Assembly (NCBI GenBank): GCA_017619275.1
Contig: JAFZSR010000083.1
Location: 1-58,314, forward strand
DNA from: Prevotella sp.
GTDB lineage: Bacteria > Bacteroidota > Bacteroidia > Bacteroidales > Bacteroidaceae
Length of the DNA stretch: 58,314 bases
Direction: 5' to 3'
Shown here piece after piece: positions 1 through 58,314 of this stretch. The notes beneath the pieces were generated by a model. That model was given only the letters and a program-made list of their open reading frames with translations, did no database searches and was not told the origin of the DNA. The translations under genes were made by a program, and so were the position numbers. Numbering within the stretch: the first letter of the stretch is position 1; every line of letters begins with the position of its first letter.

Positions 1-150
1 GCCACATCCTTCGCTGGGCGAAGCGTCACAAGTGCCGAGCGCGTGGCCAAAATAAAACAAATTAGGAAAATTCGTTTCCTCCAAAAACATCGATCTTCAT
101 CTGTCGCTCGTTTCCTTTTCAACCGTACAGGTCGAAAAAATTTGTTTTTT

Positions 151-182
151 TTTGTTTTTGTCAATTATATTTCATATATTTG
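151..182 (+). promoter_or_regulatory. Bacteroidetes-type promoter of the giant surface-protein operon
   Basis: TTTG at 151-154 and TATATTTG at 175-182 are separated by 20 bp, fitting the TTTG / TAnnTTTG promoter of Bacteroidetes. The start codon follows 38 bp downstream. The rest of 1-220 has no gene. Positions 1-47 can fold (GCCAC with GTGGC, enclosing the CTTCG/CGAAG hairpin at 9-23) and may be the end of an upstream element cut by the window edge. Confidence 0.65.
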
Positions 183-220
183 CAGCCTAATTCTATAATG
201 AATTACTAAACTAAACAAAT

Positions 221-3200
221 ATGATAAGATTATTTTCACTGAAGCCATGGACTGCAGTAATAGTGTTACTGCTCATGGCGTTGGGGGTGAAGCCACAAGC
301 TGTATTGGCCGCCGATGGCAAGTTCGACACCCCCAGCCAGGCGTTCTCGTGGTATTCCAAGGGTCCGGGGTGCATCCACCTGAAGCTGATGACCACCAAC
401 GCCAGCCCGTATCGCACTCTGCACTCGGCCACCTACGGCGTGCGCGACTCAACGGGACGCAAGACCCCCGTGTTCTATGTTGGGGAGACCAGCAGCACCA
501 ACAGTGGGTATGTCGTGTCCGATTTCCGCAACTTGCTGGACGACGACGTGGCCCTGCTCTATCTGACCAACGACACCAAGTGGACGCCGCTTTGCTGGAT
601 CTCGGACGACGGCAATCAGGAGCATCACCACACACGCACGAACAAGGAAGACGGCTATGCGGAGCTCGACTGGTATTATCCCGCCAGCTTTGCCGGTAAG
701 ACGCTCACGTTCTACGTGGAGGCCACGCTGTGGCGCGAGGGCGGCGCGACGGTGACCTACAGCAGGGACATCGGCACGATGGAGTTCGACGACATCATGC
801 TCGACGTCTACGACGCCATCCCCGGCACCGATGCCGCCGATGCCGGCGTGCTGCGCGTCCCCGTGGCCAGCGACCACGTCATCAACTGGATTGAGGCGAA
901 ATACAAGGATGGCGATGGGCAGTGGAAGACGCTGCCGCGGACGCAGCTGGAGAAGAACGCCTATTCGGGCTTCATCCGCATTCCTGCTTGCGAGGCCCAC
1001 GACAGCCTGACGGTGACGGCCAACGTGGTGTCGGCCACCGTGACCAAGAGCGACATCCCCAACAGCGACTGGCCGTCGGCCGTCAGTGGCAACCTGACGA
1101 AAACGGTGGGCTCCGTTCCCATGATCCACAATCCGCGCCTGCTCATTGCCGACGTGATGGAAGAGGGCAGCATAAAGCTGCAATGGAAGGTGAGCGACAA
1201 AGACCGTGCCGACATGTTCGACGGCGACGTTTTTCAGGTGCAACGCTCGCTGACGGGCCGCCTTGAGGACTTCAAGGACATCGGCTCCGTGATGTATGAG
1301 GCCGACAGCCTGACCTACTCCTTCGAGGACACCAAGCTGATATCCTCGCTGCAGGCCGACCAGATAGACAAGAAGAATTGCGTGCCCCTGGTGCGCTACC
1401 GTGTCTTCCGCACCATTGCCAACGAGCTGTGGGGGGCCGACCACAATCCTACGATGGTCTACGTGCAGCCCTCGTTTGCCACCCTCACGCTGCTCACGCC
1501 AGAAAAGACGGCCTCGAAGTGGGTGAACGAGGATGAAAAGAAAGTGGAGGTGACGTGGGACTACATGATGGAGGGAAACATGAATGCCAGAACCTTCGTC
1601 TGGGACAGCCGCGCCGAGATGCGGGTGGAGATAAAGATGCGGAATGCGGCGGGATATCCCGTTGACAGCGTGGCACGCGTGCTCACACTGCAGGAGATCA
1701 AGGACAGGAGGGTGGAGCTGACGCTCAACCACTCGTGTGTGAAATACGACCTGAGAATGCGCGTCGACCCCAAGGATTCGCCCGTGAGCCATCCCACTGG
1801 CGACCTCTTTGTCATCATCAGGAATCATGACGATTTCGTCGACTTCATGAATCGCGTCTATAACGGCGAAACGAGCCTGAATGCCATCCTTTGCGCCACC
1901 CTCGACGCCAAGAGCATCACGATTGCAGCCGAAGAGGACCGCCCCTATACGGGCAACTTCAACGGAAACGGCAACACCATCTGGGTGGACTACAACATGA
2001 ACTCGAATACGGCGGGACTCTTCCGCAACATTAGCAACGGGGCCGTGATCACCAACCTCACTACAAAAGGCACCATCAAGACTGCATATAAGTTTGCGGG
2101 GGGCCTCGTGGGGCATCTGGCAGGAGGCACGGCTTTCATCGAGAACTGCGTCTCGGATGTCATCATCAAAGGCAGCATCGATGGCGACGGCTCGCATGGC
2201 GGACTGGTGGGTCTGGTCAACGGGCAGTCTACCATGTTCATCAACAACTCTCTGTATACTGGCGCCTTGGAATCGGAAACCAAGAAGGTGAATGGCGAGA
2301 ACGTCTACAAAACCAAAAACTGGGGCGGCTTCGTGGGCTATCGCGGTGGCTATAGCTTCGTCATGCTGAGCAACAACTATTTCCATCCTACCGATGTTTC
2401 CCAACTCAACCCTGCCGGCTCGGCCACTTTCATGCGCAACTACAACAACGACCCGCTATGGGGCATCGTGCAGGACTGCTACTACCAAGCCGACAGCGGA
2501 CTGGGCATCCAGCAAGGACGGCCGTCCGAGTCAGGACCCTCAAACTGGTGCTGGCAGGCATCCGATTGGGAAGGGAACAGGCCGATAGTCAACAAGACAT
2601 CCTTCAACATCCCCCAAGGCGAGCATTTCCTCACCATCCCCACCATCAATGATTATTATTATGAGAACACGGGTAAGGTGATTGAGAACTCGCTGAGGAC
2701 ACAGACGCAGCAAAGCTCGGTCTACCTGAGGTGGCAGACCGACGAGGGCGACATCGACTACTTTGAGGTGTGGCGCCGCACCACCGAGCCTGGCAGCAAG
2801 TGGGAGCGCATCGCTACGCAGGTCACCGACCTGGAATATGAGGACAATACCGTTTCGCCCGTGTTCGACTATCTCTACAGGGTAAGCTCGAACAACGACT
2901 GCGAGGGCAAGAAGGTGACCTACACTAACGAGGTGCTTGGCAACTGCGTGAAGACGGGCAAGGTGGAGGGCTATGTGCGCTTCGCCGACGGCACGGGCAT
3001 TCCGGGGGTCACTGTCACCGCGTCGCAATATGGCGACGGAGCCGACGCCGCAAAGGGAGGCCGCTGCACCACCGACGAGAGCGGCTTCTTCAGCATCGAG
3101 GGCTTGGATTACTGGGGCTACCAGAAGGGTGACTATCAGCTGACGCTCTCAGGCGTTTCGGCCAACGACCTGTCGGAAGACTGCAAATACGGCATCCCCG

Positions 3201-6200
3201 TCACTTTCGACCATAAGTCGAACTACGAGAAGAACTGCATCTTCACGCTGACCAATGGTGTGAAATTCTCGGGCTTGGTGATGTATCGCGGCACCAGCAT
3301 CCCCGTGCATGGCGCCCACTTCCTGGTCGACGGACATGAGGTGCGCTCGGCCAGTGGACCCGTGGAGAGCGACTTCGAGGGTAAGTTCTCGTTCCGTATG
3401 CTGAAAGGCAATAACCACACTGTACAGGCCGTGTTGGAAGGGCACACCTTCTACAAGGGTGGCTACTACTACAAGAACAACGACACGAACGTGTACTTCG
3501 ACGTCGACGTGGCCAACACCTACTTCTACGACGAGACCAGCGTGAAGCTTATCGGACGCGTGGCCGGCGGTGAGGACCAGGGCCGTCTGCCCCTGGGCAA
3601 CTCGCTAAGCCGCAACAACCTGGGCGACAACCTGAAGATGGTGCTCACCTTGGAGGGCGACAACGCCTCGTGGCTGGTGTTCGACAACGTCAACCGCACC
3701 GTCACGGAGAAAGACACCACCTATATCCACAACAAGACTGGAGTCAAAGACAAGAACGAGTACAAGACCCGCGTACACACCACGCGCCATCGCATGGAGG
3801 TGTGGCCCGACTCGCTCACTGGCGAGTATCAGGTGTTGCTGCCGCCCGTGAAGTGGAAGATTCAGCAGATCTCGGCCGAGGGCTATGCCACCCTGTTCCA
3901 GGACGGCAAGATCAGCGACGTCATCGACCTCACCGACTCGCTCACGAAGCACACCGATGTCTTCGAGGGCTTGTGGAAGAATGCCGCCAATGAGGAGGTG
4001 CGTCGAGTGGAGGTGCAATACTATGCCCAGTATAACCGCATCTATCGCTCGCCCGTGCTGCTGGAGCGCAAGCAGAGGGTCTACGACAAGTTCGACTATT
4101 TTGGCGAGACCAGCTACAACCTGCGCACACTGATGGGCGATACGAAGGTCATCCCCATTGCTTTCCCCGTGACGGAGAAGAACAGTGTCACGGGCAAGGA
4201 GCGGACAACCACAGGCTACACCTTCGGCTATCCGGTGTTCAGCCTGGATCGTGGCTACAACATCATGCTCTCTGCCGTGGAGCGTTACTATTATAATAAT
4301 AATGTGCATAGCGACACCGTCGACGTGGTGCACCTCGATGGCGGCTTCGTCACCATCCGCAACGGACTCATCAGCGGCACACACCGCGACACCCTCTCGC
4401 TCGACAGCAACGGAGAGGCCGTCTACACGCTGCGAGCTGCCCAGCGCCCCTACATTCAGACGGGTGAGGAAGCACTCTACACCGTGAACTTCTCGATGGA
4501 GCGCGACGGCGTGACCTATGAGGCCGAGCCGTTGAAGGGTTATGTGTTCAGCCAATACAGCAAACCGGGGGCCAAGGACATCATAAGCATCAACCGACCC
4601 GTGCTTGTTGACATCCTGCGCGACCCGCCTGGCGGCGGCTCCTCGGCCAAGCTGAGCAAAGGCTCCACACTGAAGCTGGCCTACCAGATGGACATGGCTT
4701 GGAGTGCGGGGCTGAGCATCGGCCTCGGTGCCGGTGGAGGTATGAATGCCTATTCGGGCATCGTCACGCCCATGGGAGGCCCGGAGTGGGGTGTGAACTA
4801 CACCACGTCGAGCGTGTTCAACACGTCGTTCGACATCATCTTCTCGGGCACTGGCCAGCGCGCCTTCTCCTACACCATGACGGCCAACGAGGACATTTCC
4901 ACCGATGCCGGCATCACCATGGTGGGGGCCGACGCCGACATCTACATGGGTATGGAAACCAACCTCTTCCTGCGCCCCACCGTTTCTGTGCAGGCTCTCA
5001 ACGACTCGGTGTTCAAGACGATGGGCGGCTTGAAGGAGGCAGGACGAATGGTGGAGATAGCCGAAGGACGCGATGCCCAGGGGAAACTCTATCACCTGGT
5101 GCGCAACGAGGCCATCGGCTACGGGCAGAGAATCAATTCCACCTTCGTCCACTCGCAGCAGTATATCGTGAAACAGCTCATGCCAAAACTCGCTCAGGAA
5201 TGTGAGGCACTGATGTTTACTGGCTCACAAGCCGAGGCCGAGAAGCTGGCTAATCAACTGAATGAGCCTGTCTACCTCTCGCTCATCACCGACACCAGCA
5301 GCCCGCGCTTTGCCGTGGTGAACACCACCCCTGACGACAAACAGGAGTATGTCTACAACAGCACCAATCCCGACCACTTGTACGCCGACCAGACGAAGAT
5401 GAACTATCTCATCGTGCTGCCCAACGGCTACGACGACAGCGCCATGGAGGACAAGGTGTATGACATCACCAATACGATGTACACCTGGGCCAGCATGATT
5501 GCCCGCAATGAAAAGGAAAAGATGGAGGCTGACGAGCTGATGAAGAACTTCGAGATGGACGGCGGCGGCTCCATCAGCTATAGCGAGGACTTCTCCACCG
5601 AATACTCCAACACCTCGACCTACAACTGGCTGCTTACGGACTTGACACACGACTACTTCGAAGAGCCAAATGCCACCGACAGCGAGAAGCAAGAACAGGA
5701 GCTTGCCAACAGATGGGCAACCTTAGCAAGCATCGTCGGCCCCACTGTGGGAAAGATGCTCGCCGGAGTGTTGAAGGGCACAACGGGTAAGGTGGAGTCC
5801 TATAGTCAGCCAGCAGGCAAAACTAACGTCCCCGACCCGCTGAAGAAAATCGACCTGTTCTTCGTTGGCACCAAGATGTCGTTCTCGTTCACTCCCGTCA
5901 TCTCCTACAAGCTTACACCAAAGCTCTCGGAGAGCGAGAAATACAATCGCAAGGAGAGCTTCACCATCAAGATGGACAAGAAGTCGCATCTCGACTTTGA
6001 CGTCTACCGTGTCAAGGTGCTCGACTCGCGCGACTCAACCGAAGTGGATGGCCGTACCGACGTGTTTGTGGAAGAGAATTTCCTCAACAGCAAGGAGTAT
6101 GTCAAACACTTCATCGACCGTGGGGTGGGGTCGCGCGACATCAGCAAGTATTTCACCGAGCCACGCAGCTTTGTCTATCGCACTCGTGGCGGTGCCACCG

Positions 6201-9200
6201 TGCGTCCTTGGGAGAACGAGCGCAAAACAGTGTTCTACCGCCCAGGCTCCGTGCTCGACGAGCGCACGAAGAAGATTGAGAACCCCCTCATCAAGATGGA
6301 CCGTCAGAGCATCAGTGGTGTTCCCATCGACGAGCCTGCCCGCTTCAAGATTTATATGACCAACGAGAGCGAAGCACCCGAAGCCATCGGCGGCGCGCTG
6401 CAGTTCTTTACCCTCTATCTCGACGAAACGACCAACCCGAAGGGAGCGCGGCTGATGATTGACGGCATGCCGCTCTCGCGTAGCGGAATGACCATCAAGG
6501 CCGTGCCGGGCGAGGTGACCGAGAAGATGATGGAGGTGTGGGCTGCCGAGGACTTCGACTATGATAACCTGAAGATTGGGCTCATCTCGCAGGGCGACGT
6601 ACAATGCGTGCAGGAGGTGGCCTTCTCGGTGCACTTCCTCCGCTCTGCCGGCAATGTGGAGATAGCCACGCCAGGCGATAAGTGGATTATGAACACCGAC
6701 GCGCCTTTCGACGCAAAGCGCGGCTGGTACATGCCCGTCATCATCAGCGGCTTCAACAAGAACCAGAAGAACTTCGACCACATCGAGTTCCAGTATAAGG
6801 AATCGACCCGTGGCGACGACTACTGGACGAACCTCTGCGCCTTCTATGCCGACTCCACGCTCTATCGCGCAGCCACCGGCACGCATGAAATGATTCCGGA
6901 GAACGGCAACATCGTGACCAAGTTCTATGGCGAAGGCACCGTGATGGAGAAAGCCTACGACCTGCGCGCACGTCTCTACTGCCGCAACGGCAACAGCTTC
7001 ATCACCAGCGACTCGAAGGTGCTTTCGGGCATCAAGGACACGCGCCGGCCGCAGCTCTTCGGTTCTCCCGACCCGAAGGACGGCATCATCGGAGCCGGCG
7101 ACAACATCGTGTTTAACTTCTCCGAAGCCATCGAACATAACTACCTGCAACAGGCCACCAACTTTGAGGTGGTGGGTGAGACCAACGAGGACGCCCTCTC
7201 CGAGGAGATTGCGCTGCTCTTCACTGGCGATGGCTATGCCGAGACCGATGCCCGCCGCAATTTCACCAACAAGAATATGACCATCGACCTCATGGTGCGT
7301 CCCGAGGACAAGGGCATCGACATGCCGCTCTTCTCGCACGGCATCGACGGTCACCGCCTGCAGCTCTGGCTTACGAAGGATTGGCACCTTCGTGCCGTCA
7401 TCGACGACAGCTCCTTCGTGAGCACGAAGACCTTGTCGAAGGGAAAGCTACAGCAGGTGGCCCTTATCCTCGACAACGACCACAAACAGGCACTGCTCTA
7501 TAACGACTCCATCATCGGCTCTATGGACAAGGTAATCTATAGTGGTTATGGCAGCCTTATCTTCGGTGCCACCAACGAGGTGGATGTGGACGACCGTTGG
7601 AAATACAGCGGACGCATGCTGGAAGCCCGTATCTGGAATCGCGCCATGACCGAGTCCCTTCTGAACATCTACGGCAAACGGCAGCTGACCGGCTACGAAA
7701 TGGGACTGGCCGACTACTATCCCATGAACGACGGTGAAAGTGACTATGCCATTGACAAGGCTCAGGGCGCCAATGCTGAGTTGCACGGAGCCACTTGGGC
7801 GCTGCCGCGCGGCATGTCGCTCAGCCTCGACTGGAGTGAGGAGAAGCCTGTGAAGGGTATGCAGCTGAGTAAAAAGTTGATGGCCCGCAGCGCCGAGGAA
7901 GACTATACGCTCATGTTCTGGTTCAAGACCAACAATAGTGGTAAAGGCGCGCTGTTGAGCAACGGCTCTGGCCGCAAGACCGACGACGATGCCAAGAACA
8001 GGTTCTTCGTTGGCTTCGAGGGCGACCAGCTGAAGTATCGCAGCAACGGCAATGAAGTATTGCTGGGCAAGGGGTATGCCGATAACGAATGGCACCACTT
8101 CGCGCTGACCGTCGACCGCTCGCACAAGTTGGCCAACATCTGGGTTGACCGTGTGCTGCGCCACTCGATGCCCACCGACACGCTGGGTGGCATGGCAGGC
8201 AGCGATTTCTATGTTGGCAACATGGTGTGGCACGAGGCTGGTTCCAATGTGCAGACTCTGCACAGCGAGAACGCCCTCACAGGCCACATCGACGAGCTTT
8301 GCCTCTTTGCTCAGGCACTGCCACCCTCGCTCCTGAAGCGATACAGCACCAAGAGCCCCAGCGGACTGGAGAAAGGTCTGCTCGTCTATTTGGGCTTCAA
8401 CCGTCAGGAACGTGTGGAAAACAACGACATTGAGTTGAAGCCATTCGCCTTGAACCAGCTCGTGAAGCGCGACATGGACGGCAATCCCACCAATCAGCAC
8501 GACACCGTGTTTGTTGAGCCCGTGAGCTATGTCCTGCAGCATATCGACCAGAACTACGGCGCACCCGTACAGGCCAACAAGGATCTGCGCAACCTGAACT
8601 TCAGTTTCGTGGGGCGCGACAACCAGCTCTTGGTGAACATCGACGAACTGAACGCACGCATCAACAAGCGCAACCTCTACGTCACCGTGACCGACATCCC
8701 CGACCTCAACGGTAACTACATGGCTTCGCCGTCCACCGTTGAGTTCTTCGTCGACCGCAACCCTCTGCGCTGGGAGCGGAAGAGCTGGGAGGAAACCATT
8801 TGGGTACGGTCTGGAGAAGATTACACCTTCGACGTGAAGATTAGCAACACCAGCGGCGCCACTCATCAGTACACGGTTGAGAACCTGCCGCGCTGGCTCA
8901 CAGTGAACAAGCAGACCGACATCATCGACCCTAAGGGTGAGCTGACGTTGCGCTTCAGCGTGAACAAGGACCTGAACGTGGGCACCTACGACGAGGTCAT
9001 TTACTTGACCGACGAAGACGAACTGTCGGAACCCATGTCGCTGACCATTCGCAAGGAGGGCGACATCCCTTCCTGGTATGTGGCTTACGACTTGAAGCAT
9101 TACTCGATGAACGTGGTGGGCATGGTGAAGATTAACGATGCCATTGTGACCGACGAACAAGACCGGGTTGCAGCCTTCGACAACCAAGGACGTTGCATGG

Positions 9201-10426
9201 GTATGGCCTTCGTGAGTTACAACCCCAACACGGCGGAGAGCCAACTCTATATGACCGTGTTCGACAGCACTGCCGTGGGCAACAAAGAGCTGCACTTCAA
9301 ACTGTGGCACCACCAGACAGGGCAGATTATGATGCTGGAGAACGATCGCACTGTGAAGTTCAGTCCCAGTAGCGTGGTTGGCTCCGTTGATGATCCAGTG
9401 GTTATGACAGCCGGTTCGCTCTACTATCAACAGATAGCGCTGCGCTATGGTTGGAACTGGATTTCGTTCAACGTCGACAACGATATCTACCGGAATCCTG
9501 AAGAACTGCTCAAGGGATTTAAATGGTCGAATGGCGACATCGTGACCGACGACACCGAAGACTTCACGTTCATCTACAACAAGGAAATGGACAAGTGGCT
9601 CTCGAACAAGAAAGGCGGCAAGGACATGGATCTCTCCACCAAGCGCAGCTATCGCCTCTTCTTGCACGACTACTTTGAGGCCGAGATACCCGGCTATCCG
9701 CTCAAGGATGAAGCCCAGCGCACCATCTTCGTAAAGCACGACTGGAACAACATCGGCTATACGCCAATGGTCAACCTACCCGTCTCTACGGCAATGGCCG
9801 ACTATGTAGGTGTGGCTTGCGACAAAGACGTGCTGAAGAGCCGCGAGGAGTTTGCCGTGTTCACAGAGACAGCGCACGGCGCTGGCTACTGGTCGGGCTC
9901 ACTGCAGTATATGAAGCCTGGCGAGGGCTACATGCTCTACCGTAACTCCGACGAATCAGCCTCGTTCCGCTATCCCTTCTACGAGCCGGGCAGCACCTTC
10001 TTCGAGGGTACCGTGGCTCAGTCGCGTGTGGAGCCCATCTATGCCAACACCATGACGCTGGCAGCCAGCGTTGATGGCGTCGAACTACAGCCCGACGACC
10101 GTCTGCTGGCATTCAGCGATGGTGAGCTGCGCGGCGAGGCCCAGGCCATCGACTCGGTGTTCTACGTCAGCATTGCAGGCGATAAGAAGGCTCCGCTTTC
10201 GTTTGCCATCGAGCGCGAAGGCGAAATCATTGCCACCACCACCGAAGTGATGGTTTACGAGAAGAATGCCGTGAGCGGCTCGCCCACGCAGCCCACGGCC
10301 ATCAGCTTCGTTCGTGAAGACCTGCCCCAGCATGGTTGGTTCTCTGTAGAGGGTTATCAACTACAGCGTAAGCCCACACGCAGGGGAGTGTATATTTATA
10401 ATGGCAAGAAACAAGTAGTAAAGTAA
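221..10426 (+). CDS. Giant secreted multidomain surface protein (3401 aa), LamG and GLUG-like repeats
   Basis: A 3401-residue secreted protein. Residues 1-31 form a signal peptide. Fibronectin-like beta segments follow, then a GLUG-like stretch at about 580-690 (repeated AGLF, GGLVGHL and GGLVGLV motifs), another fibronectin-like segment and one or two carboxypeptidase-regulatory folds at about 910-1080. An Ig-like segment lies near 2285 and two LamG/concanavalin-like domains near 2325-2500 and 2540-2710. Two related beta modules near 2955-3055 and 3270-3345 carry DRVAAF and DRLLAF motifs. The end, GVYIYNGKKQVVK, resembles a type IX secretion sorting tail, so the protein is probably exported and surface attached. 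It leads an apparent operon with two lipoproteins. A role in adhesion or polysaccharide binding is inference from architecture; no catalytic motif was recognised. Long antisense frames here are codon-bias shadows. Confidence 0.85.
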   Translation: MIRLFSLKPWTAVIVLLLMALGVKPQAVLAADGKFDTPSQAFSWYSKGPGCIHLKLMTTNASPYRTLHSATYGVRDSTGRKTPVFYVGETSSTNSGYVVSDFRNLLDDDVALLYLTNDTKWTPLCWISDDGNQEHHHTRTNKEDGYAELDWYYPASFAGKTLTFYVEATLWREGGATVTYSRDIGTMEFDDIMLDVYDAIPGTDAADAGVLRVPVASDHVINWIEAKYKDGDGQWKTLPRTQLEKNAYSGFIRIPACEAHDSLTVTANVVSATVTKSDIPNSDWPSAVSGNLTKTVGSVPMIHNPRLLIADVMEEGSIKLQWKVSDKDRADMFDGDVFQVQRSLTGRLEDFKDIGSVMYEADSLTYSFEDTKLISSLQADQIDKKNCVPLVRYRVFRTIANELWGADHNPTMVYVQPSFATLTLLTPEKTASKWVNEDEKKVEVTWDYMMEGNMNARTFVWDSRAEMRVEIKMRNAAGYPVDSVARVLTLQEIKDRRVELTLNHSCVKYDLRMRVDPKDSPVSHPTGDLFVIIRNHDDFVDFMNRVYNGETSLNAILCATLDAKSITIAAEEDRPYTGNFNGNGNTIWVDYNMNSNTAGLFRNISNGAVITNLTTKGTIKTAYKFAGGLVGHLAGGTAFIENCVSDVIIKGSIDGDGSHGGLVGLVNGQSTMFINNSLYTGALESETKKVNGENVYKTKNWGGFVGYRGGYSFVMLSNNYFHPTDVSQLNPAGSATFMRNYNNDPLWGIVQDCYYQADSGLGIQQGRPSESGPSNWCWQASDWEGNRPIVNKTSFNIPQGEHFLTIPTINDYYYENTGKVIENSLRTQTQQSSVYLRWQTDEGDIDYFEVWRRTTEPGSKWERIATQVTDLEYEDNTVSPVFDYLYRVSSNNDCEGKKVTYTNEVLGNCVKTGKVEGYVRFADGTGIPGVTVTASQYGDGADAAKGGRCTTDESGFFSIEGLDYWGYQKGDYQLTLSGVSANDLSEDCKYGIPVTFDHKSNYEKNCIFTLTNGVKFSGLVMYRGTSIPVHGAHFLVDGHEVRSASGPVESDFEGKFSFRMLKGNNHTVQAVLEGHTFYKGGYYYKNNDTNVYFDVDVANTYFYDETSVKLIGRVAGGEDQGRLPLGNSLSRNNLGDNLKMVLTLEGDNASWLVFDNVNRTVTEKDTTYIHNKTGVKDKNEYKTRVHTTRHRMEVWPDSLTGEYQVLLPPVKWKIQQISAEGYATLFQDGKISDVIDLTDSLTKHTDVFEGLWKNAANEEVRRVEVQYYAQYNRIYRSPVLLERKQRVYDKFDYFGETSYNLRTLMGDTKVIPIAFPVTEKNSVTGKERTTTGYTFGYPVFSLDRGYNIMLSAVERYYYNNNVHSDTVDVVHLDGGFVTIRNGLISGTHRDTLSLDSNGEAVYTLRAAQRPYIQTGEEALYTVNFSMERDGVTYEAEPLKGYVFSQYSKPGAKDIISINRPVLVDILRDPPGGGSSAKLSKGSTLKLAYQMDMAWSAGLSIGLGAGGGMNAYSGIVTPMGGPEWGVNYTTSSVFNTSFDIIFSGTGQRAFSYTMTANEDISTDAGITMVGADADIYMGMETNLFLRPTVSVQALNDSVFKTMGGLKEAGRMVEIAEGRDAQGKLYHLVRNEAIGYGQRINSTFVHSQQYIVKQLMPKLAQECEALMFTGSQAEAEKLANQLNEPVYLSLITDTSSPRFAVVNTTPDDKQEYVYNSTNPDHLYADQTKMNYLIVLPNGYDDSAMEDKVYDITNTMYTWASMIARNEKEKMEADELMKNFEMDGGGSISYSEDFSTEYSNTSTYNWLLTDLTHDYFEEPNATDSEKQEQELANRWATLASIVGPTVGKMLAGVLKGTTGKVESYSQPAGKTNVPDPLKKIDLFFVGTKMSFSFTPVISYKLTPKLSESEKYNRKESFTIKMDKKSHLDFDVYRVKVLDSRDSTEVDGRTDVFVEENFLNSKEYVKHFIDRGVGSRDISKYFTEPRSFVYRTRGGATVRPWENERKTVFYRPGSVLDERTKKIENPLIKMDRQSISGVPIDEPARFKIYMTNESEAPEAIGGALQFFTLYLDETTNPKGARLMIDGMPLSRSGMTIKAVPGEVTEKMMEVWAAEDFDYDNLKIGLISQGDVQCVQEVAFSVHFLRSAGNVEIATPGDKWIMNTDAPFDAKRGWYMPVIISGFNKNQKNFDHIEFQYKESTRGDDYWTNLCAFYADSTLYRAATGTHEMIPENGNIVTKFYGEGTVMEKAYDLRARLYCRNGNSFITSDSKVLSGIKDTRRPQLFGSPDPKDGIIGAGDNIVFNFSEAIEHNYLQQATNFEVVGETNEDALSEEIALLFTGDGYAETDARRNFTNKNMTIDLMVRPEDKGIDMPLFSHGIDGHRLQLWLTKDWHLRAVIDDSSFVSTKTLSKGKLQQVALILDNDHKQALLYNDSIIGSMDKVIYSGYGSLIFGATNEVDVDDRWKYSGRMLEARIWNRAMTESLLNIYGKRQLTGYEMGLADYYPMNDGESDYAIDKAQGANAELHGATWALPRGMSLSLDWSEEKPVKGMQLSKKLMARSAEEDYTLMFWFKTNNSGKGALLSNGSGRKTDDDAKNRFFVGFEGDQLKYRSNGNEVLLGKGYADNEWHHFALTVDRSHKLANIWVDRVLRHSMPTDTLGGMAGSDFYVGNMVWHEAGSNVQTLHSENALTGHIDELCLFAQALPPSLLKRYSTKSPSGLEKGLLVYLGFNRQERVENNDIELKPFALNQLVKRDMDGNPTNQHDTVFVEPVSYVLQHIDQNYGAPVQANKDLRNLNFSFVGRDNQLLVNIDELNARINKRNLYVTVTDIPDLNGNYMASPSTVEFFVDRNPLRWERKSWEETIWVRSGEDYTFDVKISNTSGATHQYTVENLPRWLTVNKQTDIIDPKGELTLRFSVNKDLNVGTYDEVIYLTDEDELSEPMSLTIRKEGDIPSWYVAYDLKHYSMNVVGMVKINDAIVTDEQDRVAAFDNQGRCMGMAFVSYNPNTAESQLYMTVFDSTAVGNKELHFKLWHHQTGQIMMLENDRTVKFSPSSVVGSVDDPVVMTAGSLYYQQIALRYGWNWISFNVDNDIYRNPEELLKGFKWSNGDIVTDDTEDFTFIYNKEMDKWLSNKKGGKDMDLSTKRSYRLFLHDYFEAEIPGYPLKDEAQRTIFVKHDWNNIGYTPMVNLPVSTAMADYVGVACDKDVLKSREEFAVFTETAHGAGYWSGSLQYMKPGEGYMLYRNSDESASFRYPFYEPGSTFFEGTVAQSRVEPIYANTMTLAASVDGVELQPDDRLLAFSDGELRGEAQAIDSVFYVSIAGDKKAPLSFAIEREGEIIATTTEVMVYEKNAVSGSPTQPTAISFVREDLPQHGWFSVEGYQLQRKPTRRGVYIYNGKKQVVK

Positions 10427-10493
10427 ATGCCTCCCTCCTCGCGAGGTAGAAGAGTAACAAGGATAGTACTGAATCAAATAAACAATTAGTAGA

Positions 10494-11330
10494 ATGAAAT
10501 ATAACGTTTTTTCCCGTCTCCAAAACCACTTAATCCCCTCCCTCATTGGGAGGGGCTCGGGGGTGGGCCTTCTTGTCATGTTCTTCTTGTTGTGTGCATG
10601 CAGCAGCAGTGACGAAGATGACGACAACGACAATGGACTTGTCACCAGCAGTTCCACTTTTATGGCACAGGAGAAACCCTCATGGCAGGTAGACCAGAGC
10701 GCCAACCAGCAGAGCCCGCAGTGGACGTCGCCCGACCCGTCGCAGTATGAGAACAAGATGATTGTCATGGTGCGTCTACAAGAAGAACTGGTGCCTTTCT
10801 CTACCGACGACGACCTGATGGCTGTGATAGTAGGCAACGAGTGCCGTGCCCTCTCCACGCGTGATGGCAACGCACAAAAGGTTTACTTCGTCCTTAATGT
10901 ACATGGCAACGCCGCCGACATTTCCGAAGATTTCGTCCTGTGCTACTATAGCGGTGGCCTCAAGCAGCTCTTCATGCGCCGTGCACCGGACAACAGCTAT
11001 TTCAACGAGCGCACCTTGGGCATCGACAGCGATTTCTCGCCAGAGTTTACCGAAGGCTCCACGAAGTATCCCATCAAGACCAAGCTCACCGTCAACCTCG
11101 GCTTGATGGATAACAGGAGCATCGGCACCGAACAAGATGTTGTGGGCGTCTTTGTGGGTGACGAGTGCCGTGGAGTAGGCAAGGTGGGCAAGCCGTTCAC
11201 CGTCTTTTCCAATAGTTCAGGCGAGCAGGGCGAACTGCGCTTCTACAGCTCGGCAGAGAAAGGCGTCTTCACTGCCAACAAGAAGCTGACGCTAACAGGA
11301 GACCCCCAAACCATCACATTCGAATTTTAA
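10494..11330 (+). CDS. Lipoprotein with two copies of a module shared with the giant protein
   Basis: A 278-residue predicted lipoprotein. The lipobox LCAC gives Cys36 as the likely lipidated residue, followed by an acidic SSSDEDDDND linker. Two tandem beta modules follow, each with a D-x-hydrophobic-A/G-V-x-V-G-N/D-ECR signature (LMAVIVGNECRAL and VVGVFVGDECRGVG). Related motifs occur near the C-terminus of the upstream 3401-residue protein. It starts 67 bp after that gene and ends 11 bp before the fimbrillin-like gene, so cotranscription is likely. Residues 14-26 of the signal peptide are encoded by a GC-rich palindromic repeat (10535-10570). No shorter start would leave a working signal peptide. 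Function is unknown; a surface-complex partner of the giant protein is the simplest reading. Confidence 0.75.
   Translation: MKYNVFSRLQNHLIPSLIGRGSGVGLLVMFFLLCACSSSDEDDDNDNGLVTSSSTFMAQEKPSWQVDQSANQQSPQWTSPDPSQYENKMIVMVRLQEELVPFSTDDDLMAVIVGNECRALSTRDGNAQKVYFVLNVHGNAADISEDFVLCYYSGGLKQLFMRRAPDNSYFNERTLGIDSDFSPEFTEGSTKYPIKTKLTVNLGLMDNRSIGTEQDVVGVFVGDECRGVGKVGKPFTVFSNSSGEQGELRFYSSAEKGVFTANKKLTLTGDPQTITFEF
10535..10570 (+). repeat. GC-rich palindromic repeat (family A) inside a lipoprotein signal peptide
   Basis: CCCCTCCC and GGGAGGGG arms around a short loop, followed by a GGGGGTGGGCCT tail. It lies in frame and encodes IPSLIGRGSGVGL. Related copies occur near 24.5, 26.3, 26.8, 26.9, 27.5, 29.0, 34.6 and 58.2 kb. 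Confidence 0.8.
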
Positions 11331-11341
11331 GATAAACAACT

Positions 11342-12298
11342 ATGACAACCAAAGCTTTTAAGTTTTCCACATTTGCTTTTGTCCTTGCGGCTGGCCTGAT
11401 GACTGCCTGCTCGTCGGACGATGACGACAACAACGTAACACCTCAGGAGGCTCCGCGCCTCATTAGCGTGGAGGTGAGTGAGCAGCCATTGGCCAGCGAA
11501 TCGGCACAAGCCCGCGATGCCGATACAAGAGCCCCCATCACTACCACAGCCACACTCGCTGAGTTTTCTATGCATGGCGTTTATATGAGTACATCATCTA
11601 ATTATACCGTATCTAATTATACCGTTAAAAAGACGAATGAAGTTTGGGGATTAACTCCCGACACGTGGCCTGAGGTAGGCAACAACGATGTACATTTCTA
11701 TGCCCATACAGCTGGTGATTTCTATACCAACAGCGGCAATGCCTATGTTTCTTTTAAAGTCGATGAAAACGCCTTCTCCCAACACGATTTGCTGGTGGCC
11801 GAGAAGACGGTGGCCTACAACACCGACCCTGAAAACGTCGGCAATGTCAGCCTTTACTTCCGTCATGCCTGTGCTGCTGTTGCGTTCAGCGTTAAGATGA
11901 CGAACACCTTGAGCACCAGCCAACTGCTCAATGGAAAAACACTTACGGTCAACAGCATCAAACTCCACAATGTTAGGAATTCGGGTAAATACAATTTCAA
12001 CACCGGTTGGTATGAAGTACAATACCAAAAGATAAACGGAGTAGAGCAAAAGTCCGTTTACACGTTAACCAATAGTGATTTCACCGTTAGCACCGATGCA
12101 CAGCCCCTTTCAAGCAACTATCTTTTTATGATTCCACAAGAACGTGCTGCCAACGGAACTAATGATATGTATCTGGAAGTGAACTACACCTTTCAGGGCC
12201 AAACAAAGACACAAGCCATCATCCCTCTCACCGTCAATTGGGAGGCTGGCAAGGAATATGACATTGAAATCAAACTCGGAACAACGCTCATTCAATAA
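11342..12298 (+). CDS. Fimbrillin-like lipoprotein (Mfa-like family)
   Basis: A 318-residue lipoprotein with lipobox MTAC (Cys23) and an SSDDDDNN linker. The body is beta-rich and resembles Bacteroidales fimbrillin/Mfa-like proteins: a TRAP segment near residue 60, DVHFYAHTAG, a central FRHACAAVAFSVKM strand region, and a C-terminal AGKEYDIEIKLG strand typical of these proteins. Known family members are stalk, tip or anchor subunits of surface fimbriae, matured by proteolysis after lipidation. The gene follows the preceding lipoprotein by 11 bp and its stop codon overlaps the ATG of a 43-codon ORF. AT content rises in the middle of the gene relative to its neighbours. Family-level assignment is fairly sure; its role as structural subunit or accessory is not. 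Confidence 0.75.
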   Translation: MTTKAFKFSTFAFVLAAGLMTACSSDDDDNNVTPQEAPRLISVEVSEQPLASESAQARDADTRAPITTTATLAEFSMHGVYMSTSSNYTVSNYTVKKTNEVWGLTPDTWPEVGNNDVHFYAHTAGDFYTNSGNAYVSFKVDENAFSQHDLLVAEKTVAYNTDPENVGNVSLYFRHACAAVAFSVKMTNTLSTSQLLNGKTLTVNSIKLHNVRNSGKYNFNTGWYEVQYQKINGVEQKSVYTLTNSDFTVSTDAQPLSSNYLFMIPQERAANGTNDMYLEVNYTFQGQTKTQAIIPLTVNWEAGKEYDIEIKLGTTLIQ

Positions 12299-12429
12299 TG
12301 AAGAAGACATATCAAACCCCGTCCATTCTGGTTGTCATGCTGAAAGCGCATACGTCACTATGCGGTTACTCCGTGGAAAGCTACCAAAAGGGTGAGACCC
12401 AAAAGGTAGGCGACAGCGACGAAGAATAA
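12298..12429 (+). CDS. Small ORF, 43 aa, overlapping the fimbrillin-like stop
   Basis: The ATG overlaps the preceding TAA (TAATG), a classic translational-coupling arrangement. The product begins MKKTYQTPSILVVMLKAHTS and ends with an acidic GDSDEE tail. Short Bacteroidales ORFs with an MKKTY-x-x-P-x-x-x-VV-x-L start and acidic end are, to my recollection, often found beside fimbrillin-like genes, but their function is not known to me. It has no signal peptide or membrane segment. The alternative is a chance open frame; the coupling geometry and the pattern of the N-terminus argue against that. Confidence 0.55.
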   Translation: MKKTYQTPSILVVMLKAHTSLCGYSVESYQKGETQKVGDSDEE

Positions 12430-12436
12430 TGAATAA

Positions 12437-13474
12437 TCATTTCTGCCTATAGCTCATATACGTCTGCCATGCTTCCTTGACATTCTCCGTGTTGTACTCA
12501 CCATTAAAGAATGCCGTTTGGCAATCATCGAGGAAGGGTGACCAATTGCCGCAGACGATGCCGTTGTGGGCGATGATGGGCTGAAAGATGCCGCTGTTGT
12601 TGTGCGCACGGTGGCGGTGCTCGGATGGTAACACAATCTCGCGCGACTTGTATCCAATGAGATATTCATCGTAGGGAGGAATCAGCAGGAACTTTCCTGT
12701 CCTGAAACCTCGCGTGCGGCAATTGTCTGTCAAGTAGAAGTCCCGTCCTTTATACTTCTCCACATGAATGGTGTTGCCCAAGAGCGCAATGCCCTTGCGG
12801 CAGTCGCTGATATTCATGCCCGACCACCACACAAAATCTTCCAACGTTGCTGGTTGCCGACTTTGAAAATACTTGCGGGTGAAGTGCATCAAGGCTTCGT
12901 CTCTATCCATCTCCACCTTGTTACCCACCTTATCTGCAGCAACGGCATAGGTGGCTTTCATGGGCAAGAGGTCCCCGCTGCAGAGGGTGCCGGAGAACTC
13001 AGCCATGCGGATATGGTACGACAGGCGATGGTCGTCCATCTGCCAGCCGCTCGCCACCAACGCACTGGCAAAGTACTCTTTCGTCGCACTCCCTTTGTTG
13101 GCAGCGGTCTGAACGAGGAGGTCCCTGACGCGCATCAGTTCCTCGTCGGGAATGGTGATTCGGTTGCTGCTCATCCACCCTTTGGTGACCGCAATGGCCT
13201 TGGGCGCACAAAGGCCAACCATCATCCAATAGTCCTCGGCGGTCACCAGTTGCCAGGTGCCGCGCATCAGGTGCAGACGGATAATCCTCCCGCTGTCGAA
13301 AGCCTCCTTGAAAGCCTTGGCCGATGGTTTGCGTGTCCGCATTTCCACCGCCCATCGCATCAAACGATATTCCTGCGCCTGCATGGCGCCCATGTGGCTC
13401 ACCACCTCGGCAGGGTCACTATACAGGGGCGAAATAAGTTGCTGGTTGAGAAGTCTTATCGCTACAGGATTCAT
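12437..13474 (-). CDS. Winged-helix DNA-binding protein, AlkZ/YcaQ-like
   Basis: A 345-residue protein of the winged-helix family that includes the DNA glycosylases AlkZ and YcaQ. Family hallmarks visible are the N-terminal NQQL, the GAMQAQEYR segment (Gln32 and Gln34 match the Q-x-Q catalytic motif of AlkZ-type glycosylases), IRLHLMRGTWQLVTAEDYWMM, and a C-terminal LLIPPYDEYLIGYKSRE followed by an NGIVCGNW-like segment. Known members unhook interstrand crosslinks or remove bulky alkylated bases. The substrate here cannot be told from sequence. It is transcribed away from the surface operon and converges on its end. A dispersed AT-rich repeat (13502-13567) lies just upstream of its start. Confidence 0.7.
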   Translation of the reverse strand: MNPVAIRLLNQQLISPLYSDPAEVVSHMGAMQAQEYRLMRWAVEMRTRKPSAKAFKEAFDSGRIIRLHLMRGTWQLVTAEDYWMMVGLCAPKAIAVTKGWMSSNRITIPDEELMRVRDLLVQTAANKGSATKEYFASALVASGWQMDDHRLSYHIRMAEFSGTLCSGDLLPMKATYAVAADKVGNKVEMDRDEALMHFTRKYFQSRQPATLEDFVWWSGMNISDCRKGIALLGNTIHVEKYKGRDFYLTDNCRTRGFRTGKFLLIPPYDEYLIGYKSREIVLPSEHRHRAHNNSGIFQPIIAHNGIVCGNWSPFLDDCQTAFFNGEYNTENVKEAWQTYMSYRQK

Positions 13475-13501
13475 GTTTCGCTCGTTTGCGGTAAAGGGCC
13501 G

Positions 13502-13567
13502 AAAAATCTCGTACGAGATTTTTTCAAAAATCGTATGAGATTTTTTAATAAAGCGTTACCAAATTTT
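13502..13567 (+). repeat. Dispersed AT-rich repeat (family F), copy 1
   Basis: Contains CTCGTACGAGATTTTTTC, CGTATGAGATTTTTT and GCGTTACCAAATTT modules. Closely related copies lie at 55489-55558 (same orientation) and 24702-24770 (opposite orientation), each upstream of a gene. This one is about 28 bp upstream of the AlkZ-like start. Confidence 0.75.
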
Positions 13568-13626
13568 TAGAGGGCGTTATCTGTTTCTTGCTGGTCGCCT
13601 CGAAGTGGGTGCAAAGAGTTCAGCTT

Positions 13627-14475
13627 TTAACTCTTGATGATGTTCACGTCCATGCGATTGAAGGGGAACATAAAGCCGCGTTCCTTCAACTCCTGGTAGA
13701 CGGTTTCGTTCATGTAGAAGTAGACGGCCCAGTAGTCGGCGCTCTTGCACCATGTGCGGGTGTTCACCACCACGCCGCTCTCGCCCAGTTGTGAGAGTCC
13801 TATCCAGGGGGCGGCCACCACGGGGCTGTCCTTCACGGGACCTTGTATCACAAGCGGGTTGCGCTGCTGAATCTCGCTGATGGCCTGCTTCACCAGCTCC
13901 AGGTCGGTGCCGTAGGCAAACTGATAGGTGAGGTCTACGCGACGATAGGGCTCGGTGCTGTAGTTCTTCATCGAGCCGGTGGAGAGTCCGCCGTTGGGGA
14001 TGATGATGGTCTGGGCGTCGTTGGTGCGCAAGATGGTGTTGAATATTTGAATCTCCTTCACCGTGCCGGCATATCCCTGCGCCTCGATGTAGTCGCCCAC
14101 CTTGAAGGGTTTGAAGAGCAGAATCATCACGCCGCCGGCGAAGTTCTGCAGCGTGCCGCTCAGCGCCATGCCGATGGCCATGCCAGCCGAGGCGAAGAGG
14201 GCGATGAACGACGAGGTTTCGATGCCAAGGATGGAGATGATGATGATGATGAGCGTGAACCACAGCACCACGTTGACGATGCTCGTGAGGAACGAATAGA
14301 GCGACGAGTCGACCTTGCTGCCTTGCAGCATTTTCACTACCAACTTCTTTACCCACTTGATGAGCCACTTGCCAATGACGAAGACGATGATGGCTACCAA
14401 CAGATTCTTGCAGAACCCCAATGCCCATTGACCCAGCATGCTGTAGGTCTCGGGCGAGAATATTTTGTCTAACAT
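13627..14475 (-). CDS. Small-conductance mechanosensitive channel (MscS family)
   Basis: A 282-residue inner-membrane channel that opens under membrane tension and releases solutes during osmotic downshift. Three hydrophobic helices lie at about 18-38, 61-83 and 87-120. The third is the Gly/Ala-rich pore helix (SFIALFASAGMAIGMALSGTLQNFAGGVMILLFKPF), and the beta domain starts right after it (KVGDYIEAQGYAGTVKEI, then TNDAQTIIIPNGGLSTGSMKNYS). The length is typical of minimal MscS proteins. The C-terminal alpha-beta domain continues to the end without frameshift. Six tandem 66-69-bp repeats lie directly upstream, so its promoter would have to be inside or beyond the array. Assignment is firm. 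Confidence 0.92.
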   Translation of the reverse strand: MLDKIFSPETYSMLGQWALGFCKNLLVAIIVFVIGKWLIKWVKKLVVKMLQGSKVDSSLYSFLTSIVNVVLWFTLIIIIISILGIETSSFIALFASAGMAIGMALSGTLQNFAGGVMILLFKPFKVGDYIEAQGYAGTVKEIQIFNTILRTNDAQTIIIPNGGLSTGSMKNYSTEPYRRVDLTYQFAYGTDLELVKQAISEIQQRNPLVIQGPVKDSPVVAAPWIGLSQLGESGVVVNTRTWCKSADYWAVYFYMNETVYQELKERGFMFPFNRMDVNIIKS

Positions 14476-14518
14476 AATTCCTTTAAAGTTTTAATTAACC
14501 GCAGTGTAGTTCTATTAT

Positions 14519-14928
14519 AACCGCAGATTTCGCAGATGTCACAGATTTTTCATCTGAGTAATCTGTGTAATCTGTGGTTCTGTTTTAACCGCAGATTTCG
14601 CAGATGTCACAGATTTTTCATCTGAGTAATCTGTGTAATCTGTGGTTCTGTTTTTAACCGCAGATTTCGCAGATGTCACAGATTTTTTTATCTGAGTAAT
14701 CTGTGTAATCTGTGGTTCTGTTTTAACCGCAGATTTCGCAGATGTCCCTTTTTTTTTCTGAGTAATCTGTGTAATCTGTGGTTCTGTTTTAACCGCAGAT
14801 TTCGCAGATGTCACTGATTTTTCATCTGAGTAATCTGTGTAATCTGTGGTTCTGTTTTTAACCGCAGATTTCGCAGATGTCACGGATTCTTCATCTGACT
14901 AATCTGCGCAATCTGTGGTTTTTATTGT
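14519..14928. repeat. Tandem array of six 66-69-bp palindromic units
   Basis: Units begin at 14519, 14587, 14656, 14725, 14791 and 14860, each starting AACCGCAGATTTCGCAGATG and ending near AATCTGTGTAATCTGTGGTT. The two ends are inverted repeats of each other, so each unit can form a hairpin. The last unit is the most divergent. A decayed partial unit precedes the array near 14497. The stretch 14476-14930 contains no gene. Confidence 0.9.
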
Positions 14929-14930
14929 GG

Positions 14931-15512
14931 TTATTTTTCTTTCTTCAGCCTTTCGTCGATTTCCTTTCCGCTGATGCCCAGGGCGGCCATGAGCGAATAG
15001 CCCAGCGATTCTTGGCGCAGGGAGGTGGCTATCATAGGCTGCAGGGTGAACAGCGTGGCGCGACATGCAGGGTTGGCCGTCTGAAGCAGCATCCGCTTGG
15101 CGTTGCCGAGTATTGCTTCGGGAGCTACCACCATCAGCGTGTTCAGCTTCGTATGCTGCCCTGCCAGCTGTATCGTTTCGGTCAGCAGTTTCTCTTTGCT
15201 GGCCATGTCTTCCGTCTGCACTGTGGTAATCGAGAACTCTCCTTGTCTTCCCTTGAAAGCTTTTCCATTGAGTTCTTCCTCATAGTGTCCGGGGCAGAAG
15301 TTTGTCAGACGTTTGCTTCCCTTTTCGTGGATGATCACCACCTGTATCTCAGCGTTGCCGTCGCCCAGGCCCCCGTCGAGTGCCAGGCATTCCAGCCACA
15401 GGGCAATGTCGGCCTCGGGCACGCGCCGCTCCAACATCCGCTCGAAGTTCACAATCAGGTTAAATGCGATGCGGTCCACGTATTCCGCATCAACCACAAT
15501 AACGTTTTCCAT
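14931..15512 (-). CDS. Conserved-looking protein of unknown function (193 aa)
   Basis: Not recognised. A 193-residue soluble protein without signal peptide or membrane helix, starting MENVIVVDAEYVDRIAFNLI. The alternating hydrophobic segments VIVVDAEYVD, IQVVIIHEKGSK and TLMVVAPEAILGNAKRMLL suggest an alpha/beta fold with two or three parallel strands. A charged C-terminus ends in DERLKKEK. Codon use matches the neighbours, and long shadow frames on the other strand support a real gene. It lies 139 bp downstream of nrdD on the same strand with a 31-bp inverted repeat between them. It could be a ring-nuclease or host-attachment type protein, but that is only a guess from the fold pattern. Confidence 0.6.
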   Translation of the reverse strand: MENVIVVDAEYVDRIAFNLIVNFERMLERRVPEADIALWLECLALDGGLGDGNAEIQVVIIHEKGSKRLTNFCPGHYEEELNGKAFKGRQGEFSITTVQTEDMASKEKLLTETIQLAGQHTKLNTLMVVAPEAILGNAKRMLLQTANPACRATLFTLQPMIATSLRQESLGYSLMAALGISGKEIDERLKKEK

Positions 15513-15534
15513 CTGTTTTTTTATGTTTTATGGG

Positions 15535-15651
15535 GTGAGAGGTGAGAAGTGATAAGTATGGTTAGTTTGGCTGGCGGCCATGAGGTCTCTCAATTCTAAC
15601 CATACTTATCACCTCTCACCTCTCACTTCTCACTTCTCACTTCTCACTTCT
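15535..15651. repeat. 31-bp inverted repeat plus CTTCTCA tandem copies
   Basis: Arms at 15535-15565 and 15596-15626 match at 30 of 31 positions as an inverted repeat. The right arm runs on into a TTCTCAC tandem (15620-15652) that touches the nrdD stop codon. It could act as a bulky hairpin at the end of nrdD mRNA. Confidence 0.85.
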
Positions 15652-17745
15652 TCATGCTGTTGCGTAGTAGCGGCGGGCAGCCTCCTCCTGTCGGGCTTGC
15701 GAGAAGTTGCTGACGCGCTTCAGGTAGCCGATGATGCGGGTCATGTAGTCGATGTTCTTCGAGTGGCAGTGGGGGCACTCCTTCAGGTAGCGCTTGTCGA
15801 TGTGTCCGCAATCGTTGCAAACGGTGTTGGGGATGTTGAAGGTGAAGTAATTGCAGCCCTCCTTAGCGGCCACGCGCAGCAGCTGCATGTACTGCTCCTT
15901 CGAAAGATGCTCCTCCAGGTTCATGTGCAGGGCTGAGCCGCCAGTGAGGTGCTCGATATAGGGGGCGCCGTGCAGCTTGAACTTGTCGATGACGCTCAGC
16001 GAGTCGTCTTCCACCACATAGAAGTAGGAGTTGTAGCAGTCGCGCGGCACGAAGTATCCGTCCTCGCGGTCCCACTTGGCGTGCTTCACGCCCACGTTCT
16101 CGGCAGGAATCATCTCGCAATTGAACATCACGTCCTTCGTGCGATACTGCTTGTTGTATTTCTCCACCAGGCCGAGGATGCCCTGCACGAAGCGCAGATA
16201 CTGGTTGTTGGGCGTGATGCGCAGCCCCATGAACTCGGCGGCCTCCACCAGACCGTTGATGCCGATGGTGAGATACTGTCGCGAGATGTTGATGTAGCCG
16301 GCGTCGAAGAGGGGCAGCATGCCGTGGGCCTGGAGCTCTTTAAGATTTTCGTTGTAGGCCAGCTGCACCTTGTGGCAGAGGTCGATAACGCTGCCCAGGT
16401 AGTCCAGGTAGTCCAGCTTGTGGTTCACGGCATATTGGATGCAGCGGTTCAGGTTGATGGTGAGCACGCTCTTCGAGCCGGTGCTGACGCCGCCTGCGCC
16501 GAGGGTGTAGCTGAAGCCGTTGTCGGTGATCTCGTTGCGCAGACGGCAGCAGCTGCTGAGTGAGTCGGCGTTGTCGCTCATGTAGGTGAAGAAGCTGTGC
16601 CCCTCGGCATACATCTCGGCGGTGAACTCGCCCCATTCCTTGTCCTTTGGCTCGCCATTCTCGTCGGTGAGCAGGGCCATGGTCTCCACGGGGAAGGTGA
16701 GGAGGGTCTTGGTGCGCTCGTGGTTGAACCACTTCATGAATCGCTTCTGCAGCCAGCTGAGGCCGTCCCAGTCGGGCTTGGAGCCGTCGGGGAAGTAGAA
16801 CTCGCCGAAGATGCTCTCGAAGTAGTAGCGGTCGTAGTAGGCCACGTTCCAGAACACAGCCTGATAGTTGCGGGCGCCGGTGGGCTGGTTCAGCGTGTAG
16901 ACAATCTGCTCGAAGTAGTCGGTGATGACCTTGTCGAGCGTGCGGTGCTTCAGCGAGAGGTCCACCTCTTCGTCGACACGCTTCCAGTAGTCCAGTCCGA
17001 ACTCCTTGCCGATGAAGTAGTTCATGTACATCAGGAACTCGGGCGTGGCGCAGGCGCCGCTGAGCATGGAGCTCACCATGAACACCATGTTCACAAAGCC
17101 GCCGCAGTACGACTTCAGGTTGGTGGGAGCGGTGGAGTTGCCGCCGATAGACTTGGTGCCGCCGATGAGCCAGGGGTACATGGTGATGGAGGCGCAGTAG
17201 TTGGCCAGCGAGGTCTCGTCGTTCTTATATATAAAGTGGTGTGTCAGCTTGTCGATGTATTCGTCGGCCAGCTGCTTGCCGTACATCTTCTTGATGCGGT
17301 CGGTGAGCAGGCGGCGATTCAGGCGGATGAAGTTGCTCTTGGGCAACTCTCCGATGAGAGTGGCAATGTTCTTGTGCTCCACGTTGGCGTTGGCGTCGTA
17401 CTTCGAGCCAGTGGCCGCGTTCATGCTCTCCATATACTCCGAGAGGAACATCATCTTCTCCAGGGTCTCGCGGTCCTCGCTGTGCTCCTGGCGATAGAGG
17501 ATGAACGACTTGGCCACCTGGTAGTGTCCCTCGCGCATCAGCGCCTCCTCCACCTGGTTCTGGATGTCCTCCACGGTGATGTTGTCGTGCATGTCGAGAT
17601 GGTTAAGGATCTTCGACACGGTGGCCAGGTCGGCCGACTGGTTCACGCTTTCAAACGCCTTTACGATGGCGTTCATGATTTTGTCTAACGAAAAACGGTC
17701 TTTCGAACCGTCGCGTTTGGTAATGGTAAAGTTCTTAATTTCCAT
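15652..17745 (-). CDS. nrdD: Anaerobic ribonucleoside-triphosphate reductase (class III)
   Basis: Reduces ribonucleoside triphosphates to deoxyribonucleotides without oxygen, using a glycyl radical. The 697-residue protein has an N-terminal ATP-cone (KRDGSKDRFSLDKI), the central barrel with GGTKSIGGNSTAPTNLKSYCGG and SLSSCCRLRNE, and a C-terminal zinc site with Cys643, Cys646, Cys657 and Cys660. The glycyl radical residue is probably Gly673 in RIIGYLKR; the E. coli-type motif is RVCGY, so this is a variant of it. The activase nrdG, usually adjacent, is not next to it or elsewhere in the window. Upstream is a 5' region with a likely promoter (-7 element CAAAATTA on the + strand at 17859-17866) and duplicated segments that could be regulatory. 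Confidence 0.93.
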   Translation of the reverse strand: MEIKNFTITKRDGSKDRFSLDKIMNAIVKAFESVNQSADLATVSKILNHLDMHDNITVEDIQNQVEEALMREGHYQVAKSFILYRQEHSEDRETLEKMMFLSEYMESMNAATGSKYDANANVEHKNIATLIGELPKSNFIRLNRRLLTDRIKKMYGKQLADEYIDKLTHHFIYKNDETSLANYCASITMYPWLIGGTKSIGGNSTAPTNLKSYCGGFVNMVFMVSSMLSGACATPEFLMYMNYFIGKEFGLDYWKRVDEEVDLSLKHRTLDKVITDYFEQIVYTLNQPTGARNYQAVFWNVAYYDRYYFESIFGEFYFPDGSKPDWDGLSWLQKRFMKWFNHERTKTLLTFPVETMALLTDENGEPKDKEWGEFTAEMYAEGHSFFTYMSDNADSLSSCCRLRNEITDNGFSYTLGAGGVSTGSKSVLTINLNRCIQYAVNHKLDYLDYLGSVIDLCHKVQLAYNENLKELQAHGMLPLFDAGYINISRQYLTIGINGLVEAAEFMGLRITPNNQYLRFVQGILGLVEKYNKQYRTKDVMFNCEMIPAENVGVKHAKWDREDGYFVPRDCYNSYFYVVEDDSLSVIDKFKLHGAPYIEHLTGGSALHMNLEEHLSKEQYMQLLRVAAKEGCNYFTFNIPNTVCNDCGHIDKRYLKECPHCHSKNIDYMTRIIGYLKRVSNFSQARQEEAARRYYATA

Positions 17746-18129
17746 TTTATTATTGGTATGTTGTTTCTCTTTTGCTTCAGCAGGATTGTCCGTTTTGGGA
17801 AACTTTTTTCTTTTTGGTCTTTCGAAAGTTGTCCGTTTCGGAATACGCTATTCGAGTGCAAAATTACAAAATATTCCCGACATGGCAACAATCTTGGCCA
17901 AAAATTTTTTGATTTTTTTTCAAGGGGATGGATTTTTCCCCTTTCGGCAAGTGGCAACTCGGTCGTCTTTTGAGAAGGAAATTTATGGTCACAATTGGCG
18001 GGTGTCACATCTTTATTATATTTATTTAGCTTGTGGAAACAAAGAAAAACGCGTTTTTCCTTTGCTTTTCGCTCGCTTATTCGTACCTTTGCACGCGAAA
18101 TTCAAAAAAAATCGAATAAAATTAGTTTT
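17746..18129. promoter_or_regulatory. Divergent nrdD / glyS intergenic region
   Basis: No gene seen in this 384-bp stretch. On the minus strand a TAATTTTG element (17859-17866) would start nrdD mRNA about 105 nt before its ATG. Inside that leader TTGTCCGTTT occurs twice (17786-17795 and 17829-17838). GGTCTTTCGAA occurs at 17816-17826 and again inside the first nrdD codons (17697-17707). These could be operator or RNA elements. The region is AT-rich compared with its neighbours. Confidence 0.45.
18061..18091 (+). promoter_or_regulatory. glyS promoter
   Basis: TTTG at 18061-18064 and TACCTTTG at 18084-18091 with a 19-bp spacer. The predicted transcript start lies about 32 bp before the ATG at 18130, which supports that start over the in-frame upstream extension to 17995. 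Confidence 0.7.
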
Positions 18130-19668
18130 ATGGCACAAGAAGATGTTTTCAAGAGAATTGTATCGCACTGCAAGGAATATGGATTTGTGTTTCCTTCGAG
18201 TGAGATCTACGACGGTCTGGGCGCAGTGTATGACTACGGCCAGATGGGTGTTGAACTGAAGAACAATATCAAGCAGTATTGGTGGAAGGCCATGACGATG
18301 CTGCACGAGAATATCGTGGGTATCGACAGCGCCATCTTCATGCATCCTACGATTTGGAAGGCCTCGGGCCACGTGGATGCGTTCAACGACCCGCTCATCG
18401 ATAACCGCGACTCGAAGAAGCGCTATCGCGCCGACGTGCTTATCGAGGACCAGATAGCCAAATACGACGAGAAGATAGAGAAGGAGGTAGAGAAGGCTCG
18501 CAAGCGCTTCAAGGAGGCTTTCAACGAGGAGCAGTATCTGGCCACCTCGCCCCGTGTGCTTGAATTCAAGGAGAAACGCGACGCCCTACACGCCCGCTAC
18601 GCCGCCGCCATGCAAGGCCCCGACCTGGAGGAGCTGAAGCAGATTATCCTGGACGAAGAGATTGTGTGTCCCATCAGCGGCACGAAGAACTGGACCGACG
18701 TGCGCCAGTTTAATCTGATGTTCTCGACCGAGATGGGCAGCACTGCCGACGGCTCGATGAAGATCTACCTGCGCCCGGAGACGGCACAGGGCATCTTCGT
18801 GAACTACTTGAACGTGCAGAAAACGGGTCGCATGAAGATTCCCTTCGGCATTGCCCAGATTGGCAAGGCCTTCCGCAACGAGATTGTCGCCCGTCAGTTC
18901 ATTTTCCGCATGAGGGAGTTCGAGCAGATGGAGATGCAGTTCTTCGTGAAGCCCGGCACCGAGCTGGAGTGGTTTGCCAAGTGGAAGGAGACGCGCATGA
19001 AGTGGCACCAGAACCTGGGCTTCGGCGCCGAGAACTACCGCTTCCACGACCACGACAAGCTGGCCCACTACGCCAACGCCGCCACCGACATCGAGTTCCA
19101 CATGCCCTTCGGCTTCAAGGAGGTGGAAGGCATCCACAGCCGCACCAACTTCGACCTGAGCCAGCACGAGAAGTATAGCGGCAAGAGTATCAAGTACTTC
19201 GACCCGATGACCAACGAGAGCTACACGCCGTTTGTCATCGAGACCTCCATCGGTGTTGACCGCATGTTCCTGAGCATCATGTGCCACTCCTTCCAGGAGG
19301 AGAAGCTGGAGAACGGCGAGACGCGCGTGGTGCTGCGTCTGCCCGCCGCCTTGGCTCCCGTGAAGCTGGCCGTGATGCCGCTAGTGAAGAAGGACGGTCT
19401 GCCCGAGAAGGCCCGCGAAATCATCGACTCGCTGAAGTTCCACTTCAACTGCCAGTACGACGAGAAGGACAGCATCGGCAAGCGCTACCGCCGCCAGGAT
19501 GCCATCGGCACGCCCTACTGCGTCACCGTCGACCACGATACGCTCGTTGACGGCTGCGTCACCCTGCGTTTCCGCGACACCATGGAGCAGGAGCGCGTGA
19601 AGATTGAGGACCTGAACGGCATCATCGAAGACAAGGTGAGCATTACCTCGTTGCTGAAGAAACTGTAA
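18130..19668 (+). CDS. glyS: Glycine--tRNA ligase
   Basis: Charges tRNA-Gly with glycine. It is the single-chain, homodimeric class II type (512 residues), not the alpha/beta tetramer. Visible motifs are the N-terminal SSEIYDGLGAVYDYGQMGVELKNN, LRPETAQGIFVNY and FRNEIVARQFIFRMREFEQMEMQFF (motif 2 region), EVEGIHSRTNFDL, and ETSIGVDRMFLSIM (motif 3). A C-terminal anticodon-binding domain starts near LAPVKLAVMPL. The start is placed at MAQEDVFKRIV because the promoter lies just upstream and the 45 codons before it are unlike the family. The FKBP lipoprotein gene follows by 12 bp, suggesting one transcript. No T-box or glycine riboswitch was seen. Confidence 0.95.
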   Translation: MAQEDVFKRIVSHCKEYGFVFPSSEIYDGLGAVYDYGQMGVELKNNIKQYWWKAMTMLHENIVGIDSAIFMHPTIWKASGHVDAFNDPLIDNRDSKKRYRADVLIEDQIAKYDEKIEKEVEKARKRFKEAFNEEQYLATSPRVLEFKEKRDALHARYAAAMQGPDLEELKQIILDEEIVCPISGTKNWTDVRQFNLMFSTEMGSTADGSMKIYLRPETAQGIFVNYLNVQKTGRMKIPFGIAQIGKAFRNEIVARQFIFRMREFEQMEMQFFVKPGTELEWFAKWKETRMKWHQNLGFGAENYRFHDHDKLAHYANAATDIEFHMPFGFKEVEGIHSRTNFDLSQHEKYSGKSIKYFDPMTNESYTPFVIETSIGVDRMFLSIMCHSFQEEKLENGETRVVLRLPAALAPVKLAVMPLVKKDGLPEKAREIIDSLKFHFNCQYDEKDSIGKRYRRQDAIGTPYCVTVDHDTLVDGCVTLRFRDTMEQERVKIEDLNGIIEDKVSITSLLKKL

Positions 19669-19680
19669 AAACAGAAAATA

Positions 19681-20334
19681 ATGAGATTCATCATCAAAAG
19701 ACAACTTAAACAACAAGGACAACTCTTCATCATTGGTTGTCTTGGTTGTTTGAGTTGTCTTTTTTCCTCTTGTAGCAAGGAGGAGACCGAGCCGGGTGAG
19801 TTTGATAATTGGAAGGCTCGCAACGAAGCTTATTTCGCCTCGCTGACCGACTCCATGCGAACCGCCCCTGCCCAGTGGAAGCGCATCGCCAAATTCTCGC
19901 TTGCCCCAGAGATTGAGGGCAAGGCCACCGACTATATCTATGCCAAGGTGATTAGTAGTGGTGATGGCGTTGTGAGTCCCAACTATACCGATAGCGTGCG
20001 TGTCATCTATGAAGGGCGTCTGATTCCTTCAGCTACCTTCCCCGAGGGCTACGTCTTCGACACCACTGTGGGCGGCAATTTCTCAATCGTCACTGCATCC
20101 ACGACCAAAATGTTGTTGTCGACCACTGTCGATGGCTATGCTACCGCCCTGCAGCACATGCACCGTGGCGACCATTGGCGCATCTTTATCCCCAGCGACT
20201 TGGGCTATGGCGAGAACGGCACCAGCAGTGGCAGCGTGCCAGCCTACAGCACCATTATTTTCGATGTGATGCTTATCGACTTCAGCCCTGCGGGTACAGC
20301 TATGCCGCAGTGGAGCAGCCGCATGCGCCGCTGA
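19681..20334 (+). CDS. FKBP-type peptidyl-prolyl isomerase lipoprotein
   Basis: A 217-residue lipoprotein predicted to catalyse cis-trans isomerisation of proline bonds in the periplasm or at the outer membrane. The lipobox is FSSC with Cys31. The FKBP domain spans about residues 85-200 with SVRVIYEGRLI, a G-x-x-FDTTVGG segment, a flap, and GYATALQHMHRGDHWRIFIPSDLGYGENG followed by PAYSTIIFDVMLIDF. Most positions expected around the FKBP pocket are present, but the DSS pocket-entry motif reads FDTT, so activity may be altered. The signal peptide is mostly encoded by a 24-bp inverted repeat (19700-19759). It is probably cotranscribed with glyS and ends at a strong hairpin shared with radA. Confidence 0.88.
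   Translation: MRFIIKRQLKQQGQLFIIGCLGCLSCLFSSCSKEETEPGEFDNWKARNEAYFASLTDSMRTAPAQWKRIAKFSLAPEIEGKATDYIYAKVISSGDGVVSPNYTDSVRVIYEGRLIPSATFPEGYVFDTTVGGNFSIVTASTTKMLLSTTVDGYATALQHMHRGDHWRIFIPSDLGYGENGTSSGSVPAYSTIIFDVMLIDFSPAGTAMPQWSSRMRR
19700..19759. repeat. 24-bp inverted repeat encoding a signal peptide
   Basis: Arms at 19700-19723 and 19736-19759 match at 21 of 24 positions as an inverted repeat built on GACAACT, AAACAAC and GACAAC. It covers codons 7-27 of the FKBP lipoprotein, including the hydrophobic core of its signal peptide. Confidence 0.85.
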
Positions 20335-20348
20335 GATTTTTTAAGAAA

Positions 20349-20417
20349 GAAATTACGGGAAATGATGGGAAATTTCTTCTTCGGAAGAAATAATTAATCT
20401 TCATTTCCCGTATTTTC
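20349..20417. terminator. Bidirectional terminator between FKBP lipoprotein and radA
   Basis: Inner hairpin ATTTCTTC-TTCG-GAAGAAAT (20372-20391) has a UUCG tetraloop. Outer arms 20349-20364 and 20402-20417 match at 15 of 16 positions. It lies between two convergent genes. Confidence 0.75.
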
Positions 20418-20441
20418 TTTCCAGAAAAAAGGTTAAGTTGA

Positions 20442-21857
20442 TTATCCGAACAGCGTGCGCAGCGCTTCTTCCACCTTGCGCACGGGATGCAGTTCGATGC
20501 CCGGCTGCTTGTTGGTAAAGGTGCGCAGGTTGTAGCGCGGAATGACGATGTGCTGGAACCCCAGCTTGGCGGCCTCCTGCACGCGCTGCTCGATGCGGCT
20601 CACAGGGCGCACCTCGCCCGATAGGCCCACCTCGCCACACATGCACCATCCGCTTTCGATGGGCGTGTCGACATTACTTGAAAGCACGGCGGCGATGATG
20701 CTCAAGTCCATCGCCATGTCGGTGACGCGCAGGCCACCGGCAATATTGATAAACACATCTTTCTGCATTAGCTTGAAGCCCACGCGCTTCTCCAGCACAG
20801 CCAACAGCATGTTCAGTCGGCGCTGGTCGAAGCCTGTGGCTTGGCGCTGTGGGGTGCCGTAGGCGGCGCTCGACACCAGCGCTTGCGTCTCCATCAGGAA
20901 AGGCCGCACGCCTTCGATGGCCGCGCTGATGGCCACGCCCGATAGTCCGTCGTGCTCCTCGCTGAGCAGCAGCTCCGAGGGATTGGACACGGGGCGCAGC
21001 CCATCCTGGCGCATCTCGTAGATGCCCAGCTCGCTGGTGCTGCCGAAGCGGTTCTTGATGGAGCGCAGGATGCGATACATGTAGTGCTGGTCGCCCTCGA
21101 ACTGTATCACGGTGTCGACGATGTGCTCCAGAATCTTCGGTCCTGCCAGCGTGCCCTCCTTCGTGATGTGCCCAATGAGCACCACGGGCACGCCGCTGGT
21201 CTTTGCAAAGCGGAGTAGGGCAGAGGCACACTCGCGTACCTGTGCAACAGAACCCGCGCTCGATTCCACGTCGGCCGTGGCTACGGTCTGAATAGAGTCG
21301 ACCACCACCAGGTCGGGCTGCACCTCTTTGATATGCTGGAAGATTTCCTCGAGTGAGTTCTCGCAAAGGATGAGAAAAGCTTCCGACTGCATGGCTGTCG
21401 GGTTGATGCGTTCGGCACGCATCTTCAGCTGGTGGGCGCTCTCCTCACCGCTCACATAGAGGATGCGCATCCCCTGTCCAGCGGCACCGCCACTCATGCT
21501 CAGGCGCAACATCGTCTGCAACGAAAGGGTAGACTTGCCAATGCCCGGCTCGCCGCCCAGCAGCACGATGCTGCCCGGCACCAGTCCGCCACCCAGCACA
21601 CGGTTCAGCTCGTCGTCGAGCATGGAGATGCGGCGCTCCTCGGTGCCGATGATCTCACGGAGCCTCATGGGGCGACTGGTGCGCAGCTCATGCCCTGCAC
21701 TGGCGGCGGCATGGGTGGCTGCCACGCGCCCCGTCTCGGCAGCCACCTTTATCTCCTTGAACGTGTTCCACTGGCCGCAGGCCGGACACTTGCCAATCCA
21801 CTTGGCCGACTCCTGCCCGCAGTTGGAACAAACGTATGCCGTTTTGTCTTTTGCCAT
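20442..21857 (-). CDS. radA: DNA repair protein RadA
   Basis: A RecA-like ATPase that promotes branch migration in recombination intermediates (also called Sms). The 471-residue chain starts with the zinc finger (CSNCGQESAKWIGKCPACGQW). It then has the Walker A motif GGEPGIGKSTL, the RadA-specific KNRFGSTSELGIYEM motif, and a C-terminal Lon-protease-like domain (RRLNMLLAVLEKRVGFKLMQKDVFINIAGGLRV). Length and order are standard. Its ATG is 3 bp downstream of the GH51 arabinofuranosidase stop on the same strand, so it may be expressed from the upstream promoter at 23488-23495, an odd pairing of a repair gene with a glycosidase gene. Confidence 0.95.
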   Translation of the reverse strand: MAKDKTAYVCSNCGQESAKWIGKCPACGQWNTFKEIKVAAETGRVAATHAAASAGHELRTSRPMRLREIIGTEERRISMLDDELNRVLGGGLVPGSIVLLGGEPGIGKSTLSLQTMLRLSMSGGAAGQGMRILYVSGEESAHQLKMRAERINPTAMQSEAFLILCENSLEEIFQHIKEVQPDLVVVDSIQTVATADVESSAGSVAQVRECASALLRFAKTSGVPVVLIGHITKEGTLAGPKILEHIVDTVIQFEGDQHYMYRILRSIKNRFGSTSELGIYEMRQDGLRPVSNPSELLLSEEHDGLSGVAISAAIEGVRPFLMETQALVSSAAYGTPQRQATGFDQRRLNMLLAVLEKRVGFKLMQKDVFINIAGGLRVTDMAMDLSIIAAVLSSNVDTPIESGWCMCGEVGLSGEVRPVSRIEQRVQEAAKLGFQHIVIPRYNLRTFTNKQPGIELHPVRKVEEALRTLFG

Positions 21858-21860
21858 TTC

Positions 21861-23453
21861 TTATTTGATCGAGAGCACCACAATGCTGTGGGCGGGCATC
21901 TTCACGCTGAGCTTGCCGTCCTTGCCAATCTTGGCACCGTTGAAGGCTGCGGGTTGCACGCGGTTGGGATTCTGGAAGTCGTTGTAGTCGTCGGCTCGTC
22001 CGCTGGTGAGGATTCGTCCGCTGACGCTCTTGGCCTTGAAGTTGTCGAGGCTCACGCTGACGGTCTGATCCTTGTCGAGCGACACGTTGGTCATGGCCAG
22101 TACGATGCTGCCGTCCTGCGTCTTGGCGGCCGAGGCGGAGAGCATGGGGCAGGGGCGATAGCCGGCATCCTTGGCACCCTCTTTCTCCTTGAAGTAGGCC
22201 TTGCTCACGGCGATGGTCTGTGTTTCGAGGTCGATGGGCAGGTAGGTGGCCTCCATGAATGGGGTGTACATCTCGAAGACGTGGTAGGTGGGCGTGAGCA
22301 CCATGTGGCCCGTTCCCTCCTGGTCGGTGAGGATCATCGACTGCAGCACGTTCACCACCTGTGCGATGTTGGCCATCTTCACACGGTCGGTGTGTTTATG
22401 GAACACGTCAAGCGAGAGCGATGCCACGAAGGCGTCGCGCAGGGCATTCTGCTGGAACAGGTGTCCCGACACGGTGCCAGGCTCCTCGTCCCACCAAGTG
22501 CCCCATTCGTCGACGAGCAGGCCCACCTGGTTCTTCGGGTCTTTCTCGTCCATGATGGCCTTATGCTTCTTGATCACCTCATCAATTTCCAGACATTTGC
22601 CCAGTGCCCAGTAGTACTGGTCGTTCGAGAACTTCGTGGCCGAGCCTTTAGGTCCGTCCCAGCCCGAGCAAGTGTAATAATGCAGACTGATGCCCTGCAT
22701 GCGGTTGCCAATTTTGTCCATCAGCACCTCGGTCCAGTTGTAGTCATAGTCGCTGGCGCCGCTGGCGATGCGATAGAGTCGGTTTCCGGTGTAGTCGCGC
22801 AGGTAGGTGTTGAACTTGCGGAACTCATCGCTGTAGTATTCGGGCGACATATTACCACCGCAGCCCCAAGCCTCGTTGCCAATGCCGAAATACTTCACGT
22901 GCCAGGCTTTTTCGCGTCCGTTCTGTCGGCGCAGACGTGCCATCGGCGTGTCGCCGTCGCTGGTCATATATTCCACCCATTGGGCCATCTCCTTCACCGT
23001 GCCGCTGCCCACGTTGCCGCTGATGTAGGGTTCGCAACCCAGCATCTCGCACAGGTTCAAGAACTCGTGTGTACCGAAGCTGTTGTCCTCGATGGTGCCG
23101 CCCCAGTTGTTGTTGCGCAACGAGGGACGTTGGCTCTTCGGGCCGATGCCGTCCATCCAGTGGTAGTCGTCGGCAAAGCAGCCGCCGGGCCAGCGCATCA
23201 CGGGAATCTTCAGCGCTTTCAAGGCCTCGAACACATCCTTGCGGTAGCCTTGGATGTTGGGGATTTTCGAGTTCTCGCCCACCCAGAGGCCGCCGTAGAT
23301 GCAGGAGCCGAGGTGCTCGGAGAACTGTCCGTAGATTTCCTTGTTGATTTTCTGTTTTCCTTGGCCCGTGTGCACAGCCACGGTGGCATCCTGTGCGATG
23401 GCGTTCAGCGAGAACGCTGTGGCAAGGGTGAGGCAATAGAATAGTTTCTTCAT
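21861..23453 (-). CDS. Alpha-L-arabinofuranosidase, GH51
   Basis: Removes terminal arabinofuranosyl groups from arabinoxylan or arabinan. The 530-residue protein has a signal peptide (MKKLFYCLTLATAFSLNAIAQ), so it acts in the periplasm or outside. The barrel has YGQFSEHLGSCIYGG, MRWPGGCFADDYHW, the acid/base Glu194 in GIGNEAWGCGG, and the nucleophile Glu316 in LLVDEWGTWW. The C-terminal beta domain ends at HSIVVLSIK. Its promoter is the minus-strand element at 23488-23495. It fits with the GH43, CE15-GH8 and sensor genes of this window as plant cell-wall utilisation, although it is not beside them. Confidence 0.93.
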   Translation of the reverse strand: MKKLFYCLTLATAFSLNAIAQDATVAVHTGQGKQKINKEIYGQFSEHLGSCIYGGLWVGENSKIPNIQGYRKDVFEALKALKIPVMRWPGGCFADDYHWMDGIGPKSQRPSLRNNNWGGTIEDNSFGTHEFLNLCEMLGCEPYISGNVGSGTVKEMAQWVEYMTSDGDTPMARLRRQNGREKAWHVKYFGIGNEAWGCGGNMSPEYYSDEFRKFNTYLRDYTGNRLYRIASGASDYDYNWTEVLMDKIGNRMQGISLHYYTCSGWDGPKGSATKFSNDQYYWALGKCLEIDEVIKKHKAIMDEKDPKNQVGLLVDEWGTWWDEEPGTVSGHLFQQNALRDAFVASLSLDVFHKHTDRVKMANIAQVVNVLQSMILTDQEGTGHMVLTPTYHVFEMYTPFMEATYLPIDLETQTIAVSKAYFKEKEGAKDAGYRPCPMLSASAAKTQDGSIVLAMTNVSLDKDQTVSVSLDNFKAKSVSGRILTSGRADDYNDFQNPNRVQPAAFNGAKIGKDGKLSVKMPAHSIVVLSIK

Positions 23454-23487
23454 GTTGTGTGATTGTTTAGGATGAATAATCTGATTG

Positions 23488-23495
23488 CAAAGTTA
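23488..23495 (-). promoter_or_regulatory. Promoter -7 element of the GH51 gene
   Basis: Reverse complement reads TAACTTTG, matching TAnnTTTG, about 35 bp upstream of the start codon. Confidence 0.55.
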
Positions 23496-23557
23496 CGATT
23501 TATTTTCGAAAAAGCGCAAAAACCACGAAAATCTTTTCGTAAAAAGTAAAAAATGAT

Positions 23558-23565
23558 TACCTTTG
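23558..23565 (+). promoter_or_regulatory. Promoter -7 element of pheA
   Basis: TACCTTTG matches TAnnTTTG and lies about 54 bp before the pheA ATG. No leader-peptide attenuator is seen here, unlike at the other aromatic genes. Confidence 0.6.
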
Positions 23566-23618
23566 CATCCGTTTTTGCTGAAACACAAGCGCAAGTTTGT
23601 GGCATGTAATAATAGAAT

Positions 23619-24452
23619 ATGAGAAGAATAGCAATACAAGGCGAGACAGGGTCGTTCCACGACATTGCGGCCCATCAGTTTTTCAAGGAGGAGCAGCTGC
23701 AGCTGATTTGCTGCCAGACCTTTGAACAGGTTTACGATGCCATCCGTCAGGATCCCACCATCATTGGCATGGCTGCCATCGAGAACACCATTGCGGGCAG
23801 TCTGCTCCACAACTACGAGCTGCTGCGCGACAGCGGCTGCACCGTGGTGGGTGAGCACAAACTGCACATCACCCACTGCATCTGCTGTCTGCCCGACGAC
23901 GACTGGGATACCATCACCGAGGTACATTCACATCCCGTGGCCCTGATGCAGACACACCACTATCTGAGCAGTCATCCACAGCTACGAGTGGTGGAGGCCG
24001 ACGACACCGCCGGCGCCGCCAAGATGATTGCCGAGGGGCAGCATCGTGGTTGGGCTGCCATCTGCCATGCCGACGCCGCTCGACTCTATGGGTTGAAGGT
24101 ACTGGAAGACGGCATTGAGGACAACAAGCACAACTTCACCCGCTTCCTCGTGTGTTCCGTTCCGCAGAAGGCCGACCTGCTGCGCCCGCTCGTCGAGACC
24201 AACAAGTCGAGCATTGTCTTCGCCCTTCCCCACGAAGAGGGGTCGCTGTCGGCCGTGCTCGCCATCCTTTCGTTCTATAAGATTAACCTGACGAAGATTC
24301 AGTCGCTGCCCATCATCGGTCGCGAGTGGGAATACCTGTTCTATGTTGATGTCACCTACAGCGACCTGACGCGCTACCGCCAGGCCATTGATGCCATCAT
24401 TCCCCTGACCCGCGACCTGAAGATTCTGGGCGAGTATCGTGCCTTTCCCTGA
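23619..24452 (+). CDS. pheA: Prephenate dehydratase
   Basis: Converts prephenate to phenylpyruvate, the committed step to phenylalanine. The 277-residue enzyme has the periplasmic-binding-like catalytic domain (RIAIQGETGSFHDIAAHQFF, AAIENTIAGSLLHNYELL, and HNFTRFLV with the TRF catalytic motif). A C-terminal ACT domain (about 195-277) carries SIVFALPHEEGSLSAVLAILSFYKINLTKIQSLPI and probably gives feedback inhibition by Phe. There is no fused chorismate mutase; that activity is fused to the DAHP synthase at 36507. In Bacteroides, to my knowledge, pheA sits directly before the aminotransferase gene. Here about 10.8 kb of exporter genes and repeats lie between. It has its own promoter. Confidence 0.95.
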   Translation: MRRIAIQGETGSFHDIAAHQFFKEEQLQLICCQTFEQVYDAIRQDPTIIGMAAIENTIAGSLLHNYELLRDSGCTVVGEHKLHITHCICCLPDDDWDTITEVHSHPVALMQTHHYLSSHPQLRVVEADDTAGAAKMIAEGQHRGWAAICHADAARLYGLKVLEDGIEDNKHNFTRFLVCSVPQKADLLRPLVETNKSSIVFALPHEEGSLSAVLAILSFYKINLTKIQSLPIIGREWEYLFYVDVTYSDLTRYRQAIDAIIPLTRDLKILGEYRAFP

Positions 24453-24495
24453 GGCCTTTTCTGTTCATTCGTTTAGCCATTCCCCTCCCATCAAG

Positions 24496-24627
24496 GCGCA
24501 GCCACTCCCCTCCTGAACCCTGCCCTTACGGGGAGGGGCAGGGGTGGGGTCTGTATATTCTTCATTCGCAGGGATTTAGAGACCCCACCCCAAACCCCTC
24601 CCCTTGAAGGGAGGGGAGTGGCTGCGC
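24496..24627. repeat. Composite 132-bp inverted repeat element (family A pair)
   Basis: Perfect 18-bp terminal inverted repeats (GCGCAGCCACTCCCCTCC at 24496-24513 and its complement at 24610-24627). Inner GGGGTGGGGTCT (24541-24552) and AGACCCCACCCC (24580-24591) flank a 27-bp spacer at 24553-24579. The left arm 24496-24552 matches 58220-58276 at 56 of 57 positions, but the spacer there is reverse-complemented. A partial copy (GGAGGGGAGGGGCTGCGCC) follows near 24679-24697. Confidence 0.88.
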
Positions 24628-24701
24628 GTCGTTTATCACAAATTGGTCTTAATAACCGATATGGGATAAACACTAGCTGGAGGGGAGGGGCTGCGCCTTC
24701 C

Positions 24702-24770
24702 AAAATTTCGGTAACGACTTTTTGAAAAATGGTAACGACTTTTTGAAAAATCTCGTACGGTTTTTTTTCG
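24702..24770 (-). repeat. Dispersed AT-rich repeat (family F), copy 3, reverse orientation
   Basis: Reverse complement contains ACCGTACGAGATTTTTC then two CAAAAAGTCGTTACC modules, matching the copies at 13.5 and 55.5 kb. Lies between pheA and the response-regulator promoter region. Confidence 0.75.
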
Positions 24771-24843
24771 CGTCTCGTTACCCCAGAAAATAAAGGCCTT
24801 TCACAAGTTGTCTTTATGGTCTCCATTTTTTTGCCTGTCACTC

Positions 24844-24877
24844 GTGCGCTGGCGCACAGAAACGTGCGAAATCGCAC
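24844..24877. promoter_or_regulatory. Paired enhancer-like palindromes upstream of the response regulator gene
   Basis: GTGCG-CTGG-CGCAC (24844-24857) and GTGCG-AAAT-CGCAC (24864-24877) are perfect half-site pairs with centres 20 bp apart. The same paired arrangement precedes the permease (27704-27737) and TolC (32130-32163) genes. It is probably the binding site of the NtrC-type regulator encoded just downstream (autoregulation); that is inference. Confidence 0.7.
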
Positions 24878-24938
24878 AAATGCAGGGTGGCTGACGCTTT
24901 TGTGACCGGAAAGTAATGGAGATGTGAAGTTTTTGTCT

Positions 24939-24946
24939 TATCTTTG
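24939..24946 (+). promoter_or_regulatory. Promoter of the response regulator gene
   Basis: TATCTTTG matches TAnnTTTG. Transcription would start near 24953, almost at the first ATG (24955), which makes the ATG at 24976 a serious alternative start. The TTTGC at 24943-24947 also falls where a sigma-54 -12 element would be by the geometry of the other two enhancer sites, but the -24 element is poor. Confidence 0.5.
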
Positions 24947-24954
24947 CCATCGAA

Positions 24955-26337
24955 ATGACAAAAACCGATAGAAAGATGGAAGAAAAGAAGAAGGGTAGGG
25001 TGCTCGTTATCGACGATAACGAGGATATCCTTTTTGCACTGAACCTGCTGCTGAAACCGCTGGTGGACGACATCCGCGTGACCACGCAGCCCGAACAGAT
25101 TGACCGTTTCTACGATATGTTGCACCCCGACGTGGTGCTGCTCGACATGAATTTCCATCGCGATGCCATCAGCGGCGAGGAGGGCTTCGAGTGGCTGGAG
25201 CATATCCTGCACCGCGACGCGCAGGCGGTGGTCATCCTCATGACGGCCTACGCCGACGCCGACAAAGCAGTGCGGGCGCTGAAGAGCGGGGCAACGGATT
25301 TCATCACCAAGCCGTGGGACAACTCCAAGCTCTTGGCCACGCTCTTTGCGGGCATTGAGTTGAGCCGCGAGCGGCATAAGAATCGTTTGCTGGAGCAGCG
25401 CATGGAGGTGGCGGCCTCGCCTTTCGGGGCCACGGCGGCGCCCACCATCATTGGCGAGAGCCCCGTGATGCGGCGCGTGCTGCAGACGGTGGTGCAGGTG
25501 GCACCGACCGATGCCAACGTGCTCATCCTCGGCGAGAACGGCACGGGCAAGGACGTCATCGCCCGTCAGTTGTGCGCCCTCTCCGCGCGAGCCGCCAAGC
25601 CCTTCGTCAGCATCGACCTGGGCAGCGTGCCCGAACAGCTGTTCGAGAGCGAACTCTTTGGCTACGAGAAAGGGGCGTTTACCGATGCGCGCAAGGCGAA
25701 GGCCGGACGCATGGAGACGGCCAGCAGCGGCACGCTGTTTCTCGACGAGATTGGCAACCTGCCGCTCCCGCTGCAAGCAAAGCTGCTGGCCGCCCTGGAG
25801 CGGCGTGAGATCTCGCGCCTGGGCAGTACGCAGACGACGCCCATCGACGTGCGGCTGCTCTGTGCCACCAATGCCGATATCCATACGGCGGTGGCCGAGG
25901 GTCGTTTCCGCCAGGATTTGCTCTACCGCATCAACACCATCGAGATCACCATGCCACCACTGCGCGAGCGTGGCGAGGACATCATCCTGCTGGCCGAGCA
26001 CTTCCTCAAGACTTACGCGCGAAAATATAATAAGGAGTTGACGACGCTCAACCGCGATGCCCGTCAGCGACTGCTGCGCCACACGTGGCCGGGCAATGTG
26101 CGCGAGTTGATGCACGCCGTGGAGCGGGCGGTGCTGCTGGCCAAGGGCCCGGGTCTCTGTGCCCAGGACTTTATGCTGAAAGAGCCTTTGCGCCGCACGC
26201 AAACGCCTACTTTGAACCTGGAGCGCCTGGAACAGGAAGCCATCGAGCGCGCCATGCAGATTGCTGGCGGCAACGTCACCCGCGCTGCCGAACTGTTAGG
26301 CATCACAAGGTTTGCATTGTATAGGAAGTTGAAATAA
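24955..26337 (+). CDS. NtrC-family sigma-54-dependent response regulator
   Basis: A 460-residue transcriptional activator. The receiver domain (about 15-130) has the acidic pocket Asp20/Asp21, phospho-acceptor Asp64 in VVLLDMNF, and the ITKPWD lysine. The AAA+ domain (about 155-390) has Walker A GENGTGKD and Walker B GTLFLDEIGNLPL. The sigma-54 contact loop reads GAFTDA instead of the usual GAFTGA. A Fis-type helix-turn-helix ends the protein (AGGNVTRAAELLGITRFALYRKLK). Family members use ATP to open sigma-54 promoters from upstream enhancers. The kinase gene follows with only a repeat between. Palindromes upstream of this gene, the permease and tolC suggest it controls all of them. The start may be Met1 or Met8 (24976); the promoter position favours Met8. 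Confidence 0.92.
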   Translation: MTKTDRKMEEKKKGRVLVIDDNEDILFALNLLLKPLVDDIRVTTQPEQIDRFYDMLHPDVVLLDMNFHRDAISGEEGFEWLEHILHRDAQAVVILMTAYADADKAVRALKSGATDFITKPWDNSKLLATLFAGIELSRERHKNRLLEQRMEVAASPFGATAAPTIIGESPVMRRVLQTVVQVAPTDANVLILGENGTGKDVIARQLCALSARAAKPFVSIDLGSVPEQLFESELFGYEKGAFTDARKAKAGRMETASSGTLFLDEIGNLPLPLQAKLLAALERREISRLGSTQTTPIDVRLLCATNADIHTAVAEGRFRQDLLYRINTIEITMPPLRERGEDIILLAEHFLKTYARKYNKELTTLNRDARQRLLRHTWPGNVRELMHAVERAVLLAKGPGLCAQDFMLKEPLRRTQTPTLNLERLEQEAIERAMQIAGGNVTRAAELLGITRFALYRKLK

Positions 26338-26375
26338 AGGGACCCACCCCCAGCCCCTCCCTTCATGGAGGGGAG
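26338..26375 (-). repeat. GC-rich palindromic repeat (family A) between regulator and kinase
   Basis: ACCCACCCCCAG tail then CCCCTCCC...GGAGGGG palindrome. An in-frame ATG (26365) lies in its loop, making a 9-residue upstream extension of the kinase possible but unlikely. Confidence 0.8.
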
Positions 26376-26391
26376 TATATACATAGAATCC

Positions 26392-27699
26392 ATGGAAGAA
26401 ACAAATGAACATAAGCAAAGAATGACTACTTCCTCCCTCACAGGGAAGTCGGGAATAGGCCCTGTTTGTTGGCTCCTTTATTATCTCGTGGGGCTCGTAG
26501 TCCTTTTGGCACTCTTGGCAATCAGCATTCATGCCCACCTGCTTTGGCCATCCATCGCCTTGGCTATTGCCCTGCTGTGGCTGTGCGTTTCGCTTTATGG
26601 CCGCGTAGGCCGCTTGCTCTATGCCTACCGCGAGACGGAGCGTGAGAACGAGCGGCTGCATGCCTTGCAGGTCGAGGCCGAGCGACAGTTGCTCTACCTG
26701 CGCCAGCTGACTGAGAATGTCGACACCGCCCTCTTTGTCTGCTCCACCGACGGGCGTATCGACTGGATGAATCAGGCGGCAAAGGAAGCCCTACAGACCC
26801 TCCCCCGACCCCTCCCTGAAGGGAGGGGAATGGATAGTTCTGCCGCTGAAAACGCAATTGGCAAGTCTATATACTCCCCTCCCTACAAGGGAGGGGCCGG
26901 GGGAGGGTCTGGTCGTCTGGGTTCTTCCCTCCCTCCCCATATCCTTCAGGCCATTGCCGATCACGCCGAGGTGGTGGATGGCTGCGCCCTCTCCACCGTC
27001 ATGCTGCGTATCGACGGGCGGCGGCGCCTTGTGGTGGCCATGAAAGATGTCTCCGCGCTGATGCAACGGCAGGAGATGGAAGCGTGGCAGCAGCTCATCC
27101 GTGTGCTCACCCACGAAATCATGAACTCGCTCACGCCCATCATCTCCATCAGCGAGACGCTGAAAGCCTCACCCAGTTGGGAGAGGATGGAAGGGGCCGA
27201 GGCCTTCGCCGTCATCAACCGTCGCTGCCACGCGCTCCTCGATTTCGTGGAAAGCTATCGCCAGCTCACTCGCATCAAGACACCCGAACGGACGACCTTC
27301 CCCGTCGGCGAACTCTTTGAGCATATCACTGGACTCTATCCACAAGTCAAAACCCAAGGCGAGGGCCATTTGACGGCCGACCGTGCCCAACTGGAACAAG
27401 TGCTCATCAACCTCATCAAGAATGCCTACGAGAGTGGTGCCACCTCGGTGGAACTTTCTGTGCTTCAACTCCCCCTGCAGGGTGGGGCAGTGGGTGGGTC
27501 TTCCATTCGCGTGCAGGACAACGGCAGTGGCATGTCGCCCAATGTGCTTGCCAACGCCTTCATCCCCTTCTTCACCACCAAGCCCGCTGGCACCGGCATC
27601 GGCCTCAGCCTCTGTCGCCAAATCATCCTCAAGCACGGCGGCACCATCCGTGTGGAGAGCGAAGAAGGTCGGGGCACCACCTTCATCATACGGCTGTAA
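26392..27699 (+). CDS. Membrane sensor histidine kinase partner of the NtrC-type regulator
   Basis: Phosphorylates the adjacent response regulator. From this start the protein has 435 residues: two membrane helices (about 25-70), a coiled segment, a PAS-like domain (LTENVDTALFVCSTDGRIDWMNQAAKEAL), then the catalytic core with His241 in RVLTHEIMNSLTPI, N-box LINLIKNAYES, DNGSGM, FIPFFTTK and GTGIGLS. Three GC-rich palindromic repeats sit in frame: two form an inverted pair inside the PAS-like region (26795-26910) and one lies in the ATPase domain (27467-27502) between the N-box and DNGSGM. All motifs remain intact, so it is probably functional. The signal sensed is unknown; the two short membrane helices leave almost no periplasmic loop. 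An in-frame ATG at 26365 lies within a repeat and is less likely. Confidence 0.88.
   Translation: MEETNEHKQRMTTSSLTGKSGIGPVCWLLYYLVGLVVLLALLAISIHAHLLWPSIALAIALLWLCVSLYGRVGRLLYAYRETERENERLHALQVEAERQLLYLRQLTENVDTALFVCSTDGRIDWMNQAAKEALQTLPRPLPEGRGMDSSAAENAIGKSIYSPPYKGGAGGGSGRLGSSLPPHILQAIADHAEVVDGCALSTVMLRIDGRRRLVVAMKDVSALMQRQEMEAWQQLIRVLTHEIMNSLTPIISISETLKASPSWERMEGAEAFAVINRRCHALLDFVESYRQLTRIKTPERTTFPVGELFEHITGLYPQVKTQGEGHLTADRAQLEQVLINLIKNAYESGATSVELSVLQLPLQGGAVGGSSIRVQDNGSGMSPNVLANAFIPFFTTKPAGTGIGLSLCRQIILKHGGTIRVESEEGRGTTFIIRL
26795..26910. repeat. In-frame inverted pair of family A palindromes in the kinase gene
   Basis: A reverse copy (26795-26828) and a forward copy (26874-26910) flank a 45-bp spacer. 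The outer ends AGACCCTCCCCC and GGGGGAGGGTCT are inverted repeats of each other. Together they add about 39 residues including PRPLPEGRG and SPPYKGGAGGGSG to the kinase. Confidence 0.82.
27467..27502 (+). repeat. In-frame family A repeat in the kinase ATPase domain
   Basis: CTCCCCCTGCAGGGTGGGG palindrome with GTGGGTGGGTCTT tail, encoding QLPLQGGAVGGSS between the N-box and the DNGSGM loop. Confidence 0.7.
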
Positions 27700-27703
27700 T
27701 CCT

Positions 27704-27737
27704 GTGCACTTTCGCACGCGAGTGAGCGGGGGCGCAC
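27704..27737. promoter_or_regulatory. Paired enhancer-like palindromes upstream of the permease gene
   Basis: GTGCA-CTTT-CGCAC (27704-27717) and GAGCG-GGGG-CGCAC (27724-27737), each one mismatch from GTGCG-N4-CGCAC, with centres 20 bp apart. They lie about 90 and 110 bp upstream of the start expected from the element at 27794-27808, a typical enhancer distance. Confidence 0.68.
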
Positions 27738-27793
27738 GGTATGACAGAATAGCCCGATTTTGCATCTTGCACAGAATCAGTGCCTTGGCTGTT

Positions 27794-27808
27794 TGGCACA
27801 GTTGTTGA
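27794..27808 (+). promoter_or_regulatory. Sigma-54-like promoter of the permease gene
   Basis: TGGCAC-N5-TTGA fits the -24 element and spacing of sigma-54 promoters (TGGCAC-N5-TTGC), but the usual GC at -12 reads GA. It is 63.5 bp from the centre of the nearer palindrome. The predicted mRNA start is near 27820, just before the ATG at 27837. Confidence 0.55.
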
Positions 27809-27836
27809 TTGATAGGAAAGGAACAAAGCAAACAAA

Positions 27837-30224
27837 ATGAAACAAGCATTTCGCATCATCAGCCGCATGAAAGGCTACACGGCGCTGTCGCTGCTCGGCC
27901 TTATCATCTCGCTAAGCGGCACCGTCATCATCAGCCGCTACCTGCATCAGGAGTGGACGGTCAACCACTACATGCCCGATCTCGACCGCACCTACGTATG
28001 CTGCGTGCAATATGTAGGGGATAGCCGATGGATGACGATAGAGACCGACGACCCCAACCAGGAGTCGCATTTCATCTCGCCCGTGAAAAACCAGAGCGAC
28101 GTGGAGTGCTGGACGAACATAGCATTACGCTCCATGTACCCCCTCACACCCGAACATGGCGAAACATTCTATCCCGCTGCCATCTGTATAGATTCAACCT
28201 TCTCGCAGATATTTCCGCTGGAAGCGATGGAGGGGACGGTGGTGCTACGTGTGCCGGGCCAGTGCATCCTGAGCGAGGAACTGGCGTCACGGCTCTTTCC
28301 CGACGAGAGTGCTGTGGGAAAGACCGTCACCGTGGGCGAAGGCGACGTGAACACGGTCATGGGTGTGTTTCGCCAGCCCAGCACCAAGTCGAGCATCCGT
28401 TTCGACATCGCCAACTACGGCGACCCGGAAAGGGATTTCTATGTCCCAACCAACGTCATCTTCGGTGTAGTCAAGCTGCGTGAGGGGGCCGACGTGAATG
28501 CCTATAACGAGCGACAGCCCGAACAGCGACTGGCCATGTTCATCAACCGCCCCATGCGCTATGGTCTGAGACCCTTTACGGAGGAGCTGCAAAAGAAGTG
28601 GGACCGTCACCAGCTGGAAGGTTATGCGAGCTTCGTCCCCCATGCCTCCGCCGCGCACTTATGGATGCTGCTCTTCGTGGCTGTGCTGCTGTTGTTCGTG
28701 GGCCTGTTCAACTTCGTGAACCTATTCGCCGTGATGCGCTCGCACCGCCATCACGAGCTGTATGTGCGCCGCCTCTTCGGAGCCTCGCGCTGGGATGTCT
28801 TCTGCCAGCTCTATGCCGAGACGTTACTGCTTGCCGTGCTCACCATGATTGGCGTGTGGACAGTGGTGGAACTGACGGAGCCGCTGCTCGCCACCTATTA
28901 TAATATCGAGGTGCTGCCACAGTGGAAGTTCGACGTGGGGCTGACGCTTGGAATCGTCTTCATCTTACCTTTGATTTCCTCTATCATTCCCATTCGTCTC
29001 AGTCACCACTCCCTTTGGGAGGGGTTGGGTGTGGGCCTCCAGTTCTTCATCTCCCTCGCCCTGCTCAACGTCAGCATCTACTTTATGCGGCAGTTGAACG
29101 TGATGATGAGCGCCGACCCTGGCTTCCGCACGAAGGGACTGCTCGCGGCCGTCATCTATCCTCCATCCAACCGAGGAATGTGGACGAAGGAGGAATACGA
29201 TGCCATGTTAGAGAAGAGGCGTGGGCAGACAGAGATAGTGAAGCAGCGGCTGAAGGCCTGCCCCTACCTCAAAGGTATTGACGTAGACCTGGATTTCATC
29301 AACGACAGAAATCCCGTCAAGCTCGCCGACGGCGGCAGTATCGACATACTGTACATTACGGGCGGGGCGGCACGCATGTACGACCTGAAACTGATAGAGG
29401 GCATGATGCCCACCGCCGACAGTTTGACGATGCACGACTATTTCTGCGTGGCCAACGAGGCGGCCATCAAGGCACTGGGCATCAAAAACATCGAGACCGA
29501 CCATGTGCAGTTTGCCAATCATATCTGGTGGAATTCCCAAACCGACCGCGACATCAATCCGCCTTACCACATCGTGGGTGTGGTGCGCGATTTCAACACC
29601 GGCCGCCAGTCGGAGCCTGTGCGCCCGATGCTGCTGCTGTTCGATTCATGGCACAAAGACTATCTGTTCGACGCCTACCAGATGGAGGGTCGCAACTACC
29701 TGCTCGACGTGGTCGAAGGGCATGAGGAAGACATCATCCGCGAGCTGAAGGACATCGAGAAGGAATTATTCGGTACCACAGAACTGAAGTACCAATGGTT
29801 GGAGGACCAGCGCAAGGCGCTCTACAAGGAAGACCAGCGCACGGCGCGCATCTTCGTCACCTTCTCGCTGCTGGCCATCGCCGTCACCTGCCTCGGCGTG
29901 CTCGGCCTGATGATGTTCGACGTTCGTCGCCGCTACCGCGAGATAGCCCTTCGCAAGGTCAACGGTGCCACGTTTCGCGACATCGCCCTGCTGCTCTCGC
30001 GCCGCTACCTCATCATCTTCGGCCTTGCGGCCCTGGCCTCGCTGCCCGTCAGCCTGCTCATCATCCATCGGCTCATGGCCAGCTACACCATCTGCACGTC
30101 CTTCGCCTGGTGGATTCCGCTGCTGAGCATCGCCCTCATCCTCGCCCTCTGCGCCCTCACACTCTGGTATCAAGTATGGAAAGCCACACGCATCAAACCG
30201 TATCAAGTACTTAAAGAGAATTAG
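27837..30224 (+). CDS. ABC exporter permease, FtsX/MacB-like
   Basis: A 795-residue inner-membrane permease made of two FtsX-type halves. The first helix is near 15-38 (TALSLLGLIISLSGTVII) and is followed by a periplasmic domain. Helices lie near 278-300, 320-340, 365-385 and 395-415. A second periplasmic domain (about 420-660) follows, then a terminal FtsX core with LLAIAVTCLGVLGLMMFDVRRRYREIALRKVNGA and the last two helices. The YREIALRKVNGAT coupling motif is typical of the family. With the ATPase, TolC and HlyD/MacA-like genes it would form a tripartite exporter of a small molecule or peptide; the substrate is not predictable. A family A repeat lies in frame at 29005-29038 just before a helix. 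It has its own enhancer and promoter. Confidence 0.9.
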   Translation: MKQAFRIISRMKGYTALSLLGLIISLSGTVIISRYLHQEWTVNHYMPDLDRTYVCCVQYVGDSRWMTIETDDPNQESHFISPVKNQSDVECWTNIALRSMYPLTPEHGETFYPAAICIDSTFSQIFPLEAMEGTVVLRVPGQCILSEELASRLFPDESAVGKTVTVGEGDVNTVMGVFRQPSTKSSIRFDIANYGDPERDFYVPTNVIFGVVKLREGADVNAYNERQPEQRLAMFINRPMRYGLRPFTEELQKKWDRHQLEGYASFVPHASAAHLWMLLFVAVLLLFVGLFNFVNLFAVMRSHRHHELYVRRLFGASRWDVFCQLYAETLLLAVLTMIGVWTVVELTEPLLATYYNIEVLPQWKFDVGLTLGIVFILPLISSIIPIRLSHHSLWEGLGVGLQFFISLALLNVSIYFMRQLNVMMSADPGFRTKGLLAAVIYPPSNRGMWTKEEYDAMLEKRRGQTEIVKQRLKACPYLKGIDVDLDFINDRNPVKLADGGSIDILYITGGAARMYDLKLIEGMMPTADSLTMHDYFCVANEAAIKALGIKNIETDHVQFANHIWWNSQTDRDINPPYHIVGVVRDFNTGRQSEPVRPMLLLFDSWHKDYLFDAYQMEGRNYLLDVVEGHEEDIIRELKDIEKELFGTTELKYQWLEDQRKALYKEDQRTARIFVTFSLLAIAVTCLGVLGLMMFDVRRRYREIALRKVNGATFRDIALLLSRRYLIIFGLAALASLPVSLLIIHRLMASYTICTSFAWWIPLLSIALILALCALTLWYQVWKATRIKPYQVLKEN
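29005..29038 (+). repeat. In-frame family A repeat in the permease gene
   Basis: CACTCCCTTTGGGAGGGGTTGG core with GTGTGGGCCT tail, encoding HHSLWEGLGVGL immediately before a membrane helix. Confidence 0.65.
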
Positions 30225-30234
30225 TCGTATGGGG

Positions 30235-30408
30235 AGTTGGTCGTTTGGTTGTTTAGGAATGTTAGTAATTCCCCCAACAACCAATCTCCCAAACGACCAA
30301 ACGACCAATTCCCCAAACGACCAAACGACCAAACGACCAATTTCCCAAACGACCAAACGACCAATCTCCCAAACGACCAAACGACCAATTTCCCAAACGA
30401 CCAAATAA
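30235..30408. repeat. ACGACCAA tandem / inverted repeat tract
   Basis: Many copies of CCAAACGA with CCAATTTCCC or CCAATCTCCC interruptions fill the gap between permease and ATPase genes. A GTCGTTTGGTTGTTTAGG segment at the left end is inverted relative to the rest, so long hairpins are possible. It abuts the ATPase start codon. Confidence 0.85.
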
Positions 30409-30409
30409 A

Positions 30410-31084
30410 ATGATTAAGACCATCAACCTCCAGCGCTCCTTCTATACAGAAGAGGTGCGTACCATAGCCCTCAACGGCGTGAACATCGACATCAACGAAG
30501 GCGAGTTCGTCGCCGTCATGGGACCCAGCGGCTGCGGCAAGTCCACGCTGCTCAACATCCTCGGCCTCCTCGACGCCCCTACCGGTGGGCAGTACCTTCT
30601 GGGCGGACAAGACGTAACAACCCTCAGTGAGCCTGAGCGCGACCGTCTGCGCAAGGGCCTCATCGGCTTCGTCTTCCAGAGCTTCAACCTCATCGACGAC
30701 CTCAGCGTGGAGGAGAACATCGAGCTGCCGTTGTTGTATATGCGTCTCCCGAAGGCCGAGCGCCGCCAGCGTGTTGCCGAGGCCATGCGTCGCATGGACA
30801 TCAGCCACCGCGCCAAGCACTTCCCCCGTCAGCTCTCCGGCGGTCAGCAGCAGCGCGTAGCCATCGCCCGAGCCGTCGTCGCCCGCCCCAAGCTCATCCT
30901 CGCCGACGAGCCAACGGGTAACCTCGACTCACGCAACGGCCGCGAGGTGATGGAACTGCTCAGCCAGCTTCACCAGGAGGGGGGCACCATCGTCATGGTC
31001 ACCCACTCGCAGCGCGATGCCTCCTACGCGCAGCGCATCATCAACCTCAGCGACGGCCAGGTGGTGGCGGAGGTGGAGATGTAG
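30410..31084 (+). CDS. ABC transporter ATPase, MacB/LolD-like
   Basis: The 224-residue ATP-binding subunit that drives the FtsX-type permease encoded upstream. Motifs are all present: Walker [11 protein letters not shown]-loop FQSFNL, signature [14 protein letters not shown], Walker [13 protein letters not shown], and the switch histidine in VMVTHS. The insert after the Q-loop ([15 protein letters not shown]) is typical of LolD/MacB ATPases. The gene follows the permease after a 185-bp tract of simple repeats without a recognisable promoter, so it is probably read through from the permease transcript. Confidence 0.94.
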
Positions 31085-31162
31085 TATCTTTTTGCCTATG
31101 TTTAAGAAGATTTAACGGCCTTGGATGTGACAATTCTGCAGTTCAAGTGTATATATTTATAG

Positions 31163-31184
31163 GGGCTGGCCTCCGTGCCAGTCC
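31163..31184 (+). other. Hairpin before the Crp-like gene
   Basis: GGGCTGGC and GCCAGTCC arms around a CTCCGT loop, 23 bp upstream of the ATG. It may be a weak terminator of the ATPase transcript or a translational control hairpin. Confidence 0.35.
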
Positions 31185-31207
31185 TTCATAGTAATATGAC
31201 ATAAGAT

Positions 31208-31780
31208 ATGGAACTGAAATTCGGGTTTAACAGTATTGACCTCCAGGTGCTGCGAGCGTTCTGCGAGCGGGAGGGCGAGCGCATCGTCTATCAGAAGGGC
31301 GAGCAGATGGAGCGCGAGGACGAGCCGGCACAGTGGTTCTGCTTTGTGTTGGAGGGTTGCTTCAAATACACCGTAAGGGGCATCAGCGACGGGAAGGAGC
31401 ACATCACCTGGTTCTCGTTCGAGGGCGAGTTTGCGTGCGACTTTCCAACTTGCCTCTACGGGCGTCCGTCTATGACCACTATCGAGGCGATGCTCAATAC
31501 GCGTGTGCTTCGTGTGAGTGGCAAGCAAATGATTTCGCTGCTTTGTCAGAACATGAAGACGATGGAGCTGCGCAGCCTCATCAGCGAGCACCTGCTCGGT
31601 CAGGCCCGCGCCCGCTATCTGGATTTCCATCGCTCCACCTCCCGCGAGCGCTACGAACTGCTGCTTCGTCGTTGTCCCGGCATCGTAGAGCATCTGCCGC
31701 TGAACGCCATCGCCTCGTTCCTTAACATCACCCCCAAAACCCTCTCGATGATACGCCGCGACATCACCTACGGGCAGTAA
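31208..31780 (+). CDS. Crp/Fnr-family transcriptional regulator
   Basis: A 190-residue regulator with an N-terminal cyclic-nucleotide-binding-like beta barrel (about 20-120, containing FVLEGCFKYTVRG and KEHITWFSFEGEFACDF) and a C-terminal winged helix (PLNAIASFLNITPKTLSMIRRDI). No cysteine cluster of Fnr type is seen, and the residues that bind cAMP in Crp are not clearly present, as is usual for these Bacteroidetes proteins. It sits inside the exporter cluster between the ATPase and tolC genes on the same strand. Whether it controls the exporter or was merely inserted there cannot be told. The operator is unknown. Confidence 0.85.
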   Translation: MELKFGFNSIDLQVLRAFCEREGERIVYQKGEQMEREDEPAQWFCFVLEGCFKYTVRGISDGKEHITWFSFEGEFACDFPTCLYGRPSMTTIEAMLNTRVLRVSGKQMISLLCQNMKTMELRSLISEHLLGQARARYLDFHRSTSRERYELLLRRCPGIVEHLPLNAIASFLNITPKTLSMIRRDITYGQ

Positions 31781-31858
31781 TCCTTTACACGGGTAAAGAC
31801 TTGCGCCTCCAGCGGTCACTTTTCATACTTTACAGACGGTTTTTCCCGAAGATTGTTG

Positions 31859-31866
31859 TACTTTTG
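31859..31866 (+). promoter_or_regulatory. Promoter -7 element of a possible small RNA
   Basis: TACTTTTG matches TAnnTTTG. A terminator follows within 90 bp (31916-31948). No clear TTTG -33 box is seen. Confidence 0.45.
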
Positions 31867-31872
31867 CACTCA

Positions 31873-31948
31873 GTGAGACTATCCATAAGTCTCTCTCGTT
31901 ATGTAAGTTTAACCGGCAGCATCCGTCGGGATGACGGGTGCTGCTTTT
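31873..31948 (+). ncRNA. Candidate 76-nt terminated transcript
   Basis: From the predicted start near 31873 the RNA would have a GAGACT/AGTCTC hairpin (31875-31893), an unpaired stretch with an ATGTAA start-stop (31901-31906), and a 12-bp terminator hairpin (31916-31927 with 31933-31944) followed by TTTT. It could be a small RNA or a leader of what once followed. Nothing in the sequence names a target. Confidence 0.35.
31916..31948 (+). terminator. Intrinsic terminator
   Basis: GCAGCATCCGTC pairs with GACGGGTGCTGC (one G-U pair), loop GGGAT, followed by four T. Confidence 0.65.
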
Positions 31949-32087
31949 AGAAAAGTTTAACGGCCAACGTGCAAGATTCCCCGACGACCTTGCGGGCGAC
32001 AACATCCTTCGCTTCAAAAACTTTCCGTTCAAAAACAATGGAGTCTGGACGGAATACCAGAAGGGCGACGCGGAGCCAAATTTCTAA
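31938..32087 (+). pseudogene. Possible coding remnant or short ORF
   Basis: An open frame of 49 codons from a GTG, preceded in frame by a stop (TGA 31932-31934), encoding a plausible mixed sequence with RFPDDLAGDNILRFKNF and NGVWTEYQKGD. It has no ATG and begins inside the terminator hairpin, so it may be the 3' end of a decayed gene. I do not recognise the product. A chance open frame is also possible. Confidence 0.22.
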
Positions 32088-32129
32088 GTGTTTTTCTTTG
32101 TAGCTTTTCTCGCATACGCACAGAAGGAT

Positions 32130-32163
32130 GTGCGGATGTGCACAGACGCGTGCGGATATGCAC
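32130..32163. promoter_or_regulatory. Paired enhancer-like palindromes upstream of the tolC-like gene
   Basis: GTGCG-GATG-TGCAC (32130-32143) and GTGCG-GATA-TGCAC (32150-32163), centres 20 bp apart, as in the two other pairs. A weaker third site (TCTCG-CATA-CGCAC, 32108-32121) lies 22 bp further upstream. Confidence 0.7.
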
Positions 32164-32218
32164 GGGAGGCGGGGAAAGGGAATGCAACATATTGCAGGGA
32201 ATCAGTGAGATAGGCGTT

Positions 32219-32233
32219 TGGCATGGATTTTGA
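32219..32233 (+). promoter_or_regulatory. Sigma-54-like promoter of the tolC-like gene
   Basis: TGGCAT-N5-TTGA, 62.5 bp after the nearer palindrome centre, nearly the same geometry and the same GC-to-GA change at -12 as before the permease gene. Confidence 0.55.
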
Positions 32234-32263
32234 AACATTTGGGATGTAAAGACCAAATGTGAA

Positions 32264-33688
32264 ATGAACGCCAGGAAGATTCTTCTGATAATTGTTGGCT
32301 CGGTCGTGACGGCGGCAAAGGCCCAGACCGACTCGTTGCGGCTGACGCTCGGCGAGGCGATAGCGCTGGCGCAACAGCAGTCGAGCGACGCGCTGGCGGC
32401 ACGCCACTCGTTGGAGGCGGCGGAGTGGAGCTACCGCTATCATAAAGCCAACTTCCTGCCGTCGGTGACGCTGAGCAGCTCGCCCTCGCTGAACCGACAA
32501 CTGAACAGCATCACGCAGCCCGATGGTACCAATGTTTTTGTGCGGCAGAACCAGCTGAGTTCCGACCTCGCGCTGAGCATCTCGCAGAACGTGACGCTGA
32601 CTGGCGGCACCTTGTTCGTGCGCAACAACCTGCAGCGAATCGACGAGTTTGAACAGCGGACACACGGCTACAGCAGCGTGCCCTTCTCCATCGGTTACCA
32701 GCAGAACCTCTTTGGCCATAACAGCTTGCGATGGGCACGACGCACGGAGCCACTGCGCTATCGGCTCGCCCGCAAGCAGTATGCGGAGACGATGGAGCTG
32801 GTGGCCTCGCGTACGAGTACTTATTTCTTTATGCTGGCCGCAGCGCAGACCGACCTGGAGATTGCGCAGCAGAATTTCGCTGTGAGCGATACGCTGCTCA
32901 GCTACGCCCGTCGGCGCTACGAGCGGGGCAGCATCACGGAGAACGAGATGTTGCAGTTGGAAGTGGGCAAACTGACGGAGGAGACGAACCGCCTGAATGC
33001 CGAGGCGGAGGTGGAGGACGCCATGCAGACGCTGCGCTCCTACCTCGGCATCAAGACGCCGGTGGCGATAGCCGTCGTGCCCGACACGCTCATCAACCAC
33101 GACACAGTGGACGCCGACGAGGCGCTGCAGTTGGCCTTGGCGAACAACCCCGACCCTGAGCAGTTGCGGTTGAACGTCATGGAAAGCGAGAGCGCGCTGT
33201 CGTCGGCCAAGGCCAATCGCGGCCTCAAGGCCGACCTCTACATGCAGTTCGGCCTCTCGCAAAAGGGCACCACGCTGAAGGAGGCTTTCACGCAACCGCT
33301 GAACCAGCAGTATGTGAGCCTGACGTTGTCGTTGCCCCTGCTAGACTGGGGGCGCGGCAAGGGGCAGGTGCGCGTTGCGAAGTCGCGACTGGAGCTGACG
33401 CAGACGCAGAGCGAACAGGCCATGCAGGACTTCCAGCTGAACGTGCAGAAGATGGTGCGGCAGTACAACTTGCAGGCCCATCGCGTCGGCATCGCTGCGC
33501 GCACTCGCGAGACGGCCTTGCGCCGATACGAGGTGGCGCGATGGCTCTATCTGCAAGGCCGCACCAGTCTGCTGGAGTTCAACGCCAGCATCAGCGAGAA
33601 GGACAATGCCCAACGCGCCTTCATCGCCGCCCTGCAGACCTACTGGAGTCTGTACTATGGATTGAGAAGTCTCACACTAACCCCTTAA
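32264..33688 (+). CDS. TolC-family outer-membrane efflux protein
   Basis: A 474-residue outer-membrane channel for the exporter. It has a signal peptide (MNARKILLIIVGSVVTAAKA) and two repeated halves with long coiled helices. The family pattern is visible in LRLTLGEAIALAQQQSSDALAARHSLEAAEWSYRYHKANFLPSVTLSSSPSLN, in GYQQNLFGHNSLRWAR, and in the second half LSLPLLDWGRGKGQVRVAKSRLELTQTQ and LQGRTSLLEFNASISEKDNAQRAFIAALQTYWSLYYGLRSLTL. Length is normal. The adaptor gene starts 4 bp downstream. The enhancer and sigma-54-like promoter upstream place it under the NtrC-type regulator together with the permease. Confidence 0.92.
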   Translation: MNARKILLIIVGSVVTAAKAQTDSLRLTLGEAIALAQQQSSDALAARHSLEAAEWSYRYHKANFLPSVTLSSSPSLNRQLNSITQPDGTNVFVRQNQLSSDLALSISQNVTLTGGTLFVRNNLQRIDEFEQRTHGYSSVPFSIGYQQNLFGHNSLRWARRTEPLRYRLARKQYAETMELVASRTSTYFFMLAAAQTDLEIAQQNFAVSDTLLSYARRRYERGSITENEMLQLEVGKLTEETNRLNAEAEVEDAMQTLRSYLGIKTPVAIAVVPDTLINHDTVDADEALQLALANNPDPEQLRLNVMESESALSSAKANRGLKADLYMQFGLSQKGTTLKEAFTQPLNQQYVSLTLSLPLLDWGRGKGQVRVAKSRLELTQTQSEQAMQDFQLNVQKMVRQYNLQAHRVGIAARTRETALRRYEVARWLYLQGRTSLLEFNASISEKDNAQRAFIAALQTYWSLYYGLRSLTLTP

Positions 33689-33692
33689 GAAG

Positions 33693-34958
33693 ATGGATAT
33701 AAAGTTACCAAAGCGACCGTGGTACGTGAAGTACCGCATGTATATCATCGCCGGGGCGATTCTCGTCGGCCTGATGGTTTATGCCGTGGTGCTGCAACTG
33801 GGCCCTCGCACGCTGAAGGTGGAGATAACCGATGAGCAGGTGGCGGAGGTCACCGAGGGTGACTTCATGGAGTACATCGATGTGAACGGTGTGGTGAGCC
33901 CCGCGAAGACCATGCGCGTGAACGCCCAGGAAGGGGGCACGGTGGAGCGCATCTGCTGCCACAACGGCGACCTGTTGCAGCGCGGCGACACCATTCTCGT
34001 CCTTTCGAATCCGAAGGTGATGGAGGAGATGGCAGCGGAACGGCAGAGCTACGAGTTGCAACAAATGCAGCACCGCCAGCAACTCATTGAGATGCACCAA
34101 AAGAGCATCACGCTGCGCAGCCAGGCTCTTCAGGCAGAATTTGAACTGAAGAAGATAGGCAAGGACTTTGAGTTGGCCGAGGAGGAAGCACGCATGGGCA
34201 TCAAGAGCCAGGCGCAGCTGGAGGTGGCACGCGATGAATACGAATACAACCGCCGCCGTACGCTGTTGAACCTGGAGAGCCTGCATCAGGATTCGGTGCT
34301 GAACGTACTGGGCCGACAACTGATTCAACAACAAATGGCTATGGAGGCCCGGAAACTGGAAAACAGCAATCGGCGTCGCGCCGCACTCGCCATCCTGGCC
34401 CCTGTCGACGGACAGATTAGCAGCCTCAACACCACCATTGGCGCCCAGGTGACGGCGGGCGAGCAGGTGGGAGAGATCGGGGTGCTGACAAACTACATTC
34501 TGAAGGCTCGCCTGAACGAATACTATATCGACCGCATCCAGCCCGGTCTGCCCTCCACTGCGGTGCTGAAGGGCCGTCGCTATGGCTTTGAGGTCAGCCG
34601 CATCACGCCTCAGGTGCAGGAGCATAGCTTCGCTGTGGAGCTCAGGCCCACTCCCGACCCCGCACAAAGGGGAGGGGAGGAGTGGCGCTTAGGCCAAACA
34701 CTTCACCTGCAAATAGAACTTGGAAAGCCCGAGCGACGACTTGTCATCCCTCGAGGCAGTTTCTACGCCCAAACCAGCGGACAATGGATCATGCTGGTGG
34801 ATGAGAAGGAGCGCAGCGCCCGTCGCGTTCCCATCAAACTGGGAAGGCAGAACACAGAATATTATGAAGTGATTGATGGCCTCCATGCCGGCGACCGCGT
34901 CCTCGTCAGTGGCTACGAGGCCTTCGGCGACGCCGAGGTTGTGAAATGGAGCAAGTAG
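33693..34958 (+). CDS. Periplasmic adaptor (HlyD/MacA-like membrane fusion protein)
   Basis: A 421-residue adaptor linking the inner-membrane permease with the TolC channel. One N-terminal membrane helix (about 11-32, YIIAGAILVGLMVYAVVLQL) is followed by a beta strand and lipoyl half (GVVSPAKTMRVNAQEGGTVERICCHNGDLLQRGDTILVLSNP), a coiled hairpin (about 115-225), the second lipoyl half (LAPVDGQISSLNTTIGAQVTAGEQVGEIG), a beta-barrel domain and a C-terminal membrane-proximal domain. A family A repeat is in frame at 34644-34678 in the beta-barrel region (RPTPDPAQRGGEE). The gene begins 4 bp after the tolC-like gene, so translation is coupled. No terminator was seen before the aromatic operon promoter. 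Confidence 0.9.
   Translation: MDIKLPKRPWYVKYRMYIIAGAILVGLMVYAVVLQLGPRTLKVEITDEQVAEVTEGDFMEYIDVNGVVSPAKTMRVNAQEGGTVERICCHNGDLLQRGDTILVLSNPKVMEEMAAERQSYELQQMQHRQQLIEMHQKSITLRSQALQAEFELKKIGKDFELAEEEARMGIKSQAQLEVARDEYEYNRRRTLLNLESLHQDSVLNVLGRQLIQQQMAMEARKLENSNRRRAALAILAPVDGQISSLNTTIGAQVTAGEQVGEIGVLTNYILKARLNEYYIDRIQPGLPSTAVLKGRRYGFEVSRITPQVQEHSFAVELRPTPDPAQRGGEEWRLGQTLHLQIELGKPERRLVIPRGSFYAQTSGQWIMLVDEKERSARRVPIKLGRQNTEYYEVIDGLHAGDRVLVSGYEAFGDAEVVKWSK
34644..34678 (-). repeat. In-frame family A repeat in the adaptor gene
   Basis: AGGCCCACTCCCGACCCC tail followed by a degraded palindrome ending GGGGAGGGG. It encodes RPTPDPAQRGGEE. Confidence 0.65.
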
Positions 34959-34990
34959 CAAAAAGAGAAAGTCAAAAAAGTTGCAATTTG

Positions 34991-35022
34991 TTTGGTGGTT
35001 ACAAATAAATGTTGTAATTTTG
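34991..35022 (+). promoter_or_regulatory. Promoter of the aromatic amino acid operon
   Basis: TTTG (34991-34994), 20-bp spacer, TAATTTTG (35015-35022). The transcript would start near 35029, about 22 nt before the leader-peptide ATG. Confidence 0.75.
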
Positions 35023-35050
35023 CAACCGAAAATCAAAAAACGTGATTAAT

Positions 35051-35104
35051 ATGTCATTTTCGGCTTCTTATTTTTACGGTTATTACTTTTACTTCGCAAC
35101 CTAA
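35051..35104 (+). CDS. Phe/Tyr-rich leader peptide (17 aa)
   Basis: The peptide MSFSASYFYGYYFYFAT has five Tyr and four Phe in 17 residues, eight of them within the nine residues 7-15. It lies between a strong promoter and an intrinsic terminator ahead of genes for aromatic amino acid synthesis, the classic position and composition of an attenuation leader. Its translation rate would report charged tRNA-Phe and tRNA-Tyr. The stop codon (35102-35104) lies 3 nt before the antiterminator strand at 35107, so a ribosome at the stop would mask that strand. Too short for routine gene calling. Confidence 0.8.
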   Translation: MSFSASYFYGYYFYFAT

Positions 35105-35204
35105 TTGTGAAGCGTAAGGCCGTGAGTAGATTGAAGATTGAACAATGATAATCGAAAGATAAAGCCCCGCTTCACAACCCAGTGAGAGCGGGGCTGTTTT
35201 TTTA
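35092..35204 (+). promoter_or_regulatory. Transcription attenuator of the aromatic operon
   Basis: Four pairing segments are visible. Segment 1 (35092-35099, CTTCGCAA) pairs with 35105-35112 (TTGTGAAG). Segment 2 (35107-35114, GTGAAGCG) pairs perfectly with segment 3 (35169-35176, CGCTTCAC). Segment 3 is also the upstream arm of the terminator (35164-35176 with 35183-35196), which is followed by TGTTTTTTT. Ribosomes stalled on Tyr/Phe codons would leave segment 2 free (read-through); ribosomes reaching the stop would cover it (termination). This mechanism is known for phe and trp leaders in enterobacteria; here it is inferred from the pairing. Confidence 0.8.
35164..35204 (+). terminator. Intrinsic terminator within the attenuator
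   Basis: AGCCCCGCTTCAC and GTGAGAGCGGGGCT form a strong GC-rich stem with one small bulge, followed by a U-rich tract (35198-35204), 36 bp before the aminotransferase ATG. Confidence 0.82.
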
Positions 35205-35239
35205 CGTTGAACATTAAACAATGAAATAATTAGAACATT

Positions 35240-36406
35240 ATGATACAACCGGCAGACAGATTATCGTTAGTGAGTGAATACTACTTCAGTCGCAAACTGA
35301 AGGAGGTGGCGCAGATGAACGCCGAGGGCAAGGACATCATCAGTCTGGCCATCGGCAGTCCCGACATGCCGCCATCGGAGCAAACCATTGAGAAGCTGTG
35401 CGAGGTGGCCCACGACCCTTCGGCCCATGGCTACCAGCCCATGCAGGGAACGCCCGAACTGCGGAAGGCTATGGCGGGCTTCTACAAGCGGTGGTACGAC
35501 GTCGACCTTGACCCTGTCAAGGAGATTCTGCCCCTGATAGGCTCGAAGGAGGGCATCCTGCATGTCACACTGGCCTTTGTCAATCCGGGCGACGAGGTGC
35601 TGGTGCCCAATCCAGGCTATCCCACCTATACCTCGCTGTCGAAGATTCTGGGCGCAAAGATTGTAAACTACAACCTGCGCGAGGAGAACGGTTGGCAGCC
35701 CGATTTCGATGAGTTGGAGCGCATGGACCTCTCGAATGTTAAGCTGATGTGGACCAACTATCCCAATATGCCCACAGGGGCACCCGCCCGTATGGAGACT
35801 TACGAGCGCCTGGTGCAGTTTGCACGCGAGCATCAAATCGTCGTGGTGAACGATAATCCCTACAGCTTCATCCTCAACGAGCATCCCCTTTCCTTGCTGC
35901 AGGTGCCAGGCGCCAAGGACTGCTGCATCGAGTTCAACTCCATGTCGAAGAGCCACAACATGCCGGGCTGGCGCGTGGGACTCTGCGCCACCAACGCCCA
36001 GTTCATCCAGTGGATTCTGAAGGTGCAGTCGAACATTGAGAGCGGCACCTTCCGAGGCATTCAGCTGGCTGCCGCCGAGGCCTATCGCAACAGCAATGAG
36101 TGGCACCGCGAGTATAACATCGAGACCTACGCCCGTCGCCGCCGCTATGCCGAGGAGATCATGGAGCTCCTTGGCTGCACTTACGACCCGCAACAGGTGG
36201 GCATGTTCCTTTGGGGCCGCATCCCTGCTATATATAATAATGTGGAGGAGCTCACCGAGCGCGTGCTCCACGAGGCCCGCGTTTTCATCACCCCTGGTTT
36301 CATCTTCGGCAGCAACGGCGAGCGCTACATCCGCATATCCCTCTGTGCCAAGGAAGAGAAATTCCGCGAGGCGCTTCAAAGGATTCAATCCGTCATTAGC
36401 AAATAA
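35240..36406 (+). CDS. PLP-dependent aminotransferase, class I/II (probably aromatic)
   Basis: A 388-residue fold-type I aminotransferase. Motifs are the N-terminal ISLAIGSPDMPP, YQPMQGTPELRKAMAGFY, the substrate loop NPGYPTYTSLSK, TNYPNMPTGAPA with the conserved Asn, NDNPYSFI, and EFNSMSKSHNMPGWRVG, where the Lys of SMSKSHNMPGWR binds PLP. The C-terminal Arg that binds the substrate carboxylate is in RYIRISLC. Context (DAHP synthase, chorismate mutase, prephenate dehydrogenase, a Phe/Tyr attenuator) suggests it converts phenylpyruvate and 4-hydroxyphenylpyruvate to Phe and Tyr. From sequence alone an alanine, aspartate or LL-diaminopimelate-like specificity cannot be excluded. Confidence 0.88.
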   Translation: MIQPADRLSLVSEYYFSRKLKEVAQMNAEGKDIISLAIGSPDMPPSEQTIEKLCEVAHDPSAHGYQPMQGTPELRKAMAGFYKRWYDVDLDPVKEILPLIGSKEGILHVTLAFVNPGDEVLVPNPGYPTYTSLSKILGAKIVNYNLREENGWQPDFDELERMDLSNVKLMWTNYPNMPTGAPARMETYERLVQFAREHQIVVVNDNPYSFILNEHPLSLLQVPGAKDCCIEFNSMSKSHNMPGWRVGLCATNAQFIQWILKVQSNIESGTFRGIQLAAAEAYRNSNEWHREYNIETYARRRRYAEEIMELLGCTYDPQQVGMFLWGRIPAIYNNVEELTERVLHEARVFITPGFIFGSNGERYIRISLCAKEEKFREALQRIQSVISK

Positions 36407-36420
36407 CCCACCCCCTTTTG

Positions 36421-36472
36421 TCAGGTGTCTTGTGGCACCGCCTGGTCAGGTGTCTTGTGGCACCGCCACAAG
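36421..36472. repeat. Two 22-bp direct repeats ending in a hairpin
   Basis: A 22-bp unit starting TCAGGTGTCTTGTGGC and ending ACCGCC occurs at 36421-36442 and 36446-36467, identical in both. The second runs into a perfect CTTGTGGC-ACC-GCCACAAG hairpin (36454-36472). It lies between the aminotransferase and DAHP synthase genes. It is followed by A residues, not T, so it is not an intrinsic terminator. Confidence 0.8.
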
Positions 36473-36506
36473 AAAAAAAGAATTCGAACAAACAAAAACA
36501 TACAAA

Positions 36507-37571
36507 ATGGAACTAGAATTAGAAAAACTGAATCTGCCCAGCGATAGCGAGCGCCCGTTCGTGATTGCAGGCCCCTGCTCGGCCGAGACCGAGGAACAAG
36601 TGATGAGAACCGCCCGTGAGCTGGCCATGAAAGGCTGCCATAACTTCCGCGCCGGTGTGTGGAAGCCCCGCACCAAGCCCGGTGGCTTCGAGGGCAATGG
36701 CGAGAAAGCCCTGCCTTGGATGAAGCGCGTAAAAGAAGAGACGAAGATGCTTGTCTCTACCGAGGTGGCCACGCCCGAACATGTGGAGCTGGCACTGAAG
36801 TATGGCATCGACATCCTCTGGGTAGGCGCCCGAACCTCGGCCAACCCCTTTGCCGTGCAGGCCTTGGCCGACGCACTGAGGGGCGTCGATGTGCCCGTCT
36901 TCGTAAAGAACCCCGTCAACCCCGACCTAGAGCTGTGGATAGGAGCCTTGGAGCGCATCAACCAGGCTGGTGTGAAGCGTCTCGGAGCCATTCACCGAGG
37001 TTTCTCTTCGTATGATAAAAAGATTTATCGAAACCTGCCCATGTGGCAGATACCTATTGAGTTACGCCGTCGCATCCCCGAGCTGCCCATCATCAGCGAC
37101 CCCAGCCATATCGGAGGCCGTCGCGAGCTGGTGGCTCCGCTGTGCCAGCAGGCCATGGACTTGGGTTTTGACGGCCTAATTGTGGAGAGCCATTGCGACC
37201 CCGACAAGGCTTGGAGCGACGCTGCCCAGCAGGTGACGCCCGATGTGCTCGACTACATCCTCTCGCTGCTCGTCATACGCGACGAGCACACTACCACCGA
37301 GGGCATCCAGCAGCTGCGCAAGCAGATTGACGAGTTGGACAACCAGCTGATGGACCTCTTGGCCAAGCGCATGCGTGTGTGCCGAGAGATTGGCCAGTAC
37401 AAGCGCGAGCACAACATGACCGTGCTGCAAGCCTCGCGCTACAACGAGATTCTGAGCAAACGTGGTGCCCAGGGTGCCCTCTGCGGCATGGGGCCTGAGT
37501 TTGTGGCTCACGTGTTTGAGAGCATCCACGAGGAGAGCGTGCGCCAGCAGATAGAAATCATCAACAAGTAA
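36507..37571 (+). CDS. Bifunctional DAHP synthase / chorismate mutase
   Basis: A 354-residue fusion. Residues 1 to about 265 form a DAHP synthase of the small, KDO8P-synthase-like type I class: FVIAGPCSAETEEQV, RAGVWKPRTKPGGFEG, ILWVGARTSANPFAVQALA, FVKNPVNPDLELW, GAIHRGF, DPSHIGGRRELVAPL, and VESHCDPDKAWSDAAQQ. Residues from about 270 form an AroQ-type chorismate mutase (IQQLRKQIDELDNQLMDLLAKRMRVCREIGQYKREHNMTVLQASRYNEIL). It makes the first and last common metabolites of the Phe/Tyr route. The mutase domain may also mediate feedback control, as known for other such fusions. The start is placed at MELELEKLNLPS because the in-frame codons upstream run out of frame through the aminotransferase gene. 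Confidence 0.94.
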   Translation: MELELEKLNLPSDSERPFVIAGPCSAETEEQVMRTARELAMKGCHNFRAGVWKPRTKPGGFEGNGEKALPWMKRVKEETKMLVSTEVATPEHVELALKYGIDILWVGARTSANPFAVQALADALRGVDVPVFVKNPVNPDLELWIGALERINQAGVKRLGAIHRGFSSYDKKIYRNLPMWQIPIELRRRIPELPIISDPSHIGGRRELVAPLCQQAMDLGFDGLIVESHCDPDKAWSDAAQQVTPDVLDYILSLLVIRDEHTTTEGIQQLRKQIDELDNQLMDLLAKRMRVCREIGQYKREHNMTVLQASRYNEILSKRGAQGALCGMGPEFVAHVFESIHEESVRQQIEIINK

Positions 37572-37623
37572 GCCCCGCCCAGGACTCCCCACGGGTGGAT
37601 TATCATCAATAAAAAGTAATGCT

Positions 37624-38721
37624 ATGAAGACTTCAAGAATGATTATCGCCGCCATCTTCACCTTCTGCGGCGCAATGGGTGCTCAGGCACAAAAGATACA
37701 GGTTGTAGACGATAATGGGCAGGGCATCGCCTTGGCCAGCGTGATGAACGACAACGGCGTGCTCATCGGCACCACCGATCTCAACGGCGTGCTCGCCGAC
37801 TTGAAGGGTGCCCAGAGCGTGGCCGTCACCCATGTGGCCTACAAGCCCCAGAGTGTCGTCGTGGCCAACCTCAAGGAGGGTCGCATCACGATGGAGGAGA
37901 ACGACTTTGGTCTCGACGAACTCGTGGTCATGCCAAAGCCTCTCATCTACACCGAGCTGTACTATCGTTTCTATGCTTACGTCGACGACTCGCTTCGTAC
38001 CTTCGCTGCGGGCATCGTGCCATATACCTACAACGTTCAGAAGCAGAAACGGACTGTCAAGTTCTCCGACTATGCCGTAGCCCTATTCAACCTCAAGGAT
38101 GTCTCCTGGTGGAAAGTAAGGTCAGAGAATATGGTGAAGGGTGGCATCCGAACGACTCCGGGCGAGCAGAGCCTGACGAATGGCTCTTGGAAGAAGAAAT
38201 ACTTCCTTGAGAAAGAATCCAACGGCGTGAACCGCTGGAAGATTTCCAACCCACGTGAGACGGTTGGCACGCTTGTTCATGCCAACGGCCTGAGCACTAT
38301 CACCATTGATGGCGGCAAGGCACAGATGTATGCCAACGAGCGGAATGGCGAGAAGAAGATGCTGAAGAAACGCCAAGATTCCAACTACACCTATCAGTAT
38401 GTTGAGGTGTTCCGCCTCAATGAAGACGGTGAGGTGGCCCCAGACGACTATGTGATGTCGCTCAACCACTGGGAGCACGATGGCAAGAAGGGCCGCGAGA
38501 CCTACATCGTCGAGGCATGGGTGACCGACCGCGGCTACATGACCCAAGACGAGTTCAAACAGAAGCGTAAGGACATCAACGCCATGAATAGCACGCAGAA
38601 CATGTGGCACATGCCTTTGGAAGAATTAGAGGCGTACGAGCGCAAGCACAACATCCCCGCCATCACCGAGGAGGTGCGCAAGGCCGTTGCCCTGATTACG
38701 AAGGATAGGTGGACGAAATAA
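37624..38721 (+). CDS. Secreted protein with carboxypeptidase-regulatory-like domain
   Basis: A 365-residue exported protein with signal peptide MKTSRMIIAAIFTFCGAMGAQAQ. Residues 25 to about 100 form a carboxypeptidase-regulatory-like beta sandwich (DDNGQGIALASVMNDNGVLIGTTDLNGVLADL) ending in LDELVVMPKP, the same pattern that opens TonB-dependent transporters, but no plug or barrel follows. The remainder (ELYYRFYAYVDDSLRTFAAGIVPY...) is a conserved-looking soluble domain of unknown function seen in Bacteroidetes envelope proteins. It sits between the DAHP synthase and tyrA genes, so an envelope gene interrupts a biosynthetic operon. It starts 52 bp after the DAHP synthase stop. Function unknown. 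Confidence 0.65.
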   Translation: MKTSRMIIAAIFTFCGAMGAQAQKIQVVDDNGQGIALASVMNDNGVLIGTTDLNGVLADLKGAQSVAVTHVAYKPQSVVVANLKEGRITMEENDFGLDELVVMPKPLIYTELYYRFYAYVDDSLRTFAAGIVPYTYNVQKQKRTVKFSDYAVALFNLKDVSWWKVRSENMVKGGIRTTPGEQSLTNGSWKKKYFLEKESNGVNRWKISNPRETVGTLVHANGLSTITIDGGKAQMYANERNGEKKMLKKRQDSNYTYQYVEVFRLNEDGEVAPDDYVMSLNHWEHDGKKGRETYIVEAWVTDRGYMTQDEFKQKRKDINAMNSTQNMWHMPLEELEAYERKHNIPAITEEVRKAVALITKDRWTK

Positions 38722-38785
38722 AAAAGGCAATGGTAAAAAAGTTGGTTCAGTGGCAGAATAACGCCTGATGGCACAAAATGTCTAA

Positions 38786-38861
38786 ACCACGTCGTAAAAT
38801 ATATAAATCATGTCGTAAGCTTTATAAACTACGTCGTAAAATAAAAAAACCAAGTCGTAAA
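38786..38861. repeat. Four direct repeats at exact 21-bp spacing upstream of tyrA
   Basis: GTCGTAA occurs at 38791, 38812, 38833 and 38854, each 21 bp apart, in a looser AAACYACGTCGTAAAAT unit. The last copy ends 64 bp before the tyrA ATG. The exact two-turn spacing would place a DNA-binding protein on one face of the helix. No TAnnTTTG element is seen between these and tyrA. Confidence 0.8.
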
Positions 38862-38924
38862 ATGAACTTTTACAAGTGGCGAAGCGTAAATGTGTACCAC
38901 GTTATTGTTTAATCTTAACAAAGT

Positions 38925-39722
38925 ATGAAAATATTGGTTTTAGGCGCAGGCAAGATGGGAAGTTTCTTCATCGACCTGCTGAGTTTCGACCACGAGGTGG
39001 CCGTTTTCGAAAAAGATCCCAAGCGCATGCGGTTCACCTACAACTGCCAGCGCTTCACCACCTTCGACGAGGTGAGGGACTTTGCCCCCGAGTTGGTCAT
39101 CAACGCCGTTACGCTGAAGTATACCATTCCCGTGTTCCAGCAGGTCATTCCCTACCTGCCCAAGCAGTGCATCATCAGCGACATCGCCAGTGTGAAGACC
39201 GATCTGAAAGAGTTCTACGACACTGCGGGCATGCGCTTCGTCTCTACGCACCCCATGTTCGGCCCCACCTTTGCCAATCTGCAGCAACTCTCGGAAGAGA
39301 ACGCCATCATCATCAGTGAAGGCGACTATATGGGGCGCATTTTCTTCAAGGACCTCTATCAACGCCTTGGGTTGAACATCTACGAATACACTTTCGAGGA
39401 GCACGACCAGACGGTGGCCTACTCACTCAGTATCCCCTTTGTCAGCACTTTCGTCTTCGCTGCCGTAATGAAGCACCAGGATGCTCCTGGCACCACTTTC
39501 AAGCGCCACATGCGCATTGCCAAGGGCGTACTCAACGAAGACGACTACCTGCTTCAGGAAATCCTCTTCAACCCCTACACCCACGACCAGGTGTCGCAGA
39601 TTCGGACTGAGCTGAAGGAACTCCTTGAAATCATCGACCGCAAGGATGCCCAGGGTATGCAAGCTTATCTGCGCAAGATTCGTGACAACGTGCGCCGCGA
39701 CATCGAGATTAAGGGCGCCTGA
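38925..39722 (+). CDS. tyrA: Prephenate dehydrogenase
   Basis: Oxidatively decarboxylates prephenate to 4-hydroxyphenylpyruvate for tyrosine. The 265-residue enzyme has an N-terminal NAD(P)-binding fold (MKILVLGAGKMGSFFIDLL), the acidic ribose-binding position in FEKDPKR (Asp suggests NAD preference, weakly), DIASVKTDLKEF, and THPMFGPT, which carries the catalytic-site His. The helical C-terminal dimerisation domain contains HDQTVAYSLSIPFVSTFVFA. No ACT or chorismate mutase domain is present. It follows the aminotransferase and DAHP synthase-mutase genes but is separated from them by the envelope protein gene and the 21-bp repeats, so it may have its own control. It ends at a clear terminator. 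Confidence 0.93.
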   Translation: MKILVLGAGKMGSFFIDLLSFDHEVAVFEKDPKRMRFTYNCQRFTTFDEVRDFAPELVINAVTLKYTIPVFQQVIPYLPKQCIISDIASVKTDLKEFYDTAGMRFVSTHPMFGPTFANLQQLSEENAIIISEGDYMGRIFFKDLYQRLGLNIYEYTFEEHDQTVAYSLSIPFVSTFVFAAVMKHQDAPGTTFKRHMRIAKGVLNEDDYLLQEILFNPYTHDQVSQIRTELKELLEIIDRKDAQGMQAYLRKIRDNVRRDIEIKGA

Positions 39723-39746
39723 GGTTGCTTTTCCACCGCTAATCTT

Positions 39747-39782
39747 AATCAGGCTGTTTCCATCGCAGCCTGATTTTTTTTG
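39747..39782 (+). terminator. tyrA terminator
   Basis: AATCAGGCTG and CAGCCTGATT form a perfect 10-bp stem with a 9-nt loop, followed by a run of T. Confidence 0.88.
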
Positions 39783-39790
39783 TTTTTTAT

Positions 39791-39821
39791 TTTGTTTTTC
39801 GTCCAACTCTGTGTAACTTTG
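39791..39821 (+). promoter_or_regulatory. Promoter of the GH43 gene
   Basis: TTTG (39791-39794), 19-bp spacer, TAACTTTG (39814-39821), 26 bp before the ATG. Confidence 0.7.
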
Positions 39822-39847
39822 CACCGTCTTAATCTACCTTTCTAATT

Positions 39848-41560
39848 ATGAGAAGAAAAATTACCCTCGCTGTTGCCATGATGGCGATTGGCTTGCAAGC
39901 CGGCGCACAGACGCTGGCCACCAGTTACAAGGATGTAGGCAACGGCAACCCCATTAGTCCCTGTGTGTTTTGTGCCGACCCCACGGCCATCGACTATCAA
40001 GGTCGTATCTACGTCTATGGCACCAACGACCATCAGCAGTTCCTTATAAATGGGAAGAAGGACAGCAATGGTTATGGCAACATCAAGTCGTTGGTGGTGT
40101 TCTCTACCGACGACTTGGGCAACTGGACTTTCCACGGCACCATTGACGTGGGTAAGGTGTGCGGCTCGTGGTGCGGACAGTCGTGGGCACCGTCGGCCGT
40201 ATGGCGCACCAATGCCAACGGCAAGGAGGAGTTCTTTGTCTATTTTGCCAATGGTGGCGGCAGCGTGGGCGTCATCCGTAGCACCACTTCGCCTGTAGGA
40301 CCCTTCACGTCGCCTCTGAGCAATGCCATGATTCGCCACGGTATGGCTGGCGTAGACCCCTGCAACTGGGTGTTCGACCCTGGGGTGGTCATCGACGACA
40401 ATGGGGTAGGATGGGTTGCCTTTGGCGGTGGTGACCCGCAGTCGACGGGTTCGAACCTGATGCCTGGTAACTCGCGCATCGCCAAGCTGAAGTCCACGAT
40501 GTTGGGACTCGATGGCGCCGCTGTGAACCTGCCCGCTCCCTATCTGTTTGAAGCCAGCGAGCTGAACATGATGAATGGCCGCTATGTCTACACCTACAAC
40601 ACGTCGTGGAGCAACCGCGACCAATGGAGCAGTTATGCCAAGCGCAACGGTCAACCCGCGCCCTCGACGTGCAGCATGTGCTATATGGTGACCGACACCC
40701 CCCTCGACCCCGATTCATGGGAGTATCGCGGCGAGTATGTGCCCAACGAGGGCAACTTCGGCATGGGGTGGGGCAACAACCACACGCATCTCCATAAGTT
40801 TGAGGGACAATACTACCTGTTCTATCACTCCACCTTGCTGGAGCAGACGATGAACACGGGTGCTTCGGGCTTCCGTTCCATCGGCGTGAACAAAGTGGTC
40901 GTGAACGAGGAGACACAGAAGCTGAACAAGGTGACGATGACCAAGACCGGCGTGACCATGATTCGCAATCTGGATCCCTACCAGCTGCAGCAGGCCGAGA
41001 CAATGTCTACGTGTGGCGGCGTCACCTACGAAGATTTTACTAATATCACCAAGGTTCCTTCCATCAACACGTTGGGCAACGATGCCTCGAAGAACCTCCA
41101 GGTGAAGATGCGCCCCTATTCGTGGACAATGGTGCGCAAGGCCGACTTCGGTCAGACGGGAGCCAATGCCCTCACCATCCGTGCAATGGGAACGGGCACG
41201 CTGGAGATTCGCTTGAACAGCAAGGCCAACAAGGCTGCAGCCACGATGGAATTCTCGTCGACAACAATGGCCGAGCATACCATCGAACTCGACCCCAGCG
41301 TGTTCAAGAAGGTGTGCAATGTGTTCTTTGTCTTCACCGCTGCCCAGAACGTGCAGTGGGACAATTGGCAGTTCACCAGCGTGGAGGCCAGCGGAATAGA
41401 AAATGTTGAACGTCCATCGCTGAACGTCCAACATTCTGCCTACGACCTCATGGGTCGCCGCCTCATGGGCAATAGTAGGAAAGGCCTCGTCATCGAGCGC
41501 TATACCGACGAGCAGGGTAACATGCACAGCCGCAAGCGACTGGCATCGCCTATTGAATGA
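39848..41560 (+). CDS. Glycoside hydrolase family 43 with C-terminal CBM6-like domain
   Basis: A 570-residue secreted enzyme probably releasing arabinose or xylose from hemicellulose or pectin side chains. Signal peptide MRRKITLAVAMMAIGLQAGAQ. The five-bladed propeller shows the likely catalytic base Asp44 (CADPTAID), the pKa-modulating Asp177 (VFDPGVVIDDNG) and the acid Glu235 (FEASELNMMNGRYVYTYN). Residues about 395-520 look like a CBM6 carbohydrate-binding module. The tail (YDLMGRRLMGNSRKGLVIE) resembles a type IX sorting region but runs on past the usual end. An inverted repeat (AATGTTGAACGTCC at about 41401 and its near complement) is in frame before the tail. The stop overlaps the 3' end of the convergent GH97 gene by 11 bp. 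Confidence 0.88.
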   Translation: MRRKITLAVAMMAIGLQAGAQTLATSYKDVGNGNPISPCVFCADPTAIDYQGRIYVYGTNDHQQFLINGKKDSNGYGNIKSLVVFSTDDLGNWTFHGTIDVGKVCGSWCGQSWAPSAVWRTNANGKEEFFVYFANGGGSVGVIRSTTSPVGPFTSPLSNAMIRHGMAGVDPCNWVFDPGVVIDDNGVGWVAFGGGDPQSTGSNLMPGNSRIAKLKSTMLGLDGAAVNLPAPYLFEASELNMMNGRYVYTYNTSWSNRDQWSSYAKRNGQPAPSTCSMCYMVTDTPLDPDSWEYRGEYVPNEGNFGMGWGNNHTHLHKFEGQYYLFYHSTLLEQTMNTGASGFRSIGVNKVVVNEETQKLNKVTMTKTGVTMIRNLDPYQLQQAETMSTCGGVTYEDFTNITKVPSINTLGNDASKNLQVKMRPYSWTMVRKADFGQTGANALTIRAMGTGTLEIRLNSKANKAAATMEFSSTTMAEHTIELDPSVFKKVCNVFFVFTAAQNVQWDNWQFTSVEASGIENVERPSLNVQHSAYDLMGRRLMGNSRKGLVIERYTDEQGNMHSRKRLASPIE

Positions 41561-43565
41561 TGAGTCCGCCGTTGGGTTGCATCTCTACACGGGCTTTTTG
41601 CTTTTTATCCAGTTTCAGGGTGGCCAGCTTTGGCTGCCCTGTTTTGTTGTCGTCGACATAATACTTGAGCTGGGAGCCGGCCGGGAACATGGGCAGGTCG
41701 AGGGTGAGCTTCAGCGGCTCGGCCGTAGCGTTCAGACCGGCCACATACCACTGGTCGCCGTGGCGGCGGGCCAGCACCACATAGCGTCCTGGATAGCCGT
41801 CGATGTAGCGGGTTTCGTCCCATGTAGTAGGCATTGCCTTGAGCCAATCAATTTCAAATGATGGCAGTTCATTCTCTGTAAGGTTGTTGGGCTGCATGGC
41901 CACGCACTGAATGGCTGTCTGCATGGTGATGCCGCTGGCCATCTCGAAGATGTCGGTGGTCTTGCGGGTGTGGCGGCTCTTGTTGTCTTTCGAGAGGTAT
42001 TTGTTCATGATGATGCCGCCCCAGTCCATGGTGGCCGAGGCGTTGCGGCAGAAGGGGTGCATGGTGAGGTCGAAAGGCTCGCGGATGGCAGCCCCCTCGT
42101 TGAAGTAAACGTTCTCGCTGGCCAGCACAGCCTCCGAGGCCACATAGTTGGGGTACATGCGTTCCCAGCCGCGCGGCAAGGTGCAGCCGTGGAAGATGCA
42201 CTGCAGACCGTAGCGGTTGGCATCGTAGAGGATGTCCTCATAGAGCTTCATTGTCTCCTGCTTGTCACCGCCGAAGAAGTCCACCTTGATGCCCTTCACG
42301 CCGATGCTCTTCATCCAGGCCATCTCGCGGTCGCGAGCCATACCGGTGTTCATGCACTGGCGGGGCGTCTGCGGGGCGTCGTTCTCATAGCCGTTGCTGT
42401 TGTACCAAAGCATGAGCGAAACGCCCTTTGACTGGGCATAGCGCGACAGTTCGGCGATGCGGTCGCGGCTGATGTTCTGGTCCCACCAGTTGTCGACGAG
42501 GCAGAGCTCGAAGCCCATGGCCGATGCCAAGTCGATGAACTTCACCTGGTCGTCGTAGTTGATGCTGTTATCCTGCCAGATGAGCCAGCTCCAGGTGTAG
42601 CGGCCGCTCTGATAGTTGATAGAGGGTTCGTAGATAGGCTCCACCACGTCGTAGGCCACGGTAGTCTCCACGATGGGTTTCAGCGTGGTGCCCACGGTGA
42701 TGGTGCGCCAGGGCGTTACGCCAGGAAGGGGGATGCCAGCCGTGGTGGTGCCGTTGCCGTTGTTCTCGCCCGCCATGGGGTAGGCGATGTGGTAGCCGCC
42801 CTCCTGCCAGTCGCTGAGGTGCGAGCCACAATAGGCGCTGCTCACGCCTGTCTCGGAAATGAGCACCCAGCCATCGTTCTGTTGGGCTTGTTTGCTTTGT
42901 TTGCTATGCTGCGACATTGTCGCAGCAAAGGGAACGCGGAACAGGCAGGGGAAGGTGAAGCCCTCGCCGTATTGAGAGCGCTGCGCCATCGGCGCATCAG
43001 CCTTGTACTCCTCCTCGTAGCTGGGCTTTGTGCGCTCCCATCCCACCATGGCCTTGCTCTGGGGTGTGAGGAAGGTGGTGGTGCCTTCGGGTAGGTTGAA
43101 GCCCGTGGCTTCTGCCAGGATGACGGCGCTCTTCGGGTTGTCGTTGCGCTGGCGGGGGATGAGGTAGCGGAAGGCTACGTCGTTGTCGCCCACCGAGAAC
43201 TCCATGCTCATCTTCTGCTGGCGTGCGTTCTCAAACTCCAGGGTGAGCAACGTGGCTACATAGTGGATGTGGCTCTGCTTCACTTGGCGCATCTCATAGC
43301 ACTTGTCCACCTGCTCGGCCTTCGTCGATGTAATCTTTACTCCCTCGGTAAAGTCGCCGAAGTTGGCCTTGAAGCCCAGTGGCGACGTCTGCATCATCTG
43401 CTTTCCCTCCAGCGTGATGGCGTAGGTGGCGCGGCCACCCTCGTCGCTCACCGTAACGGTCAGTTTCCCACCTGGCGAGGTCACTGTGGCCTCGCGTGCC
43501 GATGCCACAAGTGTTGCTGCGCAGAGGAGCACAGCCGTGGCCATTGCTTTTGTTCGTTTCATCAT
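41550..43565 (-). CDS. Glycoside hydrolase family 97
   Basis: A 671-residue secreted glycosidase with signal peptide (MMKRTKAMATAVLLCAATLVASA). The N-terminal beta-sandwich is typical of GH97 (TVTSPGGKLTVTVSDEGGRATYAITLEGKQMMQTSPLGF), followed by the barrel (WSWLIWQDNSINYDDQVKFIDLASAMGFELCLVDNWW, MLWYNSNG, GVKGIKVDFFGGDKQ, ENVYFNEGAA) and a C-terminal beta domain. GH97 includes inverting alpha-glucosidases and retaining alpha-galactosidases. The Asp in IKVDFF is the nucleophile position of the retaining type, so alpha-galactosidase is favoured, weakly. A perfect TGCTGCGAC/GTCGCAGCA palindrome (42907-42927) encodes a Gln/Ser/Lys-rich insert (MSQHSKQSKQAQQND). Confidence 0.9.
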   Translation of the reverse strand: MMKRTKAMATAVLLCAATLVASAREATVTSPGGKLTVTVSDEGGRATYAITLEGKQMMQTSPLGFKANFGDFTEGVKITSTKAEQVDKCYEMRQVKQSHIHYVATLLTLEFENARQQKMSMEFSVGDNDVAFRYLIPRQRNDNPKSAVILAEATGFNLPEGTTTFLTPQSKAMVGWERTKPSYEEEYKADAPMAQRSQYGEGFTFPCLFRVPFAATMSQHSKQSKQAQQNDGWVLISETGVSSAYCGSHLSDWQEGGYHIAYPMAGENNGNGTTTAGIPLPGVTPWRTITVGTTLKPIVETTVAYDVVEPIYEPSINYQSGRYTWSWLIWQDNSINYDDQVKFIDLASAMGFELCLVDNWWDQNISRDRIAELSRYAQSKGVSLMLWYNSNGYENDAPQTPRQCMNTGMARDREMAWMKSIGVKGIKVDFFGGDKQETMKLYEDILYDANRYGLQCIFHGCTLPRGWERMYPNYVASEAVLASENVYFNEGAAIREPFDLTMHPFCRNASATMDWGGIIMNKYLSKDNKSRHTRKTTDIFEMASGITMQTAIQCVAMQPNNLTENELPSFEIDWLKAMPTTWDETRYIDGYPGRYVVLARRHGDQWYVAGLNATAEPLKLTLDLPMFPAGSQLKYYVDDNKTGQPKLATLKLDKKQKARVEMQPNGGLIIQ

Positions 43566-43622
43566 ATAAATAGATAATGTTATAAGTCTATTTCAACATT
43601 CGTTGTTACGAATAGTTTGGTG

Positions 43623-43630
43623 CAAAGATA
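43623..43630 (-). promoter_or_regulatory. Promoter -7 element of the GH97 gene
   Basis: Reverse complement reads TATCTTTG, matching TAnnTTTG, about 58 bp before the start codon. Confidence 0.55.
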
Positions 43631-43694
43631 CAAAAATTTTTTGCTCCCACGAAAAATAAGGCGTGAAAAACGCTTTGTTTTGGAAAGAAAATTG

Positions 43695-43702
43695 TAATTT
43701 TG
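43695..43702 (+). promoter_or_regulatory. Promoter -7 element of the cstA operon
   Basis: TAATTTTG matches TAnnTTTG, 29 bp before the ATG. A TTTG lies at 43674-43677 with a slightly short 17-bp spacer. Confidence 0.55.
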
Positions 43703-43731
43703 CAGTCGGATAATTCAATAACGAACAAAAT

Positions 43732-45192
43732 ATGATTACTTTCTTGGTAAGCCTTGTGGCGCTTGTTCTGGGCTATCTGCTTTATGGCCGATTGGTGGAG
43801 CGCGTATTTGGCCCCGACGACCGTGTGACGCCCGCAGTGAGCAAAGCCGATGGCATGGACTATATTGTGCTGCCGTCGTGGAAGATTTTCATGATCCAGT
43901 TCCTTAACATTGCGGGCACGGGTCCTATCTTCGGTGCCATCATGGGCGCGAAGTTCGGTCCGGCGGCCTATTTGTGGATTGTTTTCGGCTGTATCTTTGC
44001 TGGCGCCACCCACGACTATCTGAGTGGCATGCTCTCCATGCGCCATGGTGGTGCTGGCTTGCCCGAACTCATTGGCAAATACCTGGGAAAGACAACGAAG
44101 GGACTGATGCTCGTGTTCACCGTGTTGCTGCTCATCATGGTGGGAACGGTGTTCGTTTACTCGCCGGCCGAGATCCTGCATAATATCTGGGGCAGCACGC
44201 TGATGTGGATTATCATCATCTTTGCCTACTACATCATCGCTACGATGCTGCCCATCGACAAGATTATCGGCAAGGTGTATCCGCTGTTTGCCTTCTCGCT
44301 GCTCTTCATGGCTGCTGCCCTGCTGGTGATGCTGTTGGTGAAATGGCCGTCGCTGCCCGAGTTGTGGACGCATCTTGAGAACATGGGCTTCAGCGCTGAC
44401 GCTAATTGGACCGACCAGATTTTCCCCTGCCTGTTCATTACCATCGCCTGTGGCGCCATCAGCGGTTTCCATGCCACGCAAAGTCCCCTCATGGCTCGTT
44501 GCGTGAAAAGCGAGCGCATGGGACGCCCCATCTTCTATGGAGCGATGATTACCGAGGGCATCGTGGCACTCATCTGGGCCACCGTGTCGATGTACTTCTT
44601 CTACAACGACCCGACGCCTGGCTATGATGTGATGGGTGTTGCTTCAGGTTATCACACGTCGGCCCCCGCTGTAGTGAACATTGTGTGCAACGACTGGCTG
44701 GGCATCTTCGGAGGCATCCTCGCCATGCTGGGTGTTGTGGCTGCGCCCATCACCAGTGGCGACACCGCCTTCCGCTCGGGACGACTCATCGTGGCCGACT
44801 GGCTGAAGATGAACCAGCGGCCCATCGCCAAGCGTCTCGCCATCTGCATCCCCATGTTTGCCTGCTCCATCGCCATGCTCATTTGGCAGATAGAGAATCC
44901 CGATGGCTTCAACACCATCTGGCAATACTTCGGATGGAGTAACCAGGCCCTCTCGGTGTTCACCCTGTGGACGCTCACCGTCTATCTGGCGCGCAACCAC
45001 AAGCCGTACATCCTCACGCTCATTCCGGCGCTGTTCATGACCACCGTATGTAGCACCTTCCTCTTTATTTCGAAACAAGCCTTCCATCTCGATCCCACGC
45101 TGGCCTACTCGCTTGGCGCCGTGTGCTTCTGCATTGCCCTGGCTTGGTTCTGCCTTTGGTATGTGAAATTCAAAAAATCCATTAAACAATAA
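43732..45192 (+). CDS. cstA: Carbon starvation protein CstA family transporter
   Basis: A 486-residue inner-membrane transporter of the CstA family, whose members import peptides or pyruvate in carbon-limited cells. It has about 12-13 hydrophobic helices. Signature segments are LGYLLYGRLVERVFGPDDRVTPAV, SWKIFMIQFLNIAGTGPIFGAIMGAKFGPAAYLWIVFGCIFAGATHDYLSGMLSMRHGG and GFHATQSPLMARCVKSERMGR. It is the short form common in Bacteroidetes, without the long C-terminus of E. coli CstA. It heads a tight gene set: the outer-membrane protein gene begins 4 bp later and nadC, the LacI-type regulator and uxaA follow with gaps of at most 34 bp. Confidence 0.92.
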   Translation: MITFLVSLVALVLGYLLYGRLVERVFGPDDRVTPAVSKADGMDYIVLPSWKIFMIQFLNIAGTGPIFGAIMGAKFGPAAYLWIVFGCIFAGATHDYLSGMLSMRHGGAGLPELIGKYLGKTTKGLMLVFTVLLLIMVGTVFVYSPAEILHNIWGSTLMWIIIIFAYYIIATMLPIDKIIGKVYPLFAFSLLFMAAALLVMLLVKWPSLPELWTHLENMGFSADANWTDQIFPCLFITIACGAISGFHATQSPLMARCVKSERMGRPIFYGAMITEGIVALIWATVSMYFFYNDPTPGYDVMGVASGYHTSAPAVVNIVCNDWLGIFGGILAMLGVVAAPITSGDTAFRSGRLIVADWLKMNQRPIAKRLAICIPMFACSIAMLIWQIENPDGFNTIWQYFGWSNQALSVFTLWTLTVYLARNHKPYILTLIPALFMTTVCSTFLFISKQAFHLDPTLAYSLGAVCFCIALAWFCLWYVKFKKSIKQ

Positions 45193-45196
45193 CATT

Positions 45197-45712
45197 ATGA
45201 AGAAAACTATCCTTTCCTTGCTCTGTGCCATGATGGCGCTGGCAAGCAATGCGCAAGGCTTCACCAAGCCCGTTGCCGACCGTCCTCCCTTTGGTGAGGG
45301 GAAATTCTATGTGGCTACTGCCCTTTCGGGTATGGACGTGAACTTCAACAGCACCGAGAAGTGGAAACTCGACCTGCAGGCAAAAGTGGGATACCTGTTT
45401 GCCGACAACTGGATGGTGACCGGACAGGCAGCCTACAACTGGCGCAAGACTGCTTCCAATGCCTTCCAGGCAGGAGCCGGACTGCGTTACTACATCGAGC
45501 AGAACGGTCTCTATTTGGGCATGGGTGCCAACTATGTGCATAAGTGGCACGACTTCGACGATTTTATGCCTACCATCCAGTTGGGTTATTCGTTCTTCTT
45601 GAACCGCACTGTGACCATCGAGCCTGAGCTGTACTACAACCAGAGTTTGAAAGACCACAGCGACTACTCCGGCTTCGGACTGCGCATCGGCTTTGGCATC
45701 TACTTTGAATAA
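45197..45712 (+). CDS. Small outer-membrane beta-barrel protein
   Basis: A 171-residue protein with signal peptide (MKKTILSLLCAMMALASNAQ) and regular amphipathic strands (KFYVATALSGMDVNF, KLDLQAKVGYLFADNWMVTGQAAYNW, FQAGAGLRYYI, LYLGMGANYVH, MPTIQLGYSFFL, VTIEPELYYN, GFGLRIGFGIYFE). The final residue is aromatic-adjacent (FE after YF), as expected for a barrel recognised by BamA. Eight strands fit the length, as in OmpA/OmpW-like barrels. It is located between cstA and nadC in an apparent operon. Transport or structural role unknown. Confidence 0.8.
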   Translation: MKKTILSLLCAMMALASNAQGFTKPVADRPPFGEGKFYVATALSGMDVNFNSTEKWKLDLQAKVGYLFADNWMVTGQAAYNWRKTASNAFQAGAGLRYYIEQNGLYLGMGANYVHKWHDFDDFMPTIQLGYSFFLNRTVTIEPELYYNQSLKDHSDYSGFGLRIGFGIYFE

Positions 45713-45730
45713 TTAATGTAGAACAATCAA

Positions 45731-46579
45731 ATGCTAACTACTGAAGAACTTGTCGACAGGTTGATTGACTTGTCGTTTGCAGAGGATATTGGCGATGGCG
45801 ACCACACCACTTTGTGCTGCATTCCCGAAGACGCCATGGGTAGCAGCCGTCTGCTCATCAAGGAAGACGGCGTCCTGGCTGGCATTGAGATAGCAAAAGA
45901 GGTGTTTCGCCGTTTCGACCCTGAGCTGCAGGTGGAGGTGCTGAAGGGCGATGGCTCGCCAGTGAAGAAGGGCGACATCGCCATGATAGTGACTGGCCGT
46001 GTACGCTCCTTGTTGCAGACCGAGCGCCTGATGCTGAACATCATGCAGCGCATGAGCGGCATCGCCACGATGACGGCTCGCTATGTGAAGCGATTGGAGG
46101 GAACAGGCACCCGAGTGCTCGACACCCGCAAGACCACGCCGGGCATGCGCATGCTGGAGAAGCAAGCCGTGAAGATTGGCGGAGGATGCAACCACCGCAT
46201 CGGTCTCTTCGACATGATTCTGCTGAAAGATAACCATGTGGACTTCGCGGGGGGCATCACCAATGCCATCGACCGTTGCCACCAGTATCTGGAGGAGAAG
46301 GGCCTGAAGCTAAAGATTGAGATTGAGGTGAGAAACTTCGACGAGCTGCAGCAGGTGCTCGACCATGGCGGCGTGGACCGCATCATGCTCGACAACTTCT
46401 CCGTGCCCGACACGAAGAAAGCTGTTGACCTGATTGCTCATCGCTACGAGACCGAGTCGAGTGGAGGCATCACCTTCGACACCATCCGCGACTATGCCGA
46501 GCAGGGCGTCGACTTTGTGTCCGTAGGTGCGCTCACTCATTCTGTGAAGGGACTCGACATGAGTTTCAAGGCCAACTAA
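45731..46579 (+). CDS. nadC: Nicotinate-nucleotide pyrophosphorylase (quinolinate phosphoribosyltransferase)
   Basis: Converts quinolinate and PRPP to nicotinate mononucleotide with CO2 release in NAD synthesis. The 282-residue enzyme shows EDIGDGDHTTL, ERLMLNIMQRMSGIATMTARYV, the TRKTTPGMRMLEKQAVKIGGGCNHRIGLFDMILLKDNHV signature with PRPP- and quinolinate-binding residues, EIEVRNFDEL, and IMLDNFSV. C-terminal SSGGITFDTIRDYAEQGVDFVSVGALTHS completes the barrel. nadA and nadB are not in the window. Its place between an outer-membrane protein gene and a LacI-type regulator is unusual for a NAD gene and suggests an operon joined by rearrangement. Confidence 0.95.
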   Translation: MLTTEELVDRLIDLSFAEDIGDGDHTTLCCIPEDAMGSSRLLIKEDGVLAGIEIAKEVFRRFDPELQVEVLKGDGSPVKKGDIAMIVTGRVRSLLQTERLMLNIMQRMSGIATMTARYVKRLEGTGTRVLDTRKTTPGMRMLEKQAVKIGGGCNHRIGLFDMILLKDNHVDFAGGITNAIDRCHQYLEEKGLKLKIEIEVRNFDELQQVLDHGGVDRIMLDNFSVPDTKKAVDLIAHRYETESSGGITFDTIRDYAEQGVDFVSVGALTHSVKGLDMSFKAN

Positions 46580-46613
46580 TCCGTTATATCCGTTGTCGGA
46601 AAAAATTGTCTCG

Positions 46614-47684
46614 ATGGCATTTGACAAAATCAGAATCAAAGACATTGCCCGCAGGGCGGGCGTAAGCGTCGGCACCGTTGACCGCGTGCTCCACAAGCGG
46701 CCTAATGTGTCGAAGGCTGCGTTGGAAAAGGTGGAGCAGGCGTTGGACGAGATGAACTACGAACCCAACGTCTACGCTTCGGCATTGGCATACAACAAGG
46801 ACTACAACTTTGTGTGCATCATGCCGCAGCATGAGAGCGAAGCCTACTGGGAAGAGATTGAAGAGGGGGTGCAGGAAGCTACGCGGCGTCGGCGCGATTT
46901 CAATGTGTCGCTCCAGTTGCTTTTCTATGAGCGCTTCAACGCAGAGTCGTTTGTAGAGGCCACTACCCAATGCTTGAAGGCACAGCCCGACGGCGTAATT
47001 GTGGTGCCGGCAAAGTTGGAGTTGACGCGCGACTTCACCGAAAAACTCTCCGAGATGCAGGTGCCTTTCATCCTGCTCGACTCCTATCTGCCCGACCTGA
47101 AACCTTTGGCATTCTTTGGGCAGGACTCTTTCCAGAGTGGCTATTTCGCAGCCCGCATGCTGATGCTGCTGGCGGCCAAGGACGAAGAAATCATGCTGAT
47201 GAAGCAGCTGAAGGATGGCCACATTGGCTCGAAGCAGCAGAACAACCGCGAGACAGGCTTCCGCCACTACATGCGCGACCATTTCCCTAAGGTAGTCATC
47301 ACCGAGGTGAACCTGCCTTTGGGCGCCACGCGAGAAGAGCATGACGAAATACTGGAACAGTTCTTCGACGAGCACCCGCATGTGCACCATTGCATCACCT
47401 TCAACTCGAAGGCGCACCTTGTGGGGCAGTTCCTGTTGCGTACCAACCGTAGGCAGGTGCAAATCATGGGATACGACATGGTGCCCAAGAATGCCGAGTG
47501 TGTACGCAGGGGCAGCATCTCGTTCCTCATCGCCCAGCATGCCTATGTGCAGGGGTATTCCTGCGTGGAGACACTCTTCCAAGCCATCGTGCTGAAGAAA
47601 GAGGTGACCCCTGTGAACTACATGCCCATCGAGTTGCTCACGCCAGAGAACATCGAATTCTACCGCCGCTCCAATATTCTATAA
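46614..47684 (+). CDS. LacI-family transcriptional regulator
   Basis: A 356-residue sugar-responsive repressor or activator. The N-terminal helix-turn-helix reads IRIKDIARRAGVSVGTVDRVLHKRPNVSKAALEKVEQALDEMNYEPNVYASALA, the standard LacI DNA-binding domain and hinge. A periplasmic-binding-like sensor domain follows (about 62-356; QPDGVIVVPAKLELTRDF, FFGQDSFQSGYFAARMLM, QIMGYDMVPKNAECVRRGSISFLIAQHAYVQG). The start is the ATG at 46614; the frame extends to a TTG at 46593 without good context. Immediately upstream of uxaA (18 bp), so it is probably a galacturonate/hexuronate regulator, by context only. Its operator was not identified. Confidence 0.88.
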   Translation: MAFDKIRIKDIARRAGVSVGTVDRVLHKRPNVSKAALEKVEQALDEMNYEPNVYASALAYNKDYNFVCIMPQHESEAYWEEIEEGVQEATRRRRDFNVSLQLLFYERFNAESFVEATTQCLKAQPDGVIVVPAKLELTRDFTEKLSEMQVPFILLDSYLPDLKPLAFFGQDSFQSGYFAARMLMLLAAKDEEIMLMKQLKDGHIGSKQQNNRETGFRHYMRDHFPKVVITEVNLPLGATREEHDEILEQFFDEHPHVHHCITFNSKAHLVGQFLLRTNRRQVQIMGYDMVPKNAECVRRGSISFLIAQHAYVQGYSCVETLFQAIVLKKEVTPVNYMPIELLTPENIEFYRRSNIL

Positions 47685-47702
47685 TCCTTTCTTCCTTCAA
47701 TC

Positions 47703-49199
47703 ATGCAAACTTCTTTCCTCAAAATCAATCCTGCCGACACCGTTGTGGTGTGTCTGCAGCCTTTGCAAAAGGGAACGATTATCAATGTCGATGATGCCGA
47801 CATCACCATCAACCAAGACACGCCCGCCGGGCACAAGGTGCTGATAAGTAGCGTGCGTAAGGGGCAGGACATTATCAAATACGGCTATCCCATCGGTCAT
47901 GCTCGTGAAGACATGGAAGCCGGCGATTGGGTAAACGAGCACAACCTGCAGACCAACTTGAAGGGAACGCTGGAATATGAATATCGCCCTGTGGATGAAA
48001 GACTTGACATCCCTTTGGAAAACCGAACCTTTCAGGGTTATCGCCGCAAGAACGGCGACGTGGGTGTGCGAAACGAACTCTGGATTGTGCCTACGGTGGG
48101 TTGCGTGAACGGCATTGCCGAGCGGCTGGCACAACAGATGCGACAGGAGATAAGCCCATCGAGCAACATCGATGCCGTTTGGGCGTGGCACCACAACTAT
48201 GGCTGCTCGCAGTTGTCGGGCGACCATGAGAACACCCGCCGCGTGCTGCGTGACATCTGCCTGCATCCGAATGCAGGCGGCGTGCTGGTGCTGGCTTTGG
48301 GATGCGAGAACAACCAGCCCGATGAGTTCATGAAGCTGCTGGGCGACTACGACCACGACCGCATCCGTCTGCTCGTGACGCAGCAGGTGGAGGGCGATGA
48401 GGTGGAGGCTGGCATGGATTTGCTGCGGCAGCTATATGCCATTGCTAGCGCCGACCAGCGCGAGGCAGTGCCCGTGAGTGAGTTGCGGGTAGGCTTGAAG
48501 TGTGGCGGCAGCGATGGCTTCAGCGGCATCACTGCCAATCCCCTTGTGGGCGAGTTCAGCGACTGGCTGGTGGCCCAAGGAGGCACCAGTGTGCTTACCG
48601 AGGTGCCCGAAATGTTTGGAGCCGAAACCATTCTGATGAACCGCTGCGAGACACGCGAACTCTTCGACCAGACCGTGGCGATGATTAACAATTTCAAGGA
48701 GTATTTCCTCAGCCACGGCGAGCCGGTGGGCGAGAATCCCAGTCCAGGCAACAAGGCGGGAGGCATTTCTACGCTTGAAGACAAGGCTTTGGGCTGCACG
48801 CAGAAGTGTGGACGAGCACCCGTGAGTGGCGTGATGGAGTATGGCGACCGCCTCTCGCATAAAGGCTTGAATCTGCTCTCGGCCCCGGGCAACGACCTCG
48901 TGGCTGCCACCGCTTTGGCCTCGTGCGGTTGCCATCTGGTGCTGTTCACCACGGGACGCGGAACGCCTTTTGGCACTTTCGTGCCCACCATGAAGATTGC
49001 TACCAATCCTACCTTGGCCAGCAGAAAGCCACAGTGGGTTGATTTCTCGGCAGGACAGCTCGTTGAAGGCAGAACCATGCAGCAGCTGCTTCCGGAGTTC
49101 ATCGACAAGGTGCTTAGCGTGGCCAGCGGCTCATTGGCTTGCAACGAGGAGAATGGCTACCGCGAAATCAGCATCTTCAAGAATGGCGTAACGCTTTAG
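47703..49199 (+). CDS. uxaA: Altronate dehydratase
   Basis: Dehydrates D-altronate to 2-keto-3-deoxygluconate in galacturonate breakdown. The 498-residue protein has an N-terminal SAF domain (about 1-95, FLKINPADTVVVCLQPLQKG) and the large dehydratase domain: FQGYRRKNGDVGVRNELWIVPTVGCVNGIAE, WHHNYGCSQLSGDHENTRRVL, LALGCENNQPDE, LKCGGSDGFSGITANPLVGEFSD, EVPEMFGAE, and GGISTLEDKALGCTQKCG, with conserved cysteines expected for iron binding. Single-chain form, as in E. coli UxaA. The partner gene uxaB and the isomerase uxaC are not adjacent. It ends the operon before a hairpin-forming repeat shared with the convergent sensor gene. Confidence 0.93.
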   Translation: MQTSFLKINPADTVVVCLQPLQKGTIINVDDADITINQDTPAGHKVLISSVRKGQDIIKYGYPIGHAREDMEAGDWVNEHNLQTNLKGTLEYEYRPVDERLDIPLENRTFQGYRRKNGDVGVRNELWIVPTVGCVNGIAERLAQQMRQEISPSSNIDAVWAWHHNYGCSQLSGDHENTRRVLRDICLHPNAGGVLVLALGCENNQPDEFMKLLGDYDHDRIRLLVTQQVEGDEVEAGMDLLRQLYAIASADQREAVPVSELRVGLKCGGSDGFSGITANPLVGEFSDWLVAQGGTSVLTEVPEMFGAETILMNRCETRELFDQTVAMINNFKEYFLSHGEPVGENPSPGNKAGGISTLEDKALGCTQKCGRAPVSGVMEYGDRLSHKGLNLLSAPGNDLVAATALASCGCHLVLFTTGRGTPFGTFVPTMKIATNPTLASRKPQWVDFSAGQLVEGRTMQQLLPEFIDKVLSVASGSLACNEENGYREISIFKNGVTL

Positions 49200-49210
49200 C
49201 GCTTCTTTTT

Positions 49211-49290
49211 TCCACAGAGGACACAGAAGGCCCAGAATGATAGAGGTCACAGAGTTTTAATTTCTCTGTGACCTCTGTGTCTTCTGTGGA
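49211..49290. repeat. Hairpin-forming CACAGAG repeat between convergent genes
   Basis: TCCACAGAGGACACAGA plus GAGGTCACAGAG on the left pairs with CTCTGTGACCTC plus TGTGTCTTCTGTGGA on the right, with a short unpaired insert. It lies between uxaA and the convergent sensor gene and may act as a two-way terminator. It is a different family from the GC-rich palindromes. Confidence 0.82.
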
Positions 49291-49297
49291 CAATCTC

Positions 49298-52200
49298 TTA
49301 CGATTGTTTTTCGTGTTCACGCATATAGTCGCGTGGGGTCATGCCGTAGAACTTCTTGAAGATGGTGCTGAAGCTGGTGGCATTGGCGAAGCCGCAGGCA
49401 TACATCACCTCAGTGACATTCATGCTCTGCGTGGCCAGCAGGGTGGCGGCACGCTTCAGGCGCAGGTTACGGATGAAGTCGTGGGGCGTCTGACCAGTGA
49501 GTTCCTTCATCTTGCGGTGCAAGTGCACGCGGCTGATGCCCACCTCGTCGGCTATCAAGTCCACATTCAGGTCGCTGTCGTCCAGATGCTTGTTCACCGT
49601 GGCCATCAGGCGGTCCAACAGTTTCTCGTCGGGCGACTTGGGCACCTGTACGTCGTCGATCAGCTTCTCCAAATGGTCGCTCCTCGAGTATTTCATCTTC
49701 ATCAACTGATGGGCATTGATCAGGTTGAGCACAATGCGGCGCAGGATGTCGATGTTGAAGGGCTTCACCATGTAGGCGTCGGCGCCCGTCTCCAGTCCTT
49801 CCAGTTTGTCCTCATCGCGGTTCTTGGCGGTGAGCAGGATGATGGGAATGAAGTTGGTGGCGGCATTGCTCTTCAGACGAGCGCAGAGGGTGTGGCCGTC
49901 CATTTCGGGCATCATAATGTCGCTGATGACCAGGTCGGGATGCGAGCGATAGACTTCGCCCAGGGCTTCACGGCCGTTGCGGCAGGCATGCACATCGTAG
50001 TCGTTGCCCAGTTCGGTTTCCAGGAACTGGCGTATCTCATCGTCGTCTTCGGCTATCACAATCACCTTGCGCTCATTGGCATTGCGCTGCGGCTGCTCTT
50101 GCATCTCCTCTTGTTCGGGTTCGAACAGTTCTTCCTGCATGGTGTCGACGGTGTCCTGCTCGGCGCCCTCTTCGTTTTGGGGCAGCGTGGATTCGTCAAT
50201 CATCTCTTCGGGCTTGAGGTGGGCGTTGCCCAATGGCAGCACCACGGTGAACTGGCATCCTTTTTCCAGATTCTGTGCGCTGATGGTGCCATGGTGCAGC
50301 TCCACGAGCGAGCGGGTGAGGTCGAGGCCGATGCCTGTTCCCACATTGCGGTCGTTGACCTTCGACGGACTCTGGTAGAAGCGCTCGAAGATGCGTTCCA
50401 GCTTGTCGTTGGGGATCTGCTCGCCATCGTCGCTGATGACGATGCGGGCGTGGCTGTCGTCGTGGTCGATGCTGATGCCGATGTGTCCGCCGGCAGGGGT
50501 GAACTTAAAGGCGTTGCTCAGCAGGTTGACGATAACCTTATCGAAATGCTTGCGGTCGATCCACACGGGCAACCGCTCGCAGTCGTGACTGAACTGCAGC
50601 GACACATGGCGGGCGGCAGCTTGGTGCTTAAAGAGCGAGTGCACGTCGTTGACAAACCCCACGAGGTCGGTTTCGGTCATGCGCATCTGCATCTGTCCCT
50701 TGTCAATCTTACGCAGGTCCATCATCTGGTTGATGAGGCCCATGATGCGGTTGGCATTGCGCTGCATGGTCTGATAGGTGCCCCGGCGTTGTGGGTCTTT
50801 CTCGCTTTTGAGGAGCGACATCAGGGGCGTGACGATGAGCGTCATAGGTGTACGAATCTCATGACTAATGTTCATGAAGAAGCGCAGCTTGGCGTCGGCC
50901 ATCTCTTCGGCGTGGATATGTTCTTGCAGTCGCAGTCGTTCCTGCTCCTTTCGGCGGCGGTCGTAGCGGAAAAAGACCACCACGCCCAGCAGGGCAAGGG
51001 CATAGAAGAGGTAGGCCCAGGTGGAACGATACCACGGTGTGCCGATGTACACGGTGAAGGTGCGCTCGCCAGTGGTTTCTGTACCCCAGCGCTCGGCCTT
51101 CACGCGGAAGCGGTAGGTGCCGGGCGACATGTGCGAGAGCGACAGCACGTTCATGCCCTGTTGCAGACGGCTGAAGGGTTCGCCGTTGATACTATATAAA
51201 TATGTAGTATGTTCGGGGTTGTCGAAGGTGAGCGTTGAGAGCTGCACGGCGATGCTGTTGTCCTGGTAGCCCAGGTGGAAGTCGTTGCTGGCGATGATGG
51301 TGGTGTCGAGCACGGGTTTTCCGTCGCTCAGCGTGGCGCGTGTCACCTGCTGTCCGTTAATAAAGAAGCCCGTCAGCTGCACCTGTGCTGTCCATTCGGC
51401 ATGCTCGATGCTGGCGGGATTGAACCAAGTGAGACCACCCGTTCCGCCCATGATGATGGTGCCGTCGGGGGCCTGGCACGACGAGTTGTCGCCAAACTCG
51501 TTGCTCTGCAGACCGTCGTCTACATAGTAGTTTTGAATATGGTCGTTCTTAAGGTCCAGACAGCTCAGTCCGTGATTGGTGCCTATCCAGAGCCGTCCTT
51601 GGCTGTCGGGCTCGATCGAGGCGATGCCGTTGTCGCTCAGGCCCTGTTCACGGGTGTAGCGCTTCAGCTCTTGGCCATTGGTGTCGAGGCACAGCAGTCC
51701 TTCATTGGTGCCCACCCACAGCCGATCGCCTATCTGGCGGCCCATGCGCACAGGCATGCCATATTTCAGGCAGTTGCCGCCGAACGCCTTGGTCCAGCTG
51801 TTGCTGGCAATGTCAAGGCAGCACAGGCCCACCGATGTAGAAACGTAGAGTCGTTGCTCGTCGGGCGAGAGGGCTATCTGCGAGATGTAGTCGTTGACGA
51901 TGCTGTTCACCTCGCGGTTGTTCGCGGCCTGTGGATCGGCGATGTATTTCTTGATGCTGCCATCAGCCAGGTTCATGCACAGCACGCCGTGCTTCAACGT
52001 GGCCATCCATAGGCGGCCGTGCGAGTCGATGCGCATGTCCATCACGATGAGGAGGTCGTCGGCAGGGTAGGGCTGGCGGTGATACTGAAGGGTGGTGGGG
52101 TCAATCCATCCGAATCCTTCCTGATAGGATCCCACCCAGATGCGTCCCTCGCGGTCTTGGGTGATCGACATCACCACCGAGGGATAGCCTTGACGCAGGT

Positions 52201-53308
52201 GTTGCGCTTCCTGATAGCCCGGACTGATGCAGTAGATGCCGTCCTTGTCGGTGCCTACCCATGTGCGTCCTTGGCGGTCGACGAATGTGCAGATGATGAA
52301 GGCATTGCCGACGATGTTCTTCGGCCCTAATTTGTGGCCGGTGTAGTGGAATCCGCGCTGCCCGATGGGTTGCTTGTAGATGCCCTTCTGCATCATGCCT
52401 ATCCACAGGTTACCGTTGGCGTCCTCGGTGAATGAGCCCACCTTGCTCTTGGCCAGGTCCACTTCGAGGCTGAAGAAGGGGTTGTTGGTAAGCTGTCCGT
52501 TCTGTGGGTCGTAGATGGCCAGTCCCTCGCCGTCATAACCTATATATATACGTCCGTCTTGCCCGCAATAGAGTGCCGATACGGCCTTGCTGCCCGTGGC
52601 ATCTATGTGTACGAAATCGTTGCCCTGCTGCCGGAAGACGCCGGCATTCGTCGAACCCACATAGATGCGCCCCTCGTGGTCTTCGCACAGGCCGAAGAGG
52701 TCGTTGCGTGTGGCGAGATAGTGTTTGGCATGCTCGCCGTCGTAGCAAACCAGACCGTGGCGGTCGGTGGTCATCCACAGTTGGCCTTGGCTGTCTTCCA
52801 TCATCGAGTTCACCGTATGCAGCGACGAGAGGATGCCGCCTATCTGCCGGGCGGTTTGTGGGTTTTCAAAGCGCATCACGCCCAGTCCGCTGGTGCCTAC
52901 TATCATGTCGCCGCTACGCCGCTGCAGTAGGCAGGTGGCGTAGCAATAGCCTTGTTCACCTTTCAAGTTGAACATCTGAACGTCGTGAAACTGCTGGCCG
53001 TCCCATGTCTGTAGGGTGCCATACATGCCAAAGTAGAAACGACCCGTAGAGTCCTGCGTCATGCAGTTCACGTAGTTGCTGGCCAGGGTGTGGTCGGCCT
53101 CGTTCTGGTTCTTGAACACCCGGAATTGGTAGCCATCGTAGCGGTTAATGCCGTCGCGCGTGGTAATCCAGAGGAATCCTTCGCGGTCGACGTACACCTG
53201 CGTGACGAAGCTGCTCGACAGTTGGTCGTTATTGAAGTATTTGCCTGTTTGTGCCTTGGCGGTGGCATGGCATAGTAAGGCCAAGACTACAGGCAGTATT
53301 CTTTTCAT
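49298..53308 (-). CDS. Hybrid two-component sensor-regulator (HTCS) of glycan utilisation
   Basis: A 1336-residue one-protein signalling system. It has a signal peptide (MKRILPVVLALLCHATAKAQ), then a periplasmic region of two seven-bladed propellers with repeated DREGRIWVG/DSQGRLWIGT motifs (about 25-690) and a Y_Y_Y domain (about 690-755). One membrane helix lies near 768-790. His kinase residue about 817 (FFMNISHEIRTPMTLI), ATPase domain (LSNAFKF, ISDDGEQIP, GTGIGLDLTRSL), receiver with phospho-Asp about 1128 (LVISDIMMPEMDG), and a C-terminal AraC-type helix-turn-helix (about 1235-1336). Known HTCS proteins bind oligosaccharides in the propellers and switch on nearby glycan genes. It is divergent from the carbohydrate-binding-like gene at 53488, its likely target together with the CE15-GH8 gene. 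Confidence 0.93.
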   Translation of the reverse strand: MKRILPVVLALLCHATAKAQTGKYFNNDQLSSSFVTQVYVDREGFLWITTRDGINRYDGYQFRVFKNQNEADHTLASNYVNCMTQDSTGRFYFGMYGTLQTWDGQQFHDVQMFNLKGEQGYCYATCLLQRRSGDMIVGTSGLGVMRFENPQTARQIGGILSSLHTVNSMMEDSQGQLWMTTDRHGLVCYDGEHAKHYLATRNDLFGLCEDHEGRIYVGSTNAGVFRQQGNDFVHIDATGSKAVSALYCGQDGRIYIGYDGEGLAIYDPQNGQLTNNPFFSLEVDLAKSKVGSFTEDANGNLWIGMMQKGIYKQPIGQRGFHYTGHKLGPKNIVGNAFIICTFVDRQGRTWVGTDKDGIYCISPGYQEAQHLRQGYPSVVMSITQDREGRIWVGSYQEGFGWIDPTTLQYHRQPYPADDLLIVMDMRIDSHGRLWMATLKHGVLCMNLADGSIKKYIADPQAANNREVNSIVNDYISQIALSPDEQRLYVSTSVGLCCLDIASNSWTKAFGGNCLKYGMPVRMGRQIGDRLWVGTNEGLLCLDTNGQELKRYTREQGLSDNGIASIEPDSQGRLWIGTNHGLSCLDLKNDHIQNYYVDDGLQSNEFGDNSSCQAPDGTIIMGGTGGLTWFNPASIEHAEWTAQVQLTGFFINGQQVTRATLSDGKPVLDTTIIASNDFHLGYQDNSIAVQLSTLTFDNPEHTTYLYSINGEPFSRLQQGMNVLSLSHMSPGTYRFRVKAERWGTETTGERTFTVYIGTPWYRSTWAYLFYALALLGVVVFFRYDRRRKEQERLRLQEHIHAEEMADAKLRFFMNISHEIRTPMTLIVTPLMSLLKSEKDPQRRGTYQTMQRNANRIMGLINQMMDLRKIDKGQMQMRMTETDLVGFVNDVHSLFKHQAAARHVSLQFSHDCERLPVWIDRKHFDKVIVNLLSNAFKFTPAGGHIGISIDHDDSHARIVISDDGEQIPNDKLERIFERFYQSPSKVNDRNVGTGIGLDLTRSLVELHHGTISAQNLEKGCQFTVVLPLGNAHLKPEEMIDESTLPQNEEGAEQDTVDTMQEELFEPEQEEMQEQPQRNANERKVIVIAEDDDEIRQFLETELGNDYDVHACRNGREALGEVYRSHPDLVISDIMMPEMDGHTLCARLKSNAATNFIPIILLTAKNRDEDKLEGLETGADAYMVKPFNIDILRRIVLNLINAHQLMKMKYSRSDHLEKLIDDVQVPKSPDEKLLDRLMATVNKHLDDSDLNVDLIADEVGISRVHLHRKMKELTGQTPHDFIRNLRLKRAATLLATQSMNVTEVMYACGFANATSFSTIFKKFYGMTPRDYMREHEKQS

Positions 53309-53343
53309 GAGTTAGTTATTTTCGTTATGTAACAATTTGCTTG

Positions 53344-53351
53344 CAAAGGTA
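53344..53351 (-). promoter_or_regulatory. Promoter -7 element of the hybrid sensor gene
   Basis: Reverse complement reads TACCTTTG, matching TAnnTTTG, about 36 bp before the start codon. Confidence 0.6.
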
Positions 53352-53436
53352 CACTTTTTTTGCCATTCCACAAATATTTGTTACATAAAAAAAAGTATGT
53401 GTTTCTTGAAAAGAACCGTTTCCCGTGCTTTTTACA

Positions 53437-53444
53437 TAATTTTG
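53437..53444 (+). promoter_or_regulatory. Promoter -7 element of the carbohydrate-binding-like gene
   Basis: TAATTTTG matches TAnnTTTG, 43 bp before the ATG and divergent from the sensor gene promoter. Confidence 0.6.
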
Positions 53445-53487
53445 CAGCCAAATATGGCGATTTATTAACGTTTAAAACCAAACCATT

Positions 53488-55347
53488 ATGAAAAAATTCT
53501 TTACGCTTATTGCTGCTGCATTGCTCAGCAGCGGTGCATTTGCACAAAATTACGAGTGGCAGAACCTTGTTCGCAATGGCAACATGGAAGGTGAAGCCGA
53601 CCCCATGTGGAGCAGCTTCTGGTGCCATGACTGGCGCCAAGATGTCCAGTTTGCAGAAGAAAGCGGACAGGGGTATGATGCAGATGGAAGTGGCCAGTTC
53701 CGTGGCTTTGCCGAGATTGTTGAAGACCCAGCCGATCCTAACAACCATTGTGCCCGTGTCATTGTACGCAGCAAAGCTGAGTCAGAGGAAACAGGAATTC
53801 CGACTCCTGGTCAGTCTGATTTCCAGTCATGGGACAGCCAGTTCTTCATCTATGCCACCGAGACTATACCTGCGGGCAAGGAGATTAGAATGACCCTGAA
53901 GGTGAAAGCTGAGAAAGCTGGTTCATTTGAGACACAGGCTCACTGGACTCCTGGTGACTACAACCACTATCAGCTGTTTGGCAATCAGAACTATGGTACC
54001 GAGTGGACTACCATCGAAGCCACCACTACCGTTACTACCGACATGACACAGGAGGCAAGTGAGAAGTTCTTCCAGAGCGTAGCTTTCAACCTCTCCACCA
54101 TGGAGGATGGCAACGTCATCTATTTCGATGACGTGAAGCTGGAAATTCGCGATGCAAAGGGACCTGAGGAATTCGACCGCTGGATTGATATGCTTCGTGG
54201 TCACGGCACGATGGCGGCCGACAAGGTTGGCGACTACACAACCTTTACTGGTCGTGATGCCATGGATGGCCGCGACCTGCCATGCCGCATTGTGGCTGAC
54301 CCCGTTGATGGAGAGCCAGCCTTGTCCGTGAGCGCTGTTGCCTGGGAAGGCACCGAAACGGTTCCCGACCTTGATTCGGATGGCAACCAGAAGGTGGACG
54401 ACGACGGTAACCCCCTCTTCAAGGATCAGCAATATTGGTACAAGAATGGTGAAAAGCAGACCGTGCTCGACGACTGGCAGGCTCAGTTCTTTGTCACTGT
54501 TCCCCATAAGTTCATTCCCAACTCGCAGTATCGCCTGGTGATGTGGTATCGCGCCGACAAGGAGGCTTCGGTCAGCACGCAGCTGCACAACATGCCTGGC
54601 CAATATGTGCACTGGGATGCCATTGGCACATTGAATTGCACGCCCGAATGGCAGATGATTGAAGTAGAGCAGGAAATGTTGAGCCAAGGCAAGGGTTGCC
54701 AGACCATTGCTTTCAACTGCAACATCTACAAAGATGAGCCAAACAACTATTACTTCCGTTTCGATGAGTTCCAGTTCAACATTGCCGAAGTCACCAACGA
54801 GGAGCGCACATTGGGCACGGAAAACATTTTCCTGCCTGTGCCTGAACCCGGTGCCGAGAGTGCAACTGCTACCGTTGACTTCGAGAACTGCGTGAAGTTA
54901 CTTGAGACTCCCGACTTCTCCAACCTCATCAACGACGACCACCTGTTGCTGCCCATCAACGACCAGGATGAATACTCGACTGCACAGCAGGCTGCTGCCG
55001 GTATATTCGTGGACGATAACGGCTATGTGGTTGAAGACGGCCCAGTGTGCGTCACCGCCGATAGCGACAGCAAGGACAACAAGGTCGACTATATCATCGA
55101 CAACTTTAGTGGCGAGAGCTTTGACGGCAAGACCATCGACACCAAGTTCCTCTTCACATACGCCGACTGGAACTATCGCTTCAACGTCTCGCTGATTCCT
55201 GCCGCTAAGTACGAGGAGATGATGGCTGGCGTGAACACCCTCAAGGTGGCACAGCCCGAGAATGTCATCTACGACCTGCAGGGCCGTCGCGTGAAGGATG
55301 CCGTGAAGGGCCTCTACATCGTCAATGGCAAGAAGATTGTGAAGTAA
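53488..55347 (+). CDS. Secreted protein with two carbohydrate-binding-like domains
   Basis: A 619-residue exported protein with signal peptide MKKFFTLIAAALLSSGAFAQ. Two jelly-roll regions of the CBM4/9-like kind are visible (about 25-215, NLVRNGNMEGE...NVIYFDDVKLEIRDAKG; and about 240-435, with YRLVMWYRADKEASVSTQLHNMPGQYVHWDAIGTLNCTPEWQMIEVE...FRFDEFQFNIAEV). A smaller beta domain follows. The tail VIYDLQGRRVKDAVKGLYIVNGKKIVK type pattern fits a type IX secretion sorting signal, so the protein is probably on the cell surface. No catalytic motif was recognised. Divergent from the hybrid sensor gene and upstream of the CE15-GH8 enzyme, it may be a surface glycan-binding protein in this locus. 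Confidence 0.78.
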   Translation: MKKFFTLIAAALLSSGAFAQNYEWQNLVRNGNMEGEADPMWSSFWCHDWRQDVQFAEESGQGYDADGSGQFRGFAEIVEDPADPNNHCARVIVRSKAESEETGIPTPGQSDFQSWDSQFFIYATETIPAGKEIRMTLKVKAEKAGSFETQAHWTPGDYNHYQLFGNQNYGTEWTTIEATTTVTTDMTQEASEKFFQSVAFNLSTMEDGNVIYFDDVKLEIRDAKGPEEFDRWIDMLRGHGTMAADKVGDYTTFTGRDAMDGRDLPCRIVADPVDGEPALSVSAVAWEGTETVPDLDSDGNQKVDDDGNPLFKDQQYWYKNGEKQTVLDDWQAQFFVTVPHKFIPNSQYRLVMWYRADKEASVSTQLHNMPGQYVHWDAIGTLNCTPEWQMIEVEQEMLSQGKGCQTIAFNCNIYKDEPNNYYFRFDEFQFNIAEVTNEERTLGTENIFLPVPEPGAESATATVDFENCVKLLETPDFSNLINDDHLLLPINDQDEYSTAQQAAAGIFVDDNGYVVEDGPVCVTADSDSKDNKVDYIIDNFSGESFDGKTIDTKFLFTYADWNYRFNVSLIPAAKYEEMMAGVNTLKVAQPENVIYDLQGRRVKDAVKGLYIVNGKKIVK

Positions 55348-55380
55348 GCACATTCAGAAACTACCTTATTAATCTCGTGA

Positions 55381-55410
55381 GCGGGGAGTGCCAGCACAGG
55401 CGCTCCCCGC
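55381..55410 (+). terminator. Hairpin terminator after the carbohydrate-binding-like gene
   Basis: GCGGGGAGTGCC and GGCGCTCCCCGC pair over 12 bp (one G-U), loop AGCACA. The T-rich tract after it is weak. The rest of 55348-55655 holds a family F repeat (55489-55558) and a promoter; no gene was seen. Confidence 0.6.
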
Positions 55411-55488
55411 CTTGTGTTTATAAGTATACATTACCCTGCTTTCAAAGCATTGAAAGATACACCGTTAGCGGTCTTAACAAGCAGGCCT

Positions 55489-55558
55489 AAAAAACCGTAT
55501 GAGATTTTTTCAAAAAGCGTTACCAAATATCAAAAAAGCGTTACCCAAATTTCGAAAA
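55489..55558 (+). repeat. Dispersed AT-rich repeat (family F), copy 2
   Basis: ACCGTATGAGATTTTTTC followed by two AAAAAGCGTTACC modules, closely matching 24702-24770 (reversed) and part of 13502-13567. Lies about 70 bp upstream of the CE15-GH8 promoter. Confidence 0.75.
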
Positions 55559-55625
55559 GAGCCACTGGTTGAAAATCTATTCCAAAAATCTACAGAAAAG
55601 TGAATGCCATGTCCGCTTTTTTTCG

Positions 55626-55633
55626 TAATTTTG
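55626..55633 (+). promoter_or_regulatory. Promoter -7 element of the CE15-GH8 gene
   Basis: TAATTTTG matches TAnnTTTG, 22 bp before the ATG. Confidence 0.6.
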
Positions 55634-55655
55634 CACAAAATAAACCATTAATGAT

Positions 55656-58115
55656 ATGAAAAGAATTTTCTGCCTCCTTTCCACCGTGCTGCTGCTCACA
55701 GGCGCAGCCGCCCAGCCCCGTGTCTACGACCAAGAGAACACGGGCGCCAAGTTCGCCTTGAAGAAATTTGTGAGTCCCAACAAGCTCCCCATCATCCGTG
55801 AGCTGCCCGACGCCTTGGAGGGCGTGCGCGACTTCAACGACTGGGAGCGCCGCCGCAACGAGATTGGCTCGCTCATCCAGCACTACGGCATTGGCACGAA
55901 GCCCACCGTGAAGCCCAGTCAGGTGAAGGCACGCATGGACGGCGACACCATCATTGTCGATGTCACCGTGGGCAAGGAGACGCTCACCCTGAAGTCGCAT
56001 CTGCAGTATCCCACCACTGGCCAGCCGCCCTACGCGCTGATGATTGGCACCGACATGATTGCCCTGCCGCGCCAGTTGTTCCAGGGTCGTCCCATCGCCA
56101 CCACCACCTTCACCTCGGCACAGGTGAACGACTATAAGCAGTTTGGCCAGCACAAGGATCGTGGCGAGCACCATTTCGACCGCCTCTATCCCAAGCTGAA
56201 GGACAACGGTGCCTACGTGGAGTGGGCATGGGGCATGAGCCGCCTCATCGACGGACTGCAGCAGCTGGGGCCTGAGGTGACGAAGATCGACACCCGCCGC
56301 ATTGGCGTTACCGGCTGTTCGTATGCCGGAAAGATGGCCCTCTATTGCGGTGCCTTCGACGAGCGCATCGCCCTCACCGTCGCTCAGGAGCCCGGTGGCG
56401 GTGGCGCCGCTGCCTGGCGTGCCAGCCATGAGTCGAAAGAGAACGTGGAAGACCTCGACAAGACCGACTACCACTGGTTCCTCGAGAGCCAGCGCGAGAA
56501 CTTCCATGGCGACAGCGTCTATCGTCTGCCCTACGACCAGCATGAGCTGTGTGCCATGGTGTGTCCCCGTGCCCTGCTGCTGTTGGGCAACCCCGACTAT
56601 GTGTGGCTCACCGATCCTGCCATGCAGGTGTCGGCCGATGCTGCCGTGAAGGTGTGGGAGCGCTTCGGCATTGCCGACCGCTTTGGCTGCGACATCATTG
56701 GCGGCCACGGACACTGTCAGCTGCCGCAGGTGCAGTGGCCTCTGGTGCAGGCCTATATCGACCGTTTCCTGCTCGACGGCAAGCCCTGGACGCAGGGTGG
56801 CTTTGAGACAGGTCGCTATCGCAACCTCTTCGCCGAGATTGGTTATAGCCGCGAGGAAGTGGACAAGAAATTGCAGGAGGTGTTCAACGATGTGTTCTAC
56901 GGACCAAACAAAGTTTACTTTGAGGTGGGCGACAGCATGGGCTATGTGAGCGACATCAAGAACCACGACGCCCGCACCGAGGGCATGTCGTATGGCATGA
57001 TGATTGCCGTGCAGATGAACAAGAAGGACATCTTCGACCGCCTGTGGCGTTGGAGCCGTAAGTACATGCAGCACCAGAGTGGCTCACGCGAGGGCTACTT
57101 CGCCTGGAGCTGCCGCACTGATGGCACGCAGAATTCGCAGGGGGCAGCCAGCGATGGCGAGCTCTACTTCATCACCTCGCTCCTCTTCGCCAGCAACCAG
57201 TGGGGCGACACTACCGGCATCAACTACAAGGCCGAGGCCCAGCGCATCCTGAACTGCACCATGCCGAAGGAATACACGCCCGAGCCTCGCGGTGGCGGTT
57301 TCGGTGGCTTTGGTGGTTTTGGTGGCTTTGGCGGTGGCCAGCAGCAACAGCAAGGCCCCCAGCGCATGTTCCTCATCGACCCCGAGACGAAACTCATCAC
57401 CTTCACCCCCGATGGCTTCGGACAGCGCTACACCGACCCCAGCTACCATATCCCAGCTTTCTATGAGGTTTGGGCTAAATGGGCCGATGATGGACGGAGC
57501 GACTATTGGCGTGAGTGCGCCCAGAAGAGCCGCGAGTTCCTGCACAAGTGCATCAACGACACCACTGGCCTGAACCCCGATAACTGCAATTACGACGGCT
57601 CGCTGATGGCGGGCTTCGGCGGTCGCCGCAACGGTGGCAGCAACTTCCGTTACGACTCGTGGCGCGTGCCTATGAACATTGCACTCGACTATGAGTGGAG
57701 TTGTGCCGACCGCGAGTGGCAGCAGCAGTATGGCGAGAAGATTCAGAATTTCCTCTATAGCCAGGGCATCAACGACTTTGTCGACCAGTATCGCGTTGAC
57801 GGCACGCTGCCCGAGGGCAACGAGATTCTGGGCGCTGGCGGTTTCCGCAAGCTGCGCCACTCCATTGGATTGGTCGCCACGTCGGCTGCCGCCTCAGTGA
57901 TGTGCAGTCATGAGAAGAGCCGTGAGTTCATCGAGGCTCTGTGGAATGCCAAGCACGTGCCCTTCGAAGATGGCTACTTCGATGCCTACTACGATGGTCT
58001 GCTGCGCCTCTTCGCCTTCATGCACCTCAGCGGCAACTATCGCGTCATCTTCCCCCAAGGAGCCGATCCTAACCAGCAAGCCCCACGCGGAATGTTCCCA
58101 CGGGCACGCCGCTGA
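55656..58115 (+). CDS. CE15 glucuronoyl esterase - GH8 exo-oligoxylanase fusion
   Basis: An 819-residue secreted bifunctional enzyme (signal peptide MKRIFCLLSTVLLLTGAAAQ). Residues about 30-385 form a CE15 esterase, which cuts the ester between glucuronic acid on xylan and lignin. The nucleophile is Ser222 in GVTGCSYAGKMAL, and the His is in GGHGHCQLP. Residues about 400-810 form a GH8 domain like reducing-end xylose-releasing exo-oligoxylanases: acid Glu442 (ARTEGMSYGMM), Asp500 (AASDGELYF) and base Asp667 (RYDSWRVPMNIALDYEW). CE15-GH8 fusions are known from gut Bacteroides. Odd here is a Gly-Phe/Gly-Gly and poly-Gln insert (about 546-567) inside the GH8 domain. The tail is also Pro/Arg-rich. 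Acts on xylan with the GH51 and GH43 enzymes of the window. Confidence 0.92.
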   Translation: MKRIFCLLSTVLLLTGAAAQPRVYDQENTGAKFALKKFVSPNKLPIIRELPDALEGVRDFNDWERRRNEIGSLIQHYGIGTKPTVKPSQVKARMDGDTIIVDVTVGKETLTLKSHLQYPTTGQPPYALMIGTDMIALPRQLFQGRPIATTTFTSAQVNDYKQFGQHKDRGEHHFDRLYPKLKDNGAYVEWAWGMSRLIDGLQQLGPEVTKIDTRRIGVTGCSYAGKMALYCGAFDERIALTVAQEPGGGGAAAWRASHESKENVEDLDKTDYHWFLESQRENFHGDSVYRLPYDQHELCAMVCPRALLLLGNPDYVWLTDPAMQVSADAAVKVWERFGIADRFGCDIIGGHGHCQLPQVQWPLVQAYIDRFLLDGKPWTQGGFETGRYRNLFAEIGYSREEVDKKLQEVFNDVFYGPNKVYFEVGDSMGYVSDIKNHDARTEGMSYGMMIAVQMNKKDIFDRLWRWSRKYMQHQSGSREGYFAWSCRTDGTQNSQGAASDGELYFITSLLFASNQWGDTTGINYKAEAQRILNCTMPKEYTPEPRGGGFGGFGGFGGFGGGQQQQQGPQRMFLIDPETKLITFTPDGFGQRYTDPSYHIPAFYEVWAKWADDGRSDYWRECAQKSREFLHKCINDTTGLNPDNCNYDGSLMAGFGGRRNGGSNFRYDSWRVPMNIALDYEWSCADREWQQQYGEKIQNFLYSQGINDFVDQYRVDGTLPEGNEILGAGGFRKLRHSIGLVATSAAASVMCSHEKSREFIEALWNAKHVPFEDGYFDAYYDGLLRLFAFMHLSGNYRVIFPQGADPNQQAPRGMFPRARR

Positions 58116-58219
58116 TTATTTAAGGAATTATATATTGAAGGATTCAGAGGATGTGCACACCGTGCCTTATTCCTTTGAATCCTTTTTATTGTATTTTATA
58201 TAGGTATGGGATAAAGGAC

Positions 58220-58314
58220 GCGCAGCCACTCCCCTCTTGAACCCTGCCCTTACGGGGAGGGGCAGGGGTGGGGTCTCTAATTTCCTGCGAATGAAGAATA
58301 TACAGACCCCACCC
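58220..58314. repeat. Composite family A element, truncated by the window end
   Basis: Left arm 58220-58276 matches 24496-24552 at 56 of 57 positions. A 27-bp spacer (58277-58303) follows that matches the spacer at 24553-24579 at 25 of 27 positions only after reverse complementing. AGACCCCACCC begins the right arm as in the other copy. 58116-58219 holds no gene. Confidence 0.85.

Follow-up and report, generated by a model that had tools for sequence, protein, structure and literature searches.

Paired 14-bp palindromes precede three units of a Prevotella exporter cluster and are candidate binding sites of its own NtrC-type regulator

Results

In a 58,314-nucleotide stretch of Prevotella sp. 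DNA (the window), three pairs of 14-bp palindromes of the form GTGCR-N4-YGCAC precede genes of one exporter cluster, namely those for the NtrC-type regulator, the permease, and TolC (Table 1). They are very probably sites at which the cluster's own regulator would bind and, through predicted sigma-54 promoters, activate the permease and TolC units. The original prediction had described six palindromes arranged as three pairs, with centres exactly 20 bp apart, in front of these genes; the coordinates and the spacing were both found again as described. The observation is real and conserved. Five of the six sites match the palindrome without a mismatch and the sixth has a single one at 27724 (GAGC for GTGC), while across copies the palindrome arms are kept and the four inner bases vary. 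An alternative that takes the central part of each pair (GCAC-N6/7-GTGC) for a single NtrC-like site was rejected because the 14-bp palindrome is constant and the gap between the palindromes varies between 6 and 7. A degenerate third palindrome lies at 32110-32129, a further 20 bp upstream of pair 3, and has 4 mismatches when paired with the site at 32130.

Table 1. Palindrome pairs, promoter elements, and genes of the exporter cluster, in positions of the window
Feature	Position	Strand	Remarks
Palindrome pair 1, before the regulator gene	24844-24857/24864-24877	+	centres 24850.5/24870.5; both sites 0 mismatches
TATCTTTG, match to the Bacteroidales housekeeping -7 element TAnnTTTG	24939..24946	+	68.5 bp from the near centre of pair 1 to the element start
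NtrC-type response regulator	24955..26337	+	receiver, Sigma54_activat, HTH_8; in-frame ATG also at 24976
Histidine kinase	26365..27699	+	HATPase_c above cut-off; HisKA and PAS_8 below cut-off
Palindrome pair 2, before the permease gene	27704-27717/27724-27737	+	centres 27710.5/27730.5; near site begins GAGC
Predicted sigma-54-like -24/-12 element TTGGCACAGTTGTTGA	27793..27808	+	before the permease gene
FtsX / MacB_PCD permease	27837..30224	+	Pfam match
ABC transporter ATPase, separate gene	30410..31084	+	Pfam match
Palindrome pair 3, before the TolC gene	32130-32143/32150-32163	+	centres 32136.5/32156.5
Predicted sigma-54-like -24/-12 element TTGGCATGGATTTTGA	32218..32233	+	before the TolC gene
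TolC-type outer membrane efflux protein (OEP)	32264..33688	+	OEP above cut-off
HlyD-type periplasmic adaptor	33693..34958	+	HlyD_3 above cut-off

On the + strand, the cluster runs from the NtrC-type regulator through a histidine kinase, a permease, an ABC ATPase, a cNMP-binding (Crp-like) gene, and a TolC-type OEP to an HlyD adaptor. The regulator chain matches PF00072, PF00158, and PF02954, all above cut-off, and its AAA+ sigma-54 contact motif reads GAFTDA, not GAFTGA; GAFTDA is likewise found in most of the relatives listed, and GAFTGA occurs in three close orthologs (L027, L113, and L132). The Crp-like gene (31208-31780), located between the ATPase and TolC genes, had only one partial 50% match (L114) among 17 relative loci and is thus no regular part of the cluster. 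Between the permease and ATPase genes there is a tandem array (30276-30405) comprising 5.1 copies of 24-bp AACGACCAATCTCCCAAACGACCA units, and three relative loci (L109, L112, and L113) have two tandem permease genes where the window has one. The kinase gene contains two copies of a CCCTCCC..GGGAGGG inverted repeat (at 26810 and 26877, within 26790-26930), which is also present at 10536 and 24596; read in frame, the two copies in the kinase gene yield a stretch rich in proline and glycine, located between the PAS-like part and the HisKA part. By eye, the kinase N-termini resemble two membrane helices with a very short loop, a reading taken from the 7 of 10 entries that were in frame, with the 3 out-of-frame entries dropped and the hydropathy script having given merged stretches.

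In the window, single palindromes (≤1 mismatch) do not exceed chance, with 11 found against 14.16 expected and 85 of 100 shuffles reaching 11; thus, it is the pairing that carries the signal. A genome-wide scan did not turn up many unrelated pairs either, as the assembly of origin contains exactly three at ≤3 mismatches, all in the exporter cluster, and none for a control in which the pattern is read backwards. It should be noted that this assembly (3,590,703 bases in 127 contigs) is 85% complete and that the missing sequence could hold another pair. A search of phage records returned one short match of 59 bp.

Among 299 same-genus genomes, the pair was matched in 23 at ≤2 mismatches and in 10 at ≤1 mismatch, and the backwards control in 4 at ≤2 mismatches. 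Nine of the 299 encode a close ortholog of the regulator (89-100% identity, from a search at E 1e-110 that scored five candidates per genome), and a pair at ≤1 mismatch was present in 9/9 of these carriers vs 1/290 of the other same-genus genomes. The sole non-carrier with such a pair (G067) has no exporter gene near its match (L020), and the remaining 13 genomes match at 2 mismatches only and are without a close regulator ortholog. In two of the nine close carriers, G246 (L113) and G244 (L132), no pair stands before the regulator. Five more same-genus genomes encode a regulator ortholog of 57-59% identity. In four of them (L167, L168, L170, and L171), TolC is preceded by an exact pair spaced at 21 bp; the fifth, represented by a 6.3-kb contig (L169), has no pair. 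In 393 Bacteroidales genomes, the exact pair (spacing 20 or 21) occurred at 13 places in 8 genomes, ten of which are at regulator, permease, TolC, or HlyD-ATPase genes (two of these ten lying in the window), while the other three are tandem repeat arrays in two genomes (G450 and G493). At four of these ten places (L155, L156, L157, and L164), the genes behind the pair initially gave no match or a weak one, and by Pfam the downstream frames are FtsX-type permeases. Named relatives with the pair include two Bacteroidaceae metagenome assemblies (L026 and L027), Bacteroides (L028 and L029), Parabacteroides (L030) and Odoribacter (L033), each of these last two with 1 mismatch, and L031 with 2 mismatches. 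The pairs do recur before orthologous genes in relatives, and they are kept down to about 50-60% regulator identity.

According to the original prediction, a TGGCA element starts 63.5 bp (permease) and 62.5 bp (TolC) after the nearer palindrome centre, and we obtained the same values upon re-measurement. With the pattern TGG[CT]A[CT]-N5-[TAC]TG, a sigma-54 element was found downstream of 24 of the 26 pairs that precede non-regulator genes, and in 22 of these 24 promoters the distance from the near centre to TGGCA was 61.5-64.5 bp: 63.5 bp in 14, 62.5 bp in four, and 64.5 bp and 61.5 bp in two each, with 71.5 bp and 70.5 bp occurring once each. Five further rows, which repeat these pairs in a shifted reading or match on the opposite strand, were not counted. 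Pump-gene pairs in L137 and L164 lacked an element by the pattern used; by eye, the L164 promoter has a TTGACAC variant and L137 has none. The usual -12 form of sigma-54 promoters is TTGC; TTGA takes its place in both promoters of the window and in 8 of the 10 permease promoters of close relatives. In 10/10 close-relative permease promoters, the near palindrome begins with GAGC and the far one with GTGC, and from this difference the near site of the permease pairs may be the weaker of the two. Many of the same promoters have, by eye, an (A/T)ATCA(A/G) block roughly 15-30 bp before the -24 element (e.g. window 27778-27783), which we take to resemble the IHF consensus.

The regulator gene differs in its predicted promoter. 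We examined 21 regulator upstream regions, the window included, and found a pair in 14 and none in seven (L113 and L132-L137). By pattern search, 0/14 pair-bearing regions contained a sigma-54 element, and all 14 contained TAnnTTTG, the Bacteroidales housekeeping -7 consensus in the accessible part of PMC7366714; a sigma-54 promoter was consequently rejected for the regulator, which itself appears to have a housekeeping promoter. The distance from the near centre to the start of TAnnTTTG was 78.5 bp in seven regions, 67.5-68.5 bp in two (L111 and the window), about one helical turn shorter, and 29.5-30.5 bp in five. In four of the latter five, an exporter gene diverges from the regulator gene with the pair in between, TolC in L028, L029, and L033 and the permease in L158, and a sigma-54 element is found on the divergent exporter side in L028, L029, and L158. 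If transcription starts ~11 bp after TAnnTTTG begins, the near site would be located near -80, -90, or -42. Ordinary activators act from positions such as these, and a pair at -42 could also block polymerase.

Which protein reads the pair was approached through the recognition helix of the regulators. Among 113 loci with a regulator relative, a pair (≤2 mismatches) was present in 21 of the 23 with the helix R[FY]ALYRK and in 1 of the 90 with other helices (L174, helix RYSLYRK). The corresponding Fisher P of 1.6e-19 overstates the case, given that the helix class was defined with the sequences already in view, that the loci share descent, and that flanks are short for some of the 90. Three loci (L172, L174, and L175) were brought in by the pair itself, and without them the counts are 19/21 vs 0/89. 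Both misses within the helix class are short loci, namely L169 and L132, the latter with a pair on another contig of its genome. The genome of origin has one sigma-54 gene (one PF04552 match, E 1.7e-52) and six PF00158 matches, two of which are full length, the other four being weak and partial (21.8 to 35.1 bits) yet over the cut-off. One full-length activator is the regulator of the window; the other, encoded on contig 18, is 406 aa long and has AAA+ and HTH_8 domains and no receiver match.

Some regulators with other helices are accompanied by palindromes of different sequence: GTCTAA-N3-TTAGAC occurs twice at 22 bp in L056, and GTAAAG-N3-CTTTAC occurs twice at 22 bp in L066. In the 393 genomes, paired GTAAAG-N3-CTTTAC (gap 4 to 12) occurred at six places in three genomes with within-pair spacings of 19 to 22, and at 6/6 a sigma-54 element stands 62-64 bp from the near centre. 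Three of the six loci gave a weak permease match (21-24% identity), and the other three gave no match to the window's exporter proteins within 3 kb. An exact match to paired GTCTAA-N3-TTAGAC was found in 0/393 genomes; the fixed distance thus applies to two codes and a handful of isolated cases, and it cannot yet be extended to all regulators. When the regions upstream of 61 regulators were searched blindly for palindrome pairs, 15 scored ≥16 vs 5/244 shuffles; GTGC cases are among the 15.

Discussion

That the pairs are the regulator's enhancers at the predicted permease and TolC sigma-54 promoters is supported by their uniqueness in the assembly, their conservation, their near-constant distance to the predicted promoters, and the way they track the regulator and its recognition helix. 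Several observations speak against it: the two outlying distances of 70.5 and 71.5 bp, the two pump-gene pairs with no element by the pattern, the TTGA form of the -12 part, the missing pair before the regulator in two close carriers, the GAFTDA motif, and the choice of the helix class after the fact among loci of common descent. In the mechanism that we favor, the kinase would phosphorylate the regulator, which would then bind as two neighbouring dimers, occupying both 14-bp palindromes two helical turns apart, at about -90 and -110 provided that -24/-12 is assigned correctly. The AAA+ ring assembled by the regulator would subsequently open sigma-54 polymerase at the promoters of the permease-ATPase and TolC-HlyD units. 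Expression of the regulator and kinase would depend on a predicted housekeeping promoter (TAnnTTTG), and the pair in front of them would serve autoregulation of either sign.

The original prediction had gone further in proposing a single self-regulated sigma-54 module, which is supported for the permease and TolC units but not for the regulator-kinase unit. A version in which all three units, the regulator and kinase included, are sigma-54 transcripts of one self-activating module could appeal to the same kind of pair preceding the regulator both here and in 13 further upstream regions, and yet it is quite improbable given that the pattern search detected no sigma-54 element in any of these 14 and that all have TAnnTTTG at preferred distances from the pair. 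We judge it quite improbable that some other DNA-binding protein, such as a second sigma-54 activator, reads the pairs in place of the cluster regulator. The genome does encode a second full-length activator with its own HTH_8 domain, but that protein is present in 115/120 genus genomes and cannot explain such restricted pairs, and control by this second enhancer-binding protein was rejected on that ground. The pairs follow the cluster regulator, and their letters are tracked by its recognition helix.

The least probable explanation is that the pairs are chance occurrences or a spreading repeat without function. Single sites at chance level in the window, tandem arrays in two of the eight order-level genomes with the pattern, and the 13 genus genomes that match at 2 mismatches without a close ortholog (the backwards control matching in 4) would all be compatible with this explanation. 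Against it, three pairs fall in one cluster with none elsewhere in the assembly at ≤3 mismatches, the inner bases differ between copies, and conservation before orthologs reaches down to about 50-60% regulator identity; chance was rejected on scans of the window, the own assembly, and the 393 genomes.

With binding by the cluster regulator as the preferred reading, we tentatively suggest, with more doubt than confidence, a joint reading that extends beyond this cluster. Bacteroidales sigma-54 activators would employ a fixed ruler of two dimers about two turns apart and 61.5-64.5 bp from the -24 element, whatever the letters, such that the enhancer, far from being distance-tolerant, would be built rigidly into the promoter. 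At a similar distance from the transcription start (near -80 or -90), this pair would also govern the activator's own housekeeping promoter, placing one activator on two polymerase classes, and the kinase would read the pump itself. If true, this would provide a readable regulatory code for a Bacteroidales export system, in which the letters name the regulator class and the ruler finds the promoter, and regulons would become callable from sequence. It would also make two questions testable, namely whether sigma-54 enhancers are distance-locked in Bacteroidales and whether an enhancer-binding protein acts on a housekeeping-type promoter as well. Specialists may be surprised by a fixed distance between enhancer and promoter and by a single pair serving promoters of two classes.

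The nearest solved relatives of the regulator by sequence are NtrC1 (4l4u/1ny5), NtrC4 (3dzd), and ZraR (1ojl). Like other NtrC-family bacterial enhancer-binding proteins, it combines a receiver, an AAA+ sigma-54 interaction domain, and a Fis-type HTH, and the palindromic sites lie upstream of -24/-12. In the E. coli NtrC site, the half-sites come in the reverse order, GCAC..GTGC. What differs from the family here is the use of two 14-bp GTGC..GCAC palindromes 20-21 bp apart at a nearly constant 61.5-64.5 bp from -24; in the accessible part of a review, enhancer sites are placed ~100-150 bp upstream and act with looping (PMC7057263). Sigma-54 control of FtsX-like/COG0577 ABC permeases in Bacteroidia is not new, as it has already been predicted, and called first evidence, in the portion of PMC12316311 available to us, which concerns the same permease kind, promoter class, and bacterial class as this cluster. 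A term search of the main text of that paper gave no hit for "upstream activating" or "UAS" and one general passage for "binding site", and no enhancer code, geometry, or regulator assignment was seen in that portion. Judging from titles and the beginnings of abstracts, with most subscription journals outside the coverage, no paper was recognised that describes the enhancer code, its fixed geometry, or the use of one pair at two promoters.

Two known types of exporter module are reminiscent of the cluster. It shares with MacAB-TolC tripartite exporters a MacB_PCD/FtsX permease, an ABC ATPase, an HlyD-type adaptor, and a TolC-type channel in one cluster. MacB joins ATPase and permease in one chain, whereas here they are separate genes, the permease having FtsX and MacB_PCD only and ABC_tran residing in the next gene. 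With Bce-type modules, the cluster has in common an FtsX-type ABC permease beside a kinase with, by eye, two membrane helices and a very short loop. Those modules rely upon an OmpR-type regulator, and their short-loop kinase is without an outside sensor domain and receives its signal from the transporter. The present cluster instead has an NtrC-type regulator with sigma-54 as well as a TolC path, and we speculate that, as in Bce-type modules, the pump itself could be the sensor.
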